Positions 1-64,000 of a stretch of DNA of 64,000 nucleotides are shown here, piece by piece; the first letter of the stretch is position 1; the number at the start of each line of letters is the position of its first letter. The DNA lies in assembly GCF_964019625.1 (NCBI RefSeq), contig NZ_OZ026458.1, forward strand, positions 124,001-188,000, given 5' to 3'. Origin of the DNA: Spiroplasma endosymbiont of Diplazon laetatorius (GTDB taxonomy: Bacteria; Bacillota_I; Bacilli_A; Mycoplasmatales; Mycoplasmataceae). The notes beneath the pieces are model-generated. The model had not been told where the DNA came from. It searched no databases and saw nothing but the letters and a program-made list of their open reading frames with translations. A program made the position numbers and the translations under genes.

Positions 1-1
1 A

Positions 2-55
2 AATGCTCCTAGTGTTGAAGGTGACTTCGTAACAATTACAAAGGTGGTTAAATAA
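2..55 (+). CDS. gatC: GatC C-terminus (partial)
   Basis: The last 17 codons of an open frame end in TAA two bases before the gatA start. The visible tail (PSVEGDFVTITKVVK) fits the C-terminus of the C subunit of the Asp/Glu-tRNA amidotransferase, and the position directly before gatA and gatB is the usual gatCAB order. Most of the gene lies outside the window, so the call rests mainly on context. Confidence 0.75.
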   Translation, partial: NAPSVEGDFVTITKVVK

Positions 56-56
56 A

Positions 57-1526
57 ATGAATTTTAAAAATATTACATTAAAGCAGTTACATGAAAAAAT
101 TTCAAAAAAAGAAATAACATTAGTGGATTTAGTAAAAAGTGTTATAGATAATTCTAAAAAAGAAATGGAAAGTAATTTTTTAATTACCTTATCGGATAAA
201 GAGGCTTTAGAAAAAGCAAAAGAACTTGATTTAAATATTGATTCAAATAATGTTTTATATGGTGTTCCTTTTATTCACAAAGACAACATTTCAACAAAAA
301 ATATTTTGACTACAGCTGGATCAAAAATTTTATCAAACTATGTTCCTTCTTTTGATGCAACTATTGCTGAAAAATTTAATGAAACTAATTCTATACTTGT
401 TGGTAAAGCCGCTCTTGATGAATTATCAATGGGAGGAACAGGATTATTTTCTTTTAATGGAGAAGTTAGAAACCCACATGATAACAATAGAATAGTTGGG
501 GGTAGTTCAAGTGGTAGTGCCTATGCTGTGGCAAAGGGGATTGTTCCATTTGCAACTGGTGGTGACACTGGTGACTCAATAAGAAAACCAGCAAGTCTTA
601 ATGGTATAGTTGGTTTCAAACCAACTTATGGTTCTATATCAAGATATGGAGCAATTCCTTATGCACCAAGTTTAGACCATTTGGGATTCTTTACAAATAA
701 TGTAGAAGATCTTGCTTACTTGTGTGAAGCAACTTTTGGATATGATCAAAAAGATTTTACATCAATAAATAATCAACAAAATTTTGTTGAAAACATATCA
801 AGTACAGACAAAAAAATAAAATTCGGTTATATAAAATCTATTGAAGAAATTTTAACTGGTAAGTTAAAAGAAGATTATAAAAAACTTTATGAATTAATAA
901 AAGAAGCTGGCCATGAAGTTGTTGAATATGATTTTGATAAAAAATTATTAGAAGCAATACCTGCAGCTTACATGATGATTTCCTTTGCTGAAGGTGTATC
1001 AACACATTCAAACTTAGATGGTATTAAGTTTGGAATAAGAGCAAAAGGAAATGATTACAAAGAAATAATAAAAAATTCTAGAACAGAAGGTTTTGGAGAA
1101 ACTGTAAAGAGAAGATTTATAATTGGTAGTTACCAATTGAAATCTGAAAATCAAGAATTGCTTTTAGCTAAATCAAAAAAAGTTAGAAGATTAATAGTTG
1201 AAGAATTAGATAAACTTTACAAAGAGGTGGATATATTAATTCTTCCACCAACAATCTCTCCAGCTCCTACAGTAAAAAGTGTTTATGGTTTTGATGTAGA
1301 ACAAAAAGAAGATAATGAAACTGCTTTTATAGAAGATGTTTTAATTCTTGCTAACTTTAATGGAATGCCTTCTGTCACAATTCCTTTTGTAACAGAAGAT
1401 AATATGCCAATAGGTATAAACTTAAACGCAAAACCAAAATCTGATCTTAAAGTTTTACAAGCAGCTAAATTGTTAGAAGATATAATTTCAAAAAATTTTA
1501 GACAAGTAGGTGATGTAAATGAATAA
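57..1526 (+). CDS. gatA: Asp-tRNA(Asn)/Glu-tRNA(Gln) amidotransferase subunit A
   Basis: This is the amidase subunit (489 aa, normal length) that frees ammonia from glutamine for the GatB transamidation of misacylated tRNA. The amidase-signature elements are visible: the Lys of GVPFIHKDN (about residue 79), the Ser-rich GGSSSGSA loop (about residue 150) and the segment GGDTGDSIRKPAS that carries the nucleophilic Ser. In most GatA proteins this last segment reads DTGGSIR; here the second Gly is Asp. The ATG lies one base after the gatC stop, and the end overlaps gatB by 8 bp, indicating translational coupling. In such organisms GatCAB normally supplies Gln-tRNA(Gln) when GlnRS is absent; no glnS is in this window. 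Confidence 0.96.
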   Translation: MNFKNITLKQLHEKISKKEITLVDLVKSVIDNSKKEMESNFLITLSDKEALEKAKELDLNIDSNNVLYGVPFIHKDNISTKNILTTAGSKILSNYVPSFDATIAEKFNETNSILVGKAALDELSMGGTGLFSFNGEVRNPHDNNRIVGGSSSGSAYAVAKGIVPFATGGDTGDSIRKPASLNGIVGFKPTYGSISRYGAIPYAPSLDHLGFFTNNVEDLAYLCEATFGYDQKDFTSINNQQNFVENISSTDKKIKFGYIKSIEEILTGKLKEDYKKLYELIKEAGHEVVEYDFDKKLLEAIPAAYMMISFAEGVSTHSNLDGIKFGIRAKGNDYKEIIKNSRTEGFGETVKRRFIIGSYQLKSENQELLLAKSKKVRRLIVEELDKLYKEVDILILPPTISPAPTVKSVYGFDVEQKEDNETAFIEDVLILANFNGMPSVTIPFVTEDNMPIGINLNAKPKSDLKVLQAAKLLEDIISKNFRQVGDVNE

Positions 1527-2961
1527 CTTTGAAGTAATTATTGGAATTGAAAATCACGTTGAATTAAAAACTAATTCAAAAATGTTTGGAGTTGGTCCTG
1601 TAAGTTATGGAGAAACACCTAACTCAAAAGTTTCTGAAGTTGATATGGGTTATCCAGGAGCATTGCCCTCAGTTAACAAAGAAGGTGTTAAACTTGCAAT
1701 ACTTGCATGTAATGCTTTACAAATGGAAATAGATCCCTTACTTAGATTTGATAGAAAAAATTATTTTTATCCAGACTTGGTTAAGGGTTTCCAAATCACT
1801 CAACAATTTTTCCCAATAGGTAAAGAAGGAAAAATAAATATTACTTTAGAAGATGGCACAACTAAAACTATAGAAATTGAAAGACTTCATATTGAAGAGG
1901 ATACAGCAAAACAAACCCACAAAGGAGATCTGACTTATATAGATTTCAACAGAAGTGGTGTTGGTTTAGTTGAGATAGTTTCTAAACCATTTATAAGAAG
2001 TGCCAGTGAAGCTGTGGAATATGTAAATCAGCTTAGAGAGATTTTGTTGTTCCTTGGTATAAGTGATGTTAAAATGAACGAAGGTTCATTAAGATGTGAT
2101 GTAAACATTTCTTTGAGACCATATGGTTATCCAGAGTTTGGTTCAAAAGTTGAAATAAAAAACTTAAACTCACTAAATAATGTTAAGAAATCAATTGAAT
2201 TTGAAATTAAAAGACAATCAAAAATTCTTCTATCTGGTGGTAAAGTAGATCAAGAGACAAGAAGATTTGATGAATCAATTCAAGAGACTGTGTTGATGAG
2301 AAAAAAGGATAATGCAGTTGATTATAAATATTTTAGAGAACCAAATATATTCCCAATAAAATTAGATGAGAATTGAATTAAAGAAGTTATATCTTCATCT
2401 CCTGAACTTGCTTCAGAAAAAAGAAAAAAATATTTAGATAATTATCAATTATCTTCAGATGATGCAAATTATATTTTATCTGATTTATCTTTGGTAAAGT
2501 TTTTTGAAGAAAGTATTTCTCTTGGATCTGATCCTAAAAAAGTTGCAAACTATTTAATTACAGATATTAAGGCTTTACTAAATAAAGATGGAATTGAGTT
2601 AACCCAATCTAAATTGCAACCAAAAGACATTAGTGAAATTATAAAAATGATGGATGAAGGAGTTATTTCTTCTAAACACGTTAAGACAATTTTACCAATA
2701 GCTTTTGAAACTGAAAAATCAGTTCAACAAATAGCTGATGAAAATAATTTAAAGTTAATTTCTGATATAAATGAAATCAAAAAAATATTACAACCTATAG
2801 TTGAACAAAATATTGAATTGATTAAAGAACAATACGAACAAAGACCAGAAAGGGTAGAAAAAACTCTTATGGGACAACTTATGAAAGAAACTGGGGGTAA
2901 TGTAAATCCAACAGTGGCGACAGAAGTTATAATAGAAATGATCAAACAAAACAAAAACTAG
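1519..2961 (+). CDS. gatB: Asp-tRNA(Asn)/Glu-tRNA(Gln) amidotransferase subunit B
   Basis: This is the tRNA-binding and kinase-like subunit (480 aa with TGA at 2374 read as Trp). The N-terminal cradle is recognised by GIENHVELKT, DRKNYFYPDL, the VEIVSKP strand and a VEIKNLNS motif near residue 215. The C-terminal helical/YqeY-like domain ends in GGNVNPTVATEVI, typical of the family. The start overlaps gatA. The bidirectional terminator begins inside the last codons. Confidence 0.96.
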
Positions 2962-2978
2962 CATGAGCTAGTTTTTTT
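2953..2978. terminator. Bidirectional intrinsic terminator gatB / ktrA
   Basis: A hairpin with arms AAAACTAGC and GCTAGTTTT, loop ATGA, is flanked by an A-run and a T-run, so it can serve both convergent genes. It overlaps the gatB stop codon. Confidence 0.85.
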
Positions 2979-3672
2979 AATCTTCTAATTCTTGTTCTCC
3001 TCTAATTTTTAGAACAAGATCATTTACTATATTATTTTTTGCATATACTCCAAGAATGTCTCCTTCTTTAAGGACTGTATATTCATCTGGAAGTATTGTT
3101 TTACCATTTCTTTTAATTTGGATTATATTAAAGTCTTTGTTTGAAGTTAATCCTGCATCAAAAATTGACTTATCAATTATTTCTTCTTCATTTACTACAA
3201 TACTTGTAAATACATATTCGTTATCGATTGATTGAACTTCACTTTCAATATCAAATAATGATTTAGTTGCAACCATTTTTCCTGTAATAACGTCGGGAAT
3301 GATAACTTTGTCTTCTTCTAACCCTAGAGCTAATAGAATTCTTTTATGTCTTTCATCTCTTGCTTTAACTATTATGTTTTCAACACCCAAGTCTAAAAGG
3401 TTTAAAACTGTTAAAATACTTGACTCCATGTTTCCACCAAAACAAACAATAACTCCATCATATTGGTTAATACCATTTTTCTCTAAAGCGTTTTTATTAG
3501 TTGCATCTAAAACAACTCCTTCAACAGATTCAAATTGGTTTATGTGTAAGTTTAATTTTTCTTCGTCATAATCAAATATTTTAATTAATTGCTTTTTCTC
3601 ATCTAATGTTTGAGCAACAGATAATCCAAAGTAATTTGCACCAAATATAGCAAAACTTTTCTTTCTAGCCAT
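2977..3672 (-). CDS. ktrA: Potassium uptake regulatory subunit KtrA/TrkA type
   Basis: A 231-aa cytoplasmic RCK protein that gates the KtrB potassium channel subunit by binding nucleotides. The N-terminal Rossmann part starts with FAIFGANYFG and contains an acidic end after strand 2 (KIFDYDEEK), then VEGVVLDATN and IVKARDERH. The C-terminal part from about residue 140 is an RCK_C-like domain (NEEEIIDKSI to DILGVYAKN). It is divergently transcribed from the ktrB homologue 91 bp away, the expected partner. KtrA and KtrC are not separable from sequence here. Confidence 0.9.
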   Translation of the reverse strand: MARKKSFAIFGANYFGLSVAQTLDEKKQLIKIFDYDEEKLNLHINQFESVEGVVLDATNKNALEKNGINQYDGVIVCFGGNMESSILTVLNLLDLGVENIIVKARDERHKRILLALGLEEDKVIIPDVITGKMVATKSLFDIESEVQSIDNEYVFTSIVVNEEEIIDKSIFDAGLTSNKDFNIIQIKRNGKTILPDEYTVLKEGDILGVYAKNNIVNDLVLKIRGEQELED

Positions 3673-3699
3673 ATGAGCACCAACTTTCTAACTCTTTAA

Positions 3700-3732
3700 A
3701 TTATACAACTCTTTTCAGGTTTAATGTATAAT
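3700..3732. promoter_or_regulatory. Divergent promoter region ktrA / ktrB
   Basis: The 91-bp gap holds a TATAAT on the plus strand (3727-3732) for ktrB and a TATAAT on the minus strand (3700-3705) for ktrA, facing each other. No good -35 box is visible for either. A GAAAGAGG ribosome site precedes ktrB at 3746. Confidence 0.5.
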
Positions 3733-3763
3733 TTAATGTAGATTTGAAAGAGGTAGTTTTTTT

Positions 3764-5422
3764 ATGAAAAATTCTTCAGGCGACGAAAAAGAGATTTTAA
3801 ATACTAAATCTAAAAAACCTAAAAAAGAGCCTAAAAAACCAAATGAAAAATTCTTTTATAAATTAAAGAACTGATGACCTTTTTCTAGAGTTAGTGGAAG
3901 GATTATTTCTGCATATCTTTTAGCTATTATTATTGGTGGATTTTTATTATCAATTCCAGGTGTTGTTGTAGATAAAGAAAATCATTGAGACTTTATAACA
4001 GGAATGTTTACAGCATCAAGTGCTATATCAGATACTGGTATAACTATGATTCAAACAAACACTGGTTATTCATTCACAGGACAACTTTTAATTATAATAA
4101 TGTGTCAAATTGGTGGTATTGGAATACTTACTATTAAAATTTCTCTTTTGGTTATGATTGGTAGAAAAGTATCTTTAGACGACCAAAACATAGCTTCTTC
4201 TGAAAGAGGTAATAACAGTTTATCAAATACAGTTGAAATGATTAAGGATGCTTTCATATTCTTGATTGGATTGGAATTGGCTGGATCAATAGTTTTATTC
4301 TTTGGATTTTATTTCACTCCAATTGGAATCACAGAAGAAAATGCAGTAGGAATAACAAGTCCTTATAATGACTTTGGTAAATCACTATGATTTTCAATTT
4401 TTCACTCAATAAGTGCTACAAACAATGCTGGTTTTGATATTTTAAGTGGAAACTCTTTAGTTCCTTATAACCAACCAGGATCTTATGGATATTTAATTCA
4501 AATGACATTTTTAATGCAATGAGTTATTGGAGGATTGGGTTATCCAACTTACCATGATATTAAGAAAAAAATTAAAGCTAGAAGACAAGGAAAAACAGTT
4601 AAGTTTTCTTTATTTACTAAATTAAACTTTATTACTTATGTGGTTTTATTTGTTTTAGGACCAATTTTAGTTTTCTTAACAGAATGATTAACTGTTGAAG
4701 ATAGTCGTATTTTATTAAATGGTCATTTTCAAGAAGTAATTTATATCCCTAAACCAGAAAAAAATACTGGCGAAATAATAATTAACAAGTGGGTTACTGA
4801 CGGAACTTGAAAACCTACACATGTATGGATGATGGATTTAATTTTCAACGTTTCTTCAACTAGAAATGCTGGTTTTGCAACAGTTGATGTTAATAACTTT
4901 ACTGCAGGAAGTAAGTTTATATTATCTATTTGAATGTTTATTGGTGCAGCTCCTTCATCAACTGCCGGGGGAATTAGAACCACTACATTTGCAATATGTA
5001 TTTTAGCTATTTTCTCAATTATGAGAAATAAAAAATCGGTTGAAGCATTTAAAAGAAAAATACCAGACGAAACAGTTAAAAGATCATTTGCAGTAGTTTT
5101 AATTTCATTCTTTATTGTTGTTACAAGTATATTTGTAGTTTATTTAGATAGCAATGAAATGCTATTCGGAACAGACAATACAGATCACACAGATGCTACA
5201 ATAATAAAACTTATAATGTATGTATGTAGTGCCTTTGGTACTGTTGGTTTCCAACCATTCCCAAATAGTCAAATAATACAACTGGGTGTTATAAGTAAAA
5301 TAATGTTGGTTATTACAATGTTTATTGGACAACTTGGAATTTCAAATACCTTATTGGCTTTTGTTAAACCAAAAAATAAACAAAATTATGCCTATTTAGA
5401 AGAAGAAGTAACTATAGGATAG
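3764..5422 (+). CDS. ktrB: Potassium uptake channel subunit KtrB/TrkH family
   Basis: Integral membrane K+ translocating subunit, 552 aa with several TGA Trp codons. Four pore-loop motifs of the SKT superfamily are visible, each with its filter Gly: SDTGI (about residue 87), NNAGFD (about 222), RNAGFA (about 367) and FGTVGF (about 490). The conserved APSSTAGGIRTTT segment precedes the last unit. The protein is longer than typical KtrB (about 450 aa) because of a charged Lys-rich N-terminal tail of about 40 residues and an extra loop of about 40 residues before the third pore unit. It works with the divergent ktrA product. Confidence 0.93.
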
Positions 5423-5449
5423 AAGAATTTTTAAAATTCTTCTATTTTT
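5421..5449 (+). terminator. Intrinsic terminator after ktrB
   Basis: Near-palindrome AGAAGAATTTT / AAAATTCTTCT followed by ATTTTTG, starting at the ktrB stop codon. Confidence 0.8.
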
Positions 5450-5500
5450 GTTTAAAGTCAGTATTTAAGGGTTTATAAACTATTCAAAATTAAAGTTTGT

Positions 5501-5528
5501 TTGACTTATACTTTTAAAGGAGTAAGAT
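5501..5528 (+). promoter_or_regulatory. Promoter for cation ATPase
   Basis: TTGACT (5501-5506), 16-bp spacer, TAAGAT (5523-5528). The ATG of the ATPase follows at 5567 after the ribosome site GAGGTG. Confidence 0.5.
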
Positions 5529-5566
5529 TAGGTGGTTAAGATTTTTAAATCTTTAGAGGTGAAAAA

Positions 5567-8305
5567 ATGAATCTAAATGATAACAAAAAAGAGTTAACTG
5601 ACTCCGAGACTCTGTCTTCACACGAAGGATGATATAAATTATCAAATAAAAAAATATGCTCAATATTAGAGGTTAATCCCGAAACTGGATTAAGCAATAA
5701 AGAAGCGAAGTTAAGATTAGAAAAATACGGTAGAAATAATCTACCAAAATCAAAAAAACCAAACTGATTTATGATTTTTTTAAAGAGTTTTTTAGACCCT
5801 TTAAGTTTAATTATGATTTTATCGGGTCTACTATCTGGGTTGGTTTCTATAATTTCGAAAAAAATTGAAGTTGTTGATATAACAGGTATGGTTATTATTG
5901 CCATTATTGTATTTACAAATTCAATTATAGCAACAGTTCAAGAAGTTAAGTCTTTAAATCAAGTTTCAAATTTAAATGAAAATAAACAAACAGCAATTGT
6001 TCTTAGAGATTCAAAAAAAATTGAAATTGATATTGAAGAACTTGTACCTGGTGATGTAATATTCGTTAACTCTGGTGGTTTTGTACCAGCTGATACAAGA
6101 ATTATAGATAATCAATTATTAAAAATTGATGAATCAGCTCTTACAGGTGAAAATGAACCAGTAAAAAAAATATCTGATTCTATTAAAGAAAAAAATTTAA
6201 TGTTAGGTGATCAAAAAAATATTGCTTTCATGTCAACTTTAGTAATTGAAGGTAAAATGATGGGGGTAATTTTTGGAACAGGTAACGAATCTGAGATTGG
6301 TAAAATCGCTTCAAAAATAACTGGACACAAACAAGAAAAAACGCCATTAGAAAGAAAAGTTACAAGACTTACTACAATCATAGGTTTAGTATCAATTGCA
6401 ATGGGTTTAATTTTATTTTTAACTTCATTCTTATTGAGAGATCAATTGGGAGATGGAAGTTTAAAAAATCTTTTATTAATATCTGTTTCTTCAGCTATAT
6501 CTTTAATACCAGAATCACTAACTATTATAGTTAAGATTTGTTTAATGGTAGCAACAAAGAAAATGGCAAGAAAAAATGTAATAATAAAAAACCCAAAATC
6601 TATAGAAACTTTGGGAAATGTTAATGTGATTTGTTCAGATAAAACTGGAACATTAACTCAAAATAAAATGACTGTTGATAAAATTTTCTTAGACTTTAAA
6701 GAAGATGACTTTAAATCTTTTGATAAAAATAAATATTCAGAACTAATAAATTGTATAACTCTATGTAGTGATGCGATAGTTGAAAAAGAGAAAATTGGTA
6801 GTGCAACTGAAATTGCTACAATCGATTTTGTTAAAAAATTTGATATTAATTACATGTCTATGAGAAAAAAACATGAGAGATTAGATGAAATACCTTTTGA
6901 TTCAAAAAGAAAACTTATGACAACATTAAATGATGTTGATGGAAGACAAATGGTTTATGTTAAAGGTGCAGTCGATTACTTATTAGATATTTGTACAAAT
7001 AAACTAGTGAATGGTAAAGTAACTCCTTTAACTGATGAAGATAAAAAAATTATAAATGAACAATTATATAGTTTTGCAAAAAGAGGCCTTAGAGTTTTAG
7101 GGTTCTCTCAAAAAGATATAACTGATGGAAAACAAAAATATGAAAGTAACTTAACCTTCTTGGGTTGTGTTGCAATTATCGATCCTCCAAGAGAAGAAGT
7201 TAAAGCATCTATTGAAGAAGCTAAAGCTGGAGGGATTCGTGTAATTATGATTACAGGAGATCACAAAATTACTGCATTTGAAATAGCAACAAGACTTGGT
7301 ATTGCAGATGAAAATTTTGATGGTGTTTTAACTGGTCAAGACATTAATGAATTAACAAATGAACAACTAAAAGAAAGACTTAAAAGAACAAATGTTTTTG
7401 CAAGAGTAAACCCTGAACACAAAGCTTTAATAGTAGATTTATTACAAGAAGATAGCAATATTGTTGCTATGACAGGTGATGGGGTAAATGACTCACCAAG
7501 TTTAGTTAAAGCTGATGTTGGTATATCTATGGGTATAACAGGAACAGAAGTTGCAAAAGGTGTTAGTGACGTTATATTGGCAGATGATAATTTCAAAAGT
7601 ATTATCTCGGGAGTTAACTCAGGAAGAAATGTTTATGAAAAAATCAAATACTCAATTTCTTTCTTGATTGCAGCAAACATAAGTCAAATATTAACTATAT
7701 TATTAATACTTGCTATAAATAAAGATATAGCATTAAATTCAGTTAATATTTTATTCCATATTTTTATAATTGAAACAATAGTTGCAGTTCCTATCGGAAT
7801 GCAAAAAGAAAGACGTGGAGTGATGAAAAACCCTCCACCTACACACAAAAAAGAGAGTTTACTAAAAGGGATTAGGTCTCAAATAATAATAACAACTTTA
7901 TTTAACACTTTATTTGCTGTATTGAATTATGAAATTGCTATTTTATGATTCAGTCAAGATTTAGAAAAAGCAAAAGAATTTGGTAAAACAGGAGTTTATA
8001 TAGCTATTATGTTTTCTCCAATATTTTACTCAATTCTCTACAATAATTTCTTCTTGCCAATTAAGTCAACTAGAAAAAATAAAGATGTTGATAAATATAA
8101 ACCTAATAAATGGTTATTAATTTTGATGGGTGTTGCTTTTATGGCTACAACATTGACTTTGATGCCTATTGAAACTGTAAATAATTTCTTCGATTTTACA
8201 ACAGTTGGATTAGATCCTGGTTTAGCAGCAATATTTTGTATAAATGCATTATTGCCAACAATTTGTATTTATGGTACGTATCAATTGATACTTAAAGTAA
8301 TTTAA
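5567..8305 (+). CDS. P-type cation-transporting ATPase (calcium-type, P2-like)
   Basis: A 912-aa ion pump of the plasma membrane. The N-terminal cation ATPase domain has the dephosphorylation motif LTGENEP; the phosphorylation motif SDKTGTLTQ holds the catalytic Asp at about residue 358; KGAVDYLLD and MITGDHKITA mark the nucleotide-binding domain; MTGDGVNDSP is the hinge. Transmembrane segment 4 carries LIPESL, close to the PEGL motif of SERCA/P2 pumps, which suggests Ca2+ or a related cation, but substrate cannot be fixed from this. The ATG at 5567 follows GAGGTG. The gene stands alone between two terminators. It is clearly different from the MgtA-type pump at 22954. Confidence 0.9.
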
Positions 8306-8311
8306 AAAAAG

Positions 8312-8342
8312 AAAAGGGCACTATATTTTAGTACCTTTTTGT
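8312..8342 (+). terminator. Probable terminator after cation ATPase
   Basis: Imperfect hairpin AAAAGGGCACT / AGTACCTTTT with loop ATATTTT and a T-run. The stem has a mismatch or bulge, so confidence is moderate. Confidence 0.6.
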
Positions 8343-8393
8343 TTATAAAAATATATAATTTGAATTAGAGAAAATTTAAAGGAGAAAAAAAAG

Positions 8394-10205
8394 ATGGAAA
8401 ATATGGAAGATTTTGAGATTTCCACGGGTAAAGGTAAGTTTTTTAGAACTCTTATCTATTATTTTGGAAAAGAATGAAAGTTATCGTTATCAATGTTAGC
8501 TCTATGTTTAATGTTTGTTGTGCTTCACTTGTCATTGCCAATATTAACTTATCAAATGACATTAGCTATTACTGAATCTAAACCTTCAGGAGATAACTTA
8601 ATAACTAGTAAATGAACAGAAGACACATCATTATTAATATATGTGTCAATAGGAATAGTTTTACTATATTGTATACTTTCATTTGTTTATGACTACTTGG
8701 CTTATATAATGGGTCGTAAAATTGAAATTAGTTTAAGAAATAGATCGCTTGAAAATTTAGTTAGACAAGACATTTCTTACTATTCAGATAAAAAAATTGG
8801 AGAAATTTTAACTAAAATAGTTTCTGATACTCAAATAGTTGGTGATCAAGCTGTTCAAGTTCCTTTACAATTTGGTTTATCTTTCTTTGAAGTGATTGGA
8901 GCTTCAATATTGATGTATATCTTAAGTTGACAGTTAGCAACAGTAACTGTTGTAACATTTGGGATAATAATGTTTGCAATGATGTTTTGTTTCTATGCAA
9001 CAAGAAATAAAGTTATTAAAGTAAGAGAAAGTATTACAGAAATTAATGGTAATGTAACTGATAGAATTGCCACAGTTAGATTAATCAAATCTTCTGGTAC
9101 AGAAAATTACGAAACAGAAAGATTTAATGAAGTACATAAAGACTTTTACAAAAAATCTAAAAAAGTTGGTACAAGATTGGCACTTATGTTAACTACAATG
9201 TGGGGTGGAACTTTCATCTTACAATTTGCAACAGTAATTGCAGCAATGTTAATTTACAAAAATGACAGTAGCTTCATAAATGAAAGATTCACTGCATACA
9301 ATCTTGCACAAGGGCTTATGATAGCTCCGTTATTCAATGTTATGGCAGCGTTATTTGGTTTAGCTCAAGCATCTGTTGCTGCTCAAAGAGTGGATGACAC
9401 AATAAAAGCTAAATCTATAATGGATTCTCATTACTTTGATGGAGAAATTATTGAGGAAGTAAAAGGAGATATCTTATTTAAAGGTGTTGAATTTTCATAT
9501 CCTGAAAAACCAGGTAAAGTTATACTTCCAAAATTTGATTTCAAATTTGAAGAAGGAAAATCATATGCCTTTGTTGGTGAAACTGGAAGTGGTAAGTCAA
9601 CTATTGCAAAATTATTATTAAGATTTTATGACCCTTCAAAAGGTGAAATAATAATTAACGGAAATACAAATTTAAAAGATGTTAACTTATCAAGTTACTT
9701 AGTTCATGTTGGTTATGTAGAACAAGATCCTCAAATATTATATGGAGACGTATTTGAAAATGTTAAATATGGATCATTTAACTCTACAAATGAAGAAGTT
9801 ATTGAAGCATGTAAAAAAGCTGAACTACACGATCTTGTAATGACATGACCAGATCAATACGAAACTATTTTAGGAGAACGTGGATTCTTACTAAGTGGTG
9901 GACAAAAACAAAGACTTATTATTGCAAGAATGTTCTTAAAAGATCCAAAAATCTTAATATTAGACGAAGCAACAAGTGCTTTAGACAATATCGTTGAAAA
10001 AGAAATTCAGGCAAAACTAGATGTACTTATGAAAGGTAGAACAACAGTTACTATCGCTCACAGATTAAGTACAATTAAAAATGCAGATGAAATAATAGTT
10101 TTAGGTGGAAACGGTAAAGGAATAGTTCAAAGAGGTAAATTCAATGAACTAAAATCACAAGAAGGACACTTTAAAAAACTATATCAAGCTGGTTTAATTG
10201 AATAA
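8394..10205 (+). CDS. ABC exporter, fused permease and ATP-binding protein
   Basis: A 603-aa half-transporter of the MsbA/LmrA (type IV exporter) class that acts as a dimer in the membrane. The N-terminal two thirds hold about six hydrophobic segments; the coupling region [16 protein letters not shown] is typical of exporters. The ATPase domain begins near residue 360 and has Walker [11 protein letters not shown]-loop VEQDPQ, signature LSGGQKQR, Walker [13 protein letters not shown] and H-loop IAHRLST. The start at 8394 follows GGAG. Substrate (lipid, drug or peptide) cannot be told from sequence, and no second half-transporter is adjacent. Confidence 0.93.
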
Positions 10206-10213
10206 TAGTCTTA

Positions 10214-10241
10214 AAAATAAACAGAAATGTTTATTTTTTTG
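10214..10241 (+). terminator. Terminator after ABC exporter
   Basis: Hairpin AAATAAAC / GTTTATTT with loop AGAAAT followed by a T-run. Confidence 0.65.
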
Positions 10242-10270
10242 TCTTTTTTGTAAAAAAAATAAAAAAAATA

Positions 10271-10300
10271 TTGATTTTAATATTGCTAATATGCTATTAT
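10271..10300 (+). promoter_or_regulatory. Promoter of tRNA cluster 1
   Basis: TTGATT (10271-10276), 18-bp spacer, extended -10 TGCTATTAT (10292-10300). It lies just upstream of tRNA-Asn. Confidence 0.65.
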
Positions 10301-10322
10301 GAATAGGTAGAAATCTATCTAT

Positions 10323-10398
10323 GGCTTTTTAGCTCAGTTGGTAGAGCAACCGGCTGTTAACCGGTTGGTCGCAGGTTCGAGTCCTGCAAAAGCCGCCA
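10323..10398 (+). tRNA. tRNA-Asn (GTT)
   Basis: 76-nt cloverleaf, acceptor GGCTTTT / AAAAGCC, anticodon GTT, T-arm GGTTCGAGTCC, encoded CCA end. Confidence 0.96.
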
Positions 10399-10405
10399 TT
10401 TTAAT

Positions 10406-10481
10406 GGCCTGTTGGTGAAGCGGTCAACACACACGGTTTTCATCCGTGCACACACGGGTTCGAACCCCGTACAGGCTACCA
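10406..10481 (+). tRNA. tRNA-Glu (TTC)
   Basis: 76-nt cloverleaf, acceptor GGCCTGT / ACAGGCT, anticodon TTC, T-arm GGTTCGAACCC, encoded CCA. Confidence 0.95.
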
Positions 10482-10502
10482 TTATTTTTATATTTTATTT
10501 TT

Positions 10503-10578
10503 GGAGTGTTAGCTCAGTTGGGAGAGCTCCTGCCTTACAAGCAGGCGGTCGGCGGTTCGAGCCCGTCACACTCCACCA
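10503..10578 (+). tRNA. tRNA-Val (TAC)
   Basis: 76-nt cloverleaf, acceptor GGAGTGT / ACACTCC, anticodon TAC, encoded CCA. Confidence 0.96.
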
Positions 10579-10586
10579 TTTTTTTT

Positions 10587-10662
10587 GCTGATGTGGCTCA
10601 ATTGGCAGAGCAACTGACTTGTAATCAGTAGGTTGTAGGTTCAAGTCCTATCATCAGCACCA
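10587..10662 (+). tRNA. tRNA-Thr (TGT)
   Basis: 76-nt cloverleaf, acceptor GCTGATG / CATCAGC, anticodon TGT, encoded CCA. Confidence 0.96.
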
Positions 10663-10674
10663 CGCAAGAAATCA

Positions 10675-10698
10675 TCAACCATAAATGGTTGTTTTTTT
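10675..10698 (+). terminator. Terminator of tRNA cluster 1
   Basis: Hairpin CAACC / GGTTG with loop ATAAAT and a T7 tail, 13 bp after tRNA-Thr. Confidence 0.8.
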
Positions 10699-10738
10699 AT
10701 TGCTAAATCTATGTATTATATATTTAAGGAGTAAAAGG

Positions 10739-11116
10739 ATGAAAAAAAATCTATCTTTAATAGCCTATGTTTCAATGGGTATTGCTTTATTAAATATGAT
10801 TTTCGTAATAGCTTTTGTAAAAAAAGTTTATGAAAAACTACCAAATAATTGTCATATGGAATCTTTGGTTTATATATTCATAGTAGGTGCAGTGTTGTTT
10901 TTAGTGGCTATTGGAATTGTGGGTTTGGTTTTTCTTATTAAGAACACAACTAAATCTGCTTTTGTAGCATCAATCATATTAATTACTTTAGGTGTATTGT
11001 TAATAACAACTATATATTCATTTACATGAATATTTGGATCAATAAACGCAATTTGCGGTGTATTCATGATAGTTGTTGGAGCAATTCACCTAAAATCAAC
11101 AAGAGAATACTTATAA
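10739..11116 (+). CDS. Small four-helix membrane protein, unknown function
   Basis: A 125-aa protein with four hydrophobic segments (about residues 7-25, 41-62, 70-93 and 98-115) and a short Arg/Glu tail. I do not recognise a family. A TGA at 11027 is read as Trp, so the frame continues to TAA at 11114. The ATG at 10739 follows AAGGAG. It sits between two tRNA transcription units with no partner gene, and I see no terminator between it and the following tRNA-Lys. Confidence 0.75.
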
Positions 11117-11150
11117 AATTCAAATAAGTGTTTTAATAAAATAAAAAAAA

Positions 11151-11159
11151 TGTTATTAT
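11151..11159 (+). promoter_or_regulatory. Extended -10 promoter for tRNA-Lys/Leu
   Basis: TGTTATTAT fits an extended -10 box 19 bp before tRNA-Lys. Only a poor -35 (TTTTAA) lies 17 bp upstream. Confidence 0.45.
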
Positions 11160-11177
11160 AAATGTGTTAATTTTAAC

Positions 11178-11253
<76 letters not shown>

Positions 11254-11258
11254 TTCAT

Positions 11259-11343
11259 CCGGAATTGGCGGAATTGGCAGACGCACCAGACTTAGGATCT
11301 GGCGTGGTAACACGTGGGGGTTCAAGTCCCTTATTCCGGACCA
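11259..11343 (+). tRNA. tRNA-Leu (TAG)
   Basis: 85-nt class II tRNA with a long variable arm, acceptor CCGGAAT / ATTCCGG, anticodon TAG, encoded CCA. Confidence 0.95.
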
Positions 11344-11354
11344 TAAAGAAATTT

Positions 11355-11375
11355 AATCACGCAAGTGATTTTTTT
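11355..11375 (+). terminator. Terminator after tRNA-Leu
   Basis: Hairpin AATCAC / GTGATT with loop GCAA and a T-run. Confidence 0.8.
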
Positions 11376-11401
11376 ATTTTTCAATTTAATTCAATTAATT
11401 G

Positions 11402-11430
11402 TTGCAATTAAAACTCAAACTATATATATT
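11402..11430 (+). promoter_or_regulatory. Promoter for NCS2 permease leader
   Basis: TTGCAA (11402-11407), 17-bp spacer, TATATT (11425-11430). Transcription would start near 11437, ahead of the short ORF at 11457. Confidence 0.5.
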
Positions 11431-11456
11431 GTTTTTTAGGAAATGTTAGGGAAATT

Positions 11457-11558
11457 ATGAGAAAAAATATTTTATTAATAAAAGTAAATAAAATGAAATC
11501 AAACAAATCTTTGATTTCTCTTTCTTTTCAATTTTCTGAACTATTTATATTAAATTAA
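11457..11558 (+). CDS. Putative 33-aa leader ORF upstream of NCS2 permease
   Basis: A short frame (begins MRKNILLIKVNKMKSNKSLI) runs from ATG to TAA between a promoter and a terminator-like hairpin, about 60 bp ahead of the nucleobase permease. The codons cover a 9-bp hairpin (arms at 11495-11503 and 11510-11518, GAAATCAAA / TTTGATTTC) followed by a pyrimidine-rich run. Its ribosome site is weak (AGGG). It may be a regulatory leader peptide or may be untranslated; composition alone does not decide. Confidence 0.35.
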   Translation: MRKNILLIKVNKMKSNKSLISLSFQFSELFILN

Positions 11559-11587
11559 TCAACCATTTTTATTGGTTGATTTTTTTT
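11557..11587 (+). terminator. Terminator/attenuator hairpin before NCS2 permease
   Basis: Perfect 9-bp stem AATCAACCA / TGGTTGATT, 7-nt loop, long T-run. It lies between the short leader ORF and the permease ribosome site at about 11608, so it either ends a short upstream RNA or acts as an attenuator. Confidence 0.75.
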
Positions 11588-11619
11588 ATAAAAATTCAGT
11601 AGAGATAAAGGAGAATAAT

Positions 11620-13035
11620 ATGGAAGAAAATCAAAAAATAGATCTTGTTCTTGAACCACATCAAAGACCCAAAAGTATTGGGAAATGAGCTACTCTTTCA
11701 TTGCAACACGTTTTTGCAATGTTTGGAGCCACTGTTTTGGTTCCGATGGTTATAAACCAATTGGCAGCTCCAGATGAAGTCATAAACATATCTATGGCAT
11801 TATTTTGTTCTGGTGTAGGAACATTAATTTATATAGCTTTAACAATGGCGAAAGTACCAATTTATCTTGGAAGCAGTTTTGCTTACATGACTGTGTTGGG
11901 AACTGGTTGAAAGGATTGAGGAAACTCTATATTTATAGCTGTTTTTGCTGTAGGTATAGTTTACATATTAATGGGGTTCATAATTCATTGAACAGGTGTA
12001 AAGTGAATTAAAAAAGCTTTTTCACCTGTAGTTGTAGGGCCAATTATCATAACAATTGGTTTAAGTGCTGTTCCAAGTGCTTTAGGTAATATAGGATTTG
12101 CTTCAGGTACAGGAAGCAATGGAGCTAATGCTTGAGGTGATTACCCTCAATGATTAGCTATTATAATTGGGGTAATTACATTCTTGGTTGCAACAATTTG
12201 TATGTTAAAAGCAAAAAACTTTTTAAAAGTAGTACCAATCTTAATGGCTCTTGCTATTGGTTACTTAATATCAATAATATTGCATTTCAGTTTAACTAAA
12301 TATGGATATCACATAATGGATACAAGCTACATTACAGATACAAGTAATTGAGAATGATATCCAAGTTTTAAAGCGGTTTGAAAAGTGGAACCCAAAACAA
12401 TAGGGCCAGCTCTAGTAGCAATCGTTCCTATTGCTATGGTTACAATGGTTGAACATTTAGGAGATCACATAAACATAGGAACAATGACTGGAAGAGATTT
12501 TATAAAAGATCCAGGCATTAGCAAAACATTAATTGCAGATGGTGTTGCTATGAGTTTTGCAGGTTTAATAGGTGGACCTGCAAACGCTACTTATGCAGAA
12601 AACACAAGCGTTGTAGGATTAACTAAAGTAGCTAGTGTTTGAGTTACTGGTTTAGCTGCTGTGTTTGCCATAATAATGAGCTTTATAGCTCCTGTGAATC
12701 AAATAATAAGAATGATACCAGCTCCTGTAATGGGTGGTATAAGTATTATGCTGTTTGGTATGATTGCGTCAAATGGAATCAAAATTATGATGGATGCAAA
12801 AGTAGATTTGAAAAATGCTAAAAATTTAGTTGTAATTTCAATTATATTAGCAATTGGAGTTGGAATGTCAATCATGAAAAAAGATATTCAAATATCAAGT
12901 TTCAAAATAACAGGATTATTCCTAGCAACACTTTGTGGTGTTTCGCTTAACTTACTTTTACCAAATCATGATAACCTTGGAGTATTGAGTATATTCAAAA
13001 GAAAAAACAAGGACAATAAAAAGGTTAAAAAATAA
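11620..13035 (+). CDS. Uracil/xanthine permease, NCS2 family
   Basis: A 471-aa inner membrane nucleobase transporter with about 12-14 hydrophobic segments. Family signatures are clear: LQHVFAMFGATVLVP at the start of TM1, PVVVGPIIITIGL, VTMVEHLGDH in TM8, GGPANATYAENTSVVGLT in TM10 and an APVMGGISIMLFG segment near the end. TM10 resembles the UraA/PyrP branch (NTSVVGLT), so uracil is more likely than xanthine, but this is inference. ATG at 11620 follows AAAGGAG. A leader with hairpins precedes it. Confidence 0.93.
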
Positions 13036-13037
13036 TT

Positions 13038-13070
13038 AAAAAATGATTCTAATAACTAGAATCATTTTTT
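13038..13070 (+). terminator. Terminator after NCS2 permease
   Basis: Long stem AAAAAATGATTCTA / TAGAATCATTTTTT with loop ATAAC. Confidence 0.85.
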
Positions 13071-13132
13071 AATAGATTTCCTAAAAATCACTATTTCCTT
13101 TATAATCTATATTAGTAAATCGAGGTGAAAAT

Positions 13133-13966
13133 ATGAAATTAAAAGAAAATGTTCTTATTTTTTCTGACTTAGACGGTACTGCTCTAGCAAGTGACCACAA
13201 ATTTAGTGAAGTAACAAAAGAAATAGTTAAAAAAGTTTATGAAAAAAACTATTATTTCATACCTGTTACTGCAAGATGTACTATGGATACATTTGAACAA
13301 CAAGCAATTTATTTAGGTTTGGATAAACTTAAAGGAATAGCGGCTGCAAACAATGGTACTCATATATATGACTTTAAAGAAGAAAAATGAATCAAAAAAG
13401 AATACATCACAAAAGAATCTTTAAAAGAAGTTTTTGAAACTACTTTTGGAAAAATAGGTAAATATAAAGTTCACTTTATTGGCGATGACATTTATTACGT
13501 ATATGGTGAGGGTGAAAACTCAAGATACTGAAGTGATATTATGGGAACTGACTATAAAGTTATAGAAAATTTTGAAGATATCCAAAAAGATATAAATCAC
13601 ATAACTGTAATTTTAGAAAAAAACCCAACAGATAAGAGTGTAGATGAATTTTATAAAGATTTCTCTGGTATAAGCAATGAACTTGATATAATTAAATATA
13701 CAGATAGAGTTTATGAGTTGGCTATAAAGGGAATTCACAAAGGATCTGTAGTTAAAGAAGTCTTAAATCATCTTAAGTTAGATGAATCAAATACAACAAC
13801 ATTTGGATTTGGAGATAGTTTTAACGATTTTGAGTTAGCTGCGCAAGTAGATAACTTCATAGCAATGGAAAATGGCTTGGAAGAGCTAAAAAATAAAGCA
13901 ACATATGTTACAAAAACAAATGACGAAAATGGTGTTGCTGATTTTATTGAAAAAAATATAATATAA
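13133..13966 (+). CDS. HAD-superfamily (Cof-type) phosphatase
   Basis: A 277-aa cytoplasmic hydrolase. The N-terminal motif I FSDLDGTALASD holds the catalytic Asp pair; motif II Thr follows VTAR; the C-terminal motif IV is GFGDSFNDFEL, then ATYVTKTNDENGVADFIEK, as in sugar-phosphate phosphatases of the Cof/YcsE group. The exact substrate is not predictable. A TATAAT at 13101 is the likely -10. It is followed 15 bp later by trxA, probably in one transcript. Confidence 0.9.
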
Positions 13967-13981
13967 GAGGAGAAAAAAATT

Positions 13982-14287
13982 ATGGCAGTAAAAGTAATTG
14001 AAACAGTAGAAGAATTTGACTTAGAAATAGCAAAAGAATCAACAGTTGTTGATTTCTATGCTGAATGATGTGGACCATGTAAAATGATGGCTCCTATCTT
14101 TGATTTAACTTCAAATGAAGAAACATCAGTAAACTTCATTAAAGTTGATACAGATAAATTACCAGAAGTGGCAAAAAGATATAACGTTATGTCTATACCA
14201 ACTCTAATTTTATTTAAAGATGGAGAAGTTACAAAACAAAACAGTGGATTTATGTCAAAAGATATTTTAAAACAATTTGTAAAATAG
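13982..14287 (+). CDS. trxA: Thioredoxin
   Basis: A 101-aa dithiol oxidoreductase. The active site WCGPCK lies at about residues 29-34, with Trp encoded by TGA; FYAE precedes it, and the cis-Pro loop is SIPTLILFKDGE. It lies between two HAD phosphatase genes (15 bp and 12 bp gaps) with GGAG ribosome sites before each. Its reductase partner may lie elsewhere; the flavoprotein at 52398 lacks the redox CxxC of a true thioredoxin reductase. Confidence 0.96.
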
Positions 14288-14299
14288 GAGGAAACAAAA

Positions 14300-15115
14300 G
14301 TGGTTAAATTAATAGCGCTCGATGTTGACGGAACATTAGTTAAAAAGAAAAATTTAGTATCAAAGGTAAATATAAAAGCAATTAATGAAGCTCGTGAACA
14401 AGGCGTTAAAATTTGTATTGCAACTGGAAGAAATATATCTAGAGCTATGAAAGTAGCAAAAGCAATCGGAATTGATTTGGCACACGAATATGTTATTACT
14501 CTTAATGGTGGAGCTACTTATAAATATGAAGGTACAGCAAAACCAAAATTAATTGAAGAACATTTATTTGAATTAGAAGACTTTAAAATAATTTATGATA
14601 AAGCAAAAGAATATAAATTAAGTACTTTTAGTTATGCAAAAGATCCTGGGGTATCTTATGTTGTTAAAAAGAATTTATTCACATATGTTCTTAAAAAAGT
14701 ATCAGGAAGAAAATTGGTTAAGTACAATAGAGATACAATAACTGATACATCTTACAAAATTATTATTTATGGTAACAAAAAAGGTATAGCTAAAATAAAA
14801 GAGGATTTAAAACCTAAAGAATACGAAATGTTTTCTTGAAGTTATGTTCCTCATTCTTCAAATATTGAAGTTAATCCAAAAGGTGTTGATAAACTATACG
14901 CTCTACAAAATGTAGCAAAAGAATATGGTATTGACGCTAAAGACATTATGTTCTTTGGGGATGGCGACAATGATATGAGAGCTATAAAGTGAGTTGGTCA
15001 TGGTATTGCCATGGGTAACTCTAAAAAAGATCTTAAAGAGATTGCAAAAAATCAAACAAAATCAAACAAAAAACATGGTGTAGGTTACTACATTAAAAAA
15101 GAATTATTGAAATAG
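14300..15115 (+). CDS. HAD-superfamily (Cof-type) phosphatase
   Basis: A 271-aa cytoplasmic hydrolase starting at GTG 14300 behind a strong AGGAGG-like site. Motif I is LDVDGTLVKKKN, then ATGR as in motif II, and motif IV FFGDGDNDMRAI with the AMGNSKKDLKEIA helix. It is related to, but clearly different from, the phosphatases at 13133 and 48698. It ends the trxA operon before a terminator. Confidence 0.91.
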
Positions 15116-15139
15116 ACACATTTTATATGTGTTTTTTTT
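15116..15139 (+). terminator. Terminator after HAD phosphatase
   Basis: Hairpin ACACAT / ATGTGT with loop TTTAT and a T8 tail. Confidence 0.75.
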
Positions 15140-15176
15140 ATTTTCATAATTTTTATAAAAAAAAATAAAAAATATA

Positions 15177-15182
15177 TATAAT
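15177..15182 (+). promoter_or_regulatory. -10 box for pot leader/operon
   Basis: TATAAT within an AT-rich tract, 19 bp before the ribosome site of the leader ORF. No convincing -35 box; a long A-tract lies upstream. Confidence 0.45.
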
Positions 15183-15214
15183 TATCTTATGTAAAAAACA
15201 AAAGGAGAATTACT

Positions 15215-15340
15215 ATGAAATTACAAAGTGTAATAAATATAAATCAATATTTAATTTCAGAATGATTTAATGTAGTAATAACTCGTGTTGAATGATTTGA
15301 AAAAGTTTTAGAGACAGAAATGCTCCTCCTGATTGCGTAA
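15215..15340 (+). CDS. Putative 41-aa leader peptide upstream of potA
   Basis: A short ORF (starts MKLQSVININQYLISEWFN, ends ETEMLLLIA) has a very good ribosome site AAAGGAG at 15201 and two in-frame TGA Trp codons. Its stop codon (15338-15340) sits inside the 5' arm of a 7-bp hairpin (GCGTAAT 15335-15341 with ATTACGC 15355-15361) that precedes the potA ribosome site. A terminating or stalled ribosome would hold this hairpin open. The position ahead of a polyamine transporter operon suggests a regulatory leader, which is inference. Confidence 0.55.
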
Positions 15341-15361
15341 TCCAATTTTAATAAATTACGC
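15335..15361 (+). promoter_or_regulatory. Leader hairpin before potA
   Basis: Stem GCGTAAT / ATTACGC with a 13-nt loop. The leader stop codon is in the 5' arm. It is followed by an AT-rich stretch with a T6 run near 15375, then AAAGGAG of potA, so it could act in attenuation or in initiation control. Confidence 0.5.
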
Positions 15362-15397
15362 GTTAAAAATTTAATATTTTTTAAAGGAGAACATATT

Positions 15398-16456
15398 ATG
15401 AACAACAAAAATAATATTTTAGAGATTAGAAATCTTACTAAAAGTTATGATGGAAAAGTTGTTTTAAAAGGTGTTGGTTTTAATATTAGAGAGGGTGAAT
15501 TTATCACTCTTTTAGGACCATCTGGTTGTGGAAAGACTACTACTTTAAATATAATCGGAGGAAGAGAAAAACAAGACTCTGGTGAAATATTATTTGAAGG
15601 TAAGGATTTAACACCTATACCAAGTAACAAAAGACAGATTAATACAATCTTTCAAAATTACGCACTTTTCCCTCATTATGATGTTTACGATAATATTGCT
15701 TATGGATTAAGAATTAAAAAAATGAAAGAAGACTTAATTACAAAAGAAGTTATGCAATATATTAAGAAATTTTCATTAGAAAATATGGAAAATAAAAGAG
15801 TTCATGAACTAAGTGGTGGGCAAAAACAACGTGTTGCCATCGCAAGAGCTCTTATTTTGAAACCCAAAATTTTACTTCTAGATGAACCGATGTCAGCTCT
15901 TGACGTTCAATTAAGAAAAAGAATGCAAGATGAATTAAAAGAGCTACAAGAAGAAATAGGAATTACTTTCATCTTAGTTACTCATGATCAAGAAGAAGCA
16001 CTTACTTTAAGTGACAGAATAGTTGTTATGAATGATGGACAAATCCAACAAATTGGATCACCAGAAGAAATTTATAACGAACCTGAAAACAGATGAGTTG
16101 CTAACTTCATTGGTGTTTCTAATGTTATCGGTGATGGTGAGTTTGTAAAAGATTTAAAAGTTAAATTCGACGGTAAAGAATTTGACTGTACAGATAAAGG
16201 TTTTGGAGAAAACGAAAAAAATATAGATATAGTTTTAAGACCTGAAGACTTACAAATTCAAGGACCTAATAAAGGATTTTTCAATGGTATAGTTGAAAAT
16301 ATTATCTTTAAAGGTGTACATTACGAAATAACTGTTAAAACAGAAAACAGAAACTATGTAGTTCATACAACTGAATTCCATGATTTCGACAAAGAAGTTT
16401 CTATTAAATGAAATCCAGAAGATTTACATGTAATGTGAAAAGAGATAGATGAATAA
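15398..16456 (+). CDS. potA: Spermidine/putrescine ABC transporter ATP-binding protein
   Basis: A 352-aa ATPase that powers polyamine import. Walker [10 protein letters not shown] (about residue 40), Q-loop FQNYALFPH, signature [15 protein letters not shown], Walker [12 protein letters not shown] and H-loop VTHDQEE are intact, and the C-terminal 100 residues form a TOBE-like regulatory part (VLRPEDLQI). It overlaps potB by 8 bp and heads the operon potA-potB-potCD. The PotCD product with its solute-binding part supports the polyamine assignment. Confidence 0.95.
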
Positions 16457-17459
16457 TTTAGATAACGAAAAAGACATTATTGAATTACAAAATAATGTTG
16501 AAGTTGAAAAAGAATTAGACGATATTGAAAATATTGAATCTGAAGGAACAGAAATAGAAATAGAAATACCAAAAATTAAATTTAAAGATAAAATTGCAGA
16601 TTTTAAAATAGTAAAAGGTTTAAAAGGAAAAGTTTGACCAATAATGTTACCATTTATGGTTGTTATGGGATTTTTAGTTGTGCTTCCTTTACTTGGGATT
16701 ATTATTTTCTCAATAGTGGAAGCAACTGGAAATAGTATTAAATTTAAATTAGATTTTACAAACTTTGTGAAACTTTTAACTTCAGGATCTATTTTATATG
16801 TAATGTTTTTATCTTTAATGTATGCCTTTGTAGCTAGTTTGATATGTGTTGCATGCGCTTATCCAATCGCACTAGTGATGACTCAACTTAAAAATAAAAT
16901 GCTTGCAAAAAACGTTTGAGTATTAGTTACTCTACCAATTTGAATAAGCATGATTTTAAAAATACTTGGACTAAGAAGTTTATTCTTAATAATATCTCCA
17001 AGCGCTTTAGGAACTCCAATTGCAGTTATTATTGGAATGGTGTATATGTTTTTACCATTTGCCATTTCACCAATTTACAATGCAATTGAAAATCAAGATA
17101 GAAATTACTACCTAGCTGCTTTAGATTTAAAAGCAAGTAAGTCAAAAGCTTTTTGACATACAACTTTTAGACAATCATTGCCAGGTGTATTTGCTGGATT
17201 TACCCTAGTGTTAATTCAAGCAGCAACATCACTTTTAATTGTTAGATATATGGGTGATGGAAAAATAAATTTAATAACAACAATAATTGAAAATTACTTC
17301 TTTAGGGGTACTGACTTTACTTTCGGAGCTACAATTGCAATAGTTTTAGCACTGCTTTTATTTGCAATTATGGGGATTATGAAATTAATCTCAAATAAAT
17401 TTGAAGTGAAAGGAGCATCAAAAAAATGAAAAAATTCATCAAATCAAGTTACTTCTTAA
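16449..17459 (+). CDS. potB: Spermidine/putrescine ABC transporter permease
   Basis: A 336-aa inner membrane permease with an unusually acidic, Glu/Ile-rich N-terminal extension of about 60 residues before the first of six membrane segments. The EAA loop is present (LAALDLKASKSKAFWHTTFRQSLPG region, about residues 220-245). Reading TGA at 17427 as Trp extends the protein by ten residues (ending NSSNQVTS) to TAA at 17457, so it overlaps potCD by 34 bp. A standard-code reading would end it wrongly at 17429. Confidence 0.92.
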
Positions 17460-20400
17460 TAATGATGTTATTTATCTATTTTCCAATAGCTATAATGATA
17501 CTTTTTTCATTCAATGCTGGAAATAGTACAACACAATGAAGTGGATTTAGTTTAGAGTGATATGCAGCTCTTGTACAAAACTCACCATTTATTAAATCAA
17601 TTACAGTTTCTCTTTTTGTTGCCATGGTATCTACAATTATTTCTTTAATAATTGGAATGATGGCAGTTGTTGGTCTTACAAAAATCAGACCAAAAGCATC
17701 AAGAAATTGAGTAAGAATAGCAAATATACCATTAGTAAATGCTGATGTTATTACAGCAGTTGGTTTAATGTTATTATTTGTTCTTGCTGGAGTAAAATTT
17801 GGAATTATAACTTTAATTGCAGCTCACGTTTCATTTAACGTGCCCTATGTAATTATTACAGTACTTCCCTTTATGAATAGAATTGATAAAAATATACTTG
17901 AAGCTTCAAAAGATCTTGGTGGTAACCAAAGACAAACTTTCTATAAAGTTATTCTTCCAATATTAACACCATGTATTATAACTGCAGCTGCAATATGTTT
18001 TGCAATGAGTTTTGACGATTTTATTATTTCTTACTTTACAGGTGGAGGACAAACAAACGTTTCAACTTTTATTTATACTGCAAAAAGAATGCAACCTTAC
18101 ATAAATGCTTTTGGTACATTATTGGTAGCATCTATTGTATTTATTATTTTGGTTTGAAATATAATTCAATTTTCAATTCAAAAATCAAAAGATGTAAAAT
18201 TACAAATCAAAAAAGGTGAATACAAAATTAAAACTATTAGTAAAATAGAAAATGAAATTAAATATTTACAAAAATGTCTTTCAACTGGAACAAAAATTGA
18301 AAGAAGTAAAAATTTAAAATTACTTGCTCAATATAAATTATTAAAATTTCAACTTAAAATATTAAATGCAAAAAATAATAATAAAAAAATAAGTCGACTA
18401 GAATGAAAAAAAGAATTAATTAATGATGAGATAAGAAGTGAAAAAAGATACTTTACTGTATTTAAAAAACTTAACATCAAAAAAGCTCAAATTGAATCAA
18501 AAATTGAGAAAATGACAAATGATAAAAAAATTAAGAAATTTGAACAAGTTCTAGTTAAGTTGGACAGAAAAATAAACAAATATGAAAAAGAAATAGAATG
18601 AATCAATAACAGAAATGAAATGGATAAAGAAAGATCTTTAGAAATAGGACAACAAGTTATTGAATTAAAAGAAGAGCTTGCAGGATTAGAGAATCCAAGT
18701 TCAAAATTGGTTTCTTGATATAACAAAAAAATCAAAGCACTTTCAATTAAAAGAGATAGTTTGCTTGAAGGAAGAAACCAATACAAACTTAGAGTTACTC
18801 TCGAAAAACTTGCAACAATGCAAAAAGAGAATCAAGAAAAAAGTGAAGCTAAATACAAACAATTTATGGAAATAAAAAATAAAGTATTTAGAAAAATATC
18901 TTTAGTAGAATCAATTGATAAACAAATTAGTTTATTAGATAAAGACGAAGCAAATTATGCTGAAAAATTATCTGATCTACAAATATTAAGAGAACAAAAA
19001 TTAAATGACGCTAAAGATGATTTAAATTCTAAGTTAAATGATAAAGAACAAAAACTAGAAAAAGTAAACAATTATGTAAAAGCTAAAAAGGATAAATACT
19101 TCCCGGATGTTTTACAAGAAGACTATGTTCCTAAATCAAATAGATGAATTAAGAGAAATTGAAAACAATTAACAATGGGTTCAGCGCTTTTAGCTTCATT
19201 TTCACTTTTAACAACAGCTTATGTTATGAATAATATTTATGACTTAGTTATTGGAAACTGAGGAAGTTATATAGATCCTGCTTTAATTACTAAATTTGAA
19301 AAAGAAACAGGCTATAAAGTTAATTATCAACAATATGACTCAAACGAATCACTTTATAACAAAACTTATACTTTTAGTTACGACATTATGGTTCCAAGTG
19401 ACTATATGGTGGAGAAATTAGCTACAGAAGGTGCTTTACAACCTATAGATTGATGTAAAGTTAATGTTATAGAAAATCCTATTGATAATTACAAGGAATG
19501 TAAAGTTTCTGAAGAACAATTAGAAAAAGAATGACCAGAAAAATTAGAATATGTTGATTCTTTAAAAGAAGTTCATAAAGAAAGTAAATTTAAAGATGCA
19601 GAAGGTCTAGAATCAGATTTATTAGATTATTCAATTCCTTGATTTTGAGGGGATGTAAGAATAGTTTTCAATCTTGCAGATTATATTGATGGAAACTTTG
19701 TTTATAATGCTGAATTGGTTAAATTCTTAGAAGAAGCTAAAGTAATTGAGGAAAATGAAAAGAAAAATAAAGAAAATGAACCTTACTTGGTTCTGGAAGA
19801 TAACCTTTCATGAGACATTCTTTGACAAGCAGCAGACAAAGGGTTCAATTTAGCTCTAAATGAAGATCCTAAAAATGTATTTATGTATGGATTCCAAAAA
19901 TTATACGGAAATGTTGAGGCCGAAGAGGGCTTAACTGTTGGTGAAGGAACTAATGAAAAAGAACTTTCAAAAAAAGCACAAGTGGATGCTGTTTCAAAAG
20001 AAATTGAAACACTAATAAGCAAAAGAAATGTTGGACTTTATGGAGATCAGTTAATGGATAAAGTACATGATAAGGACTTTGACATAGCTGTAATGTATAA
20101 TGGTGACTTAATATATGCTGTTTCTGATGATTATGAAGAAAGTGGCGGAGAAGAAGAATCATTATTTAGTGAACAAAAAGAAGGTTTCAAATTTTCTGTA
20201 GTATCAGGGGTTCCTGGTAAAGAAATGTCAACTAAAGTCAATGGGAATCTAAACAAAGAATCAACAAACTTATGAAGTGACAATCTAGTTATATCAAGTG
20301 GGAACAGACACTTAGATGCAACTTATAAATTTATAAATTTCATTTACGAAAAAGAAAGTCAAAAACAATTAATAAATGAAACAGGTATGCCTACTGGATT

Positions 20401-20551
20401 TAAGGAAATGATTGAATTTGGAAAAGAACAAGGCAATGAATGATATAAATGATTTGAGCCATCTAAAAAAGGAAAAGCATTTGGTTTCAATGAAAAAATT
20501 GACAATTATCTTGTTGATAAATTTAATCAAATAATTTCTACAAAACATTAA
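17426..20551 (+). CDS. potCD: Fused polyamine permease and substrate-binding protein PotCD
   Basis: One 1041-aa protein. Residues 1-250 are a PotC permease (six hydrophobic segments, EAA loop ASKDLGGNQRQTFYKVILP). Residues about 255-570 are a long Lys/Glu-rich coiled-coil region. A hydrophobic segment follows near residue 585 (MGSALLASFSLLTTAYVM), and the rest, about 450 residues, is a PotD-like binding protein (LVIGNWGSYIDPALITKFEKETGYKV; later IPWFWGDVRIVFN and NETGMPTGFK). The C-terminal domain should face outside, tethered to the membrane. Fusion of PotC with PotD is known in mollicutes, where a free periplasmic protein would be lost; the very long charged spacer is notable. Starts inside potB. 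Confidence 0.93.
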
Positions 20552-20618
20552 TATTTAAATAATTTTTTAACAATATTATATTAGAATCTATTTGTATATG
20601 ATTGAGGGAGAAAATATT

Positions 20619-21359
20619 GTGAAGTTAACTTTATTGGATGGACAAATTGTTTTTTATGAAGAACCCAGGACTGTTTTGGAAATAGCAAAAGATATTTCAG
20701 AGGCGCTTGGTAAAAGATGTGTAGGGGCACTTATAAACTCAAGTTATATTGTTTCTTGTTTTACAGAAATAAATAAGGATTGTAAAATTGAGTTTATAAC
20801 AGAAAGACATGACCTATATTATCAAATTGTAAATTATACAGCTAAATTAGTAACTATTTTATCTTTGGTTGAACTATATCCTGATCTTGAACCAATCGTT
20901 CAAGATGGCGATAATTCAAAACTAGAATTTAATTTATATTATAATGGTAAACATAAAATAGAAGAAGCTGACTTTGAATTAATTGAACAGGGTGCAAAAA
21001 AAATCATTAATGAATCCTATTCGATTGAAAATTATGAAGCTAGCAAGTATGAATTTATATCTAAATATAAACAATTAAACATTAGAGGAAATGTAGATGA
21101 ACTTATAAAAAATGTTGAAAAAAAATATATATCATTTCCAGTATTAAAACTAAATGGAGAATCATTCTTTAGTCTTTGTGGAACTTTAAAAAACACAAGT
21201 GAACTTTATGAAATAAAAATAACTAAAGTAGAAGATTACTTATTGGATGATGGAAAAGACAATGTTTTAATTCAACAAATACATGGAATAGCTGCTTCTA
21301 GTGAAAAGGAATTTAATGTTCTTAAGAGAGAACTTGAACTAGATAAAGTGGCAATTTAA
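20619..21359 (+). CDS. Stand-alone ThrRS N-terminal-like protein (TGS plus degenerate editing-like domain)
   Basis: A 246-aa protein, GTG start at 20619 chosen because GAGGGAG lies 8 bp upstream. Residues 1-62 form a TGS domain (KLTLLDGQIVFYEEPRTVLEIAK). Residues 63-240 follow the N2 second domain of threonyl-tRNA synthetase in order (ELYPDLEPIVQDG, FELIEQGAKKIINE, FFSLCGTLKNT), but the catalytic HxxxH is gone (NYTAKLV where ThrRS has HSTAHLL) and the RGPH segment is missing. There is no aminoacylation or anticodon domain. It is thus unlikely to edit tRNA; an RNA-binding or regulatory role is conceivable. It stands alone after the pot operon and ends at a good terminator. Confidence 0.75.
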   Translation: MKLTLLDGQIVFYEEPRTVLEIAKDISEALGKRCVGALINSSYIVSCFTEINKDCKIEFITERHDLYYQIVNYTAKLVTILSLVELYPDLEPIVQDGDNSKLEFNLYYNGKHKIEEADFELIEQGAKKIINESYSIENYEASKYEFISKYKQLNIRGNVDELIKNVEKKYISFPVLKLNGESFFSLCGTLKNTSELYEIKITKVEDYLLDDGKDNVLIQQIHGIAASSEKEFNVLKRELELDKVAI

Positions 21360-21370
21360 ATATAAAAATT

Positions 21371-21392
21371 AAAAACCCGCAAGGGTTTTTTT
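21371..21392 (+). terminator. Terminator after ThrRS-like gene
   Basis: Hairpin AAAAACCC / GGGTTTTT with loop GCAA and further Ts. Confidence 0.88.
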
Positions 21393-21426
21393 GTTTTATT
21401 AATTTCTAGTTTTTGTATTTTTTTAG

Positions 21427-21432
21427 TATAAT
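21427..21432 (+). promoter_or_regulatory. -10 box for tRNA-Cys
   Basis: TATAAT 12 bp before the tRNA; the -35 region 17 bp upstream (TTCTAG) is poor. Confidence 0.45.
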
Positions 21433-21444
21433 CATTTAGGTAAT

Positions 21445-21519
21445 GGTACCATAGCCAAGAGGCTAAGGCATGGGACTGCAACTCCCTGATCGTCGGTTCG
21501 ACTCCGACTGGTACCTCCA
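21445..21519 (+). tRNA. tRNA-Cys (GCA)
   Basis: 75-nt cloverleaf, acceptor GGTACCA / TGGTACC, anticodon GCA, encoded CCA. Confidence 0.95.
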
Positions 21520-21527
21520 AAATGAAA

Positions 21528-21555
21528 CAAAGAGCAAGAAATTGCTCTTTTTTTA
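21528..21555 (+). terminator. Terminator after tRNA-Cys
   Basis: Hairpin AAAGAGCAA / TTGCTCTTT with loop GAAA and a T-run. Confidence 0.88.
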
Positions 21556-21592
21556 TTATTTTCTTAAAAAAGACACATATTCGATTTTAATT

Positions 21593-21656
21593 TGCTATAA
21601 TAAATATTGTCAATTTTGTATAAAGTTGATAAAAAAAGAACAAATTGTAATATAAT
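21593..21656 (+). promoter_or_regulatory. Tandem promoters of tRNA cluster 2
   Basis: An extended -10 TGCTATAAT (21593-21601) is followed by a second TATAAT (21651-21656) with TTGATA at 21626-21631, 19-bp spacer. The 80-bp stretch up to tRNA-Arg holds no ORF. Confidence 0.5.
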
Positions 21657-21682
21657 ATTTTTGGTTGTTTTCAGACAAAAAT

Positions 21683-21759
21683 GCGCCCTTAGATCAATTG
21701 GATAGATCGTTTGACTACGGATCAAAAGGTTAGGGGTTCGAGTCCCTTAGGGCGCGCCA
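21683..21759 (+). tRNA. tRNA-Arg (ACG)
   Basis: 77-nt cloverleaf, acceptor GCGCCCT / AGGGCGC, anticodon ACG, encoded CCA. First of nine closely spaced tRNA genes. Confidence 0.95.
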
Positions 21760-21802
21760 TTATTGAGAGCAATCAATGAATATTATTAAATATTCATTAC
21801 TT

Positions 21803-21879
21803 CGGGAAGTGGCTCAGCTTGGTAGAGCATTCGGTTTGGGACCGAAGGGTCGCAGGTTCGAATCCTGTCTTCCCGACCA
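21803..21879 (+). tRNA. tRNA-Pro (TGG)
   Basis: 77-nt cloverleaf, acceptor CGGGAAG / CTTCCCG, anticodon TGG, encoded CCA. Confidence 0.96.
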
Positions 21880-21903
21880 TTAATTTAATATTTTTTTATA
21901 TAT

Positions 21904-21979
21904 GGGCCCGTAGCTCAGCTGGGAGAGCACCTGCCTTGCACGCAGGGGGTCGACGGTTCGATCCCGTTCGGGTCCACCA
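21904..21979 (+). tRNA. tRNA-Ala (TGC)
   Basis: 76-nt cloverleaf, acceptor GGGCCCG / CGGGTCC, anticodon TGC, encoded CCA. Confidence 0.95.
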
Positions 21980-21984
21980 TATAT

Positions 21985-22061
21985 GGCGGGGTAGCTCAGC
22001 TGGTTAGAGCGCTCGGCTCATACCCGGGAGGTCAAGAGTTCAAGTCTCTTCCCCGCTACCA
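21985..22061 (+). tRNA. tRNA-Met (CAT), elongator
   Basis: 77-nt cloverleaf, acceptor GGCGGGG / CCCCGCT, anticodon CAT. The body (GCTCAGCTGGTTAGAGCG, then CATACCCG) matches the elongator Met type of Firmicutes, from memory. Confidence 0.85.
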
Positions 22062-22085
22062 TATATTTTATTGTTTTTATATTTT

Positions 22086-22162
22086 GGACCTTTAGCTCAG
22101 TTGGTTAGAGCATCCGGCTCATAACCGGATGGTCATTGGTTCGAGTCCAATAAGGTCCACCA
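22086..22162 (+). tRNA. tRNA-Ile2 (CAT, presumably lysidine-modified)
   Basis: 77-nt cloverleaf, acceptor GGACCTT / AAGGTCC, anticodon CAT. The acceptor stem resembles Firmicutes tRNA-Ile2, whose C34 is converted to lysidine by TilS to read AUA. Assignment as Ile2 rather than Met is inferred because initiator and elongator Met tRNAs are both accounted for. Confidence 0.75.
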
Positions 22163-22205
22163 TCATGATGACTCTATTATGATCATGAGGGGGCAAACAA
22201 AATAC

Positions 22206-22298
22206 GGAAGATTACCCAAGCCTGGCTGAAGGGGTCGGTCTTGAAAACCGAGAGTCGGGGAAACCCGAGCGGGGGTTCGAATCCCTCATCTTCCGCCA
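22206..22298 (+). tRNA. tRNA-Ser (TGA)
   Basis: 93-nt class II tRNA with a long variable arm, acceptor GGAAGAT / ATCTTCC, anticodon TGA, encoded CCA. Confidence 0.95.
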
Positions 22299-22305
22299 TT
22301 TTTAT

Positions 22306-22381
22306 CGCGGGGTGGAGCAGTTGGTAGCTCGTCGGGCTCATAACCCGAAGGCCGTAGGTTCAAGTCCTGCCCCCGCAACCA
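22306..22381 (+). tRNA. tRNA-fMet (CAT), initiator
   Basis: 76-nt cloverleaf with the initiator C1xA72 mismatch (CGCGGGG / CCCCGCA), the GGGCTCATAACCC anticodon arm with three G-C pairs, and encoded CCA. Confidence 0.95.
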
Positions 22382-22384
22382 TTT

Positions 22385-22461
22385 GGCCCCATAGCGAAGT
22401 TGGTTATCGCGCCTCCCTGTCACGGAGGAGATCACGGGTTCGAGTCCCGTTGGGGTCGCCA
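22385..22461 (+). tRNA. tRNA-Asp (GTC)
   Basis: 77-nt cloverleaf, acceptor GGCCCCA / TGGGGTC with one G-U pair, anticodon GTC, encoded CCA. Confidence 0.95.
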
Positions 22462-22466
22462 TTATC

Positions 22467-22542
22467 GGTTTTGTAGCTCAGTTGGTAGAGCAATTGATTG
22501 AAGCTCAATGTGTCGGCGGTTCAACTCCGTCCAAAACCACCA
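22467..22542 (+). tRNA. tRNA-Phe (GAA)
   Basis: 76-nt cloverleaf, acceptor GGTTTTG / CAAAACC, anticodon GAA, encoded CCA. Confidence 0.95.
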
Positions 22543-22557
22543 TTAGTGAAAACGAGG

Positions 22558-22580
22558 CGTCAGTGATTGACGTTTTTTTA
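22558..22580 (+). terminator. Terminator of tRNA cluster 2
   Basis: Hairpin CGTCA / TGACG with loop GTGAT and a T7 tail. Confidence 0.78.
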
Positions 22581-22611
22581 TTGAAAAATGTATAAAAAAA
22601 TCTAATTTTTA

Positions 22612-22640
22612 TTGAATTTTAAAAGTTAATATTCTATAAT
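22612..22640 (+). promoter_or_regulatory. Promoter of tRNA-Ile
   Basis: TTGAAT (22612-22617), 17-bp spacer, TATAAT (22635-22640): the best consensus promoter in the tRNA region. Confidence 0.7.
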
Positions 22641-22653
22641 TAATATTGTTTTA

Positions 22654-22730
<77 letters not shown>

Positions 22731-22744
22731 TTAAGAAAATATAT

Positions 22745-22769
22745 AACACCTATTGTGGGTGTTTTTTTT
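22745..22769 (+). terminator. Terminator after tRNA-Ile
   Basis: Hairpin AACACC / GGTGTT with loop TATTGTG and a T-run. Confidence 0.8.
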
Positions 22770-22781
22770 ATGTTAAGAAGG

Positions 22782-22787
22782 TATAAT
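22782..22787 (+). promoter_or_regulatory. -10 box for mgtA-type leader
   Basis: TATAAT 29 bp before the leader start codon; RNA would begin near 22794, just before the ribosome site AAAGAGGTGG. The -35 region is poor. Confidence 0.5.
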
Positions 22788-22804
22788 TAAAAAGGTTTAG
22801 AAAG

Positions 22805-22893
22805 AGGTGGTAAATATGAGTATTCCTTCCGTCGATCAGTTAGAAATCTTAATAAATATTAATACGGTAAGAAGTATTGCTAATTTACCACCT
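22805..22893 (+). promoter_or_regulatory. Long-range leader stem that covers the leader ribosome site
   Basis: AGGTGGTAAAT (22805-22815), which contains the leader ribosome site, is perfectly complementary over 11 bp to ATTTACCACCT (22883-22893) inside the leader ORF. The 3' arm is followed by ATTTTTG. Folding would shut leader translation and place a U-run right after the stem; a ribosome on codons 23-26 would prevent it. Confidence 0.6.
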
Positions 22894-22914
22894 ATTTTTG
22901 CGTTGTCAAAATAG
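22816..22914 (+). CDS. Putative 32-aa leader peptide upstream of MgtA-type ATPase
   Basis: Short ORF MSIPSVDQLEILI... ending NLPPIFALSK, TAG at 22912, with a strong ribosome site (AAAGAGGTGG at 22801). Codons 23-26 (Asn-Leu-Pro-Pro) form the 3' arm of an 11-bp stem whose 5' arm is the leader's own ribosome site. The ATPase starts 39 bp downstream. In enterobacteria the unrelated mgtL leader, which has Pro codons, controls mgtA; the analogy here is functional inference, not homology. Confidence 0.6.
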   Translation: MSIPSVDQLEILININTVRSIANLPPIFALSK

Positions 22915-22953
22915 GTTTTTAAGTTAGCTTTCATAAATAAGGAGAACGATGTT

Positions 22954-25671
22954 ATGAAAACTAATAAAAAAAAGTTAAATAATAATTATAATAATCAGAT
23001 TGCTGAGTTTGTAAAATTAGATCAAGCTCAAACACTTAAAAAATTAGAAATCTCAAGTTTTGGTTTAAATGAACAAGAAGTTGAGATTCAAAAAGAAAAA
23101 CACGGAGATAACAGTTTAAAAGAAAAGAAATTTAATTACTTACTATCATTTATCAAATCATTTTTTAGTCCATTCAATTTAATATTGATTGTGATTGACA
23201 CATTTAGTTTCTATCAATATGCAACAGGAAAAGATGAACAAGGAAATCCTTCATTAGAATTATCTGATTTAGTAGGTGCTTTGTTGGTTTTAATTATGAT
23301 TTTAATTAGTGGAACAATATATTTTGTTCAAGAAATTAGATCATTTAATGTTATTAAAAAAATGACATATGAAAATAAGCATATGACAAAAACAATTAGA
23401 GATGTTGATTTCAAAGTAAAAGACATTGATAATGCTAACTCAATTAAGTTAATAAAAGAACACGAACAAATTGAGAACTCAGAGTTAGTTCCAGGAGATT
23501 TAATTTATGTATCTAATGGAGACTTAATTCCAGCTGATGTTAAAGTTGTTTGATCAAATAACTTATACTTAAATCAATCATCTTTAACAGGAGAATCATT
23601 TCCAGTTCAAAAGAAAACCATTAATGAAAAAGAAAGTTATCTAGAATACCAAAATATTTGCTATATGGGAACAGAAGTTGTTTCTGGTTCAGCTTTATGT
23701 ATAGTTATTCAAACAGGACAAAAAACTTACTTTTCTGCAATTAATGATAAAGTTACAGAAAAAAGAAGTAAAAATTCTTTTGAAAAAGGTATTTGAAGAA
23801 TAACAATGTTATTAATATCATTTATGCTTGCAGTTACACCAATTGTGTTTTTGGTTTTTGGTTTAAGACCAGGTAACATTGATGAAAAATGATTTAAAGC
23901 AGCAATGTTTGCTATATCAATTGCTGTAGGTTTAACACCAGAAATGTTGCCGGTAATTGTTACTGCTAACCTATCAAGGGGTTATTCAAAAATTAAAAAA
24001 GAAAATGTTATTGTTAAAAATCTAAATGCTGTTCAAAATATGGGAGCAATAGATATTCTGTGTACTGATAAAACCGGGACAATAACAAGTGGTGAAATAA
24101 AACTTGACCACGTATTTGATATTAAAAGTCAAAAAAATGAAATGATAGAACATATTTTATATTTAAATAGTTATTTCCAATCAGGGTTTCAAAATCCTAT
24201 CGATCAAGCCGTGCTACTTAGCAAAAATATAAGTGCGCCTAATCTTGATGAATACATTAAAGAATGAGAAGTACCATTTGATTTTGAAAGAAAAATCTTA
24301 TCTGTAATCCTATCTAAAAATGGAGAAAAAGAAATTTTCACAAAAGGTGCTATCGAAGAAGTATTGAAAGTATGTAACCGTATATATATTAATGGAGATA
24401 TTGTAAAACTTACTCAAGAACATATTGATAAAATAATCAAAAAATCAGATGAGTATAATAACGATGGATTTAGAGTTATAGGAATAGCTCACAATAAATT
24501 AAGGGATGAAGATATTGAAGAAGATTTAGTTTTCTATGGGTTTGGAACATTCTTTGATGAACCAAAGAAAACTTCAAAAAAAATAATTAAAGAATTAGCT
24601 TTAAAAGGAATAGCTACTAAAGTATTAACTGGAGATAATGAAGTTATTACAAGATCTATTTGTTCTAAAGTTGATTTTAAAATTGACAAACTTTATTCAG
24701 GAAAAGAAATAGAAACAATGACAGAAGAACAATTACACAAAGCTGTTCGTAAAGGAAATGTTTTCGTTAAATTAAGTCCGATTCACAAATCAACAATAAT
24801 TAGAGCCTTAAAAGAACAAGGACACGTTGTTGGATTTATGGGTGATGGAATTAATGACGCTCCTGTTTTAAGAGAATCAGATGTTGCTATATCATTTGAT
24901 GAGGCATCAAATATAGCAAAAGAAGCTGCAGATATTATCTTAATGGAAGAATCATTACTTCCAATTAGTCATGCAGTTCATGAAGGAAGAGTTTCTTTAG
25001 CTAATATTTTAAAATATGTTAAAGTGACTATTGCCTCAAACTTTGGAAATGTACTAAGTGTACTTGTTGCATTGTTCTTAACTTTAGCAGAACCAATGCA
25101 ACCACTACACTTACTAACACAAAATTTACTGTATGACATAGTTATGTTTGCTTTTATATTTGACAAAGTGGATAAAAATTTTACAGACAAACCAAGACCT
25201 TTGAGAACAAAAAACATTATATGATTTACTGTGATTAATGGACCTGTGAGTTCTATATTTGATATTTCAACTTTCCTAGTATTGCTTTATGGATATCACA
25301 TAGTTGAACCAGGTATTGGAAGTGGAGTTACACAACCGGGAGCAGAACAATTGGCTATATTTAATGGTAGTTGATTTGTTGTTGGGTTAATGACACAAAC
25401 TGCTGTTATGCAAATGTATAGAACTGAGAAAATACCATTCATACAATCTAATGGTTCATGACAAGTTTCTGTATCAACAATATTTGTATGTGCTATGGCA
25501 ATAATTGTTCCATATGGATTCATGAGCATTCCTGCAATAAGCGGTGGAATGAGTATGGGTGTTCCAAAATGAACTTTCTTACCAATTGCAATAGGATTTG
25601 TTCTTGCATATATGTTATTGGCACAAGCTGTGAAAATGTTGTATATTAAAATTTTTAAAGAATGATTATAA
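22954..25671 (+). CDS. mgtA: Magnesium-translocating P-type ATPase (MgtA type)
   Basis: A 905-aa membrane pump that imports Mg2+. The P3B branch is indicated by the TM4 segment TPEMLPVIVTANLSRG and by KNLNAVQNMGAIDILCTDKTGT, with the phosphorylated Asp at about residue 372. LTGESFPV is the actuator motif, VLTGDNEVITRSIC and GFMGDGINDAPVL complete the headpiece, and six to eight C-terminal membrane segments follow. It lies behind a leader ORF with a regulatory stem, which suggests control by Mg2+ or a related signal. The neighbouring tRNA and leuS genes are separate transcription units. Confidence 0.94.
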
Positions 25672-25700
25672 AAACTTAAACTTATGTTTAAGTTTTTCTT
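25670..25700 (+). terminator. Terminator after mgtA-type gene
   Basis: 12-bp stem AAAAACTTAAAC / GTTTAAGTTTTT with loop TTAT. Confidence 0.88.
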
Positions 25701-25770
25701 TATTAAGCAAATCATTAAAACAAATAAACTTTTAATGTAAAATAATAAGGTTGATAAAAGAGGTAATAAA

Positions 25771-28188
25771 ATGGAATTTTCACATAAAGCAATTGAGAAA
25801 AAATGACAAAAATTTTGAGAAGAAAATAATACATATAAAACAACAAGTGATAAAGATAAAAAAGCTTATATTTTAGATATGTTTCCATATCCAAGCGGGG
25901 CAGGACTTCATGTTGGTCACCCCAAAGGATATACTGCAACTGATGTTTTTGCAAGAATGAGAAGAATGCAACAATATGATGTTCTTCACCCAATTGGATG
26001 AGATGCTTTTGGTCTTCCTGCAGAACAATATGCTTTAAAAACAGGAAATGATCCAAGAGAATTTACAGCTAAAAATATTATCACTTTCAGAAATCAATTA
26101 AAAAAACTTGGATTTAGTTATGATTACAATAAGGAAGTTAATACAAGTGATCCAAACTACTACAAAATTACACAATGAATTTTTCAACAACTTTACAAAA
26201 AAGGTTTAGCAGAAATTAGAGAAGCTAATGTTAACTGATGTGAAGGATTAGGAACTGTTCTTGCAAATGAAGAAGTAATACTAGAAAACGGTAAAATGGT
26301 TTCAGAAGTTGGTGGTTTTGAAGTAATCAAAAAACCAATGAAACAATGAGTTTTAAAAATAACAAAATATGCCGATAGATTACTTGAAGGTTTAGATGAT
26401 CTAGATTGACCAAGTTCAGTTAAAGAATTACAAAAAAACTGAATTGGTAAATCAGAAGGTGTAATAGTTAACTTTGATGTAAAAGATAGTGAAGAAAAAA
26501 TCGATGTATTTACAACAAGAGCCGATACTATGTTTGGTGTTTCTTATGTTGTTTTAGCGCCAGAAAATAATTTAGTTTTAAAATTAACTAAACCAGAAAA
26601 CAAATCTAAAGTAGAAGAATACATTGCTATTTCAAAAACTAAAACAGATGTTGAAAGACAAGACGACTCTAAAGAAAAAACTGGAGTATTTACAGGAAGT
26701 TTTGTAATTAATCCAATTACAAAAGAAGAACTGCCTATATGAGTTGCAGATTATGTTTTAAATGATTATGCAACAGGTGCAGTTATGGCTGTGCCTGCAC
26801 ATGATGAACGTGATTGAAAATTTGCAACAAAGTATGAATTACCACTTAAATATGTTTTAGAAACTTCAGATCATTCAAAAGCATTTGTGGGTGAATCTCC
26901 ATTGGTTAACTCTGACTTTTTAAATGGTTTAAATAGAGTTGAAGCAATTAAATTGGTTGTTGAAAAACTAGAAAAAGAAAATAAAGCTCAAAGAAAAATT
27001 AACTACAAATTAAGGGATTGATTATTTTCAAGACAAAGATTTTATGGAGAACCATTCCCCGTACTTTTCTTAGAAGATGGACAAATCGCTTTAGTTGATG
27101 AAAAGGACTTACCATTAGAATTGCCAAAAACCGATTACATTAAACCATCAGGAACTGGTGAGTCACCTTTAGCTAATTTAACTGAATGAGTAAATATTGA
27201 ACATAATGGTCAAAAAGCCAAAAGAGAAACAAACACAATGCCTCAATGAGCAGGAAGTTGTTGATATTACTTGGCTTACATTTTAACTACAAGTCCAAAT
27301 GAACTTGTTGATATTCAATCAGATGAAGCTATGGAATTATTTAAAAAATGATTGCCAGTTGACTTATATATCGGTGGTCAAGAGCATGCCGTTCTTCACT
27401 TGTTATATGCAAGATTCTGACATCAAGTATTATTTGATTTAGGAGTTGTTCCTACAAAAGAACCATTCCAAAAATTAATAAACCAAGGAATGATATTAGC
27501 TGATAATGGTGAAAAAATGAGTAAATCAAAAGGTAATGTGATTAACCCAGATGATATCATTGAATCGCATGGAGCAGATACTTTAAGATTATATGAAGTA
27601 TTTATGGGTCCGCTCGAAGCTTCTCTTCCTTGAAGTTATAAAGGGCTTGATGGAGCAAGAAAATGACTTGATAGAGTGTATAGAATGATTGAAAACACTG
27701 AACTAAGTGATCAAAATAATGGTAATTTAGATTTTGTTTACAACGATGTTGTTAAAAAAGTTACTCAAATGGTTGAAGACTGTAAATTCAACACTGCAGT
27801 TTCACAATTGATGATGTTTGTAAACGCAGTTTACAAAGAAGAAAAACCAGTTTACAAAGAATACATTTTAAACTTTATTAAAATGCTTTCAATTTATGCT
27901 CCTCACTTAGCTGAAGAACTATGGGTTAAGACAGGAAACGCAGGAAGTGTTTGCTTAGAAGTTTGACCAACTCATGATGAGTCTAAATTAACGCTATCTA
28001 CAGTTACAATAGCGGTTCAAATTAATGGTAAATTAAGGGGAACATTCGAAGCTGATAAAGGAACTGATAAAGATACTTTAATTAAGCTAGCAAAAGAACT
28101 AGATAACGTAAAAGAACAATTAAATGGAAAAGAAGTAGTTAAAGAAATAGCTGTTCCAGATAAAATTGTAAATATTGTAGTAAAATAA
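25771..28188 (+). CDS. leuS: Leucyl-tRNA synthetase
   Basis: An 805-aa class I synthetase of usual length. The HIGH-type motif is within [15 protein letters not shown] (His-Val-Gly-His, about residue 48), KMSKS is complete in [14 protein letters not shown] (about residue 584), and the CP1 editing domain is retained ([30 protein letters not shown]). The C-terminal part ends with [13 protein letters not shown] and a [15 protein letters not shown] tail, as in the bacterial enzyme. Many Trp codons are TGA. ATG at 25771 follows AGAGG. Confidence 0.97.
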
Positions 28189-28220
28189 CACCTAAAAAAG
28201 GTGTTTTTTTTTTTTTTTTT
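28187..28220 (+). terminator. Terminator after leuS
   Basis: AACACC / GGTGTT hairpin with an A-rich loop and an unusually long T-run. Confidence 0.85.
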
Positions 28221-28322
28221 AATTAAAAAAACATTTATAAATGGAACCATAAAATATTTTAAACCAATAGAATAGGACAATATTAATGGTTGGCTGGGTG
28301 GGATTGTGAAGAAAGGTCAAAT

Positions 28323-28973
28323 ATGTTTAATACTTTAATTAGTTTTATAGGTGCTGCAAGTATAATTGCAGCACCTATTCTTAATGTTGCTGAGACTAAA
28401 GAAAATAAAGTCTTATATAAAAAAGATTCTGGAAATGAGAATGTAGAGTATATTGGAGATGAAATCGTTTTATATTTCGAGTCACATCCAGAGCCTACGA
28501 TATTAAACTCTGGTAATGCCATTTCTAATAATACTTCAGAAAGTCTTTTTGTTTATAGTTTTGATATGGGTGAAACTCCTGTTTGAGAATATTCTTTAAA
28601 CAAAAATAATTACCCAAGCAGTGATGGTTCAGTAATAACATGAAAATGGGGAGATGCATATATGTTCCCTGAAAATGAGTTCTATGAAAAACTTAGATGA
28701 AGTAAAGATTATCCCTTAACTGATGGTTCTGTAGAAGACATGGATTTTGATGAAGTTGTAGAATTAACAGATATATTGGTAGATGAAAACTGATATAGAT
28801 TTGAGTCTGAATCAAACATAAAAGTGGGTTCTGCAATAACATACTATTATGATAATCAGAATATAATTTTAGAGTTTGTAGTTTATTTCAGTGTTGGTGT
28901 AATCAACTCAGATAAAACAAGCAGCTTCAAACTTAGTTTAGGAAATAGTTTAAGTTTATACAAACCGTTTTAA
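28323..28973 (+). CDS. Predicted secreted protein, unknown function
   Basis: A 216-aa protein with an N-terminal hydrophobic signal (FNTLISFIGAASIIAAP, residues 2-18), no lipobox Cys and no further membrane segment. The mature part is acidic and rich in aromatic residues. I do not recognise a family. The start at 28323 is preceded by GAAAGG with 6-bp spacing. It is a single-gene unit with its own terminator, just before the helicase operon. Confidence 0.65.
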
Positions 28974-28978
28974 TGGAT

Positions 28979-29012
28979 TAAAAAATATCGGCTAAGTAGT
29001 CGATATTTTTTA
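28979..29012 (+). terminator. Terminator after secreted protein
   Basis: AAAAATATCG / CGATATTTTT hairpin, loop GCTAAGTAGT. Confidence 0.85.
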
Positions 29013-29024
29013 ATTTCCTAAAAA

Positions 29025-29033
29025 TGCTATAAT
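29025..29033 (+). promoter_or_regulatory. Extended -10 promoter of helicase operon
   Basis: TGCTATAAT, 33 bp before the helicase ATG; no -35 box. It is the only clear promoter I see before 38710 on this strand. Confidence 0.55.
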
Positions 29034-29066
29034 AATAAGAGTGTAAATAGATAGGGGTAAAGAATT

Positions 29067-32000
29067 ATGTCAAATATTATTGAAAATAATGGTGTTAAAG
29101 AGATATTTTTAGACTTTTCATTCTTACAAAATGTGCAATTTAAAGAAAACCCCGCAACCCTAGATCAAATAATAGAGCAATTAGACATAAAGGGTGTTGC
29201 TACTTATTTGGATTTTCATAATTTCTTAAGAAACTCAATGGCAAAAAAATCTTTTATATGTTTATTGGATGATAAAACTAGACAATTGTCAAAAAAAGAT
29301 AAAAACAAGTCATCTTACAATGGGATTATAAGAATAGAGTTAGACTCAAAAAGTCAGTCACTTTTACCTGAAGGCACATACTTGGGTTTTTATGTTAATA
29401 TCGATACAAAAAATGTATCACTAACCATAAGTTCTATTTTTATGACAAGACTTAAACCTGTAGCTCAAGAGTTTGAAACTATAATTCAAGAATCACAATT
29501 ATTTTTAATTAGAAATCAAGGACAAATAAAAGATGATGAAATAATAAGAAGAAATGTGTTGAATTCCTCAAATATCTCAGAGGTTGGTAAATTACTATCA
29601 ACCTTTGAAGAGGAAAAAGAAAAATGACTAAATTATTTAGAGTTTAGTGAAGACCTTTTAAAATTAGAAAGAAAAAAATCTTTACCTTATCTTGGAGCTG
29701 AATCTTCAAAAGTTATTAAAATAGATAAGATTCATTTCAAAAGTGAATTGTTTGAGTATGAGATTAAGGAATTAAAATCAAAAAGTTTTAAATATTTGAT
29801 TTTAAACTCAGAAAGTATTTTAAAAAGCAGAGATATTCCTTTTGATAAAACCAATGTCGTAACTCTTGATTTACTAACTGATGATCTAGAAAAAATAAAC
29901 AAAATTAAAAAAACAAAAGATTTATCACTTGTTCCTGTAAAGAGAAATAAAAACATAACCACCACTCATGAACTTATCAAAAATATTCATGATATTTTTG
30001 ATTTTGATTTTGAAAAAACAAACGAAACACAAAATATTCTCTCTCTAACTACAATGCTTGGGGTATCTGAAGAAAGTATGAGCTTTGCAAATTACTGATC
30101 AAGAAATCCAAAAACTATATTTTTGGGAGAGAGAAATGAATTTGAAACTTTATTAAAGGACAATCCAAATGAAATGGAAAAGTGACTTGTTAAAAAAATT
30201 AGTTTTGAAATAGAAAACGATTTTGACTCTTCTTTATTTACTATAAAAAATAATTTAGATTACTTAAGTTCAGGTTACATTGCTTATACAGGTATTGGTG
30301 AGGATGTTCTGATAGAAAGATCTAAACAAGTTATAAAAAAAATAGCTGATGGAAATACAAAAAATCCCTATCTTGTAAATTACTTATTCAATACAAGATT
30401 GGTTGAATTATCAGAAGTTTCAAATGATATTGAAATTGAAGATAAAAATTTTGAATTTAATTTAAACAATGAACAAAAAGAAGCTGTAAGAAAAGCTGTT
30501 AATACAAAAGATATTTTTATTTTACAAGGTCCGCCAGGAACAGGTAAGACTCAAGTTATTTGTGAAATTATAAATCAACTATCAAAACTAAATAGAAAAG
30601 TTTTACTTTCAAGTCAAAACCACGAAGCAATTAAAAACGTTGTAGACAGATTGCCAATTGATCCAAACTTAAATAAAGTTAGACTGACTAATCAACTTAA
30701 TTTAAAAACTCAAGCGGCTAATAATTACTCACCTGATAGAGTTCTTTATAACTACTATAAATCAATTGGGAAAAAAGCTTTTGATGATATGAATAATGAC
30801 GAAAATTCAATTAAAGAATTTTATAATTATAAAAATGATCTTGAGAGATTAATAAATGCAAACAAAAGTTTTCATCAAAACAATACTCAAATAAGATCAA
30901 TACAAGAAAAAATCGATGAGTTAAATCAAAAAATAATTTCTTTTAAAGAAAATAGTTTAGAAAAAATAAAAAATAAAAATTTTTTAAAAAAAGAATTAAT
31001 TAATGTTGAAAACTTAATTGAAATTTTATCTTCTAAAGATTTTGATGCAACAGTTAATATGGGTGAAAAACTTCTGGAATGTTATAAAAATTCTGCTGAG
31101 TATGAATTAAATAATTTTATTTACATGAATTTAAACTTTGATCCAAAAGATTTTTCTAACGTCTATTCTTTAATAAAAGAAGTGGCTAATGAAGTTTATT
31201 TTAAAAATGAAACTTTCATTGATATAAAAAATGCTAAAATTAATGCCATTAGACTTAGAAAAAATGCTGACTTCGATTTAGCAGAAAAAGAAGAAAGCAG
31301 GATAGCTGGATTAGAGCAAATTTTAAAAATGGATTCTAAAATTTTAGAACTAGACAAAATATTTGATACTCTTCTTTCTAATTTAAAAAATCTTAAATTA
31401 GAAATAGAAATTAATTTACAAGAAGATACTGCACAAAATAATTCTCAAGTTGATATTAATAAATTAGAAATTGAAAAAAATGAATTAACTGTTACAAAAA
31501 ATAATTTGAGTGAAAACTCTGGAGCAAACACAAAAGAGTTGAGAGATTTAATTAAAACAGTTAATCAAAAGTTTAACTTAAATCTTGGGTTAACAGATGT
31601 TGATTTAGAAGAACAAATAAAAAAAGAATTAAATAATTTAGAAAATAAATTAAAGGAAAGTAAAGAAAGAAAAGAAAACTTTTCAGAAATCTATACTGAA
31701 ATAATCAAATACTTAAATGATAACTATAAAATAACAGATAATTTTGAAGAAGAGTTGGCATCAAAAGATTTTTCTGGACAAATGTTTAAAGATAGTCAAA
31801 GATATATTCAATCAATTCTAGACAACTTGGTTAATGTTTATTCAATGACATTGACTTCAACAAACTTATTTAGATTTAACAAAGACAACTTTGCAACAAA
31901 ACTTGGTCTAGAAGAATTAAATTTAAGAAATATGGATGTAGATGTTGTAATAATTGATGAAGCTTCAAAAGCCACACTATTAGAAATACTAATGCCATTA

Positions 32001-32927
32001 ATTTATGGTAAAGCATTGATATTGGTTGGAGACTACAGACAATTGCCACCTATATTAAAATTACAACCAAGTGACGTTGAAGATGTAAATAAATATTTTG
32101 GAAAAGATTACAATTATAATTTAATGTATGAATTACTTGATGAGTCAGCATTTAAAAAGTTAATTGGAGCTAGAAATAAAACAATAACAACAATTTTGAA
32201 AACCCAATATAGAAGTCACGAACAAATAATGGATGTTGTTAATAAATTTTATGATGGAAATTTAAAAGTGGAACCACAAGTAAGTGAACAAAAACGTCAT
32301 GATTTAAAAATAACTAATCATTTTGGCAAAGATATTATTGATTCAAGAAGTTCTGTTTATTGAGTTGATTCAACTAATAATCTTCAAAATGAAATTAACT
32401 TTGAACAAAGTGAAGAGTTTTCAACAAGTTTATTTAATGATTTAGAAATTGAACTAACTAAAAAATTACTTAACGATATTGACAAAGCAGTTGAAATCAA
32501 AAAAACAAAAATAAAACCTACTGTAGCTGTAATAAGTTTTTATGGTTTACATGTAAGTAAATTAAAAAGAGAAATCAAAACAAGTAAATTTAAAAATGTT
32601 GAAATTGTAATTAATACAGTTGATGATTTTCAAGGAAAAGAAGCTGATTATGTTTTAGTTAACATGGTAAGAAATCCAGAAAAATTATCAACAAAATCAG
32701 GAAGAGAATTCTTGAAAAAATATGAGAGAATAAATGTTGCTTTTTCAAGAGCGAGAGAATTACTAATTATCATCGGAGCTCAAAGAACTGTTAATGATAT
32801 AACTGTAAAAATACCAACTGTTGAAGATCCTAACATCTCAAACAGTCATCAAGTATATGCAGATATTATTGCTAAACTTGATTTTGAAGGTTGCTTATTG
32901 CAACCAAATGAAATTATGGAGGACTAG
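29067..32927 (+). CDS. SF1 helicase, Upf1/Dna2/NAM7-like, large
   Basis: A 1286-aa cytoplasmic protein. Residues 1-470 are unlike anything I recognise. The helicase core has Walker A LQGPPGTGKTQV (about residue 485), SSQNHEAIKNVVDRLP (motif Ia), Walker B VVIIDEASKAT (about 962), motif III LVGDYRQLPPI (about 987), motif IV-like KTQYRSHEQIM, motif V DDFQGKEADYVLVNMVRN and motif VI NVAFSRARELLIIIGA. Motif V and the EA in DEAS place it with Upf1/Dna2 helicases, not UvrD. A coiled-coil insertion of about 400 residues separates Ia from II. First gene of a five-gene unit; the next ATG is 3 bp after the stop. Acting on RNA or DNA cannot be decided. Confidence 0.85.
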
Positions 32928-32930
32928 AAA

Positions 32931-35204
32931 ATGATATTTAATAAAATTGAAATTTTATATGATAAAGTTTGTTTACCTTTAAAAATTAAATATTCAGAAA
33001 TCAGAAAACCTACGTTTATGGAATTTTTGATTTTATTAATTATCATGGAACATCCTAACAAAACAAAAAACTTATCAGATATTTTAAAAGAAGATTTTGA
33101 TATAAGAAATCAAGCCTTATTTGAAAGAGCGTTGAGAGAATTAATAAATTTTAAAGTTATTGAAATTAACAAAGTTAGAGCCGGTATTGGTGCTTTAAAT
33201 ATGAAAACATCAATAGATAATTTTTATATAGATTTAAAAATACAACAAGAATTTAAAAAAGGAACTTACACAATTTCTCATGACAATAAATTTCAAGATG
33301 TTAAATATTTTATTGATCCAATAACTAAAGTTAATGAAATATTAAAAGACTCTAATTGAGCAAAAAGAGTAAGTGATCTAAAATTCAGTTATAGATTATC
33401 AATTCCGTTTGATAATTCACAACTAGAAAATAAGGAATTGATATTTTCAAAATCTCAGGCTTTTATGAAAGAAAAGTCAGACATATTTGGTGATGATTCT
33501 TTCTTGAAAGATATTTTAGTTGAAGGACAAGAATCAATTAATGAAGTTAATAGATTTAAAGAGTTTACAAAAAATGACACAGCTGCAATTGAAAGTTGAA
33601 TTGAAATTTTTGACAACGGCACTTTTAAAGTAAAAACTGACAATCAATATTTAGATGACTATCTAAGAATTAATCCTCATGTTGCTGCAGAAATATTAAA
33701 AGATGTTTCTACAAAGTATGAAGACAAAATCAAAAAAATATTTAGACCAGAAAATCAATTAAATAACATTCAGAATTTCATCTCATCTCCAGATCTTTTA
33801 TCCAATTTAAATGTAAAAACTACTTATAACTTAATTTTAATAAATGATCAACATGTTGAATCGGATAGCGAAATTATTAAGAATAAAGATTTAACAAAAA
33901 ATATTGAAGTTATTATTTTTTACAATTCAAAAAGAAATAACAAAATCATTGAAGTGGTAGATGGTAAAGTTATTTTCTATGTAGGTTTCATTCAAAACGA
34001 ATTATTACAAGACAATTCATTTATATACTTAGATTCTAAAAATGCTTCAAGTGCATTTTTGGTTGCAGAAAAGAAAATTGAATCTGTAAATCTAAATATT
34101 CCAGTTTTGTTTGCCTACAAAAATTCCAATAAAGTTTTAGATTTAGTTTCTTTATTTAAAGATAACATAGATGAAGTAATAGAGAGGTTTGAACAATCAC
34201 TTCTTGATTCTGATTATGAACTTGCTATGAATATATATTTAATTCTAGAAAGAATAGGATTGGAAGAAAAAGTATCAAAATCTTTAGAAAACTATCTTGG
34301 AAAAACAGTTGACAGCGGTACAAACTACAATGAAATGAAAAAATACTTATTAGAAATTGAAGATAGAAAATTATTTTTAATTCTAGAAAAAGTTGCTAAA
34401 AATTTAATAGTGAACTCTTCAAAAGAAAGAACTGACGATGAGTTTTTTGAATTAATAAAAAATTATAAATTTGTAGATACAAAAAATATTTTAGATATAT
34501 TTAATGAAGTAGATATTCAAAATAATATTGATAACATTTATAGGATAAATGACTTTTTAAGAAAGAATTCAATTGATGGATGAAAGTTTAATGTTAGAAA
34601 CTCATTGGTTGTTTTAACGGATTATTTCAAAAATAATAATAGAGCAGAAATGTTTGAGGAAAGTAAATATAACTCTGATGTTTGAAATCAACATGCAAGC
34701 ACACTAAATTTAATTGGTAAAATAACAAAAGAATTGTATATGTCTAATTATAAATTTGTTGAAGATAACTATAATTATCTATTAACATCATTACTTGAAT
34801 TGGTTGGTAACTCATTAGATATAAAAGACTTTGATGCTTACTTAATCAATTTATCAGAATCTTTAATAGACTTTTACAAGTCTTACTACAAATACAAGAG
34901 CGAAGAATTTTCAACAATAACAGAAGATATGATTGAATATAAAATTCAAATATTAGCTGGTGGTTATATTAATAAGGTTGAAGATGCACTAAATGAATTT
35001 ATAGATAAAAAACTATATAATATGCCAATTGAGTTAAAATTAGAGTGAGTTAAAAATGTTGAAAACAACTCATCGGTAGTTGATAAAATATTGAGAAATA
35101 ATGATAAAAATTACAAACAAGCTTTAAATATTATCTTTGGTAAAAAAAGAGAATATACACAAAGTGATTTATCAAAATACAGCACAATTTTTGGAGGAAA
35201 ATAA
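32931..35204 (+). CDS. Large unknown protein of helicase/AAA operon
   Basis: A 757-aa, mostly helical, soluble protein with no signal or membrane segment. The first 90 residues (PTFMEFLILLIIMEHPNKTKNLSDIL... ALFERALRELINFKVIEI) look like a winged-helix-type module, which is a pattern impression. The centre has a strand-rich part around residues 260-370 (TYNLILINDQH, VEVVDGKVIFYVGF). The C-terminal half is all-helical. Several Trp codons are TGA. It begins 3 bp after the helicase stop and is followed 2 bp later by the next gene, so all are co-translated. I do not assign a function. Confidence 0.7.
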
Positions 35205-35206
35205 TT

Positions 35207-36301
35207 ATGAGCATGACAGCAGAAGAAATTTTAGTTAATTGTGAAAAGCAATTTGGATTTATAAAAAAAGATATTGATGCTTTAATAAAATACATTAAAG
35301 AGTTAATTGGACATTGTGAAGAAATTGATCACTCTGGTTTTTACAAAAATCAAATTCAAGAATTATTAAACAGATTAACTAAAGAACAAGAAGATTTGGC
35401 TCAAAATACTTATGAAAGAGAACTATCTTCTGATACACATGTTGCTATTGAAACATATCATGAAATTCAAAGATATGCTGAAAGAAAAAGAGATGTCATA
35501 GCTGATTTCAAAGCTCAAGTATTTAACTTTAAAAAAGACGTTCTTGCAAAAGAACAAGAAAATATTTTAAAGGCTTTGGATAAAAATTTATTTGAAGACT
35601 TAGAAAAATTAAAAAACTCATTAATTGAAAAATATAAAGACGAAGAAGATAAACTTTACATTAAAAAAATGTTTGACGAAAGTGGACACATATTAATAAA
35701 TAAAAATAGCAATGAAATATATGATTTTGTTTTAGAAGAACTTAAAAAGAGAAAAGCTTCAAACAATGTTATTGCAAAAGAAATTGTATCTGGATCAATT
35801 GAGCTATACAGCGAAGACAGAGATCTTGTAGAAGCAATTAGAGATGAAGCTAAAAACTTCATGGGTTTTGGAGAATCAAAAAACTTCCAAGAAAACATGA
35901 AGAACTACTTTATTAATTCTTCTAAAATTGCAGAACAAGAAGCTGTAAGAAAAGATAATGTAATAAAAATAGTTAATGCCATCAGAGATGTTGGGTATAT
36001 CGTTAATGAAGACAATATAAGAAAACTTGAAGAAAAAAATATGATCTTAATACATGGTGAAAAACCAAGTGGTGAAACAGCTGACTTTGCTGTAAAATTA
36101 GATGGAAGTTTTATTTATAATTGAGAAGGATTTGATGGACATGAGCATGACGCTGATGCACAAGCATTCTTAAGCAAATTAAAAGAGTTCAACTTGCATT
36201 CAAGTGATGAATTCAATAAACAATATAGAGAGCCAAAGTATATTGCTAAAAATAAACAAATGTTAAAAAATAAAAATAGCAATTCAAACTCAAGCAAGTA
36301 G
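35207..36301 (+). CDS. Coiled-coil protein of helicase/AAA operon
   Basis: A 364-aa soluble protein. Residues 1-180 are predicted long helices (many heptad-like Leu/Ile/Lys/Glu runs). The C-terminal part around residues 265-345 is a compact domain with VNAIRDVGYIVNEDNI, HGEKPSGETADFAVKLDG and EGFDGHEHDADAQAFL; the pattern of ligand-like GxxADFxVxxDG then DxxxFL resembles small accessory domains in multi-gene ATPase clusters, but I cannot name it. The tail is Asn/Ser-rich and basic. It lies 2 bp after the 757-aa gene and 8 bp before the AAA+ gene. Confidence 0.7.
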
Positions 36302-36309
36302 GTGGAAAT

Positions 36310-38121
36310 ATGAGTGTAAAAAGAGAATTAAGTCAATTAAAAAATTTAATAGGAATTAAAAAAGCAATCATTATTGAAGGTAACATTGATGATATTTATG
36401 AATTTGAAGGTAAATACATTAACATCCATGAAATTGTTATGAATATTTTTGAGCAAAAAAATTATTCAGATAAATTTATTTTTGATCAAAACTCAGGATT
36501 AAAAGGTAAAAAAATTTCAAATCTTATTTTAACTTCAGCTGATCAAGGACAGGGTGAATCTGCTGCAAATGAATTCGATGAATTGTTTGGTGGTGGAAGT
36601 AACGACAAACCAGAGAAAAAAGATGAATTAAAATTAAAAAAACCTATTGATTTTTTTGCTATTTTAAACAAAAACATAAATAGAGAAGATGATAGAAAAA
36701 TTGGTTTTGTTGCAGACTATACAAACTTTGTATTTAGTGACCAAGGTTTAGATGTTGACGATAGAGCTGTGTTAACTGAATTTTCTAAAACTTTAAAAGA
36801 ATCGGATTTTTCTATTGCCAAAATCGATGAATTAACAAGTTGCATAATTTTCTTAACTAAAAAAATTAATCAATTACCACCAAGTTTATACTTAGATAAT
36901 CCAGAAATAATTATCTCTACTTTACCAAAACCAAGTAGAGAAGAAAGAAAAGAATTCTTATCAACAATCAAATCTAGAATTCAAGTTACAGATATTTCAA
37001 CAGAATTTGAAAATATAGTTGATGCAACCGAAGGTTGAACTTTAAAAGAACTATCTCACTTTGCTAAGTTTAGTTGTAACTTTGAAACGCCAATTACATT
37101 TACAAAAATGTTTAACATCTATAACTATGGTGAAAAAACTTCTCCATGAGAAGAGTTGAGCTATGAAAAAATGTTAACAATAAAAGATGAACTTTCTTCA
37201 AAAGTAATAGGACAAGATGAAGCTGTTGAAAAAGTGGCTAAAGTAATTTATAAAGCATATACAGGTTTAACTGGTATAACTTATTCTTCAAAAAGAAGTA
37301 AACCAAAAGGTACGCTATTTTTTGTTGGTCCAACAGGAACTGGTAAAACTGAACTTGCAAAAGCTATTACCACTTTCTTATTTAATGATGAAGCAAACTT
37401 AATCAGGTTTGATATGTCAGAGTATGGACAAGATAATGCAGATCAAAAATTAATTGGAGCTCCTCCAGGTTATGTTGGATTTGAAGGTGGAGGTCAACTT
37501 ACAAACTCTGTAAAAGAAAAACCATTTTCAGTAATTCTTTTTGATGAAATCGAAAAAGCAAGTCCAAAAATATTTGATAAATTTTTACAAATATTGGAAG
37601 ATGGTAGATTAACAGATAACACAGGTCAAACTGTAAGTTTTAGTGAGTCATTTATAATATTTACTTCAAACATTGGAGCAGCTGACGTTAATCCAAATCA
37701 AAGCACAGAAGATGTTCATAATGAATTTATAAAAAAAGTTCAAGAACATTTCACAAATGAACTAAACAGACCAGAACTTTTGGGAAGGTTTGGTAATAAC
37801 ATTGTTCCTTTTAACTTTATTAAAGACTTAAGTTTAAAATCAAAAATTATACGTCAAAAAGTTAAACCAATTCAAATTGCTATATATGAAAAATATAAAG
37901 CAGAACTTCATATTGATTTAAATGATCAAAGTTTAATTTCAATTATGTTAAAAAATGCAGATGAAAGAAGAGGGGGACGTGATGTTCTTAACTCACTAGA
38001 AACTAATCTTGTTGACCCTCTTTCAGAATTCATTTTTGAAAACTTACAAAACATTAAACCGGGAACTAAAATTTTAACTTCATCTGGTGAAGGAAAAATA
38101 AATTTTACAATAAATGGCTAA
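36310..38121 (+). CDS. ClpB-like tandem AAA+ ATPase
   Basis: A 603-aa protein. Residues 1-240 look like a degenerate AAA domain: IIIEGNIDDIYEF and FDQNSGLKG at the start and LPPSLYLDNPEIIISTLP with PSREERKEFL at its end, but no Walker A. Residues about 285-603 are an active ClpB D2-type module: VIGQDEAVEKVAKVI, Walker A GPTGTGKTELAKA (about 339), GAPPGYVGFEGGGQLT pore-loop region, Walker B LFDEIEKA (about 411), Arg finger in RPELLGRFGN and sensor 2 ERRGGRDVL. There is no Clp-N domain, no M-domain coiled coil and no clear ClpP-binding loop, so a dedicated remodelling role is more likely than general disaggregation. It overlaps the radical SAM gene by 8 bp. Confidence 0.85.
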
Positions 38122-38710
38122 TTTAAATATTGGCAAGTTTTTAATGAATAGTGAAATAGAAGGCCCTGGAACAAGATTTGTAATATGATTTCAAGGATGT
38201 AACATTGGATGTAAAGGGTGTTCTAATCAAGAACTTCTTTCTTTTGAAAAGAAGATGTTCATGCCAAATGAATTCATTTATGAGAAAATATTACAAGCTA
38301 AGGAAATGTTTGATATTGAGGGTGTGACTTTAATTGGGGGAGAGCCTTTCTTACAACCTGATGGGTTAAAAGAACTTGTCCAATGATGTCAAAAAAATAA
38401 CTTAACAGTTATTTGTTTTACTGGGTACATTTACGAAAAAATGCTCGAGGAGCATGAAGAAATTCTAAACAATATAGATATTTTAATTGATGGACCGTTT
38501 ATTATGAAACAATTAGATAAAAATAGAAGACTGATTGGAAGTAAAAATCAAAGAGTTATTAAAATAACAGATAAATATAAAGATTGTGATTATTTTGAGC
38601 AGCCACATTCAGAAGCAGAAATTCAAATTTATAACAATAGAATTTCTATAAATGGTGATGGTGTTATCTTTGATAATGAAGACGGTGAATTCAATTTTAA
38701 AATAAAGTAG
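38114..38710 (+). CDS. Radical SAM protein, NrdG/PflA-like (4Fe-4S)
   Basis: A 198-aa enzyme with the cluster motif CX3CX2C (Cys29, Cys33, Cys36 in GCNIGCKGC), preceded by EGPGTRFVIWFQG as in anaerobic ribonucleotide reductase activases, and the SAM-binding LIGGEPFLQP. The length and layout match single-domain activating enzymes. The C-terminal 60 residues differ from NrdG and are strand-rich. No glycyl-radical protein (NrdD or PflB) is in the window, and the gene starts inside the end of the AAA+ gene, so it more likely belongs to that operon's function than to nucleotide reduction. Confidence 0.85.
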
Positions 38711-38719
38711 GAGACTTAA

Positions 38720-38773
38720 ATGATTTATTTAGTTAAGAGTATGACAAATTTTTGATCCATTTTTCCTTTTTAA
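38720..38773 (+). CDS. Putative 17-aa leader peptide upstream of transporter
   Basis: MIYLVKSMTNFWSIFPF with ribosome site AGGAGA at 38709 and TGA Trp at codon 12. The last codons and the start of the stop codon lie in or at the 5' arm of a hairpin (38760-38769, TTTTTCCTTT) whose 3' arm (38785-38794, AAAGGAAAAA) contains the ribosome site of the transporter. Ribosomes reaching the end of this ORF would free that site. Its end is rich in Phe/Trp. Regulatory role is inferred. Confidence 0.5.
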
Positions 38774-38794
38774 TTTTTAAACAGAAAGGAAAAA
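38760..38794 (+). promoter_or_regulatory. Ribosome-site sequestering hairpin
   Basis: Ten base pairs TTTTTCCTTT / AAAGGAAAAA with a 15-nt loop. The 3' arm is the Shine-Dalgarno of the gene starting at 38798. Weak A-U content apart from two G-C pairs. Confidence 0.5.
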
Positions 38795-38797
38795 GAA

Positions 38798-40621
38798 ATG
38801 AAAAATAATAAAAGTAATTTAATTTTCGACATGACAATGAGTGCAATGCTTTTGTCTGTCGGACTATGCTTAAAGTTGATATTTCCTCCACAACTAGGAG
38901 TAGATTTAACTCTTCTTGTGATAATAATCACGGGATTATTTTTTAAATCAAAAATATCATTAACATCAACAATAGGTATATCTGGACTAAGTTTTTTAAT
39001 AATACCAGAACCTTTATTGTGAATATCTACAATTATAATTTATATTCTTTTCAATATTTTTATAGTTGTATTTAAAAAAATTATTCTGAAAAATAAATCA
39101 ATAATATATATAACAACACCATTCTTTGGTCTTATGATTACAACATTATATTTATTTGCAGCAATGGTTTCTTATGGCAAAAATGAAGGTTATGCCAATT
39201 ATTTAAAACACCTTCACGAAGCTTATGTAATATTTTTTATGTATTGCATACTAATACCAATAGTTTTAAATCCAATAATAAGATTTATGAAAAAGATGGA
39301 GGAAGCACACCCAAGTGTTTTTAATGATCAATTCAAATCTTATATAAAAGAAAGTGAGGCAAATATGAAAAATTTTAGTGATAAAAAAATTAATTATAAT
39401 GTTCAACTTGCTTCAATGATACTTTCAATGATGTTATTAATATGCTACTTTAGTTTTGTTCCTTACAAAATGGTAATTAAATTGGATAACATAAATTATT
39501 TAGCGGCAATAATGATTGTGCCAACTCTTATGTTATTTATAACTCCAATGTGAATGAGAATGGCTAAAAAAATTGGTAACTTAAATGTTCTTAAAATAAA
39601 TTCAATAGGTATACTTTTTGCAATTATTTTTACATTCAGTTCTTTTGCAACAACTAAATTAACAATAACAATTCCATTTTTATTTGTTGGTTTAATTCTG
39701 TTTGGTGTATTTATCGCTGGTTTTTTACCAATAAATATTGAGGCTATCAAAAGTTTTGAAAAAAGAAATAACTTAAAAAATAAAACTTCAAAATATAATT
39801 CTATATTTGGATTTCTATTATTACCAGTACCTTTTGTTTTAAGTTATTTTGTAAATGATGTTGCATCTCTAATTTTATTTATGATAATTTCAATTACGGT
39901 TGTGTGTTTGGTTTCTTTCAATAAAAATATAATGTCTGAGGGAAATGTTTTAGACATTAAAAAAGGAACTTTCACAACACTAAAATCTAATAAGAAATTT
40001 TTTACAGAGATTTTTGTTCAAAACTATTTCATAGGATTCTTTAAGTTTTTAGATTGATCACTTGTGCTGTTCTACTTTATTTGTTTTACAAATAAAGGTA
40101 TTCAAATAAAGTGAAAAGAAAATGAAATGATGATACTGATGTTTTTAGTTGGTGGATTTGTATTAAAATATCTGGCACAGGCAATTTTTAGTAATATTAA
40201 GTTCAAAAATAAAAATGTAAATAGAATAGCTATGCTAACAACAATACTTCCAGTTATTTTATTCATAGGATTTTTAACTACTAATTTATTTATTAATTAT
40301 GAATCTGTAAATATAGTTTATTACTCATTGCTAACCATAATGATGTTTATTTTTGGAGCATCATATTCATTAATAGAAAAAACAAAAGCACAAAGATTTA
40401 GAGATATGGTTCAACCAGAAGAATTTTCTTTGGCTATGATAATAGATCATGTTATGGGGAACGCATTCTTTTCTTTAATCATAGCGGGGGCATTCTTCAC
40501 AACTATTTTATTAACAAAAACATCTTTAATTGGTTTAATTATATTAATGGGTATATTTGTTTTTATAGCCACTGTCTTATTGTTGGTAAATTTATGTTTA
40601 AAAAATAAAAAAGAGAACTAA
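38798..40621 (+). CDS. Multi-pass membrane transporter, two-part (small integral module plus MFS-like), substrate unknown
   Basis: A 607-aa protein with about 15 hydrophobic segments. The first 160 residues (about five segments: LLSVGLCLKLIFPP, LTLLVIIITGLFF and so on) look like a separate module, possibly related to ECF S-components. A charged linker (residues 165-205) leads into a 400-residue part resembling an MFS permease, with MWMRMAKKIG where MFS proteins have their loop 2-3 motif. Directly downstream are folD and fhs, so a folate-related substrate is an attractive guess but unproven. Translation may be controlled by the upstream leader hairpin. Confidence 0.65.
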
Positions 40622-40635
40622 AAGTTCTCTTTTTC
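40607..40635. terminator. Bidirectional terminator transporter / folD
   Basis: GAGAAC / GTTCTC stem, loop TAAAA, A-run upstream and T-run downstream, overlapping the ends of both convergent genes. Confidence 0.85.
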
Positions 40636-41463
40636 TTTATATAAATTAAATGTATTCTCTAATAAACAAGCTATAGTCATTGGACCAACTCCACCAGGAA
40701 CTGGTGTAATAAATTTTACAATATTAGATACTTCATCAAATTTAACATCACCACAATATTTTCCATCAACGAAGTTTGCCCCAACATCAATTACAGTCAT
40801 GTTGGGGTTTACAAAATCTTTTGTTATTAAATTTGCAACTCCAGCTGCACTAACCAAGATGTCTGCTTTGCTACAAATATCGCTAATGTTTTTAGTTTTT
40901 GTATTACATATTGTCACTGTAGCTGATCTGTTTATTAACATATTAGCTAAAGGTTTACCAACTATGTTACTTCTTCCTACTATAACAACATTTGCACCAA
41001 CCAAATTAACTTCTTTTCAATCCAAAAGTTTAACTATTCCAAAAGGTGTTGCAGGATAAATGTTTGAATTATTTAACATAACATTTCCTAAAGTTACAGG
41101 ACTGAAACCATCTGCATCTTTATTTGGTGAAATTAAATCTGTAATTTCTTTTTCATCAATATTTTTTGGCAAAGGTAATTGAACAATTATTCCATCTACA
41201 CTTTGATCGCTATTTATTTTTATTATTTCTTCTTTTAAGTTATTTTGTTTTATATCTTCTTCAAATTTTATAAGTTCACCAATTATGCCAACCTTATTAC
41301 AAGCATTTAACTTGTTCTTAATATATTTATTACTTGCTGGATTATCACCAACTTGTATAATAACTAATTTAGGTTTTCTTTTTCCCTCTAATTGCTCTAT
41401 ACTATTTTTGAGGCTAGTATTTAGGTCTTGAGCATATTGTTTTCCATCAATAATATTGTTCAT
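40618..41463 (-). CDS. folD: Methylene-THF dehydrogenase/methenyl-THF cyclohydrolase
   Basis: A 281-aa bifunctional enzyme interconverting 5,10-methylene-THF and 10-formyl-THF. The substrate-site motif NPASNKYIKNK with the catalytic Lys, VQLPLPKNI, DADGFSPVTLGN, IVGRSNIVGKPLANML (NADP site) and PVPGGVGPMTIACLLENT are all present. It is slightly short but complete. Divergent from fhs with 43 bp between starts, and together they link formate, formyl-THF and methylene-THF. Confidence 0.96.
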
Positions 41464-41506
41464 GATTTAAATCCTCTCTAGAAAAGATATTCTAAAGGTG
41501 ATTATA

Positions 41507-43069
41507 ATGGAAAAAATATTAAAAGCATTAGATATGCTAAAAATTAATGAAAATGATTATGAGTTTTATGGGAAAAATATAGCTAAAATCAATTATGAAA
41601 AATATTTAAATAATAATAAGGGCAAACTAATTTTAATGACTTCAATAAACCCAACTCCAGCTGGAGAGGGTAAAACAACAACTGCGATTGGACTTGCAGA
41701 TGGTCTAAATTACATAGGTAAAAAAGCAATTCTTGCTTTAAGAGAACCAAGTTTGGGTCCTGTGTTTGGAAGAAAAGGTACAGCAACTGGTGGTGGCGAA
41801 AGTGAAGTAATACCAATGGATGAAATTAACTTACACTTTACAGGAGATTTTCATGCAATCACAACAGCGAATAATTTAATTTCTGCTCAAATAGATTCAG
41901 AAATATATTGAAATACTAATTTAAAAATAGATCCAAATAAAGTTATTTGAAAGAGATGTTTAGATTTAAATGACAGAGCATTAAGAAAAGTTGAGATTAA
42001 AATTAGTAGTAAAATTAGCAGAACAGAAGAATTTACAATTACAGCAGCAAGTAATATGATGACAATTCTAAGTTTGTCAAAAAACTTAGAGGACTTAAGA
42101 AATAGATTAGATAATTCATTGATTGCTTACAATAATGATGGAAAAGAAATATATTTAAAAGAATTAAATATAACTGGTTCTTTAATGGCATTATTAAAAA
42201 ATGCCATCAAACCAAATCTGGTTTTAACAAAATATGATACACCAACTTTAATACATTGTGGTCCTTTTGCAAACATAGCAACAGGAACTAACTCGATTAT
42301 TTCAACAAATTTAGGTTTAAGCTTAGGAGATTATTGTATAGTTGAATCTGGTTTTGGAAGTGACTTAGGATTTGAAAAATACATGAACGTAGTTAACCAA
42401 GACAATGACCTAATCCCAGATTGTACTGTAATGGTTGTTACTTTAAGAGCTTTAAATTTACACAATGATTTCAATAATAATTTTGATCACTTAAATAAAC
42501 ACCTAAAACATGTTAAACAATATAACTTAAACTTAATAGTTGCAATCAACTTCATAGAAGGTGATGATGAAGAACAACTTAATACACTAAAAAATTGATT
42601 AGATGAAAATAATTATGTTTGAGAAATGAATGAAGCATATATAAAAGGTGCTGTTGGAGCTGAAAAATTAGCTCAAAGAGTTTCTGAATTATGCGAACAA
42701 AAACAAGATTTTAAAAAGTTAATAAACCCAAATGATGAAATAGAAAATAAAATTGAAAAATTAGTTAAAAATTTCTATTACTTAGAAGAATTTAAAATTA
42801 GCGATAAAGCAAAAGAAAAAATAGAGTCTATCAAAAAAACACAATATGCAAAATTACCAATATGTATGGTTAAATCTTCAAACTCAATCGATGGAAATGA
42901 TTCAAAAGAAGAGAATTACGAAATGATAATAAAAGATGTTAACGTTAACACAGGAGCTAATTTTATATTGGCATATACAAATAATGTTATGAGTATGCCT
43001 GGATTAAACAAAGAACCTAACTCAAAAGATATAGATTTAGAAAATGGTTTAGTTACAGGATTAAAATAA
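41507..43069 (+). CDS. fhs: Formate-tetrahydrofolate ligase
   Basis: A 520-aa enzyme making 10-formyl-THF from formate, ATP and THF. The P-loop is [19 protein letters not shown] (about residue 50), followed by [24 protein letters not shown] and [17 protein letters not shown], all diagnostic. The end [22 protein letters not shown] is complete. The family is usually about 550 aa, so this is a compact form. The start at ATG 41507 follows AAAGGTG. Product likely supports Met-tRNA formylation. Confidence 0.96.
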
Positions 43070-43098
43070 AAAAAATGGAACTTTTGTTCCGTTTTTTT
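43069..43098. terminator. Bidirectional terminator fhs / nox
   Basis: AAAAATGGAAC / GTTCCGTTTTT with loop TTTT between convergent genes. Confidence 0.85.
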
Positions 43099-43100
43099 AA

Positions 43101-44459
43101 CTATTTTTTAAAGTAATTTAACCCTAAAACTTCTAAACTAGCCAATGTAATAAAGTTGTATGGTTTGTTAAAGTGAGGCAAGAAGAAGATATCAACTAAT
43201 GGTAATTCATCAATTGTTAATCCTTTTTGAATACCTAAAGCAAACATATACATTACTTCTGTATGGTTATTTACTGATGCAACTTGTGCTCCAATAATTC
43301 TTCTTGATTCTTTTTCTCAAATAACTTTTAATCAAACATCTTTATATGTTGACATAAATTCTGGTCTATCTGAATCTTTAAACATAACTTCTTCAGCATC
43401 AATTCCAAAACGTTTACATGCTTCCATTTAAATACCAACTGAAGCCATTTTTCAACCAAATACTTCGATACCATTTGCTCCAGTAAATCCTGGACTTTGT
43501 AATTCATTACCTTTAACAATATTTGCTGCAGCTAAGATACCTGTTCTAACAGCTGTAGTTGCTAAAGCGATTTGTGTATCTTTTTTCATTGAACAGTTAT
43601 AAACTTGTGCACAATCTCCAACTGCATAAATGTCTTGATTTGAAGTTTGCATAAATTCATTTGTTTTAATTGCTCCTCTTTCATCAAGATCAATAACTCC
43701 TTTTAATAGAGTTGTTTGAGGAGTAACTCCGACTGAGAATACAACGTAATCTACATCAATTTCACTTTTATCTGTAATAACTTTAGTTACCTTACCATCT
43801 TGTCCTTCAAATTTAACAACTTTTTGTCCAAGTGCTAAGTTAACTCCTTTTTCTCTCATTGTCTCTTCAACTAAACCAGTAAATTCACTATCGTAGTAAA
43901 CTGGCATAATTCTATCAGCAATATCAACTAATGAAACTTCTTTTCCGTTTCTTACAAAAGCATCTACCAATTCAACACCAATATATCCAGCTCCAACTAC
44001 AGCAATTTTTTTGATTGCTGGGTTTTCATTTGCAGCTTTAATAACTTTGGCATGGTGGAAATTTTTACAAATTTGAACACCTTCTAAATTTATTCCTTCT
44101 ATTGGTGGGAAAATCGGTCAAGTTCCTGAAGCAATAACTAATTTGTCGAAATTATCATCAAACTCTTCACCTGTTTTCATGTTTTTAACTCTAACAGTTT
44201 TTTTGTCAGCATCAATCCCAATTCATTGGTGCTCCATTTTTACATTGATATTTTCTCCAGCAAGAATTTCTGGTGAAGCATAGAATAATCCGTTTGGATC
44301 TTTAACTTCTCCAGCAACTCATAATGCTATTCCACAACCTAAAAATGAAATGTTATCATTTTGATCATAAGTTGTTATTTCCATGTTTGGATCTAATCTT
44401 CTTAGGGTTCTTACAGCTGTTGTACCAGCATGATTTGTCCCTATTACTATAGTTTTCAT
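43101..44459 (-). pseudogene. nox: NADH oxidase (H2O-forming type), interrupted by in-frame TAA
   Basis: The frame reads as a full-length (452 codons) flavoprotein NADH oxidase / CoA-disulfide reductase-like enzyme: His10, redox Cys42 in SFLGCGIAL, NAD site VVGAGYIGVELVDAF and FAD segment QDIYAVGDCAQV. After codon 343 (MASVGI) a TAA at 43428-43430 interrupts the frame; an ATG follows at once and the homologous C-terminal dimerisation domain (MEACKRFGID to LGLNYFKK, 108 aa) continues in the same frame. One C-to-A change in a Ser codon TCA would explain it. It may be a real inactivating mutation, a sequencing error, or two separately translated parts. -10 box TATAAT on the minus strand at 44485-44490; ribosome site AAAGGAG. 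Confidence 0.8.
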
Positions 44460-44583
44460 TTATTTTGCTCCTTTGTGTTTTTACATTATAATAATATATG
44501 AATTAAACAACTATGATTAAATTATTGAAAAAAAATTTCATAATTTTGAATTTAAATGGAAATTTTAAAAAGGTGGTGAGTTA

Positions 44584-45309
44584 ATGTTTTTAAGATTAAA
44601 TGGGGATGTTAACTACTACCTTAAAAGATCAAGTTTTGTTAGGTACTTTGATGAACACAATCTTTCAAGAAAAAGTAAATGATATATTAGGAAAGTTGAA
44701 AAAAGGGTAAATGATAAAAATACTTTTACCTATTTCAAATATTGAATTCTATGAAGATGAATTAATTTAAATTTTAAATTATCAGAAAACTTTATAATTA
44801 AACTTAATAAAAATATTAAAAAACTTAATCTTACACTTAACTCTAAAGAGGAAAGGTTTATAAGGGATTTAGAAGAGTTAGTTTTTAACTCTTGAAGGCC
44901 TCTAAAACAACTTCCTGTTAAATTTGAATTAGGTAAAAGAGAAAGAATAAATTTAATACAAACAAATGTAAATATTCACGACTATAAACCTGAAAATCAT
45001 GAAAAAAAAATAAAACTTGTTGGAAAATACGACTGCTATTTTTCTAATCAAAATATATATTTAACTGATAATAATCAAAAAGTTAAAAAGATAATTAAAA
45101 ATGACTCAATACAGGAAGCTTATATTGAGACGTTTGGAGTTGTTATAGTAACCTCTAAAAATAAATATTTATTTAGAGGTAAAAATAGATTACTGACTTT
45201 TGTTTTAATACAAAGGATGATACCAAGATTAAACCTAAGATTAGAATCAACAGAAGAGTTATACAATTATTTTGATTTTTGAAATAAATTAATTTCAAAA
45301 ATTAGTTAA
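44584..45309 (+). CDS. Unknown basic protein
   Basis: A 241-aa Lys/Asn-rich protein starting MFLRLNGDVNYYLKRSSF. It has no clear signal or membrane segment apart from one aromatic stretch near residue 55 (FKYWILWRWINLNFKL). The ATG follows GGTGGTGAG. I recognise no family. The C-terminal half has strand-like stretches (KIKLVGKYDCYFSNQNIYLTDNN, then VVIVTSKNKYLFRG). It precedes nagB by 26 bp and may share its transcript. Confidence 0.65.
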
Positions 45310-45335
45310 TATATAGATAGATGAGGAAAAAAAAT

Positions 45336-46061
45336 ATGAAAATTATAAGAGTAAAAGATAACAATGAAGCAGGAAAAATAGTAAGTGATTTGATTTTAAA
45401 TGAAGTTAAAGAAAACAATAAAGTAGTTCTAGGGTTAGCTACAGGAAGCTCTCCAATAACAACTTATGAAAACATTATTTCAAAAACAAAAGAACAGAAT
45501 ATAGATTGAAGTGAAGTTAAAACTTTTAACCTAGATGAATATAAAGGTTTAGAAGCATCACATAATCAATCATATAGATATTTTATGAATGATAAATTAT
45601 TTGATCACATAAATATAAATAAAGAAAACACTTTTGTACCTAGCGGTATGATTGAAACAAACGAAGAAGCAAATAAATATGATAATTTAATTGCTCAACA
45701 CGGAGGAATAGATTTACAACTTCTAGGTCTTGGTATAAATGGACACGTTGGTTTCAATGAACCAGGAAGTGATTTTGAAGGTCTAACTTCAATAGTTAAT
45801 TTAACAAAATCTACAATTGAGGCAAATTCAAGATTTTTTGAAAATGAAAGTGATGTTCCAACTCAAGCTATATCTATGGGTTTGAAATCAATTATGAACG
45901 CAAAAAAAATAGTTTTAATTGCAACTGGAGAATCTAAAGCGGAAGCAGTTAAAAACTTAGTAGAAGGTCCAATCTCAAGCGAATGACCTTGTTCTGTTCT
46001 TTTAAATCATAAAGATGTAACAGTAGTTATTGATGGAGAAGCTGCTAAGTTATTGAAATAA
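45336..46061 (+). CDS. nagB: Glucosamine-6-phosphate deaminase
   Basis: A 241-aa aldose/ketose isomerase-deaminase converting glucosamine-6-P to fructose-6-P and ammonia. Motifs: [52 protein letters not shown] with catalytic Asp/His/Glu positions in place, and [14 protein letters not shown]. Full length. Feeds amino sugars into glycolysis. ATG follows GAGGAAA. Confidence 0.96.
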
Positions 46062-46130
46062 TTTTAATCATTTCAATAATATTTAGTTTGAATTATGTAA
46101 TAAAAATAATAATAGGAGAATTATAGTAAT

Positions 46131-47804
46131 ATGAAAAATTTTATTTTAGGTTCAAAAACCTTACTTAAAATGGGTCTAAGTCTTTCTGCGATTTCTGTTG
46201 TTGCAGTGTCACCGTTAAGTGTTGTTTCTTGTCAAAAAACAATGCCGGAAGGAGATCATTTCGATCGTCCCGTTAATTGATATAGTCCATACAACTCTGT
46301 TCGTGGAAACTCGGATGCATTTGCAAACGACTCTTGTTCGATATTGTGAGATGAAGAGCAACAACTATTCTATAGTTGAATGTTGTTTAGAGACAATAAA
46401 GGTTTTCCTTCTGGTTGAATAGAAATGACATCACCAGATTTAAACAAATGAACACAAGGTAAGTACAGAATTAAACAAGGAGAACAATTTAATACTTTAA
46501 ATGGAAAAGGTCAAACATCAGCTTTAGGTGGTTCTGTTTGAGTGGATACAGAAGGTAAATTCTTCGAGCCTGGAGATGTTGTTTTTGTATTATCTATGCA
46601 GCCATCAGTTATTTTGAATCAAGGTAGTTCAGAAACTATAGGAAGATCAAGTAGTTATTCAAATGACAAAACCACAGATGAAAGTGGTATTGCATATTTT
46701 GTTTCACATGGTTTAGGTCAAGATTTTTATACTTCAGGAGTACTTTCTAAAGAGTGTCTAAATAAAGATGGAACAATGAATTGAAGAGATACAGCTGTTT
46801 TTGAAACTGATGATGGTGTGTATTTTGCAATATCTGCAAACAACAGGTTAGAATTTTGAAAAATAAATCACTTTGGAAATAAAAAAGAAAATATAAATAA
46901 ACCAAAAATAGAAAAAGTAAACGAACTTTTCGTTAGAAATATTGGTGTTGAAGTACCCAATGTTGTAAGGATGGGTGAAAACCTTTGATATGTTTCTGCA
47001 TCTGTACAAGATAATCCTTTTGGTGGTCCTTTCCAATCATCTTGATACTCATTTTGTGAATGAGATAAAGAAAAAGGTTTCACACCTCTAAAAAATGAAA
47101 ATGGAAAATTCACTCCATATAATTTAGAAGAATTACAAAGTGTTGAGGCAGCTAAAGAACTTCAAAAACTACAGCCAAATAATAAGGTTCTTGATTGAAA
47201 AAATAGTAAATTTAGTCATTTAATAAATCCTTGAACTGCAAATGAGTATGGAACAGAAGGTTATGCGCAAAGGGTTGTAAATCTTTATCAAACACAAGAA
47301 AAAATAAAGAATTCAAAATCAAATACAAATAAGGAGTATGCAAAGTTTGCAATTGCTCGCTCAATGACTTCTAATTGAGCATACGACACAGATATATGAA
47401 CTTGAAAAGGTGGTTCTTATGGAAGTGAAAAAATAGAATTATCAGAAAATGGTAATTTAACTTTCTCTCCATATGATAAGATTGCTGGTTTTTCTGATAA
47501 CGGAACAGCGGTATACCAATTAAAAGGTAAAGATCTTGAGAATGGATATGATTTATTTTTTAATAATGAAAAATTCACATTTAAATTACAAGAAAATAAA
47601 ATCACTTGAGAAAACAATGTTAATACGGGTCTAAAAAAATGAACCAAAGAGGGTGGACCTGCCGATTTAGATGATGACATAATAATTGTTTGAAATAAAT
47701 GTACACTAACTTTTTATGATAAAACAAAAAATTGAAATGCTCACTTTATGCTGCCTCAAAAGACAGTACATAAAATAAATAGTGGAGCAAAATCTATTGT
47801 TTAA
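46131..47804 (+). CDS. Surface lipoprotein with GH32/GH43-like beta-propeller
   Basis: A 557-aa protein with a lipoprotein signal: Lys-poor N-terminus, hydrophobic LKMGLSLSAISVVAV, then lipobox SVVSC with Cys34. The mature part begins like five-bladed glycosidases: RPVNWYSPYNSVRGN, then SILWDEEQQLFYSWML and MTSPDLNKWTQG, comparable to the HFxPxxxWMND / LFYQ / SSDLVHW pattern of GH32. The canonical WMNDPNG is not present; ANDSCSI is at that place. So a sugar-binding or divergent hydrolase role is inferred, not proven. Many Trp are TGA. The neighbour nagB fits a sugar context. Confidence 0.65.
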
Positions 47805-47833
47805 AAATCAAAATAAATTACATAAGCTAATTT

Positions 47834-47868
47834 TTGCAACAAAAAAATATTTTGTTGCTTTTTTTATT
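47834..47868 (+). terminator. Terminator after lipoprotein
   Basis: Stem GCAACAAAA / TTTTGTTGC followed by TTTTTTT. Confidence 0.88.
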
Positions 47869-47936
47869 TTAAAGATTTCTCTACATTGTAATATGGTGTA
47901 AAATCAAATAGTAAAACACTAAAGGAGTATATAAAC

Positions 47937-48686
<750 letters not shown>

Positions 48687-48697
48687 TTATTTAAAAA

Positions 48698-49516
48698 ATG
48701 AGTTATAAGATTTTAGCTTTAGATATGGATGGAACCACTTTCAAATCATTAGATGATATAGTAATGGAAAATGTCGAACCTATCAATCAAGCAATCAAAA
48801 AAGGAACAAAAGTTGTCTTCGTAACAGGAAGACCTATTCATACAAAATTGAATAGACTTGAATTATTTGATTTTTCAAATGATGGAGCAATTTTTGCAGC
48901 ATTCAATGGAGCTTTAATTTGCGATTTAAAAAGTAAAAAAGCTATTGATGCTAATCCAATTGATAAAGAAACTGCTTTAAAGGCTTTTGAGCTTTTAAAC
49001 AGTGATGAAGATTTCAAAGATGTTGAACTATGAGCATATACAGTTGATGACACATTAAGTTATATAAATAAACCTGTGTCAGAAGCAAAAGTATTAAAGC
49101 ACGAAACAAACTTCTTTGATTATGAACCAGTAATTTTTACTCCAGACATGGAAATGTTGGATTGTCACAAAATTCTAACAATGAATACAAATACAAAATT
49201 TGTAAATAAACTTAGAGAATTAGGTCTTGAAGTTTCTTGAACAGAAGGATCTTCAACTGGAGAAGTTACTAAAAAGGGTATAAATAAAAAATATGCTCTA
49301 GAATTTTTATCAAAGAAATTCTCAATTGATAAAGAAGAAATTTTAGCTATGGGTGATGGTGCAAATGATGTTCCTATGTTTGAATACGCAGGATTATCAA
49401 TAGCTCCAGCTAATTCTCATGATGAAATTAAAGCAAAAGCAAAAGAAGTTTCTGAATATACAAATTTAGAAGGCGCTGTTGCTAAAGCAATTTATAAATA
49501 TATATTAGGAGAATAA
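48698..49516 (+). CDS. HAD-superfamily (Cof-type) phosphatase
   Basis: A 272-aa hydrolase with motif I ALDMDGTTFKSLDD, VTGRP in motif II and MGDGANDVPMFEYAG in motif IV. It sits between tpiA and gpmI, translationally linked, with no separate strong ribosome site. Substrate unknown; position suggests a sugar phosphate or housekeeping role, which is inference. Confidence 0.9.
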
Positions 49517-49518
49517 AT

Positions 49519-51105
49519 ATGAAAACTAAAAAACCAGTAGTATTGGCTATATTAGATGGTTGAGGACTAGCAGAACCTGGAAAAGGAAATGCTGTTCTTG
49601 AAGCTAATATGGAATTTGTTGAAAGTCTTAAAAAAGAATATCCATGAGCTCCTTCACACGCAAGTGGTGAATGAGTGGGATTGCCAGAAGGACAAATGGG
49701 AAACTCAGAAGTTGGGCATATCCATTTAGGAGCTGGAAGAATTAAATATGAATCATTATCATTAATAAACAAAGCTATTTCTGATAACAAATTTGATTCA
49801 AATGAAGAAATTCAAAAAGCAATTAAAAATTCTTTAGATAAAAATAGTGCTTTCCACATAATGGGATTATTCTCAGATGGTGGTGTTCACTCACATATGA
49901 AACATATGTTTGCAACATTTGAAGCAGCAGCAAAAGCTGGAGTTAAAGAAATTTACTTACATTTATTTACTGATGGAAGAGATACAAAACCAACTGTTGC
50001 ATTAAATTATTTAAAAGAATTAAATGAATTATTTGCAAAATATGGAGTTGGTCAAGTAGGATCAATTTCAGGAAGATTCTTCTCAATGGATAGAGATAAA
50101 AGAATGGAAAGAGTTGCTGAAGGTTACAAATCAATGGTTAACAGAAACTGTGAAAACTCATTTACAGATCCAGCAGCTTACATTCAATCACAATATGATT
50201 TAGGAAAAGATGACGAAGGAATTCTACCTGCTTATAACTCAAGTTGTGAAAATGGTTATATTAAAGAAAATGATACAGTAGTATTTGCAAACTTTAGACC
50301 AGATAGAGCTATTCAAATGGCAAGTACATTTACAAATAATGACTATGCAGCATGAAGCGATGAATCATTTAATGGTTTAACATTCCTAGGAGATAAAATT
50401 TATTTCCTATGTATGATGGAATATTCAGATTCTGTTAAATCAAACCACATTGCATTTAAAGCAATCGAAGTTGTAAATGGTTTAGGAGAATGATTAAGTA
50501 AAAAAGGTTACAAACAATTAAGAATTGCTGAAACTGAAAAAATTGCTCATGTTACTTTCTTCTTTGATGGTGGAAAAGATTACTTTAAAAATGGTCTTGC
50601 AACTCCAGAAGAAATTAAACTTGATGGTGCAGCAATTGATCTAATATCTTCACCCAAAGTTGCTACATATGACTTAAAACCAGAAATGTCAGCTGTTGAA
50701 ATTACAGATAAATTAGTTGAAAGAATTGCTTCAGAAGAGTTTGATTTAATTGTTTTAAACTATGCAAACTGTGACATGGTTGGGCATACAGGAGTTTTAG
50801 AGGCTGCAATTAAAGGTGTAAAAACTTTAGATGAACAATTAAAAAGGGTTTATGAAGCTTGTGAAGCTCACGGAGCTACAATGATTATTACAGCAGACCA
50901 CGGTAATGCTGAAGTTATGATTGATCAAGAAGGTGGACCAAACAAGAAACATACAAGTCAACCAGTACCAATCATTATTACTGACAAATCAATTAAAATG
51001 AGATCAAAAGATGCTGCTATCGCAGATGTAGCACCTACAATTTGTGAAATCTTAGGAGTAGAAATTCCTGAAGAAATGACACAACCATCATTAATTGAAA
51101 AATAA
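49519..51105 (+). CDS. gpmI: Phosphoglycerate mutase, cofactor-independent
   Basis: A 528-aa Mn-dependent glycolytic enzyme of the alkaline phosphatase superfamily. LAILDGWGLAEP binds metal; PEGQMGNSEVGH holds the phosphorylated Ser; RDKRMERV and IITADHGNAEVM are conserved metal and substrate segments; PNKKHTSQPVPIIITD is near the end. Two bases separate it from the HAD gene. Confidence 0.97.
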
Positions 51106-51108
51106 GAT

Positions 51109-51143
51109 AAAAAAATACCTTCTATTAAATAGAAGGTATTTTT
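51109..51143. terminator. Bidirectional terminator gpmI / membrane protein
   Basis: Long stem AAATACCTTCTA / TAGAAGGTATTT, loop TTAA, with A- and T-runs. Confidence 0.88.
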
Positions 51144-52327
51144 TTATCTTTATAAATTCTTTCAAGTGTTACTGGTATGAGGATTAAAGATGGCAAAGCA
51201 TAAAAGTGTAATAAGAAAAATCCTGAAAATAAAGATGTTAGAAATTCCATTGAAGGATTTTTATACCTTCCAGTCAATCTTAGCGAAGTATAAACTATTG
51301 ACATTATATTTGTTGTAAAAGCAAATATGTATAAAGCGGGATAAACAAAATAATATAATGCAGGTATTTTGTTTGCGAAATTATAATTTTCAAACGAAGT
51401 CATTTTATAAAGAATTAAACCTATAAAAACTAAATTTATTGACATTTTAACTATGCTTACTATTTTTTGCTCTAAAACTAAGCTTGGTATTTCTTCTTTT
51501 TCTTTTTGATTAACTATCTTTTCTTTTGTAAGTCAGTTATTTAACAAAATCATTAGATACTGACAACAAGTTATCAGCAGCAAACAACCAATCGTTCCAA
51601 ATATCATTAACTCTAAACCGTTTATTTCTACTAATGGATTAAAGAAAAAATAAGGCGTAGCCAAAACTCCAATACCTAATTCTTTGACTCACTCATAGTT
51701 ATTTTCAATAAGTCATTGGTTTTCTTTATCGCTTATATTTTGCATATAGTGTTCTGATCCAATTTTGAACATTATTAACATTCTGATTGTTACAAAGCAT
51801 AAATAAAATATAGGATAAATTCACCCAATTAGTAAGTCCTTTTTATATCAACTTCTAATATCTATTTTTTCTTTTCTCACCGCAACTATGTAATAAGTTA
51901 TTGCGATAATGTATGTAAATAAATGTGTTGTAACTGTTATAAATCACTTTATAAATGTGTTGTAAACATTTGCATAAGAAACTAATGGGTTTGTATCAAT
52001 ATTTTGATTTGATAAAGTTGCTGAAAGACCTGATCAAAACAAAGCCATAGTTAAAGTAAAATAAGCTAGAAAATTAATTCAAGCTACTTTTCCTGGTTTT
52101 CATAAACCTCATTTACCATCTAACGCAACAAATATGAAAAATATAAAGAACATTCAATTGGTTTGAGTTGTTCAAAAAGCCATATCAGCAAAAACCTTAT
52201 TAGTTGCTCCAAATACATGGTATCTTGGTGCTGGATCCAATTGAGCCATAACAGCACTCAATATTAAAAATCCAAAAAAATAAATAAAAAAAACATATCA
52301 AATTGTTATTTTAATCTTTTTATTCAT
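51125..52327 (-). CDS. Multi-pass membrane protein, possibly Pr6Pr-like
   Basis: A 400-aa protein with about 10 hydrophobic segments and rich in Trp (mostly TGA). The segment FWTTQTNWMFFIFF near residue 50 and KWFITVTTHLFTYII near residue 120 recall six-helix Pr6Pr or FAR-17a/AIG1-like proteins (a WTxQTN motif and a membrane His), but this is only a pattern match. The start ATG is at 52325; a GGAA-containing region precedes it. Second gene of the minus-strand pair with the reductase, 70 bp apart. Confidence 0.6.
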
Positions 52328-52397
52328 AATATTCCCTTCAATTCAATCAATAAGATTATTATTTATTTAAACAAAAAAAGCAATCAATAAGAGTTTT

Positions 52398-53378
52398 TTA
52401 TCAACCGTTATTAACTACTTTTCTATCTTTTATTATTTTCTCTATGTTAACAATTGCTTGCATTGATTCATAAACACTTGAAACTAAATTTCTAATTTTT
52501 GTTTCATAGAAACAACAATCTCCTGAAGCATAAATACCTTTAACTGAAGTTTCCATAGTGTGATCTACTTCGAATCTATTAAGTTTATTAATTTTTAAAT
52601 CTAAATTTTCAAATTTTTCTTTTTCTATTGTTGAACCAAATTGAACTATTACAGAATCAAAATCTAATTCCATTTCCTCGTTTGTTTCAATTCCAACGAT
52701 TTTTAATTTTTTAGCAACATCGCCATCTTCTTGAGAAATTTCTACAAAGTTATAAGGAGTTAAAAATCTAACATTGTTGTTTTTAGCTTGTTCAATTGAA
52801 GCTGGTTTTGCTCTAAATTCTTCTCTTCTGTGAATTATAGAAACTGATTTTGCAATTCCATTTAATTCATTTGCTCAATCTAATGAAGAGTCTCCTCCTC
52901 CAAAAATTAAAACGTCTTGATCTTTAAAACTTTTCATATTTGTAACTGAGTAAAAAATATTATCATATAATTTATCAACTAATTGTATTGGTTTGAATAA
53001 GCCAATACCATCTGAGAATAATATTCTTCTATATTTAACAACTTCTTTATTTGAAAATTTAACTTCAAATCAGTTTATGTGTTTTTCATCTTCGGGTTCA
53101 ATTCTTTTTATTTCTAAAACATATGTATTATAAATTAATGAAATGTTTTCATCATCTTTTTTTATTAAATCAAACATCTTATCCATTGCTTCTTGACCTT
53201 GTATTTTTGGAATAGCAGGAAAATTATAAATAAATTTTTCTGGGTAGTATGTACTAACTTGTCCACCATAAGTTTCTCTAGCTTCAACTACATCTCCAGT
53301 TAATTTTAAATCCGCTGCCATTTTTCAAGCATACATACCAGCTGCTCCGCAGCCTATTATTAAAATATCTTTAACCAT
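52398..53378 (-). CDS. Ferredoxin/flavodoxin-NADP reductase, YumC type
   Basis: A 326-aa FAD- and NADP-binding protein of the thioredoxin-reductase fold. FAD site IIGCGAAGMYA, YGGQVSTYYPEK, NADP site VLIFGGGDSSLDWANEL with IIHRREEFRA, and IYASGDCCFYE. The CxxC redox pair of true thioredoxin reductase is absent (around the NADP domain), which matches type 2 ferredoxin-NADP reductases (YumC). TGA at the penultimate codon is Trp. Divergent from tsaE, with ATTATA (minus TATAAT) at 53405 as likely -10. Confidence 0.85.
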
Positions 53379-53444
53379 AATTGCCTCCAAAATAATGCAA
53401 AATCATTATATCATATATACATAAGTGAAAAGGGGTAATGCCAA

Positions 53445-53861
53445 ATGAGATTTGAAATTAAAAATTTACAAGAACTTAGTCAAGTTAGTGAATATTTAAA
53501 AAGTAAAGTTAGCAAAAATGTCTGTTTTATACTTGATGGACAAATGGGTGCTGGCAAAACAACTTTTTCAAAAAATCTATTGAATAAAATAGGGTTAGAA
53601 GATAATGTAACTTCACCAACATTTACAATAATGAATCAATATAAGTTAAAAGATTTAAATATAAATCATATAGATGCTTACAGATTAACACTAGAAGAAG
53701 ATGAACAAATGTACTTAGAACAAATGATAGATGCATTTAATATAGTTGAATGAAGTCAAAATCTATCAATAAACTATTTAAATTATTTTAAAGTAATTAA
53801 AGTTAACATTGAAATTATTGATGAAAATACAAGAGTATTTAATATTTTGGAGGATAACTAA
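53445..53861 (+). CDS. tsaE: tRNA t6A biosynthesis ATPase TsaE
   Basis: A 138-aa P-loop ATPase: Walker A GQMGAGKTTFSKN (about residue 31), TSPTFTIMNQY (switch I) and HIDAYRL motif. With TsaB, TsaD and TsaC it makes N6-threonylcarbamoyl-adenosine at tRNA A37. The tsaB start lies 2 bp beyond its stop. Confidence 0.94.
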
Positions 53862-53862
53862 A

Positions 53863-54429
53863 ATGAATTTATTTTTAGACACAAGTAACAATAAGTTGAT
53901 CTTTATTCTAGAAAAAGATAATAAAATAGTTGATTCTCTTTTTATAGATAATCAAATAAGAATAAGTGATATTGCACTAGAAGAATTAACAAAATTTTTA
54001 AATAAAAATAATTTAACTATACACGAAATAAAATGTCTTTATGCAACTAAAGGTCCGGGTAGCTATACTGGTGTAAGGGTCGCAATAACAATAATCAAAA
54101 CTTTGAAAACAATAAATAATAGTTTTGAAGTATTTTTAATTTCTTCTTTAGCTTTTCAAGCATCTAATAAAAAATGCATAAGTTTAATAGATGCAAAGGG
54201 AAATAAATTTTATATGGGTGTATATGATCAAGGCACAAATATAATAGAAGACCAACTAATACCAGCTGAATATCTTGATGAATTTAAAAATCAATTTAAA
54301 GATTTTGAAGAAATTAAAGACTATAATAATGTTGAATTTGAAAAATCATTTCTCAATTTGAAAGAGCACTTTAACGGTGTAGAAAAAATAACTGATATCA
54401 ATCCTTTATATATAAAACATTTCATTTAG
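53863..54429 (+). CDS. tsaB: tRNA t6A biosynthesis protein TsaB
   Basis: A 188-aa ASKHA-fold protein. It begins MNLFLDTSNNKLIF and has TKGPGSYTGVRVAI, the signature of the TsaB/TsaD family. ATG at 53863 lies behind GGAGGATAAC; an upstream in-frame Met at 53809 lies inside tsaE and is not needed. Short by comparison with E. coli TsaB, as expected for small Gram-positive forms. Confidence 0.93.
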   Translation: MNLFLDTSNNKLIFILEKDNKIVDSLFIDNQIRISDIALEELTKFLNKNNLTIHEIKCLYATKGPGSYTGVRVAITIIKTLKTINNSFEVFLISSLAFQASNKKCISLIDAKGNKFYMGVYDQGTNIIEDQLIPAEYLDEFKNQFKDFEEIKDYNNVEFEKSFLNLKEHFNGVEKITDINPLYIKHFI

Positions 54430-54444
54430 AAAAGAGGTCTTAAA

Positions 54445-54918
54445 GTGAATGGATCAGACAAAACATTTCTATTACCAACATGGGGCTTAATAATTTTAAT
54501 ATTTATTTTAATAATAGGACTAGCGCTTGCTTTTTGAGGTGCTTTTTCAGCATTTAATTTTCAAAGACCAATTAAAAATAAATTAATAGATATTTTTAAA
54601 GATAAAAAAATAATTAATAAAAAAGATTTAAATACTAATTTAAAAGGTATTTTTGCACTTACATTTAAAAATGTTGATATTAATGACTTTTTTGTTCCTA
54701 TATTTATATTCAAAACAAAAGATTTAAATATAAAAATTAAGGAATTATTAGATGAGATAGAATCCAATAGTCAAAACAATATCGCAAAATACATTAAAGA
54801 AAAACAATCTAATATAAATAATATAATTTTTGTGCAACTTGAATCAGAAGATTCAGATGAGAACCTAGAAAAATGAATAGAAATAGCAGATTCAAAAGAT
54901 AAAGGGTTTAACAAATAA
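54445..54918 (+). CDS. Single-span membrane protein, unknown
   Basis: A 157-aa protein (GTG start at 54445, ribosome site AAGAGG) with one strong hydrophobic segment (LIILIFILIIGLALAFWG, residues 15-32) and a soluble, Lys/Asn/Ile-rich domain of about 120 residues after it. No family recognised. Follows tsaB by 15 bp, probably in the same transcript. Confidence 0.65.
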
Positions 54919-54956
54919 AAAATCTTTTTTTAAAAAATGGAATTTTCTCCAATAAT

Positions 54957-54984
54957 TTGAAAAAAAAAAAAAAATCTTTATAAT
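54957..54984 (+). promoter_or_regulatory. Promoter for small membrane protein / PTS
   Basis: TTGAAA (54957-54962), 16-bp spacer of mostly A, TATAAT (54979-54984). Confidence 0.65.
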
Positions 54985-55004
54985 AATAGGTGTGGAGGAT
55001 ATGT

Positions 55005-55238
55005 ATGGAACAGAATCAAATCATTGGTTTGTCATTGATTATATTAGGGTTGATAATAATGGCAATTTTTAGTTGACTTATTTTTCATTTTAAAAATGGT
55101 AAAAAAGCCAGCGCAAACTTCAATTCAAAAAATAGTGAAAGTCAGACAGTTTGAGAATTTACTAAAAAAAATTTTCCAGTTTTTATTGCTTTATTTGGTT
55201 TGATAATGTCAATCACTGGTTTCATGATGATGTTCTAG
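55005..55238 (+). CDS. Small two-span membrane protein
   Basis: A 77-aa protein, start at 55005 chosen because GGAGGA lies 5 bp upstream; the ATG at 55001 is in another frame. Two hydrophobic segments (IIGLSLIILGLIIMAIFSWLIF and VFIALFGLIMSITGFMMMF) flank a basic linker. It precedes ptsG by 31 bp. Family unknown. Confidence 0.65.
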
Positions 55239-55269
55239 TATTCAAAACTAGAAAGAGAGAAATGAGTTT

Positions 55270-57402
55270 ATGAAAAATATTTCTTCAAAATCTGGAGAAA
55301 AAAAAGATAATCGATTCGTAGGCTATTGAAAAAGAGTTGGTCATGGAATAATGCCAACACTTTCAAAGTTAAGTAAGGCATTCTTGCTTCCTATAGCCTT
55401 GCTTCCTATAGCTGGTGTTTTTCTTGGTGTTGGATCTGCAATAGCAACCAACTCAGCTGACGCTAGTTTTGGTTATTATTTTGGTAGTGTTTTGAATAAA
55501 ATGGGTGATGTGTGTTTTGGTAATTTACCTGTATTGTTCTGTATTTCGGTTGCCTTAGCATATACAAAAGATTCAGGAATTGCTGCTTTAACAGCTGTTG
55601 TTGGGTTTTTGGTTATGAATGGTATGCAAGCTGCTTTATTACATACACAATCAGTTGGTAATGATAGTGTTTACGCATATGTTGAAAATGCAGCAAATGT
55701 AAGAGATGGTTGATATAAGTTATATACACTAGTTGGGAATGATTCAAATGGAAATCCTATTTATGAAATTAAATGGGATGAATTAAATTTTGGATTACAA
55801 AATATAACTAAATATGCAAGTGCTTCTTCAATAGAATCAATTGCTAATGGAGAATTCAAATTGATTAACTCAAATTTAGAGTTAATAGATGCAGCAGGGA
55901 GTGTTAAATATTCATTACTATGAATTAATAACATACCTAACGGATTAATTACATCAAATATTGGTGTAACATCACTAAATACAGGAGTTTTTGCTGGTAT
56001 ATTTGTTGGTGCTATTGCTGCAAAATGTTACAACAAATTCCACGATACTCAATTGCCTTCAGCAATTAGTTTCTTTTCAGGAACTAAACTAGTTCCTATC
56101 GTTACTTTCGTAGCAGTTATTCCTTTATCATTAATATTTATGTTCTTATGACCATATATTGGTATTGGACTTGCAGCATTTGGTAGAATCTCTGGAGAAC
56201 TACCAAGTGGATTGGATTCATTTATTTATGAAGTTATAGAACGTTCATTAGTTCCTTTTGGACTACACCACGTTTTCTATGCTCCATTATGATGAACAAA
56301 TGCAGGAGGTTCAATTGCAGAAGCTTTCCAAGCAGCTATTGATAATCCTGAATTACAAAATAAATTTTATGAAGTTTGATCTTCAAATCATAATGCTAAA
56401 GAATTACTAGCTGATGCAGGTTTTACAACGGACTTTGATGGTGTTATGAGATTAATTAGTACAAGATATCAAGATTTATGACAATCAATGGGAGACCAAA
56501 CAATGGCTTATAAAGTTATTGCTAACTCAAAAGTTCTTAACTTTACAGATTTAGAGGTTCTTGGTTTAAATATTGGTAGATTCCAATCAGGTAAATTTGG
56601 ATTTATGTTATTAGGTTTACCAGCAGCAGGAGTTGCTATGTGACTTAATGTACCTAAAGAAAATAGAAAATCAGTAATGGGTATTTACTTCTCAGCTGCA
56701 TTCACTTGTTTCCTAACAGGTATTACTGAACCTTTAGAATATACTTTCCTATTCTTAGCTCCTTGATTATTCTATGGAGTGCATATGCCTCTAGCATCTA
56801 TATCATTCTTATTAGCGGGTCTATTCCAAACTCACGTTTCAATGACTGTTTCTGGAGGATTTATAGATTACATAGTGTTTGGGGTAGTTCCTTTCTTTGG
56901 TAATCAAGCAATGAGTGCTAAATCATGTTTTGCAGTTTTAGGAGTGGCATTAGTTATGGCACCAGCATACTTCTTTGCATTCTACTTTGCAGTAAAATAC
57001 GGAAAAGTAATGGTACCTGGTCGAGATGGTTCTTCAGAAGTTCAATTATCAACAAAAGCTGATTACAAAGCTTCAAAAGGACAAAATTTAGATGGTTCAA
57101 AAATTGAAAAATCTAAAGATTCAAATGAAGAAGCTAGAATGGAAAAAGCTAGAAAAATAATTGAATTCTTAGGTGGAGAATCAAATATTGAAGACGTTGA
57201 TGCTTGCGCCAGTCGTTTAAGATTAACAGTTAAAGACTCTTCTTTAGTTGATAAAGATGGAATCTTATCATTAGGTGGAGCAAACGGAGCTCTTATAAGA
57301 GGAAATAACGTACAAGTAGTTTACGGTGGAGAACAAGAAGCCATTAAACCACGTATGATTAAAATCTTAGCAGAACAACGTAAAGACAAACCAAATAAAT
57401 AA
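55270..57402 (+). CDS. ptsG: PTS glucose-type transporter IICB
   Basis: A 710-aa phosphotransferase permease. The IIC part (residues about 30-580) starts [24 protein letters not shown] and ends with [15 protein letters not shown], the substrate motif of the glucose family. The C-terminal IIB domain (about 625-705) carries the phosphorylated Cys646 in [11 protein letters not shown]. It lacks a IIA domain, so Crr must come from elsewhere. Two hydrophilic insertions (about residues 145-215 and 360-440) make IIC longer than usual. Glucose or GlcNAc cannot be separated with certainty. Confidence 0.93.
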
Positions 57403-57411
57403 TTAAATAAT

Positions 57412-57439
57412 AAAAAAAGTTCTTAAGAACTTTTTTTAT
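57412..57439 (+). terminator. Terminator after ptsG
   Basis: Palindrome AAAAAGTTCTTAAGAACTTTTT with T-run. Confidence 0.88.
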
Positions 57440-57480
57440 TATTTTTTAAGTAAATGTATTGCTATATAGAGCATTTTTTT

Positions 57481-57489
57481 TGCTATAAT
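57481..57489 (+). promoter_or_regulatory. Extended -10 promoter of tRNA-Ser
   Basis: TGCTATAAT 13 bp before the tRNA. A TTGCTA lies 19 bp upstream of the hexamer. Confidence 0.6.
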
Positions 57490-57502
57490 GAATTATGTGT
57501 AT

Positions 57503-57593
57503 GGATTGATACTCAAGTTGGTGAAGAGGGCACCCTGCTAAGGTGTTAGGCCGGGCAACTGGCGCGAGAGTTCGAGTCTCTCTCAATCCGCCA
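57503..57593 (+). tRNA. tRNA-Ser (GCT)
   Basis: 91-nt class II tRNA, acceptor GGATTGA / TCAATCC, anticodon GCT, long variable arm, encoded CCA. Confidence 0.95.
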
Positions 57594-57604
57594 TTCAAGA
57601 AATA

Positions 57605-57635
57605 AAACCAAGATTTTAAAATCTTGGTTTTTTAT
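57605..57635 (+). terminator. Terminator after tRNA-Ser
   Basis: ACCAAGATT / AATCTTGGT hairpin with TT AA at the tip and a T6 tail. Confidence 0.88.
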
Positions 57636-57696
57636 TTGAATATACGAATAATACCTATAAAATAATTAGTGTAAGACTAACTAAGAGGTGATATTA

Positions 57697-58281
57697 ATGA
57701 AAAAAAATGAAATGATAAATGACTTAAGTGAAAATCAACCAAAGAAAGGTTTTTTAAAGAAACTGTTCAGTGGAAAAGAAGGTCAAAAGAAAGTTTTAAG
57801 TATAGTTAAATCAAAAAAAATTAATAATTTATACTTTTATACAGATGTAAATAATATCTTATTAATTTTAGAACACGGTATAAGACTTATTAAAGATCAA
57901 AAACTTAGAAAAGATGAAGAATATGTTGTTTGAACTTACTTAGAAAATGAAAACTCAGTTGGTTTAGAATTTGATAGTTCTACAAGAGCTCATTTTTGAA
58001 AATGAGCTAGCGAATCAAAAGTTGATATTGAAAAAATAACAGTAATAGGAATTGACCCCAATGTTCTTGCTAAACATTCAAAAAATGATTGAGCAATGGA
58101 TGAAGTTAAAAATATAGTTTATGTTTATGAAACTATACCTTTAGAAGCAATTGACTTTATAATGATTAAAGACAAAGCCAACTTAAAAAGAATCCAAACT
58201 TATGTTGAAGCAAATGACATCGATATCGATGTATTTTATGGTGAAACAGGAAATGTTGATACAAAAAAGGAGAGAAAATAG
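57697..58281 (+). CDS. DarT/DUF4433-like protein, possible ADP-ribosyltransferase fold
   Basis: A 194-aa protein. A Lys-rich N-terminus (1-40) precedes LYFYTDVNNILLILEHGIRL, which recalls the start of DarT-like enzymes (xIYHITHxxNLxxILEHGL). VGLEFDSS and, further on, ETIPLEAIDFIMIKDKANLKRI recall their PxxxIxxIxV end segment. The active-site signature cannot be confirmed by eye. No DarG-type macrodomain gene is next to it. It lies 3 bp from proS, so it may be part of that operon. Start ATG 57697 follows AGAGGTG. Confidence 0.55.
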
Positions 58282-58284
58282 ATA

Positions 58285-59709
58285 ATGGCTAATAAAATGG
58301 AAAAAATAACATCTAGAGATGTTGATTTTAGTCAATGATATACAGATGTAGTTAAAAATGCAGGATTAATGGATTATGGTCCGGTTAAAGGTACAATGAT
58401 TTTTAAACCTCACGGTTTTGCAATCTGAGAACAAATCCAAAAATTCTTAGATCAAGAATTTAAAAAATTAGATGTACAAAATGTTTATTTTCCTCTTTTA
58501 ATTCCTGAAAAATTATTCTTAGCAGAAAAAGAGCACGTAGAAGGTTTTGCACCTGAATTAGCAACTGTTACAAAAGTAGGTAATAAAGAATTAGGTGAAA
58601 ACTTATTTATTAGACCAACAAGTGAAGTTATAATAGCTGACTTCTTATCTAGAGAAATTAAATCATACAGAGATTTACCTATAAGATATAATCAATGAGC
58701 TAATGTTATGAGATGAGAAAAAACAACAAGACCATTTTTAAGAAGTAGTGAATTCTTATGACAAGAAGGTCATACTTTCCATGCTTCAAAACAAGAAGCT
58801 AAAGATATGACTTTACAAATATTAGAAGTTTATAGCCGTATTGCAAATGAAGTTTTACTTTTACCAGTTGTTACTGGAAGAAAAACTGAAAAAGAAAAAT
58901 TTGCAGGAGCTCAAGAAACTTATACTATTGAATCATTAATGTATGATGGTCAATCATTACAGTCTGGTACAAGCCATTATTTTGGTGATAACTTCTCAAA
59001 AGCATTCAACATTAAATTTCAAAACAAAGAACAAAAAGAAGAAAATGCATACTCATCAAGTTGAGGTGCGTCAACTAGATTAATAGGGGCAATAATAATG
59101 ACCCATTCAGATGATTTTGGATTAGTGTTGCCAAGTAAGGTTGCTCCAATTCAAGTATCTATAATTGCAATTAACGATTCTGAAGAAGTTATGAATGTGT
59201 CAAACGATCTGAAATCTAAATTATCTTCAGATTACAGAGTTGAATTAGATAAAACTGATAAATCATTTGGATTTAAAATATCTGAAGCCGAAATCAAAGG
59301 GGTTCCAATTAGAATTGAAGTTGGACCAAGAGATTTAAAAGATGGTGTTGTAACAATCTCTAGAAGAGACTTAAGAAATAAAGTTCAAGTTAAACTAGAA
59401 GAGGTTGAAAGCTACATTCAAAAAGAGATTATCGAACATGATAAAAACTTATACAATAAAGCACTTGAAAACAGAAACAGCAAAACTTTTAAAGCAGATA
59501 CTTTAGAAGAATATAAAGCAATCATTGAAACAACTCCAGGATTTGTGTTAGTTCCATTTTGTGGAGAAATATCATGTGAAAATGATGTTAAACAAAAAAC
59601 AGCTACAAACTCAAGATGTATCCCTGAAGGAATTGAACAAGTTAAATCAAAATGTTTTAACTGTAATAAAGATTCTAATATGATGGTTTACTTCGCAAGA
59701 GCATATTAA
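58285..59709 (+). CDS. proS: Prolyl-tRNA synthetase (short type 3)
   Basis: A 474-aa class II synthetase. Class II motifs are seen in [49 protein letters not shown] (motif 2) and [12 protein letters not shown] (motif 3). No INS editing domain is present, and the C-terminal end with Cys residues (CGEISCE, KCFNCNK) and the terminal Tyr matches the eukaryote/archaeal-like form common in mollicutes. ATG 58285 follows GGAGAG. Confidence 0.96.
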
Positions 59710-59737
59710 AAAAACACATTTTAAATGTGTTTTTTTA
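59708..59737. terminator. Bidirectional terminator proS / fic
   Basis: AAAAACACATTT / AAATGTGTTTTTT hairpin between convergent genes. Confidence 0.82.
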
Positions 59738-60826
59738 TCAATCTTTTCCAACTATTAAATCAACAACTCTACTAAATTCATAGTTTTTTGATTCTGGAAT
59801 TTTTCTCATATTGTATGTATGAATAAGTTCATCAAATAAAGAAACAAAAGTTGGATCATCTATATGCTCAAAAGCTGGTTTTATTTTGAAATAAACTCTT
59901 GAAAAAGTAAATATTGGATAACGAACCATATAGTCCATCATTGCTCTTTTAACTTCTCTGTGTGAACTTTCTTCTTCTTGAAGCATTTCTCTTTTTATTT
60001 CAACAAACAAATCATTTGCTGCTTGGAAAGTTTTTATATTTGCATCTAATTGGTAAATTAAAAGATCTAAGAAGAATTTGATTCATTTTTGATAATCATT
60101 ACTATCATCAAGTTTTGCTAGTTCCTGATAATACAAGAACTGCTCGTGCAATATTGCTTTTGAAATATAAAAATAAGGTTTTGTAGTAAGGTTGTATCTA
60201 TTTAAAACTATGTTAAATAGGATTCTTCCTGTTCTACCATTTCCATCTGTAAATGGGTGAATCTTTTCAAAATAAGCATGTGTAATTGCTGCTTTTACAA
60301 TTGATTCCAATAAGTTCGAACAACCTTCAAATTGTGATGAATCATTAATCCAACCAATAAACTCTGTCATATATTCATCCACTCTCATTGGAGGGGGAGG
60401 CATATGATTTGCTATTTGAACTTGTTTAACTCTTCAAACTCCTGGATTTGCATTTATAGCATCTATTGACATCATATTTACAAATAGGTTTTTATGAATA
60501 TTTAAAACCATGTCTTTTGTAAATGTTTTAGAATTTAAAAGTTCTTCATTTGCTATTTTTAAAGCGTTTACATAATTAGATATTTTTTTACTTATTGGTG
60601 TATTTGCTGCCAATAGTTCTATATCGTTTGTATCTATACCCTCAATCATATTAGAGTGTCTTGCCTCATATTTTAATAATTGCATACTTAAAAATTGTGT
60701 ATCAAAAGGAGAATCATTTAAATACTGATTATAAAGTTTAAATTTTTCAAGAATAATTATGGCTTGCTCTTTAAATTCATGAGGATTAAATTTTATATCA
60801 TAGATTTTGTAAAGTTCTTTTGCCAT
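59735..60826 (-). CDS. Fic domain protein (AMP-transferase, class II)
   Basis: A 363-aa cytoplasmic protein. The Fic core has the full catalytic motif HPFTDGNGRTGR (about residue 200). An N-terminal inhibitory helix is present with SNMIEG (S/TxxxEG), about residue 58, typical of class II self-inhibited enzymes, plus a C-terminal region of about 100 residues with winged-helix-like pattern. Start 60826 is preferred over 60841 because GGGGG lies 7 bp upstream of it. Single gene; no antitoxin neighbour. Stand-alone Fic proteins of this kind are linked to phage defence in some surveys. Confidence 0.85.
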
Positions 60827-60862
60827 TTTTAATACCCCCATAAAAGACCATATTTACTATAT

Positions 60863-60871
60863 ATTATAGCA
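60863..60871 (-). promoter_or_regulatory. Extended -10 promoter of fic
   Basis: TGCTATAAT on the minus strand, about 37 bp before the fic start; no -35 box. Confidence 0.55.
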
Positions 60872-60949
60872 TATTTTTAGTCCTTTTTTACTCTCAACCA
60901 TCATGGTGTGCCAGATTAAATTAAATTAACTTAATGTTTTTTTTAGAGA

Positions 60950-61020
60950 TATAATAATAAAGTATACGGATTCACAAATTTAAATGTGATATTGACGTGG
61001 TATTTATCAATTACTAAAAT
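60950..61020 (+). promoter_or_regulatory. Candidate promoters for DUF402 gene
   Basis: Two options: TATAAT at 60950-60955 with TTAACT 18 bp upstream, and TTGACG (60992-60997) with TAAAAT (61015-61020) 17 bp apart. The 218-bp gap from fic to this gene holds no ORF; a CACA/TGTG hairpin lies at about 60973. Confidence 0.4.
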
Positions 61021-61044
61021 GGACAGCTGAAGGGAGGTTTTTGA

Positions 61045-61578
61045 ATGAAATCAAAAACTGGAGATTTAGTTCTTGTTCATGCATATAAACATAGCGGAAA
61101 GCTGTATAGATCATGAGAAAAAGTAAGCATTTTTGAAGAAACAGATGATTACTTAATTTTAATTAACGAAGAAGTATTAATTACAGAAGTTAATGGAAGA
61201 AAATGAAAAACAAATGAACCAGCCATATGATTCTTTTTTAAAGAAGGCTGATACAACATAATATGTATGTTTAAAGAGCGAGGGATTAATTATTATTGTA
61301 ATTTAGCTTCACCGTATATTTTTGAAGAGGGTACAGTAAAATACATAGACTATGATTTGGACTTTAAAGTTTTCAATGATTACAGTTATAAAATACTAGA
61401 TTTAAAAGAATTTAATAGAAATAGAATGTCTTGAAACTATTCTGTTGAAATCGTAGATAAAGTATGAGAAAGTGTTGATGAAATAAAAAAAATGATTAAA
61501 AGTAAAACAAAACCTTTTGATCATGAGTTTGTTTCAAATATTTGAGAAGAATATGTAAAATTAAAAAATAAAAACTAG
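61045..61578 (+). CDS. DUF402 family nucleoside phosphatase-like protein
   Basis: A 177-aa protein of the DUF402 / Ntdp family, known members of which hydrolyse nucleoside tri- and diphosphates. Visible: GDLVLVHAYKHSGKLYRSW, then [40 protein letters not shown] and LKEFNRNRMSWNYS, the usual order of conserved blocks. Strong ribosome site GGGAGG. Single gene ended by a terminator before lepA. Confidence 0.82.
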
Positions 61579-61594
61579 CAATTGCTAGTTTTTA
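61569..61594 (+). terminator. Terminator after DUF402 gene
   Basis: Palindrome AAAACTAGCAATTGCTAGTTTTT, starting at the stop codon. Confidence 0.88.
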
Positions 61595-61655
61595 TTTACT
61601 AATAACAAAGGAATATTGGTTATAATATTTAAAGGAAATGTGGAGACGATTGTTT

Positions 61656-63458
61656 ATGGATAAATCAAAAATAAGAAATTTTAGTATAATCGCCCACATT
61701 GATCATGGTAAATCTACTTTGGCAGATAGAATCCTAGAATTAACTGGAAGTGTTGAAAAAAGAGATATGCAAGCTCAACTTCTTGATTCAATGGATATCG
61801 AAAGAGAACGTGGAATTACAATAAAATTAAACTCAGTACAATTAAAATACAAAGCAAAAGATGGAGAAGAATATATATTCCACTTAATAGATACTCCAGG
61901 TCACGTTGACTTTACTTATGAAGTTTCAAGAAGTTTAGCTGCTTGTGAAGGAGCTCTTTTGGTTGTTGATGCAAGTCAAGGGATTGAAGCACAAACTTTG
62001 GCAAACGTATATTTAGCTTTAGATAATGATTTAGAAATAGTGCCAGTAATCAACAAAGTTGATCTACCAGCAGCAGAACCAGATAGAGTTAAAGAAGAAA
62101 TTGAAAAAGTAATTGGAATTGATTGTTCAAATGCGCCAATGATTAGTGCAAAAACTGGTTTAAATGTTGAAGATGTATTAGAAGCTATTGTAAACTTCAT
62201 TCCTTCTCCATTAGAAGCAGATGATTCAAAACCATTTAAGGCTTTAATATTTGATTCATATTATGACAAATATAGAGGTGTTATGGTTTCTGTAAGGGTT
62301 ATGGATGGAACTTTAAAGGTTGGTCAAACAATTAAAATGATGCAATCAGGAGCAACTTACGAAGTAACAGAACTTGGAGTTAAAACACCGTTTGAAGTTA
62401 AGAAAAATAGCTTAGAAGCTGGTGAAGTGGGTTGAATTGCAGCTTCTATTAAAACTGTAAGAGACGTACAAGTTGGAGATACAATAACAACAAAAGAAAA
62501 TAGTGCAAAAGAAGCGTTGCCTGGTTATAAAAAACTTAATCCAATGGTATACTGTGGAATTTATCCAGTAGATACTGCAAGGTATAAAGATTTAAAAGAA
62601 GCTTTGGAAAAAATATCTCTAAGTGATGCTAGTTTAGTTTATGAACCAGAAAGTTCACAATCACTTGGGTTTGGTTTCAGATGTGGATTTTTAGGATTAT
62701 TGCATATGGACGTTATTCAAGAAAGACTTGAAAGAGAATATGACTTAACTTTAATTGCAACAGCACCTTCTGTAGTTTATAAAGTTACTCAAACAAACGA
62801 TGAAATAATAGAAATTGATAACCCAGCATTTTTACCAGATCCTCAAAAAATTAAATCAATTGAAGAACCATTTGTAAAAGTGACAATCATGACACCCGAT
62901 CAATATTTGGGTGATTTAATGAGTTTATGTCAAGATAAAAGAGGAAATTACATTGATATTGAATATATTGATGACACAAGAAGAACTCTTGTATATGAAA
63001 TGCCTTTAAATGAGATTGTTTTTGATTTCTTTAATAAATTAAAATCAATGTCAAAAGGTTATGCTTCATTCGACTATGAATTAATAGGTTACAAAGTTTC
63101 TAAACTTGTAAAAATGGATATTTTATTAAATGGAGATATTGTTGATGCTCTATCAACAATAGTCCATAAAGATTTTGCTCAAGGTAGAGGGAAAGTTTTA
63201 ACTGAAAAATTAAAAGAAATAATACCAAGACAAAACTTTGAAGTTCCTATTCAAGCTGCAATTGGTGGTAAAATCATTGCTCGTGAAACAATCAAAGCTA
63301 TGAGAAAAAATGTTCTTGCAAAATGTTATGGTGGAGATATTTCTCGTAAGAAAAAACTTTTAGAAAAACAAAAAGAAGGAAAGAAAAGAATGAAAGCCAT
63401 TGGTTCTGTTGAAGTGCCACAAGAAGCATTCATTGCTGTTCTTAAGTTGGATGATTAA
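61656..63458 (+). CDS. lepA: Translation elongation factor 4
   Basis: A 600-aa translational GTPase, standard length. G1 [14 protein letters not shown]2 [10 protein letters not shown]3 [22 protein letters not shown]4 NKVDLP and G5 SAKTGLNV are intact. The C-terminal domain is complete ([24 protein letters not shown]). ATG 61656 is preferred to 61638 because GGAGA is 9 bp upstream and the product then begins [14 protein letters not shown] as in relatives. Confidence 0.97.
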
Positions 63459-63459
63459 T

Positions 63460-63885
63460 ATGCAATTTTTAGTAGATTTTTCGACTGGTAACCCAGTTTT
63501 TGAACAAGCCAGTATAATTAGGGTTAAAGTTTTTTGTGAAGAACAAAAATACCCTTTATCAGAAGAAGTGGATGAACTAGATAAATCAAGTTTTCACGTT
63601 TTAGGTTTTTATGAAAATGAACCAGTAGCTTGTGCGAGAATACTTAAAAAAGATCAAGAATGATATCTTGGTAGAATAGCTGTTTTAAAAGAATTCAGAG
63701 GTAAAGGTTTAGGTTCTGAGCTAGTTAATTATTTGGTTGAATATTCAACAACTAAGTTAAATGCTGAAAAAATATACCTAAGTGCTCAAGAAACAGCAGT
63801 TAAATTATATGAAAAAGCAGGTTTTAAAATTATATCTGAACCCTTTTATGATGGTGCTATTAAACACTTCAAAATGGTTAGATAA
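63460..63885 (+). CDS. GNAT family N-acetyltransferase
   Basis: A 141-aa acetyltransferase of the ElaA/YjcF-like group. VRVKVFCEEQKYPLSEEVDELD, then ACARIL, WYLGRIAVLKEFRGKGLGSELVNYL (acetyl-CoA motif A with RGKGLG) and LSAQETAVKLYEKAGF. It follows lepA after 1 bp, so it is translationally linked. Substrate unknown. Confidence 0.9.
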
Positions 63886-63956
63886 AAATATTTAAACCTT
63901 TTTTTGTTTTAATTTGGTTAATAAAATTATATAATCTATATAAAGGTGGGTTTAAA

Positions 63957-64000
63957 ATGAGACGAGTTAGGGTTTGAAGATTCATAATAATGTCTATAAT
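63957..64000 (+). CDS. Start of unknown gene (partial)
   Basis: ATG behind a strong AAAGGTGGG site, with a TATAAT at 63930-63935 upstream. Only 14 codons are visible (MRRVRVWRFIIMSI), basic then hydrophobic, as in a signal or membrane protein. Identity unknown. Confidence 0.55.

Follow-up and report, generated by a model that had tools for sequence, protein, structure and literature searches.

Several described systems come close to the locus reported here. The mgtL system of Salmonella and E. coli: this features a short ORF with early proline codons, located in the 5' leader of the gene for an MgtA pump, whose translation selects between alternative RNA folds, with slow translation proposed to turn the pump on (PMC6335274, PMC6460261, PMC11282234). 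The mgtP/mgtQ system of the Salmonella mgtCBR operon: small ORFs here reportedly control a Mg2+ transporter by means of alternative stem-loops, with translation that is slow or breaks off early (PMC8092293, PMC6460261). The M-box (ykoK) riboswitch, RF00380: this is an RNA leader that places a transporter under the control of Mg2+. The erm-type attenuators of Gram-positive bacteria: in these a ribosome in the leader ORF sets whether region 1 pairs with region 2 (helix 1:2) or region 2 with region 3 (helix 2:3), as in the scheme that we propose below. The bmrBCD attenuator of a Gram-positive bacterium: here too a ribosome in the leader ORF reportedly sets 1:2 against 2:3 (PMC4191407).

Our locus resembles mgtL in its logic, but not in its peptide, RNA or terminator type. 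Like mgtL, it has a short ORF with an early proline ahead of an MgtA-type pump; the peptide, however, starts MSIPS (MSIPSVD in this genome) rather than bearing the EPDP of MgtL, acidic-proline motifs being found only in some other genera, and ultra-rare UCC and GUC codons take the place of the repeated proline codons (one early proline against four). Further, the leader's own ribosome site constitutes one arm of a hairpin, and whereas mgtL uses Rho-dependent termination, we find a hairpin with a U-run and no Rho above the family cut-off in the genome: the best match to the Rho profile, at 47 bits against a cut-off of 509, is probably another ATPase, which makes a Rho mechanism of the mgtL kind unlikely. 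The mgtP/mgtQ ORFs concern other genes and positions, and the acidic residues reportedly needed in mgtQ are not constant here. With the M-box our leader would share Mg2+ control of a transporter; RF00380 was not detected above its gathering score in 60 family genomes, in a search that recovered it from B. subtilis as a control, and the leaders have no Rfam match. In the erm-type and bmrBCD systems, unlike here, the signal is an antibiotic. Among open-licence PMC papers we found no mollicute leader peptide of such a kind.

The locus belongs to the 979-kb genome of the Spiroplasma endosymbiont of Diplazon laetatorius, which uses translation code 4; the window, that is the whole stretch of DNA analysed, covers 64,000 nucleotides of it. 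A tRNA operon, a TATAAT, a strong ribosome site, the leader ORF and mgtA follow one another, with 39 nt between the end of the leader ORF and the start of mgtA. The features are as follows (forward strand throughout; the basis of each is given in brackets).

22782-22787, forward: TATAAT, -10 promoter hexamer, 34 nt ahead of the leader start codon (sequence)
22798-22831, forward: region 1, 5' arm of helix 1:2, made up of the ribosome site and codons 1-6 of the leader (pairing, z-score, arm swap, covariation)
22816-22914, forward: leader ORF of 32 codons plus stop TAG, MSIPSVDQLEILININTVRSIANLPPIFALSK (sequence; orthologous leaders in relatives)
22825-22833, forward: conserved codons Pro4 CCT, Ser5 TCC and Val6 GTC, proposed slow-decoding site (alignment, codon rarity, tRNA set)
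22865-22900, forward: region 2, 3' arm of helix 1:2, with ATTTACCACCT at 22883-22893 and the U-run at 22895-22899 (pairing, covariation, T enrichment)
22871-22894, forward: region 2 as 5' arm of helix 2:3 (pairing, covariation)
22912-22932, forward: region 3, which starts at the leader stop codon and supplies the 3' arm of helix 2:3, with its core at 22920-22932 (covariation, arm swap)
22923-22965, forward: helix 3:4 (22923-22936 with 22952-22965), covering the start codon and ribosome site of mgtA (weaker support)
22939-22944, forward: AAGGAG, Shine-Dalgarno of mgtA (sequence)
22954-25671, forward: mgtA, magnesium-translocating P-type ATPase of 905 aa in code 4 (TIGR01524 equivalog; PDB matches)

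Transcription would start near 22794, about 11 nt ahead of the leader ribosome site, as predicted from the hexamer, and almost every leader locus has a perfect TATAAT 30-40 nt ahead of its ATG. The pump had been called MgtA-type from the letters alone, and the profile bears this out: its product scores 847 bits against TIGR01524, the NCBIfam equivalog for Mg2+ P-type ATPases, whose cut-off is 611 bits, and its best PDB matches are MgtA. Directly upstream lies an 11-gene tRNA operon (21445-22730) that has two hairpins resembling terminators, one within the cluster ahead of tRNA-Ile (22554-22576) and one at 22745-22763. Elsewhere in the genome (G000:C1:840252-840438; L097, L105) two adjacent tRNAs have the anticodons CCA (Trp) and UCA; ARAGORN labels the latter SeC, but it presumably serves as Trp for UGA, as code 4 predicts. 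The end of the tRNA operon at 22730 could suggest that the element downstream is just an unregulated intrinsic terminator or insulator behind it. We hold this to be very improbable: the operon has the two hairpins of its own, the TATAAT promoter lies between these and the leader, and the element is kept in relatives with other upstream sequence.

In this genome the leader ribosome site, AGGTGGTAAAT (22805-22815), pairs at 11 of 11 positions with ATTTACCACCT, which begins at base 2 of codon 23 (AAT), ends with codon 26 (CCT) and is followed by an A and then by the T5 run. The earlier note had described this perfect pairing with the T5 run and a leader of 32 codons, and both are exact as given. 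The 11-bp stem that it drew is likewise real but too short: pairs between an A-tract and the U-tract (22798-22803 with 22895-22900) lengthen it outward, and further in, codons 2-6 take part in another helix (22819-22831 with 22865-22878). To this picture we add the rival helix 2:3, the A/U-tract through which 1:2 comes to resemble a terminator, and the family-wide occurrence of the leader. The fold of 22794-22900 has a z of -3.1, with none of 200 shuffles equally stable, and the duplex of the leader start with the leader 3' half has a z of -4.9; given these scores and the recurrence of the pairing with altered bases in relatives, the stem is not a product of chance.

The leader ORF overlaps helices that resemble a terminator and an antiterminator, with a hairpin and U-run present. 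In helix 1:2 the final third of the leader pairs with the leader's ribosome site and first codons; in helix 2:3 this final third pairs instead with the spacer between the leader stop and mgtA; in helix 3:4 the spacer pairs with the start of mgtA. As region 2 is common to both, 1:2 and 2:3 are mutually exclusive. These helices were examined by dinucleotide shuffles, by base-pair counts on an unfitted MAFFT alignment and by arm swaps among 28 representative species; 1:2 and 2:3 pass all three, while 3:4 is weak. For 1:2 the duplex z lies between about -4 and -7 at most loci. In helix 1:2 both sides are changed in 27 cells, against 11 in shuffles (covariation 0.202 against 0.157, 0/500), and in helix 2:3 in 44, against 23 (0.266 against 0.167, 0/500), although these counts come from kindred sequences and so overstate independence. 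The covariation of both arms that had been put forward as a check on the stem is hence observed, the 1:2 pairing persisting through other bases in relatives. When arms are exchanged between species, the native pair falls in the best 5% in 12 of the 28 for 1:2 (p = 3e-9), in 19 for 2:3 (p = 8e-19) and in 4 for 3:4 (p = 0.05). T is enriched right after the 1:2 arm relative to other leader positions (p = 5e-5). A simple terminator scan, which considers short loops only, does not report the 1:2 hairpin, whose loop is long for an intrinsic terminator. In leaders of genus g3 (L067, L077) the 2:3 arms, GATTAAATAAT / ATTATTTAATC, pair perfectly over 11 bp, and after them comes a small hairpin that covers the Shine-Dalgarno of mgtA.

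We compared the regions upstream of MgtA-type pumps across the family. The leader is present in 20 of 20 genomes of the genus, where it has 24-32 codons and opens with M-x-[IVL]-P, in most cases MSIPS; in Mesoplasma and one sister genus, MSIPS leaders are 26 codons long. A leader also precedes the pump in the majority of the other genera that we examined in the family, with unlike peptides in the same place and a similar ribosome site, such as MATSPLPLEDSPESGY..., MTNAITPEPEPGEL..., MAEQVNSMSDNPEPY... and MTIVNAVVGDFPDPES.... An open frame of 23-44 codons and a strong ribosome site are retained in nearly all leader loci; beyond the ribosome site and first codons no constant core extends across genera. 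No clear leader was found in some loci of the citri-type genus g8, nor in one of two g11 genomes, and leader status is uncertain in g4 and g6. The g8 pumps concerned are L055, L057-L059 and L061-L065; loci of that genus have other competing complementary stretches before the gene, GATTTAGGA / TCCTAAATTT and CCTAAAT...ATTTAGG, perhaps a degenerate or different switch. A covariance model built from 26 leaders and run on 79 genomes matches mgtA in 24 of them, once per genome, and also finds one member absent from the training set (G065, E = 0.014); a single stray match lies away from mgtA (G009, E = 0.09). An exact-block pattern scan of GTDB species returned only two mollicute matches and two isolated ones outside mollicutes; the latter match the ribosome site and MSIPS start in MAGs of Verrucomicrobiota (L047) and Ardenticatenales (L049), probably by chance. 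The middle of the leader peptide evolves almost freely (25 non-synonymous against 10 synonymous single steps). Hence, translation of the ORF is argued from its start, ribosome site, early codons and open frame, and on these sequence features it appears to be translated.

The earlier note had ascribed the switch to ribosomes pausing at Pro25-Pro26, which would hold the stem open. Pro-Pro is a known weak pause and in this genome sits in the 3' arm, but the alignment rules it out as a conserved pause: near relatives have LPS, LPL or LSL, so that the pair becomes PS, PL or SL in the closest clade, and distant leaders do without a proline pair, while the pairing persists with other bases. We give this explanation next to no credence. 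The conservation expected of codons 25-26 thus fails, and what is kept is Pro4 with the neighboring rare codons. Of that note's larger claim, a translated-leader attenuator before an MgtA-type pump, the self-sequestering stem, its covariation and its conservation stand, and the Pro-Pro pause falls away.

The early codons are conserved with their third bases, ATT CCT TCC (GTC). Pro4 is found in all 20 leaders of the genus, as a single proline, and in other genera a few leaders lack an early proline. Alignment A1 shows no variation in TCC, third base included; this codon makes up just 0.6% of the serine codons of ORFs in the window. Among 30 representative leaders, half of which form one homologous clade, codons 2-18 contain 28 TCC against 0.2 expected, at positions ranging from 2 to 14 in several genera; the 16 leaders outside that clade alone carry 14. 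More generally, the C-ending share of four-fold-box codons is 30% in leader codons 2-18, 12.5% from codon 19 to the end of the leaders and 3.0% in mgtA (clade-I loci). Plain nucleotide composition is not supported as the source of the rare codons, C not being enriched in the two-fold NNY codons of leaders. G-ending NNR codons are enriched too, so that the bias is not only one for C after uridine-34. Early TCC triplets also occur in frame +2 (the T of the preceding codon with the CC of Pro); hence, an additional role at the nucleotide level is possible.

Another rival is a metal or metabolite riboswitch in which the ORF is incidental and an aptamer includes the conserved GAGGTG...ATGAGTATTCCTTCC. 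The 5' block is indeed conserved at the nucleotide level, and alternative helices exist. This account nevertheless seems improbable to us, given the retained frame and ribosome site, the lack of a cross-genus core beyond these and the first codons, the lack of any Rfam match, and a codon bias that is specific to certain boxes and hence not producible by RNA structure alone.

The tRNA set suggests why the rare codons may be slow. UGA and GCU are the only serine anticodons found in the genome, so UCC is readable here only by tRNA-Ser(UGA); TrmD and EF-P are both present. High Mg2+ tightens the binding of ternary complexes to the ribosome (PMC5311929), and together with the tRNA set and codon rarity this suggests that the rare codons may be decoded slowly, and more slowly at low Mg2+. 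Proline codons have been linked to Mg2+ (PMC6335274), and a proline beside a rare codon points the same way. In the main rival to this view, pertinent mostly to genera with acidic-proline motifs, the attenuator is the same and the nascent chain is the sensor: early proline and acidic residues would destabilize the ribosome at low Mg2+, the rare codons merely helping. SDSPES, EDSPES, DNPEP, TPEPEPGE, DFPDPES and GPES near the N-terminus in other genera recall EPDP, the MgtL motif at which ribosomes drop off at low Mg2+ (PMC11282234), and in Salmonella mgtQ it is reportedly the acidic residues and not the proline codon that matter (PMC8092293). Against it, the genus and Mesoplasma mostly have MSIPS without a constant acidic residue, the TCC is invariant down to its third base, and the middle residues are nearly free to change; we regard a nascent-chain sensor as rather doubtful.

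The effect of ribosome position was modeled with partition functions, blocking the footprint of a ribosome with codon 5 in its A site. In this genome the expected pairs of 1:2 fall from 30 to 0 and those of 2:3 rise from 0.6 to 10.6; across 28 loci the rise of 2:3 has p = 0.0009. In genera with P-x-S(UCC) at codons 12-14, a ribosome stalled there leaves 1:2 intact, and a second ribosome queued on the start codon must be assumed. Control could alternatively be exerted on translation, with 3:4 closing the mgtA start and 2:3 opening it in the erm-like manner, and 3:4 can be seen in this genome as well as in several lineages. Over the 28 loci, however, the mgtA ribosome site is not consistently opened by a leader stall (median paired fraction 0.60 with no ribosome, 0.58 when stalled and 0.55 at the stop), which makes control of transcription the better reading. 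With the weak swap result of 3:4, these paired fractions leave release of the mgtA start unsupported as a general switch, and we consider control at this level unlikely.

The combined evidence argues with reasonable confidence for a ribosome-controlled attenuator of mgtA: probably an uncatalogued switch, by which the pump is turned on when ribosomes slow at unusually rare codons. Based on ribosome footprints, early slowing should favor 2:3, and a free run or no translation should favor 1:2. With no ribosome on the leader, region 1 would pair with region 2, and the resulting long hairpin, with its A-tract before and U-run after, would end or strongly hinder transcription, leaving the pump off. 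Ribosomes running through the whole leader would mask region 2 first and region 3 on reaching the stop codon; 2:3 would thereby be barred, 1:2 would reclose behind them, and the pump would again be off. A ribosome slowed at Pro4-Ser5(UCC)-Val6(GUC), or in many other genera at Pro-x-Ser(UCC/UCG), would cover region 1 and let region 2 pair with region 3, whereupon transcription would continue into mgtA and the pump would be on. Both termination and the effect of ribosome position are thus predictions from sequence. Low Mg2+ would be the natural signal, a role suggested by the regulated gene being an MgtA equivalog, since wobble of uridine-34 with cytosine by a sole tRNA, next to proline, should slow when Mg2+ is short; slow wobble decoding would then be the sensor. 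On this basis we advance, tentatively and as a possibility, that mollicutes sense Mg2+ via the speed of superwobble decoding: ultra-rare C-ending four-fold codons (mainly UCC), read by U34-only tRNAs early in mgtA leaders, may allow the ribosome of these Rho-less cells to flip an intrinsic terminator for which the ribosome site of the leader itself supplies the material.

Mollicutes serve as minimal-cell models, and to our knowledge little is known of how they adjust ion uptake. The element described here would be a cis-acting Mg2+ pump switch found family-wide, and the signature in its codon usage suggests decoding as the sensor. If this is true, mgtA leaders with the logic of mgtL, but unlike it in peptide and RNA, exist beyond enterobacteria, and the U34-only decoding of reduced genomes would be usable as a signal.

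Follow-up and report, generated by a model that had tools for sequence, protein, structure and literature searches.

A five-gene helicase, Clp-like ATPase, and radical SAM operon of Spiroplasma as a possible exapted derivative of a ribonuclease-based conflict system

Introduction

The genome of the Spiroplasma endosymbiont of Diplazon laetatorius, a mollicute that uses genetic code 4, consists of a single contig of 979,438 bp, and the 64,000-nucleotide stretch of it analyzed here (positions 124,001 to 188,000 of NZ_OZ026458.1, called the window) contains five closely packed genes for a helicase, a Clp-like ATPase, a radical SAM protein, and two proteins that could not be assigned by inspection. 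The question raised by this locus is what such a set does in a reduced genome, whether its members form a unit, and whether that unit serves defense, housekeeping, or a function derived from either of them.

Operon organization and gene products

All five open reading frames are located on the plus strand where a sequence-only reading of the window had placed them, with spacings of 3, 2, and 8 bp and an overlap of 8 bp between the last two. An inverted repeat with a T-run on the same strand (28980 to 29014; AAATATCG..CGATATTTTTT), recognized by reading the sequence, is the likely terminator that closes the upstream region, and a perfect extended -10 promoter (TGcTATAAT, plus strand) is found at 29025 to 29033. 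A consensus promoter scan returned 66 promoter-like sites versus 68.4 in shuffled sequences, i.e., the chance level, and the assignment of the operon promoter therefore rests on inspection. No convincing plus-strand terminator was detected inside the operon. The interval between leuS and the operon also holds a 227-aa open reading frame (28290 to 28973) that is not conserved among relatives.

Gene 1 (29067 to 32927, plus strand; 1286 aa) encodes a UPF1/Sen1/SMUBP2-like SF1 helicase according to Pfam (AAA_11/AAA_12), PADLOC, and PDB profiles, the closest of the latter being SEN1, SMUBP-2, DNA2, and UPF1. Its Walker A motif lies at 30528 to 30551, a long insert separates motifs I and II, and among 22 relatives the helicase motifs are conserved in most or in all. 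The PADLOC model of the Mokosh helicase MkoA matches gene 1 (9.6e-93), the helicase of locus L085 (1.4e-97), and a plasmid homologue (1e-102). The literature searched contained no relevant paper on "PLuB," a name given by one of the NCBIfam models for helicases.

Gene 4 (36310 to 38121, plus strand; 603 aa) was assigned as a Clp/ClpB-like unfoldase on the basis of the NCBIfam ClpB model and motif counts. The match (1.6e-77) is confined to residues 285 to 599, and the protein had been described as a tandem AAA+ ATPase but has a single P-loop module, corresponding to the second nucleotide-binding domain (NBD2) of ClpB, with the Walker A motif at 37327 to 37350 and the pore loop GYVG. Walker A and B motifs, pore loop, and arginine finger of this module are each present in 23/23 relatives, and a Walker A motif is absent from the first ~280 residues in all 23 + 11 relatives. 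Identification as a ClpB or ClpA chaperone was rejected, given a score of 261.6 bits versus a cutoff of 1232 and the missing P-loop in the N-terminal half. PDB sequence profiles of this N-terminal domain (Clp N-domain) gave nothing meaningful, and the listed phage hits align to no more than roughly one-third to one-half of the query, in the AAA+ module.

Gene 5 (38114 to 38710, plus strand; 198 aa) is a radical SAM protein of the NrdG/PFL activase type (Pfam Fer4_12, 2e-35), whose CxxxCxxC motif (38198 to 38221) is conserved in 22/22 relatives. A prokaryotic viperin was considered and rejected, the pVip match being weak and partial (1.4e-8, residues 27 to 129) and the protein being of the Fer4_12/NrdG type instead. 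The closest characterized models, NrdG and PFL activase, would fit an NrdG activase that merely adjoins an unrelated operon, but the NrdG score of 105.3 bits falls under the cutoff of 126.1, the gene overlaps the Clp gene, and it co-occurs with the Clp N-domain in 38 genomes. Moreover, about 580 kb into the same genome (L192), nrdD is followed by a canonical nrdG, together a class III ribonucleotide reductase system, and gene 5 is thus not needed for the reductase. A chance neighbor of this kind is very improbable.

Gene 3 (35207 to 36301, plus strand; 364 aa) forms long helical hairpins and a C-terminal alpha+beta domain in its AlphaFold model (pLDDT 72), and homologues occupy the same slot in other organisms. 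PDB sequence profiles of the protein revealed nothing meaningful; for its C-terminal domain, similarity was seen to KA1 and to the N-terminal domain of spermine synthase (Z about 9 to 10) and, very weakly, to DUF2997, and these resemblances are regarded only as leads. A glycyl-radical substrate site within gene 3 was sought and discarded, as the alignments contain no RVxGY-type motif.

An effector position in gene 2 and the loss of its HEPN motif in Spiroplasma

Gene 2 (32931 to 35204, plus strand; 757 aa) was assigned as the effector subunit based on its N-terminal homology and on the RNase domains of its homologues. In the model of a homologue from Bacilli (pLDDT 89.6), the protein ends in a helical domain, and VIA-align superimposes residues 621 to 726 on HepT (7bxo; Z 9.9, 3.1 A over 106 residues) and finds the HEPN protein AF0298 (2hsb) at Z 9.8; both outscore the remaining matches, among them Csm6, Cas13bt3, and Csx1. 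The HEPN domain of this model was picked out by VIA-align only, and Foldseek searches with the full-length models of genes 2 and 3 returned nothing at E < 0.001. Pfam places DUF4145, a HEPN family (PMC3710099), on a gene 2 homologue (1.5e-4), the motif R[NDQ]xxxH occurs in 33/35 non-Spiroplasma gene 2 proteins versus 3% in shuffles, and the looser form Rx4-6H in all 35 homologues. On proteobacterial plasmids, gene 2 ends instead in a PIN domain (PIN_4, 1e-19 to 1e-24 in four homologues) behind an N-terminal domain that is related to that of the other gene 2 proteins (hhalign, 5.6e-8), and in an archaeal bin it ends in a Zc3h12a-type NYN ribonuclease (2e-10). HEPN, PIN, and NYN domains alternate at a single position, as is typical of exchangeable effectors, and gene 2 is, as judged from homology and models, the effector subunit and a predicted ribonuclease in other lineages. 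A Bacteroidota bin encodes a gene 2 protein that includes a fused Ppx/GppA phosphatase domain (L185:5731-9021).

In the family of the window, the Rx4-6H motif is found in 0/23 gene 2 proteins, the window copy included. The window protein retains the N-terminal domain common to all relatives (hhalign, 1.6e-10), but its C terminus has no detectable profile relation to HEPN or PIN, it has no Pfam match, no nuclease family was matched, and PDB sequence profiles gave nothing meaningful. The invariant residues of the Spiroplasma proteins are N305, Y331, N332, N336, W551, and E701, and the motor motifs and radical SAM cysteines of the operon are intact despite the loss of the HEPN motif. Because of this loss, the role of gene 2 was invisible from the window alone. 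Of the two proteins left without assignment in the sequence-only reading, gene 2 can now be described as an effector, with ribonuclease domains in other lineages; taken alone, neither gene 2 nor gene 3 finds a match in Pfam, NCBIfam, or PADLOC.

Distribution and genomic context

With a gene 3 profile, homologues were detected elsewhere in the class, in families other than that of the window, and there the same five genes occur in the same order under the standard genetic code. A scan of 85,000 species yielded 54 loci, 41 of them with the complete five-gene order, and the spacing between adjacent operon genes at these loci rarely exceeds tens of bases. The phyla include Bacillota, Mycoplasmatota, Bacteroidota, Campylobacterota, Planctomycetota, and others, with the reservation that many of the loci come from metagenome bins, whose taxon labels can be wrong. 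The set is also present in archaea and on proteobacterial plasmids, including a conjugative one, and the framing of the operon as a matter of mollicutes thus proved too narrow. Together with the order helicase, gene 2, gene 3, Clp, and radical SAM in 20/20 species of the genus, the 41 of 54 loci elsewhere are more than chance, and the operon is a real, single evolutionary unit; the possibility that the genes live mostly apart in other genomes was checked, and they stay together.

Outside the family, the operon is present in only ~2% of a Bacillota-wide sample. The plasmid copies were reached only with the Clp protein as the query, tblastn searches of plasmids with gene 2 of the window and of Bacilli being without a match, and no near copy was found in E. 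coli genomes. In a tree of the Clp protein, phyla are intermixed and Spiroplasma forms one clade (support, 100), which fits horizontal spread outside Spiroplasma and mostly vertical descent within it. The island neighbors outside Spiroplasma include type II, III, and IV restriction genes, AbiU and AbiE-like genes, and serine recombinases, and the plasmid copies have anti-restriction and integrase genes nearby. An IMG/VR contig classed as viral (L193) carries all five genes of the set, preceded by a serine recombinase, and no phage structural gene was recognized in the 15.6 kb read.

Further genes adjoin the operon at several loci. An RNase III-like gene (166 to 170 aa) follows the radical SAM gene in L140, L141, L142, L144, L159, and L189, at a distance of 2 bp in five loci and with a 1-bp overlap in L159, and a DEDDh exonuclease-like gene is located downstream in L143, L157, L168, and L169. 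Directly upstream, a helix-turn-helix protein of ~175 aa (MTTKLFERLVTKF...) is encoded in L140, L142, L143, L147, L160, L165, L167, L181, and L193, and at other loci it is replaced by a protein of ~310 to 335 aa without a known family. A four-gene variant that lacks the radical SAM gene (helicase, gene-2-like, gene-3-like, and Clp-like) occurs in mycoplasmas and in 3/20 members of the genus (L125 to L135); its neighbors include type II/IV restriction (L125), AbiU and type II (L126), and type III restriction genes (L135), two of the three genus copies lie beside restriction or Abi genes, and a clean HEPN motif is present only in L129 (LRKIRNDISH). A third arrangement (L122, L124, and L198) shares just its radical SAM gene and its Clp-like gene with the operon, the partners being a DUF4011-type helicase, a Ser/Thr kinase, an FHA/zinc-ribbon protein, and a PP2C phosphatase.

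Conservation and selection within Spiroplasma

In addition to the 20 species of the genus, one of them with a decayed copy, other Spiroplasma genera possess the operon. Its locus in the genus is mostly fixed, usually between leuS and folD/fhs. Among 60 genomes of the family, 38 encode the radical SAM protein, the same 38 and one incomplete genome encode the Clp N-domain, and 21 have neither. Compared with the two nearest species, the five genes show dN/dS values of 0.02 to 0.15 (0.025 to 0.10 for the nearest one), a range similar to that of leuS and fhs, which bears out the expectation of strong selection on such a set in a reduced genome. In the decayed copy of genome G014 (L036), gene 3, the Clp gene, and the flanks are still open, but the helicase is broken into four pieces, gene 2 contains TAA stops, and the radical SAM gene is truncated; the set is thus dispensable in G014. 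Locus L053 of genome G025 (85% complete) has the pair of gene 2 and Clp without gene 3 and the radical SAM gene, possibly a reduced version.

Discussion

The swapped RNase domains and the rare, phylum-mixed occurrence in a context of restriction, Abi, and recombinase genes point to an RNase conflict system of the defense type. The constant presence in Spiroplasma, the mostly fixed locus, the purifying selection, and the lost effector site suggest exaptation. The reading that we prefer accordingly has two parts, namely, a widespread five-gene, NTP-driven conflict system whose output would be RNA cleavage and its exaptation in Spiroplasma after the loss of the HEPN site, and as a whole we give it about an even chance. 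Its weakest part is the second one; the comparison of homologues suggests that the Spiroplasma operon is an exapted derivative, but the motif loss might also reflect replacement by an unrecognized active site. In addition, presence throughout one genus at a stable locus would be unusual for a defense system and counts against the conflict-system reading.

Mechanistically, the UPF1-like helicase and the N-terminal domain of gene 2 would load on and travel along foreign or aberrant RNA or DNA, and the Clp-like ring, possibly held by the coiled-coil gene 3 protein, whose role is a guess, would remodel the complex so that the RNase is armed or set free. The radical SAM protein may install or activate a modification on a partner within the system, and our guess is that gene 3 or gene 2 is the most likely recipient. 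The module would have been acquired early in Spiroplasma and kept in essentially every species, with its HEPN active site lost, and probably exapted for a role that depends on helicase, unfoldase, and radical SAM chemistry but not on RNA cleavage by gene 2. A bolder version, put forward tentatively and with more doubt than the reading above, is that a modular RNase is delivered by a complex of the UPF1-like helicase and the Clp-like unfoldase, one subunit of which is modified by the radical SAM protein, that this complex represents a new class of bacterial and archaeal immunity, and that Spiroplasma turned it into a core machine via deletion of the RNase site.

Two other readings have to be weighed against exaptation. 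The same conflict system could still be active against phages or plasmids in Spiroplasma, with a gene 2 whose catalytic site is unrecognized and not of the HEPN type; every other component retains its motifs, the effector slot has been swapped in other lineages, and the Spiroplasma proteins have invariant residues of their own. However, no nuclease family matches them, their C terminus has no detectable relation to HEPN or PIN, and a distribution over 20/20 species with a largely constant locus is not defense-like, the four-gene variant being present in just 3/20. We consider ongoing defense rather unlikely, but a gene 2 with a new, unrecognized active site is the strongest competitor of exaptation. 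A role in housekeeping RNA or ribosome quality control from the start, in which the helicase would open stalled RNA for trimming by the RNase, the Clp ATPase would extract proteins, and the radical SAM protein would mature a factor, would agree with the UPF1/Sen1-like helicase, the RNase III and DEDDh neighbors, and the core-gene-like behavior under purifying selection in Spiroplasma, but hardly with the rarity and phylum-mixed distribution of the operon, its conjugative plasmids, restriction and recombinase neighbors, and toxin-like swapped RNase domains, or the pseudogenized copy of G014. This origin appears improbable, and of the two options offered by the sequence-only reading for a dedicated multi-protein machine, the defense or conflict type is retained for the system in general, while in Spiroplasma itself the role may be of either kind.

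Known systems share single features with the operon. Mokosh combines its helicase with a PLD-type nuclease as a partner or fusion. The helicase of the operon is of the MkoA type, but neither a PLD Pfam domain nor MkoB was matched in the five proteins, nor in the PADLOC scans of homologues, and a Clp unfoldase, a HEPN, PIN, or NYN effector, and a radical SAM protein are present here instead. CoCoNuT systems, which are McrBC derived and predicted to target RNA, resemble the operon in the UPF1-like helicase, the coiled coils, and the theme of a HEPN-type RNase (PMC11090510); they differ from it in that there is no McrB GTPase among the matches of the operon, which has a Clp-type AAA+ module and a radical SAM protein instead. 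In most lineages, gene 2 ends, like HepT and DUF4145 proteins, in a canonical HEPN domain with RNxxxH, but here a large and specific N-terminal scaffold precedes this domain in the same protein, which is encoded within a five-gene operon, and the motif is absent in Spiroplasma. ClpB, ClpA, Dodola DolB, and PADLOC PDC-M37B share the C-terminal AAA+ module with the GYVG pore loop, whereas the N-terminal half of gene 4 is P-loop free and family specific, with neither NBD1 nor a ClpP loop found. The vWA-MoxR FtsH ternary conflict systems likewise combine an AAA+ ATPase with a radical SAM effector that has been proposed to modify a partner (PMC7159879), but the operon has no vWA, MoxR, or FtsH component and includes a helicase and an RNase. 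The five-gene set corresponds to no named system of PADLOC 2023 and is described in none of the searchable papers, and the terms radical SAM and ClpB do not occur in the HEPN survey (PMC3710099). As far as these sources show, the set was previously unnamed, as had been supposed.

With the current analysis, genes annotated as hypothetical in a minimal-type genome become a single system for which an enzymatic output is predicted, and the versions with clean HEPN or PIN effectors in free-living bacteria and on plasmids make it testable in easy hosts. If the proposed function is correct, the operon would be unusual in placing a helicase and a protein unfoldase, together with radical SAM chemistry, at the service of one RNase, and in Spiroplasma it may be a case of a defense module that has been domesticated in mollicutes.
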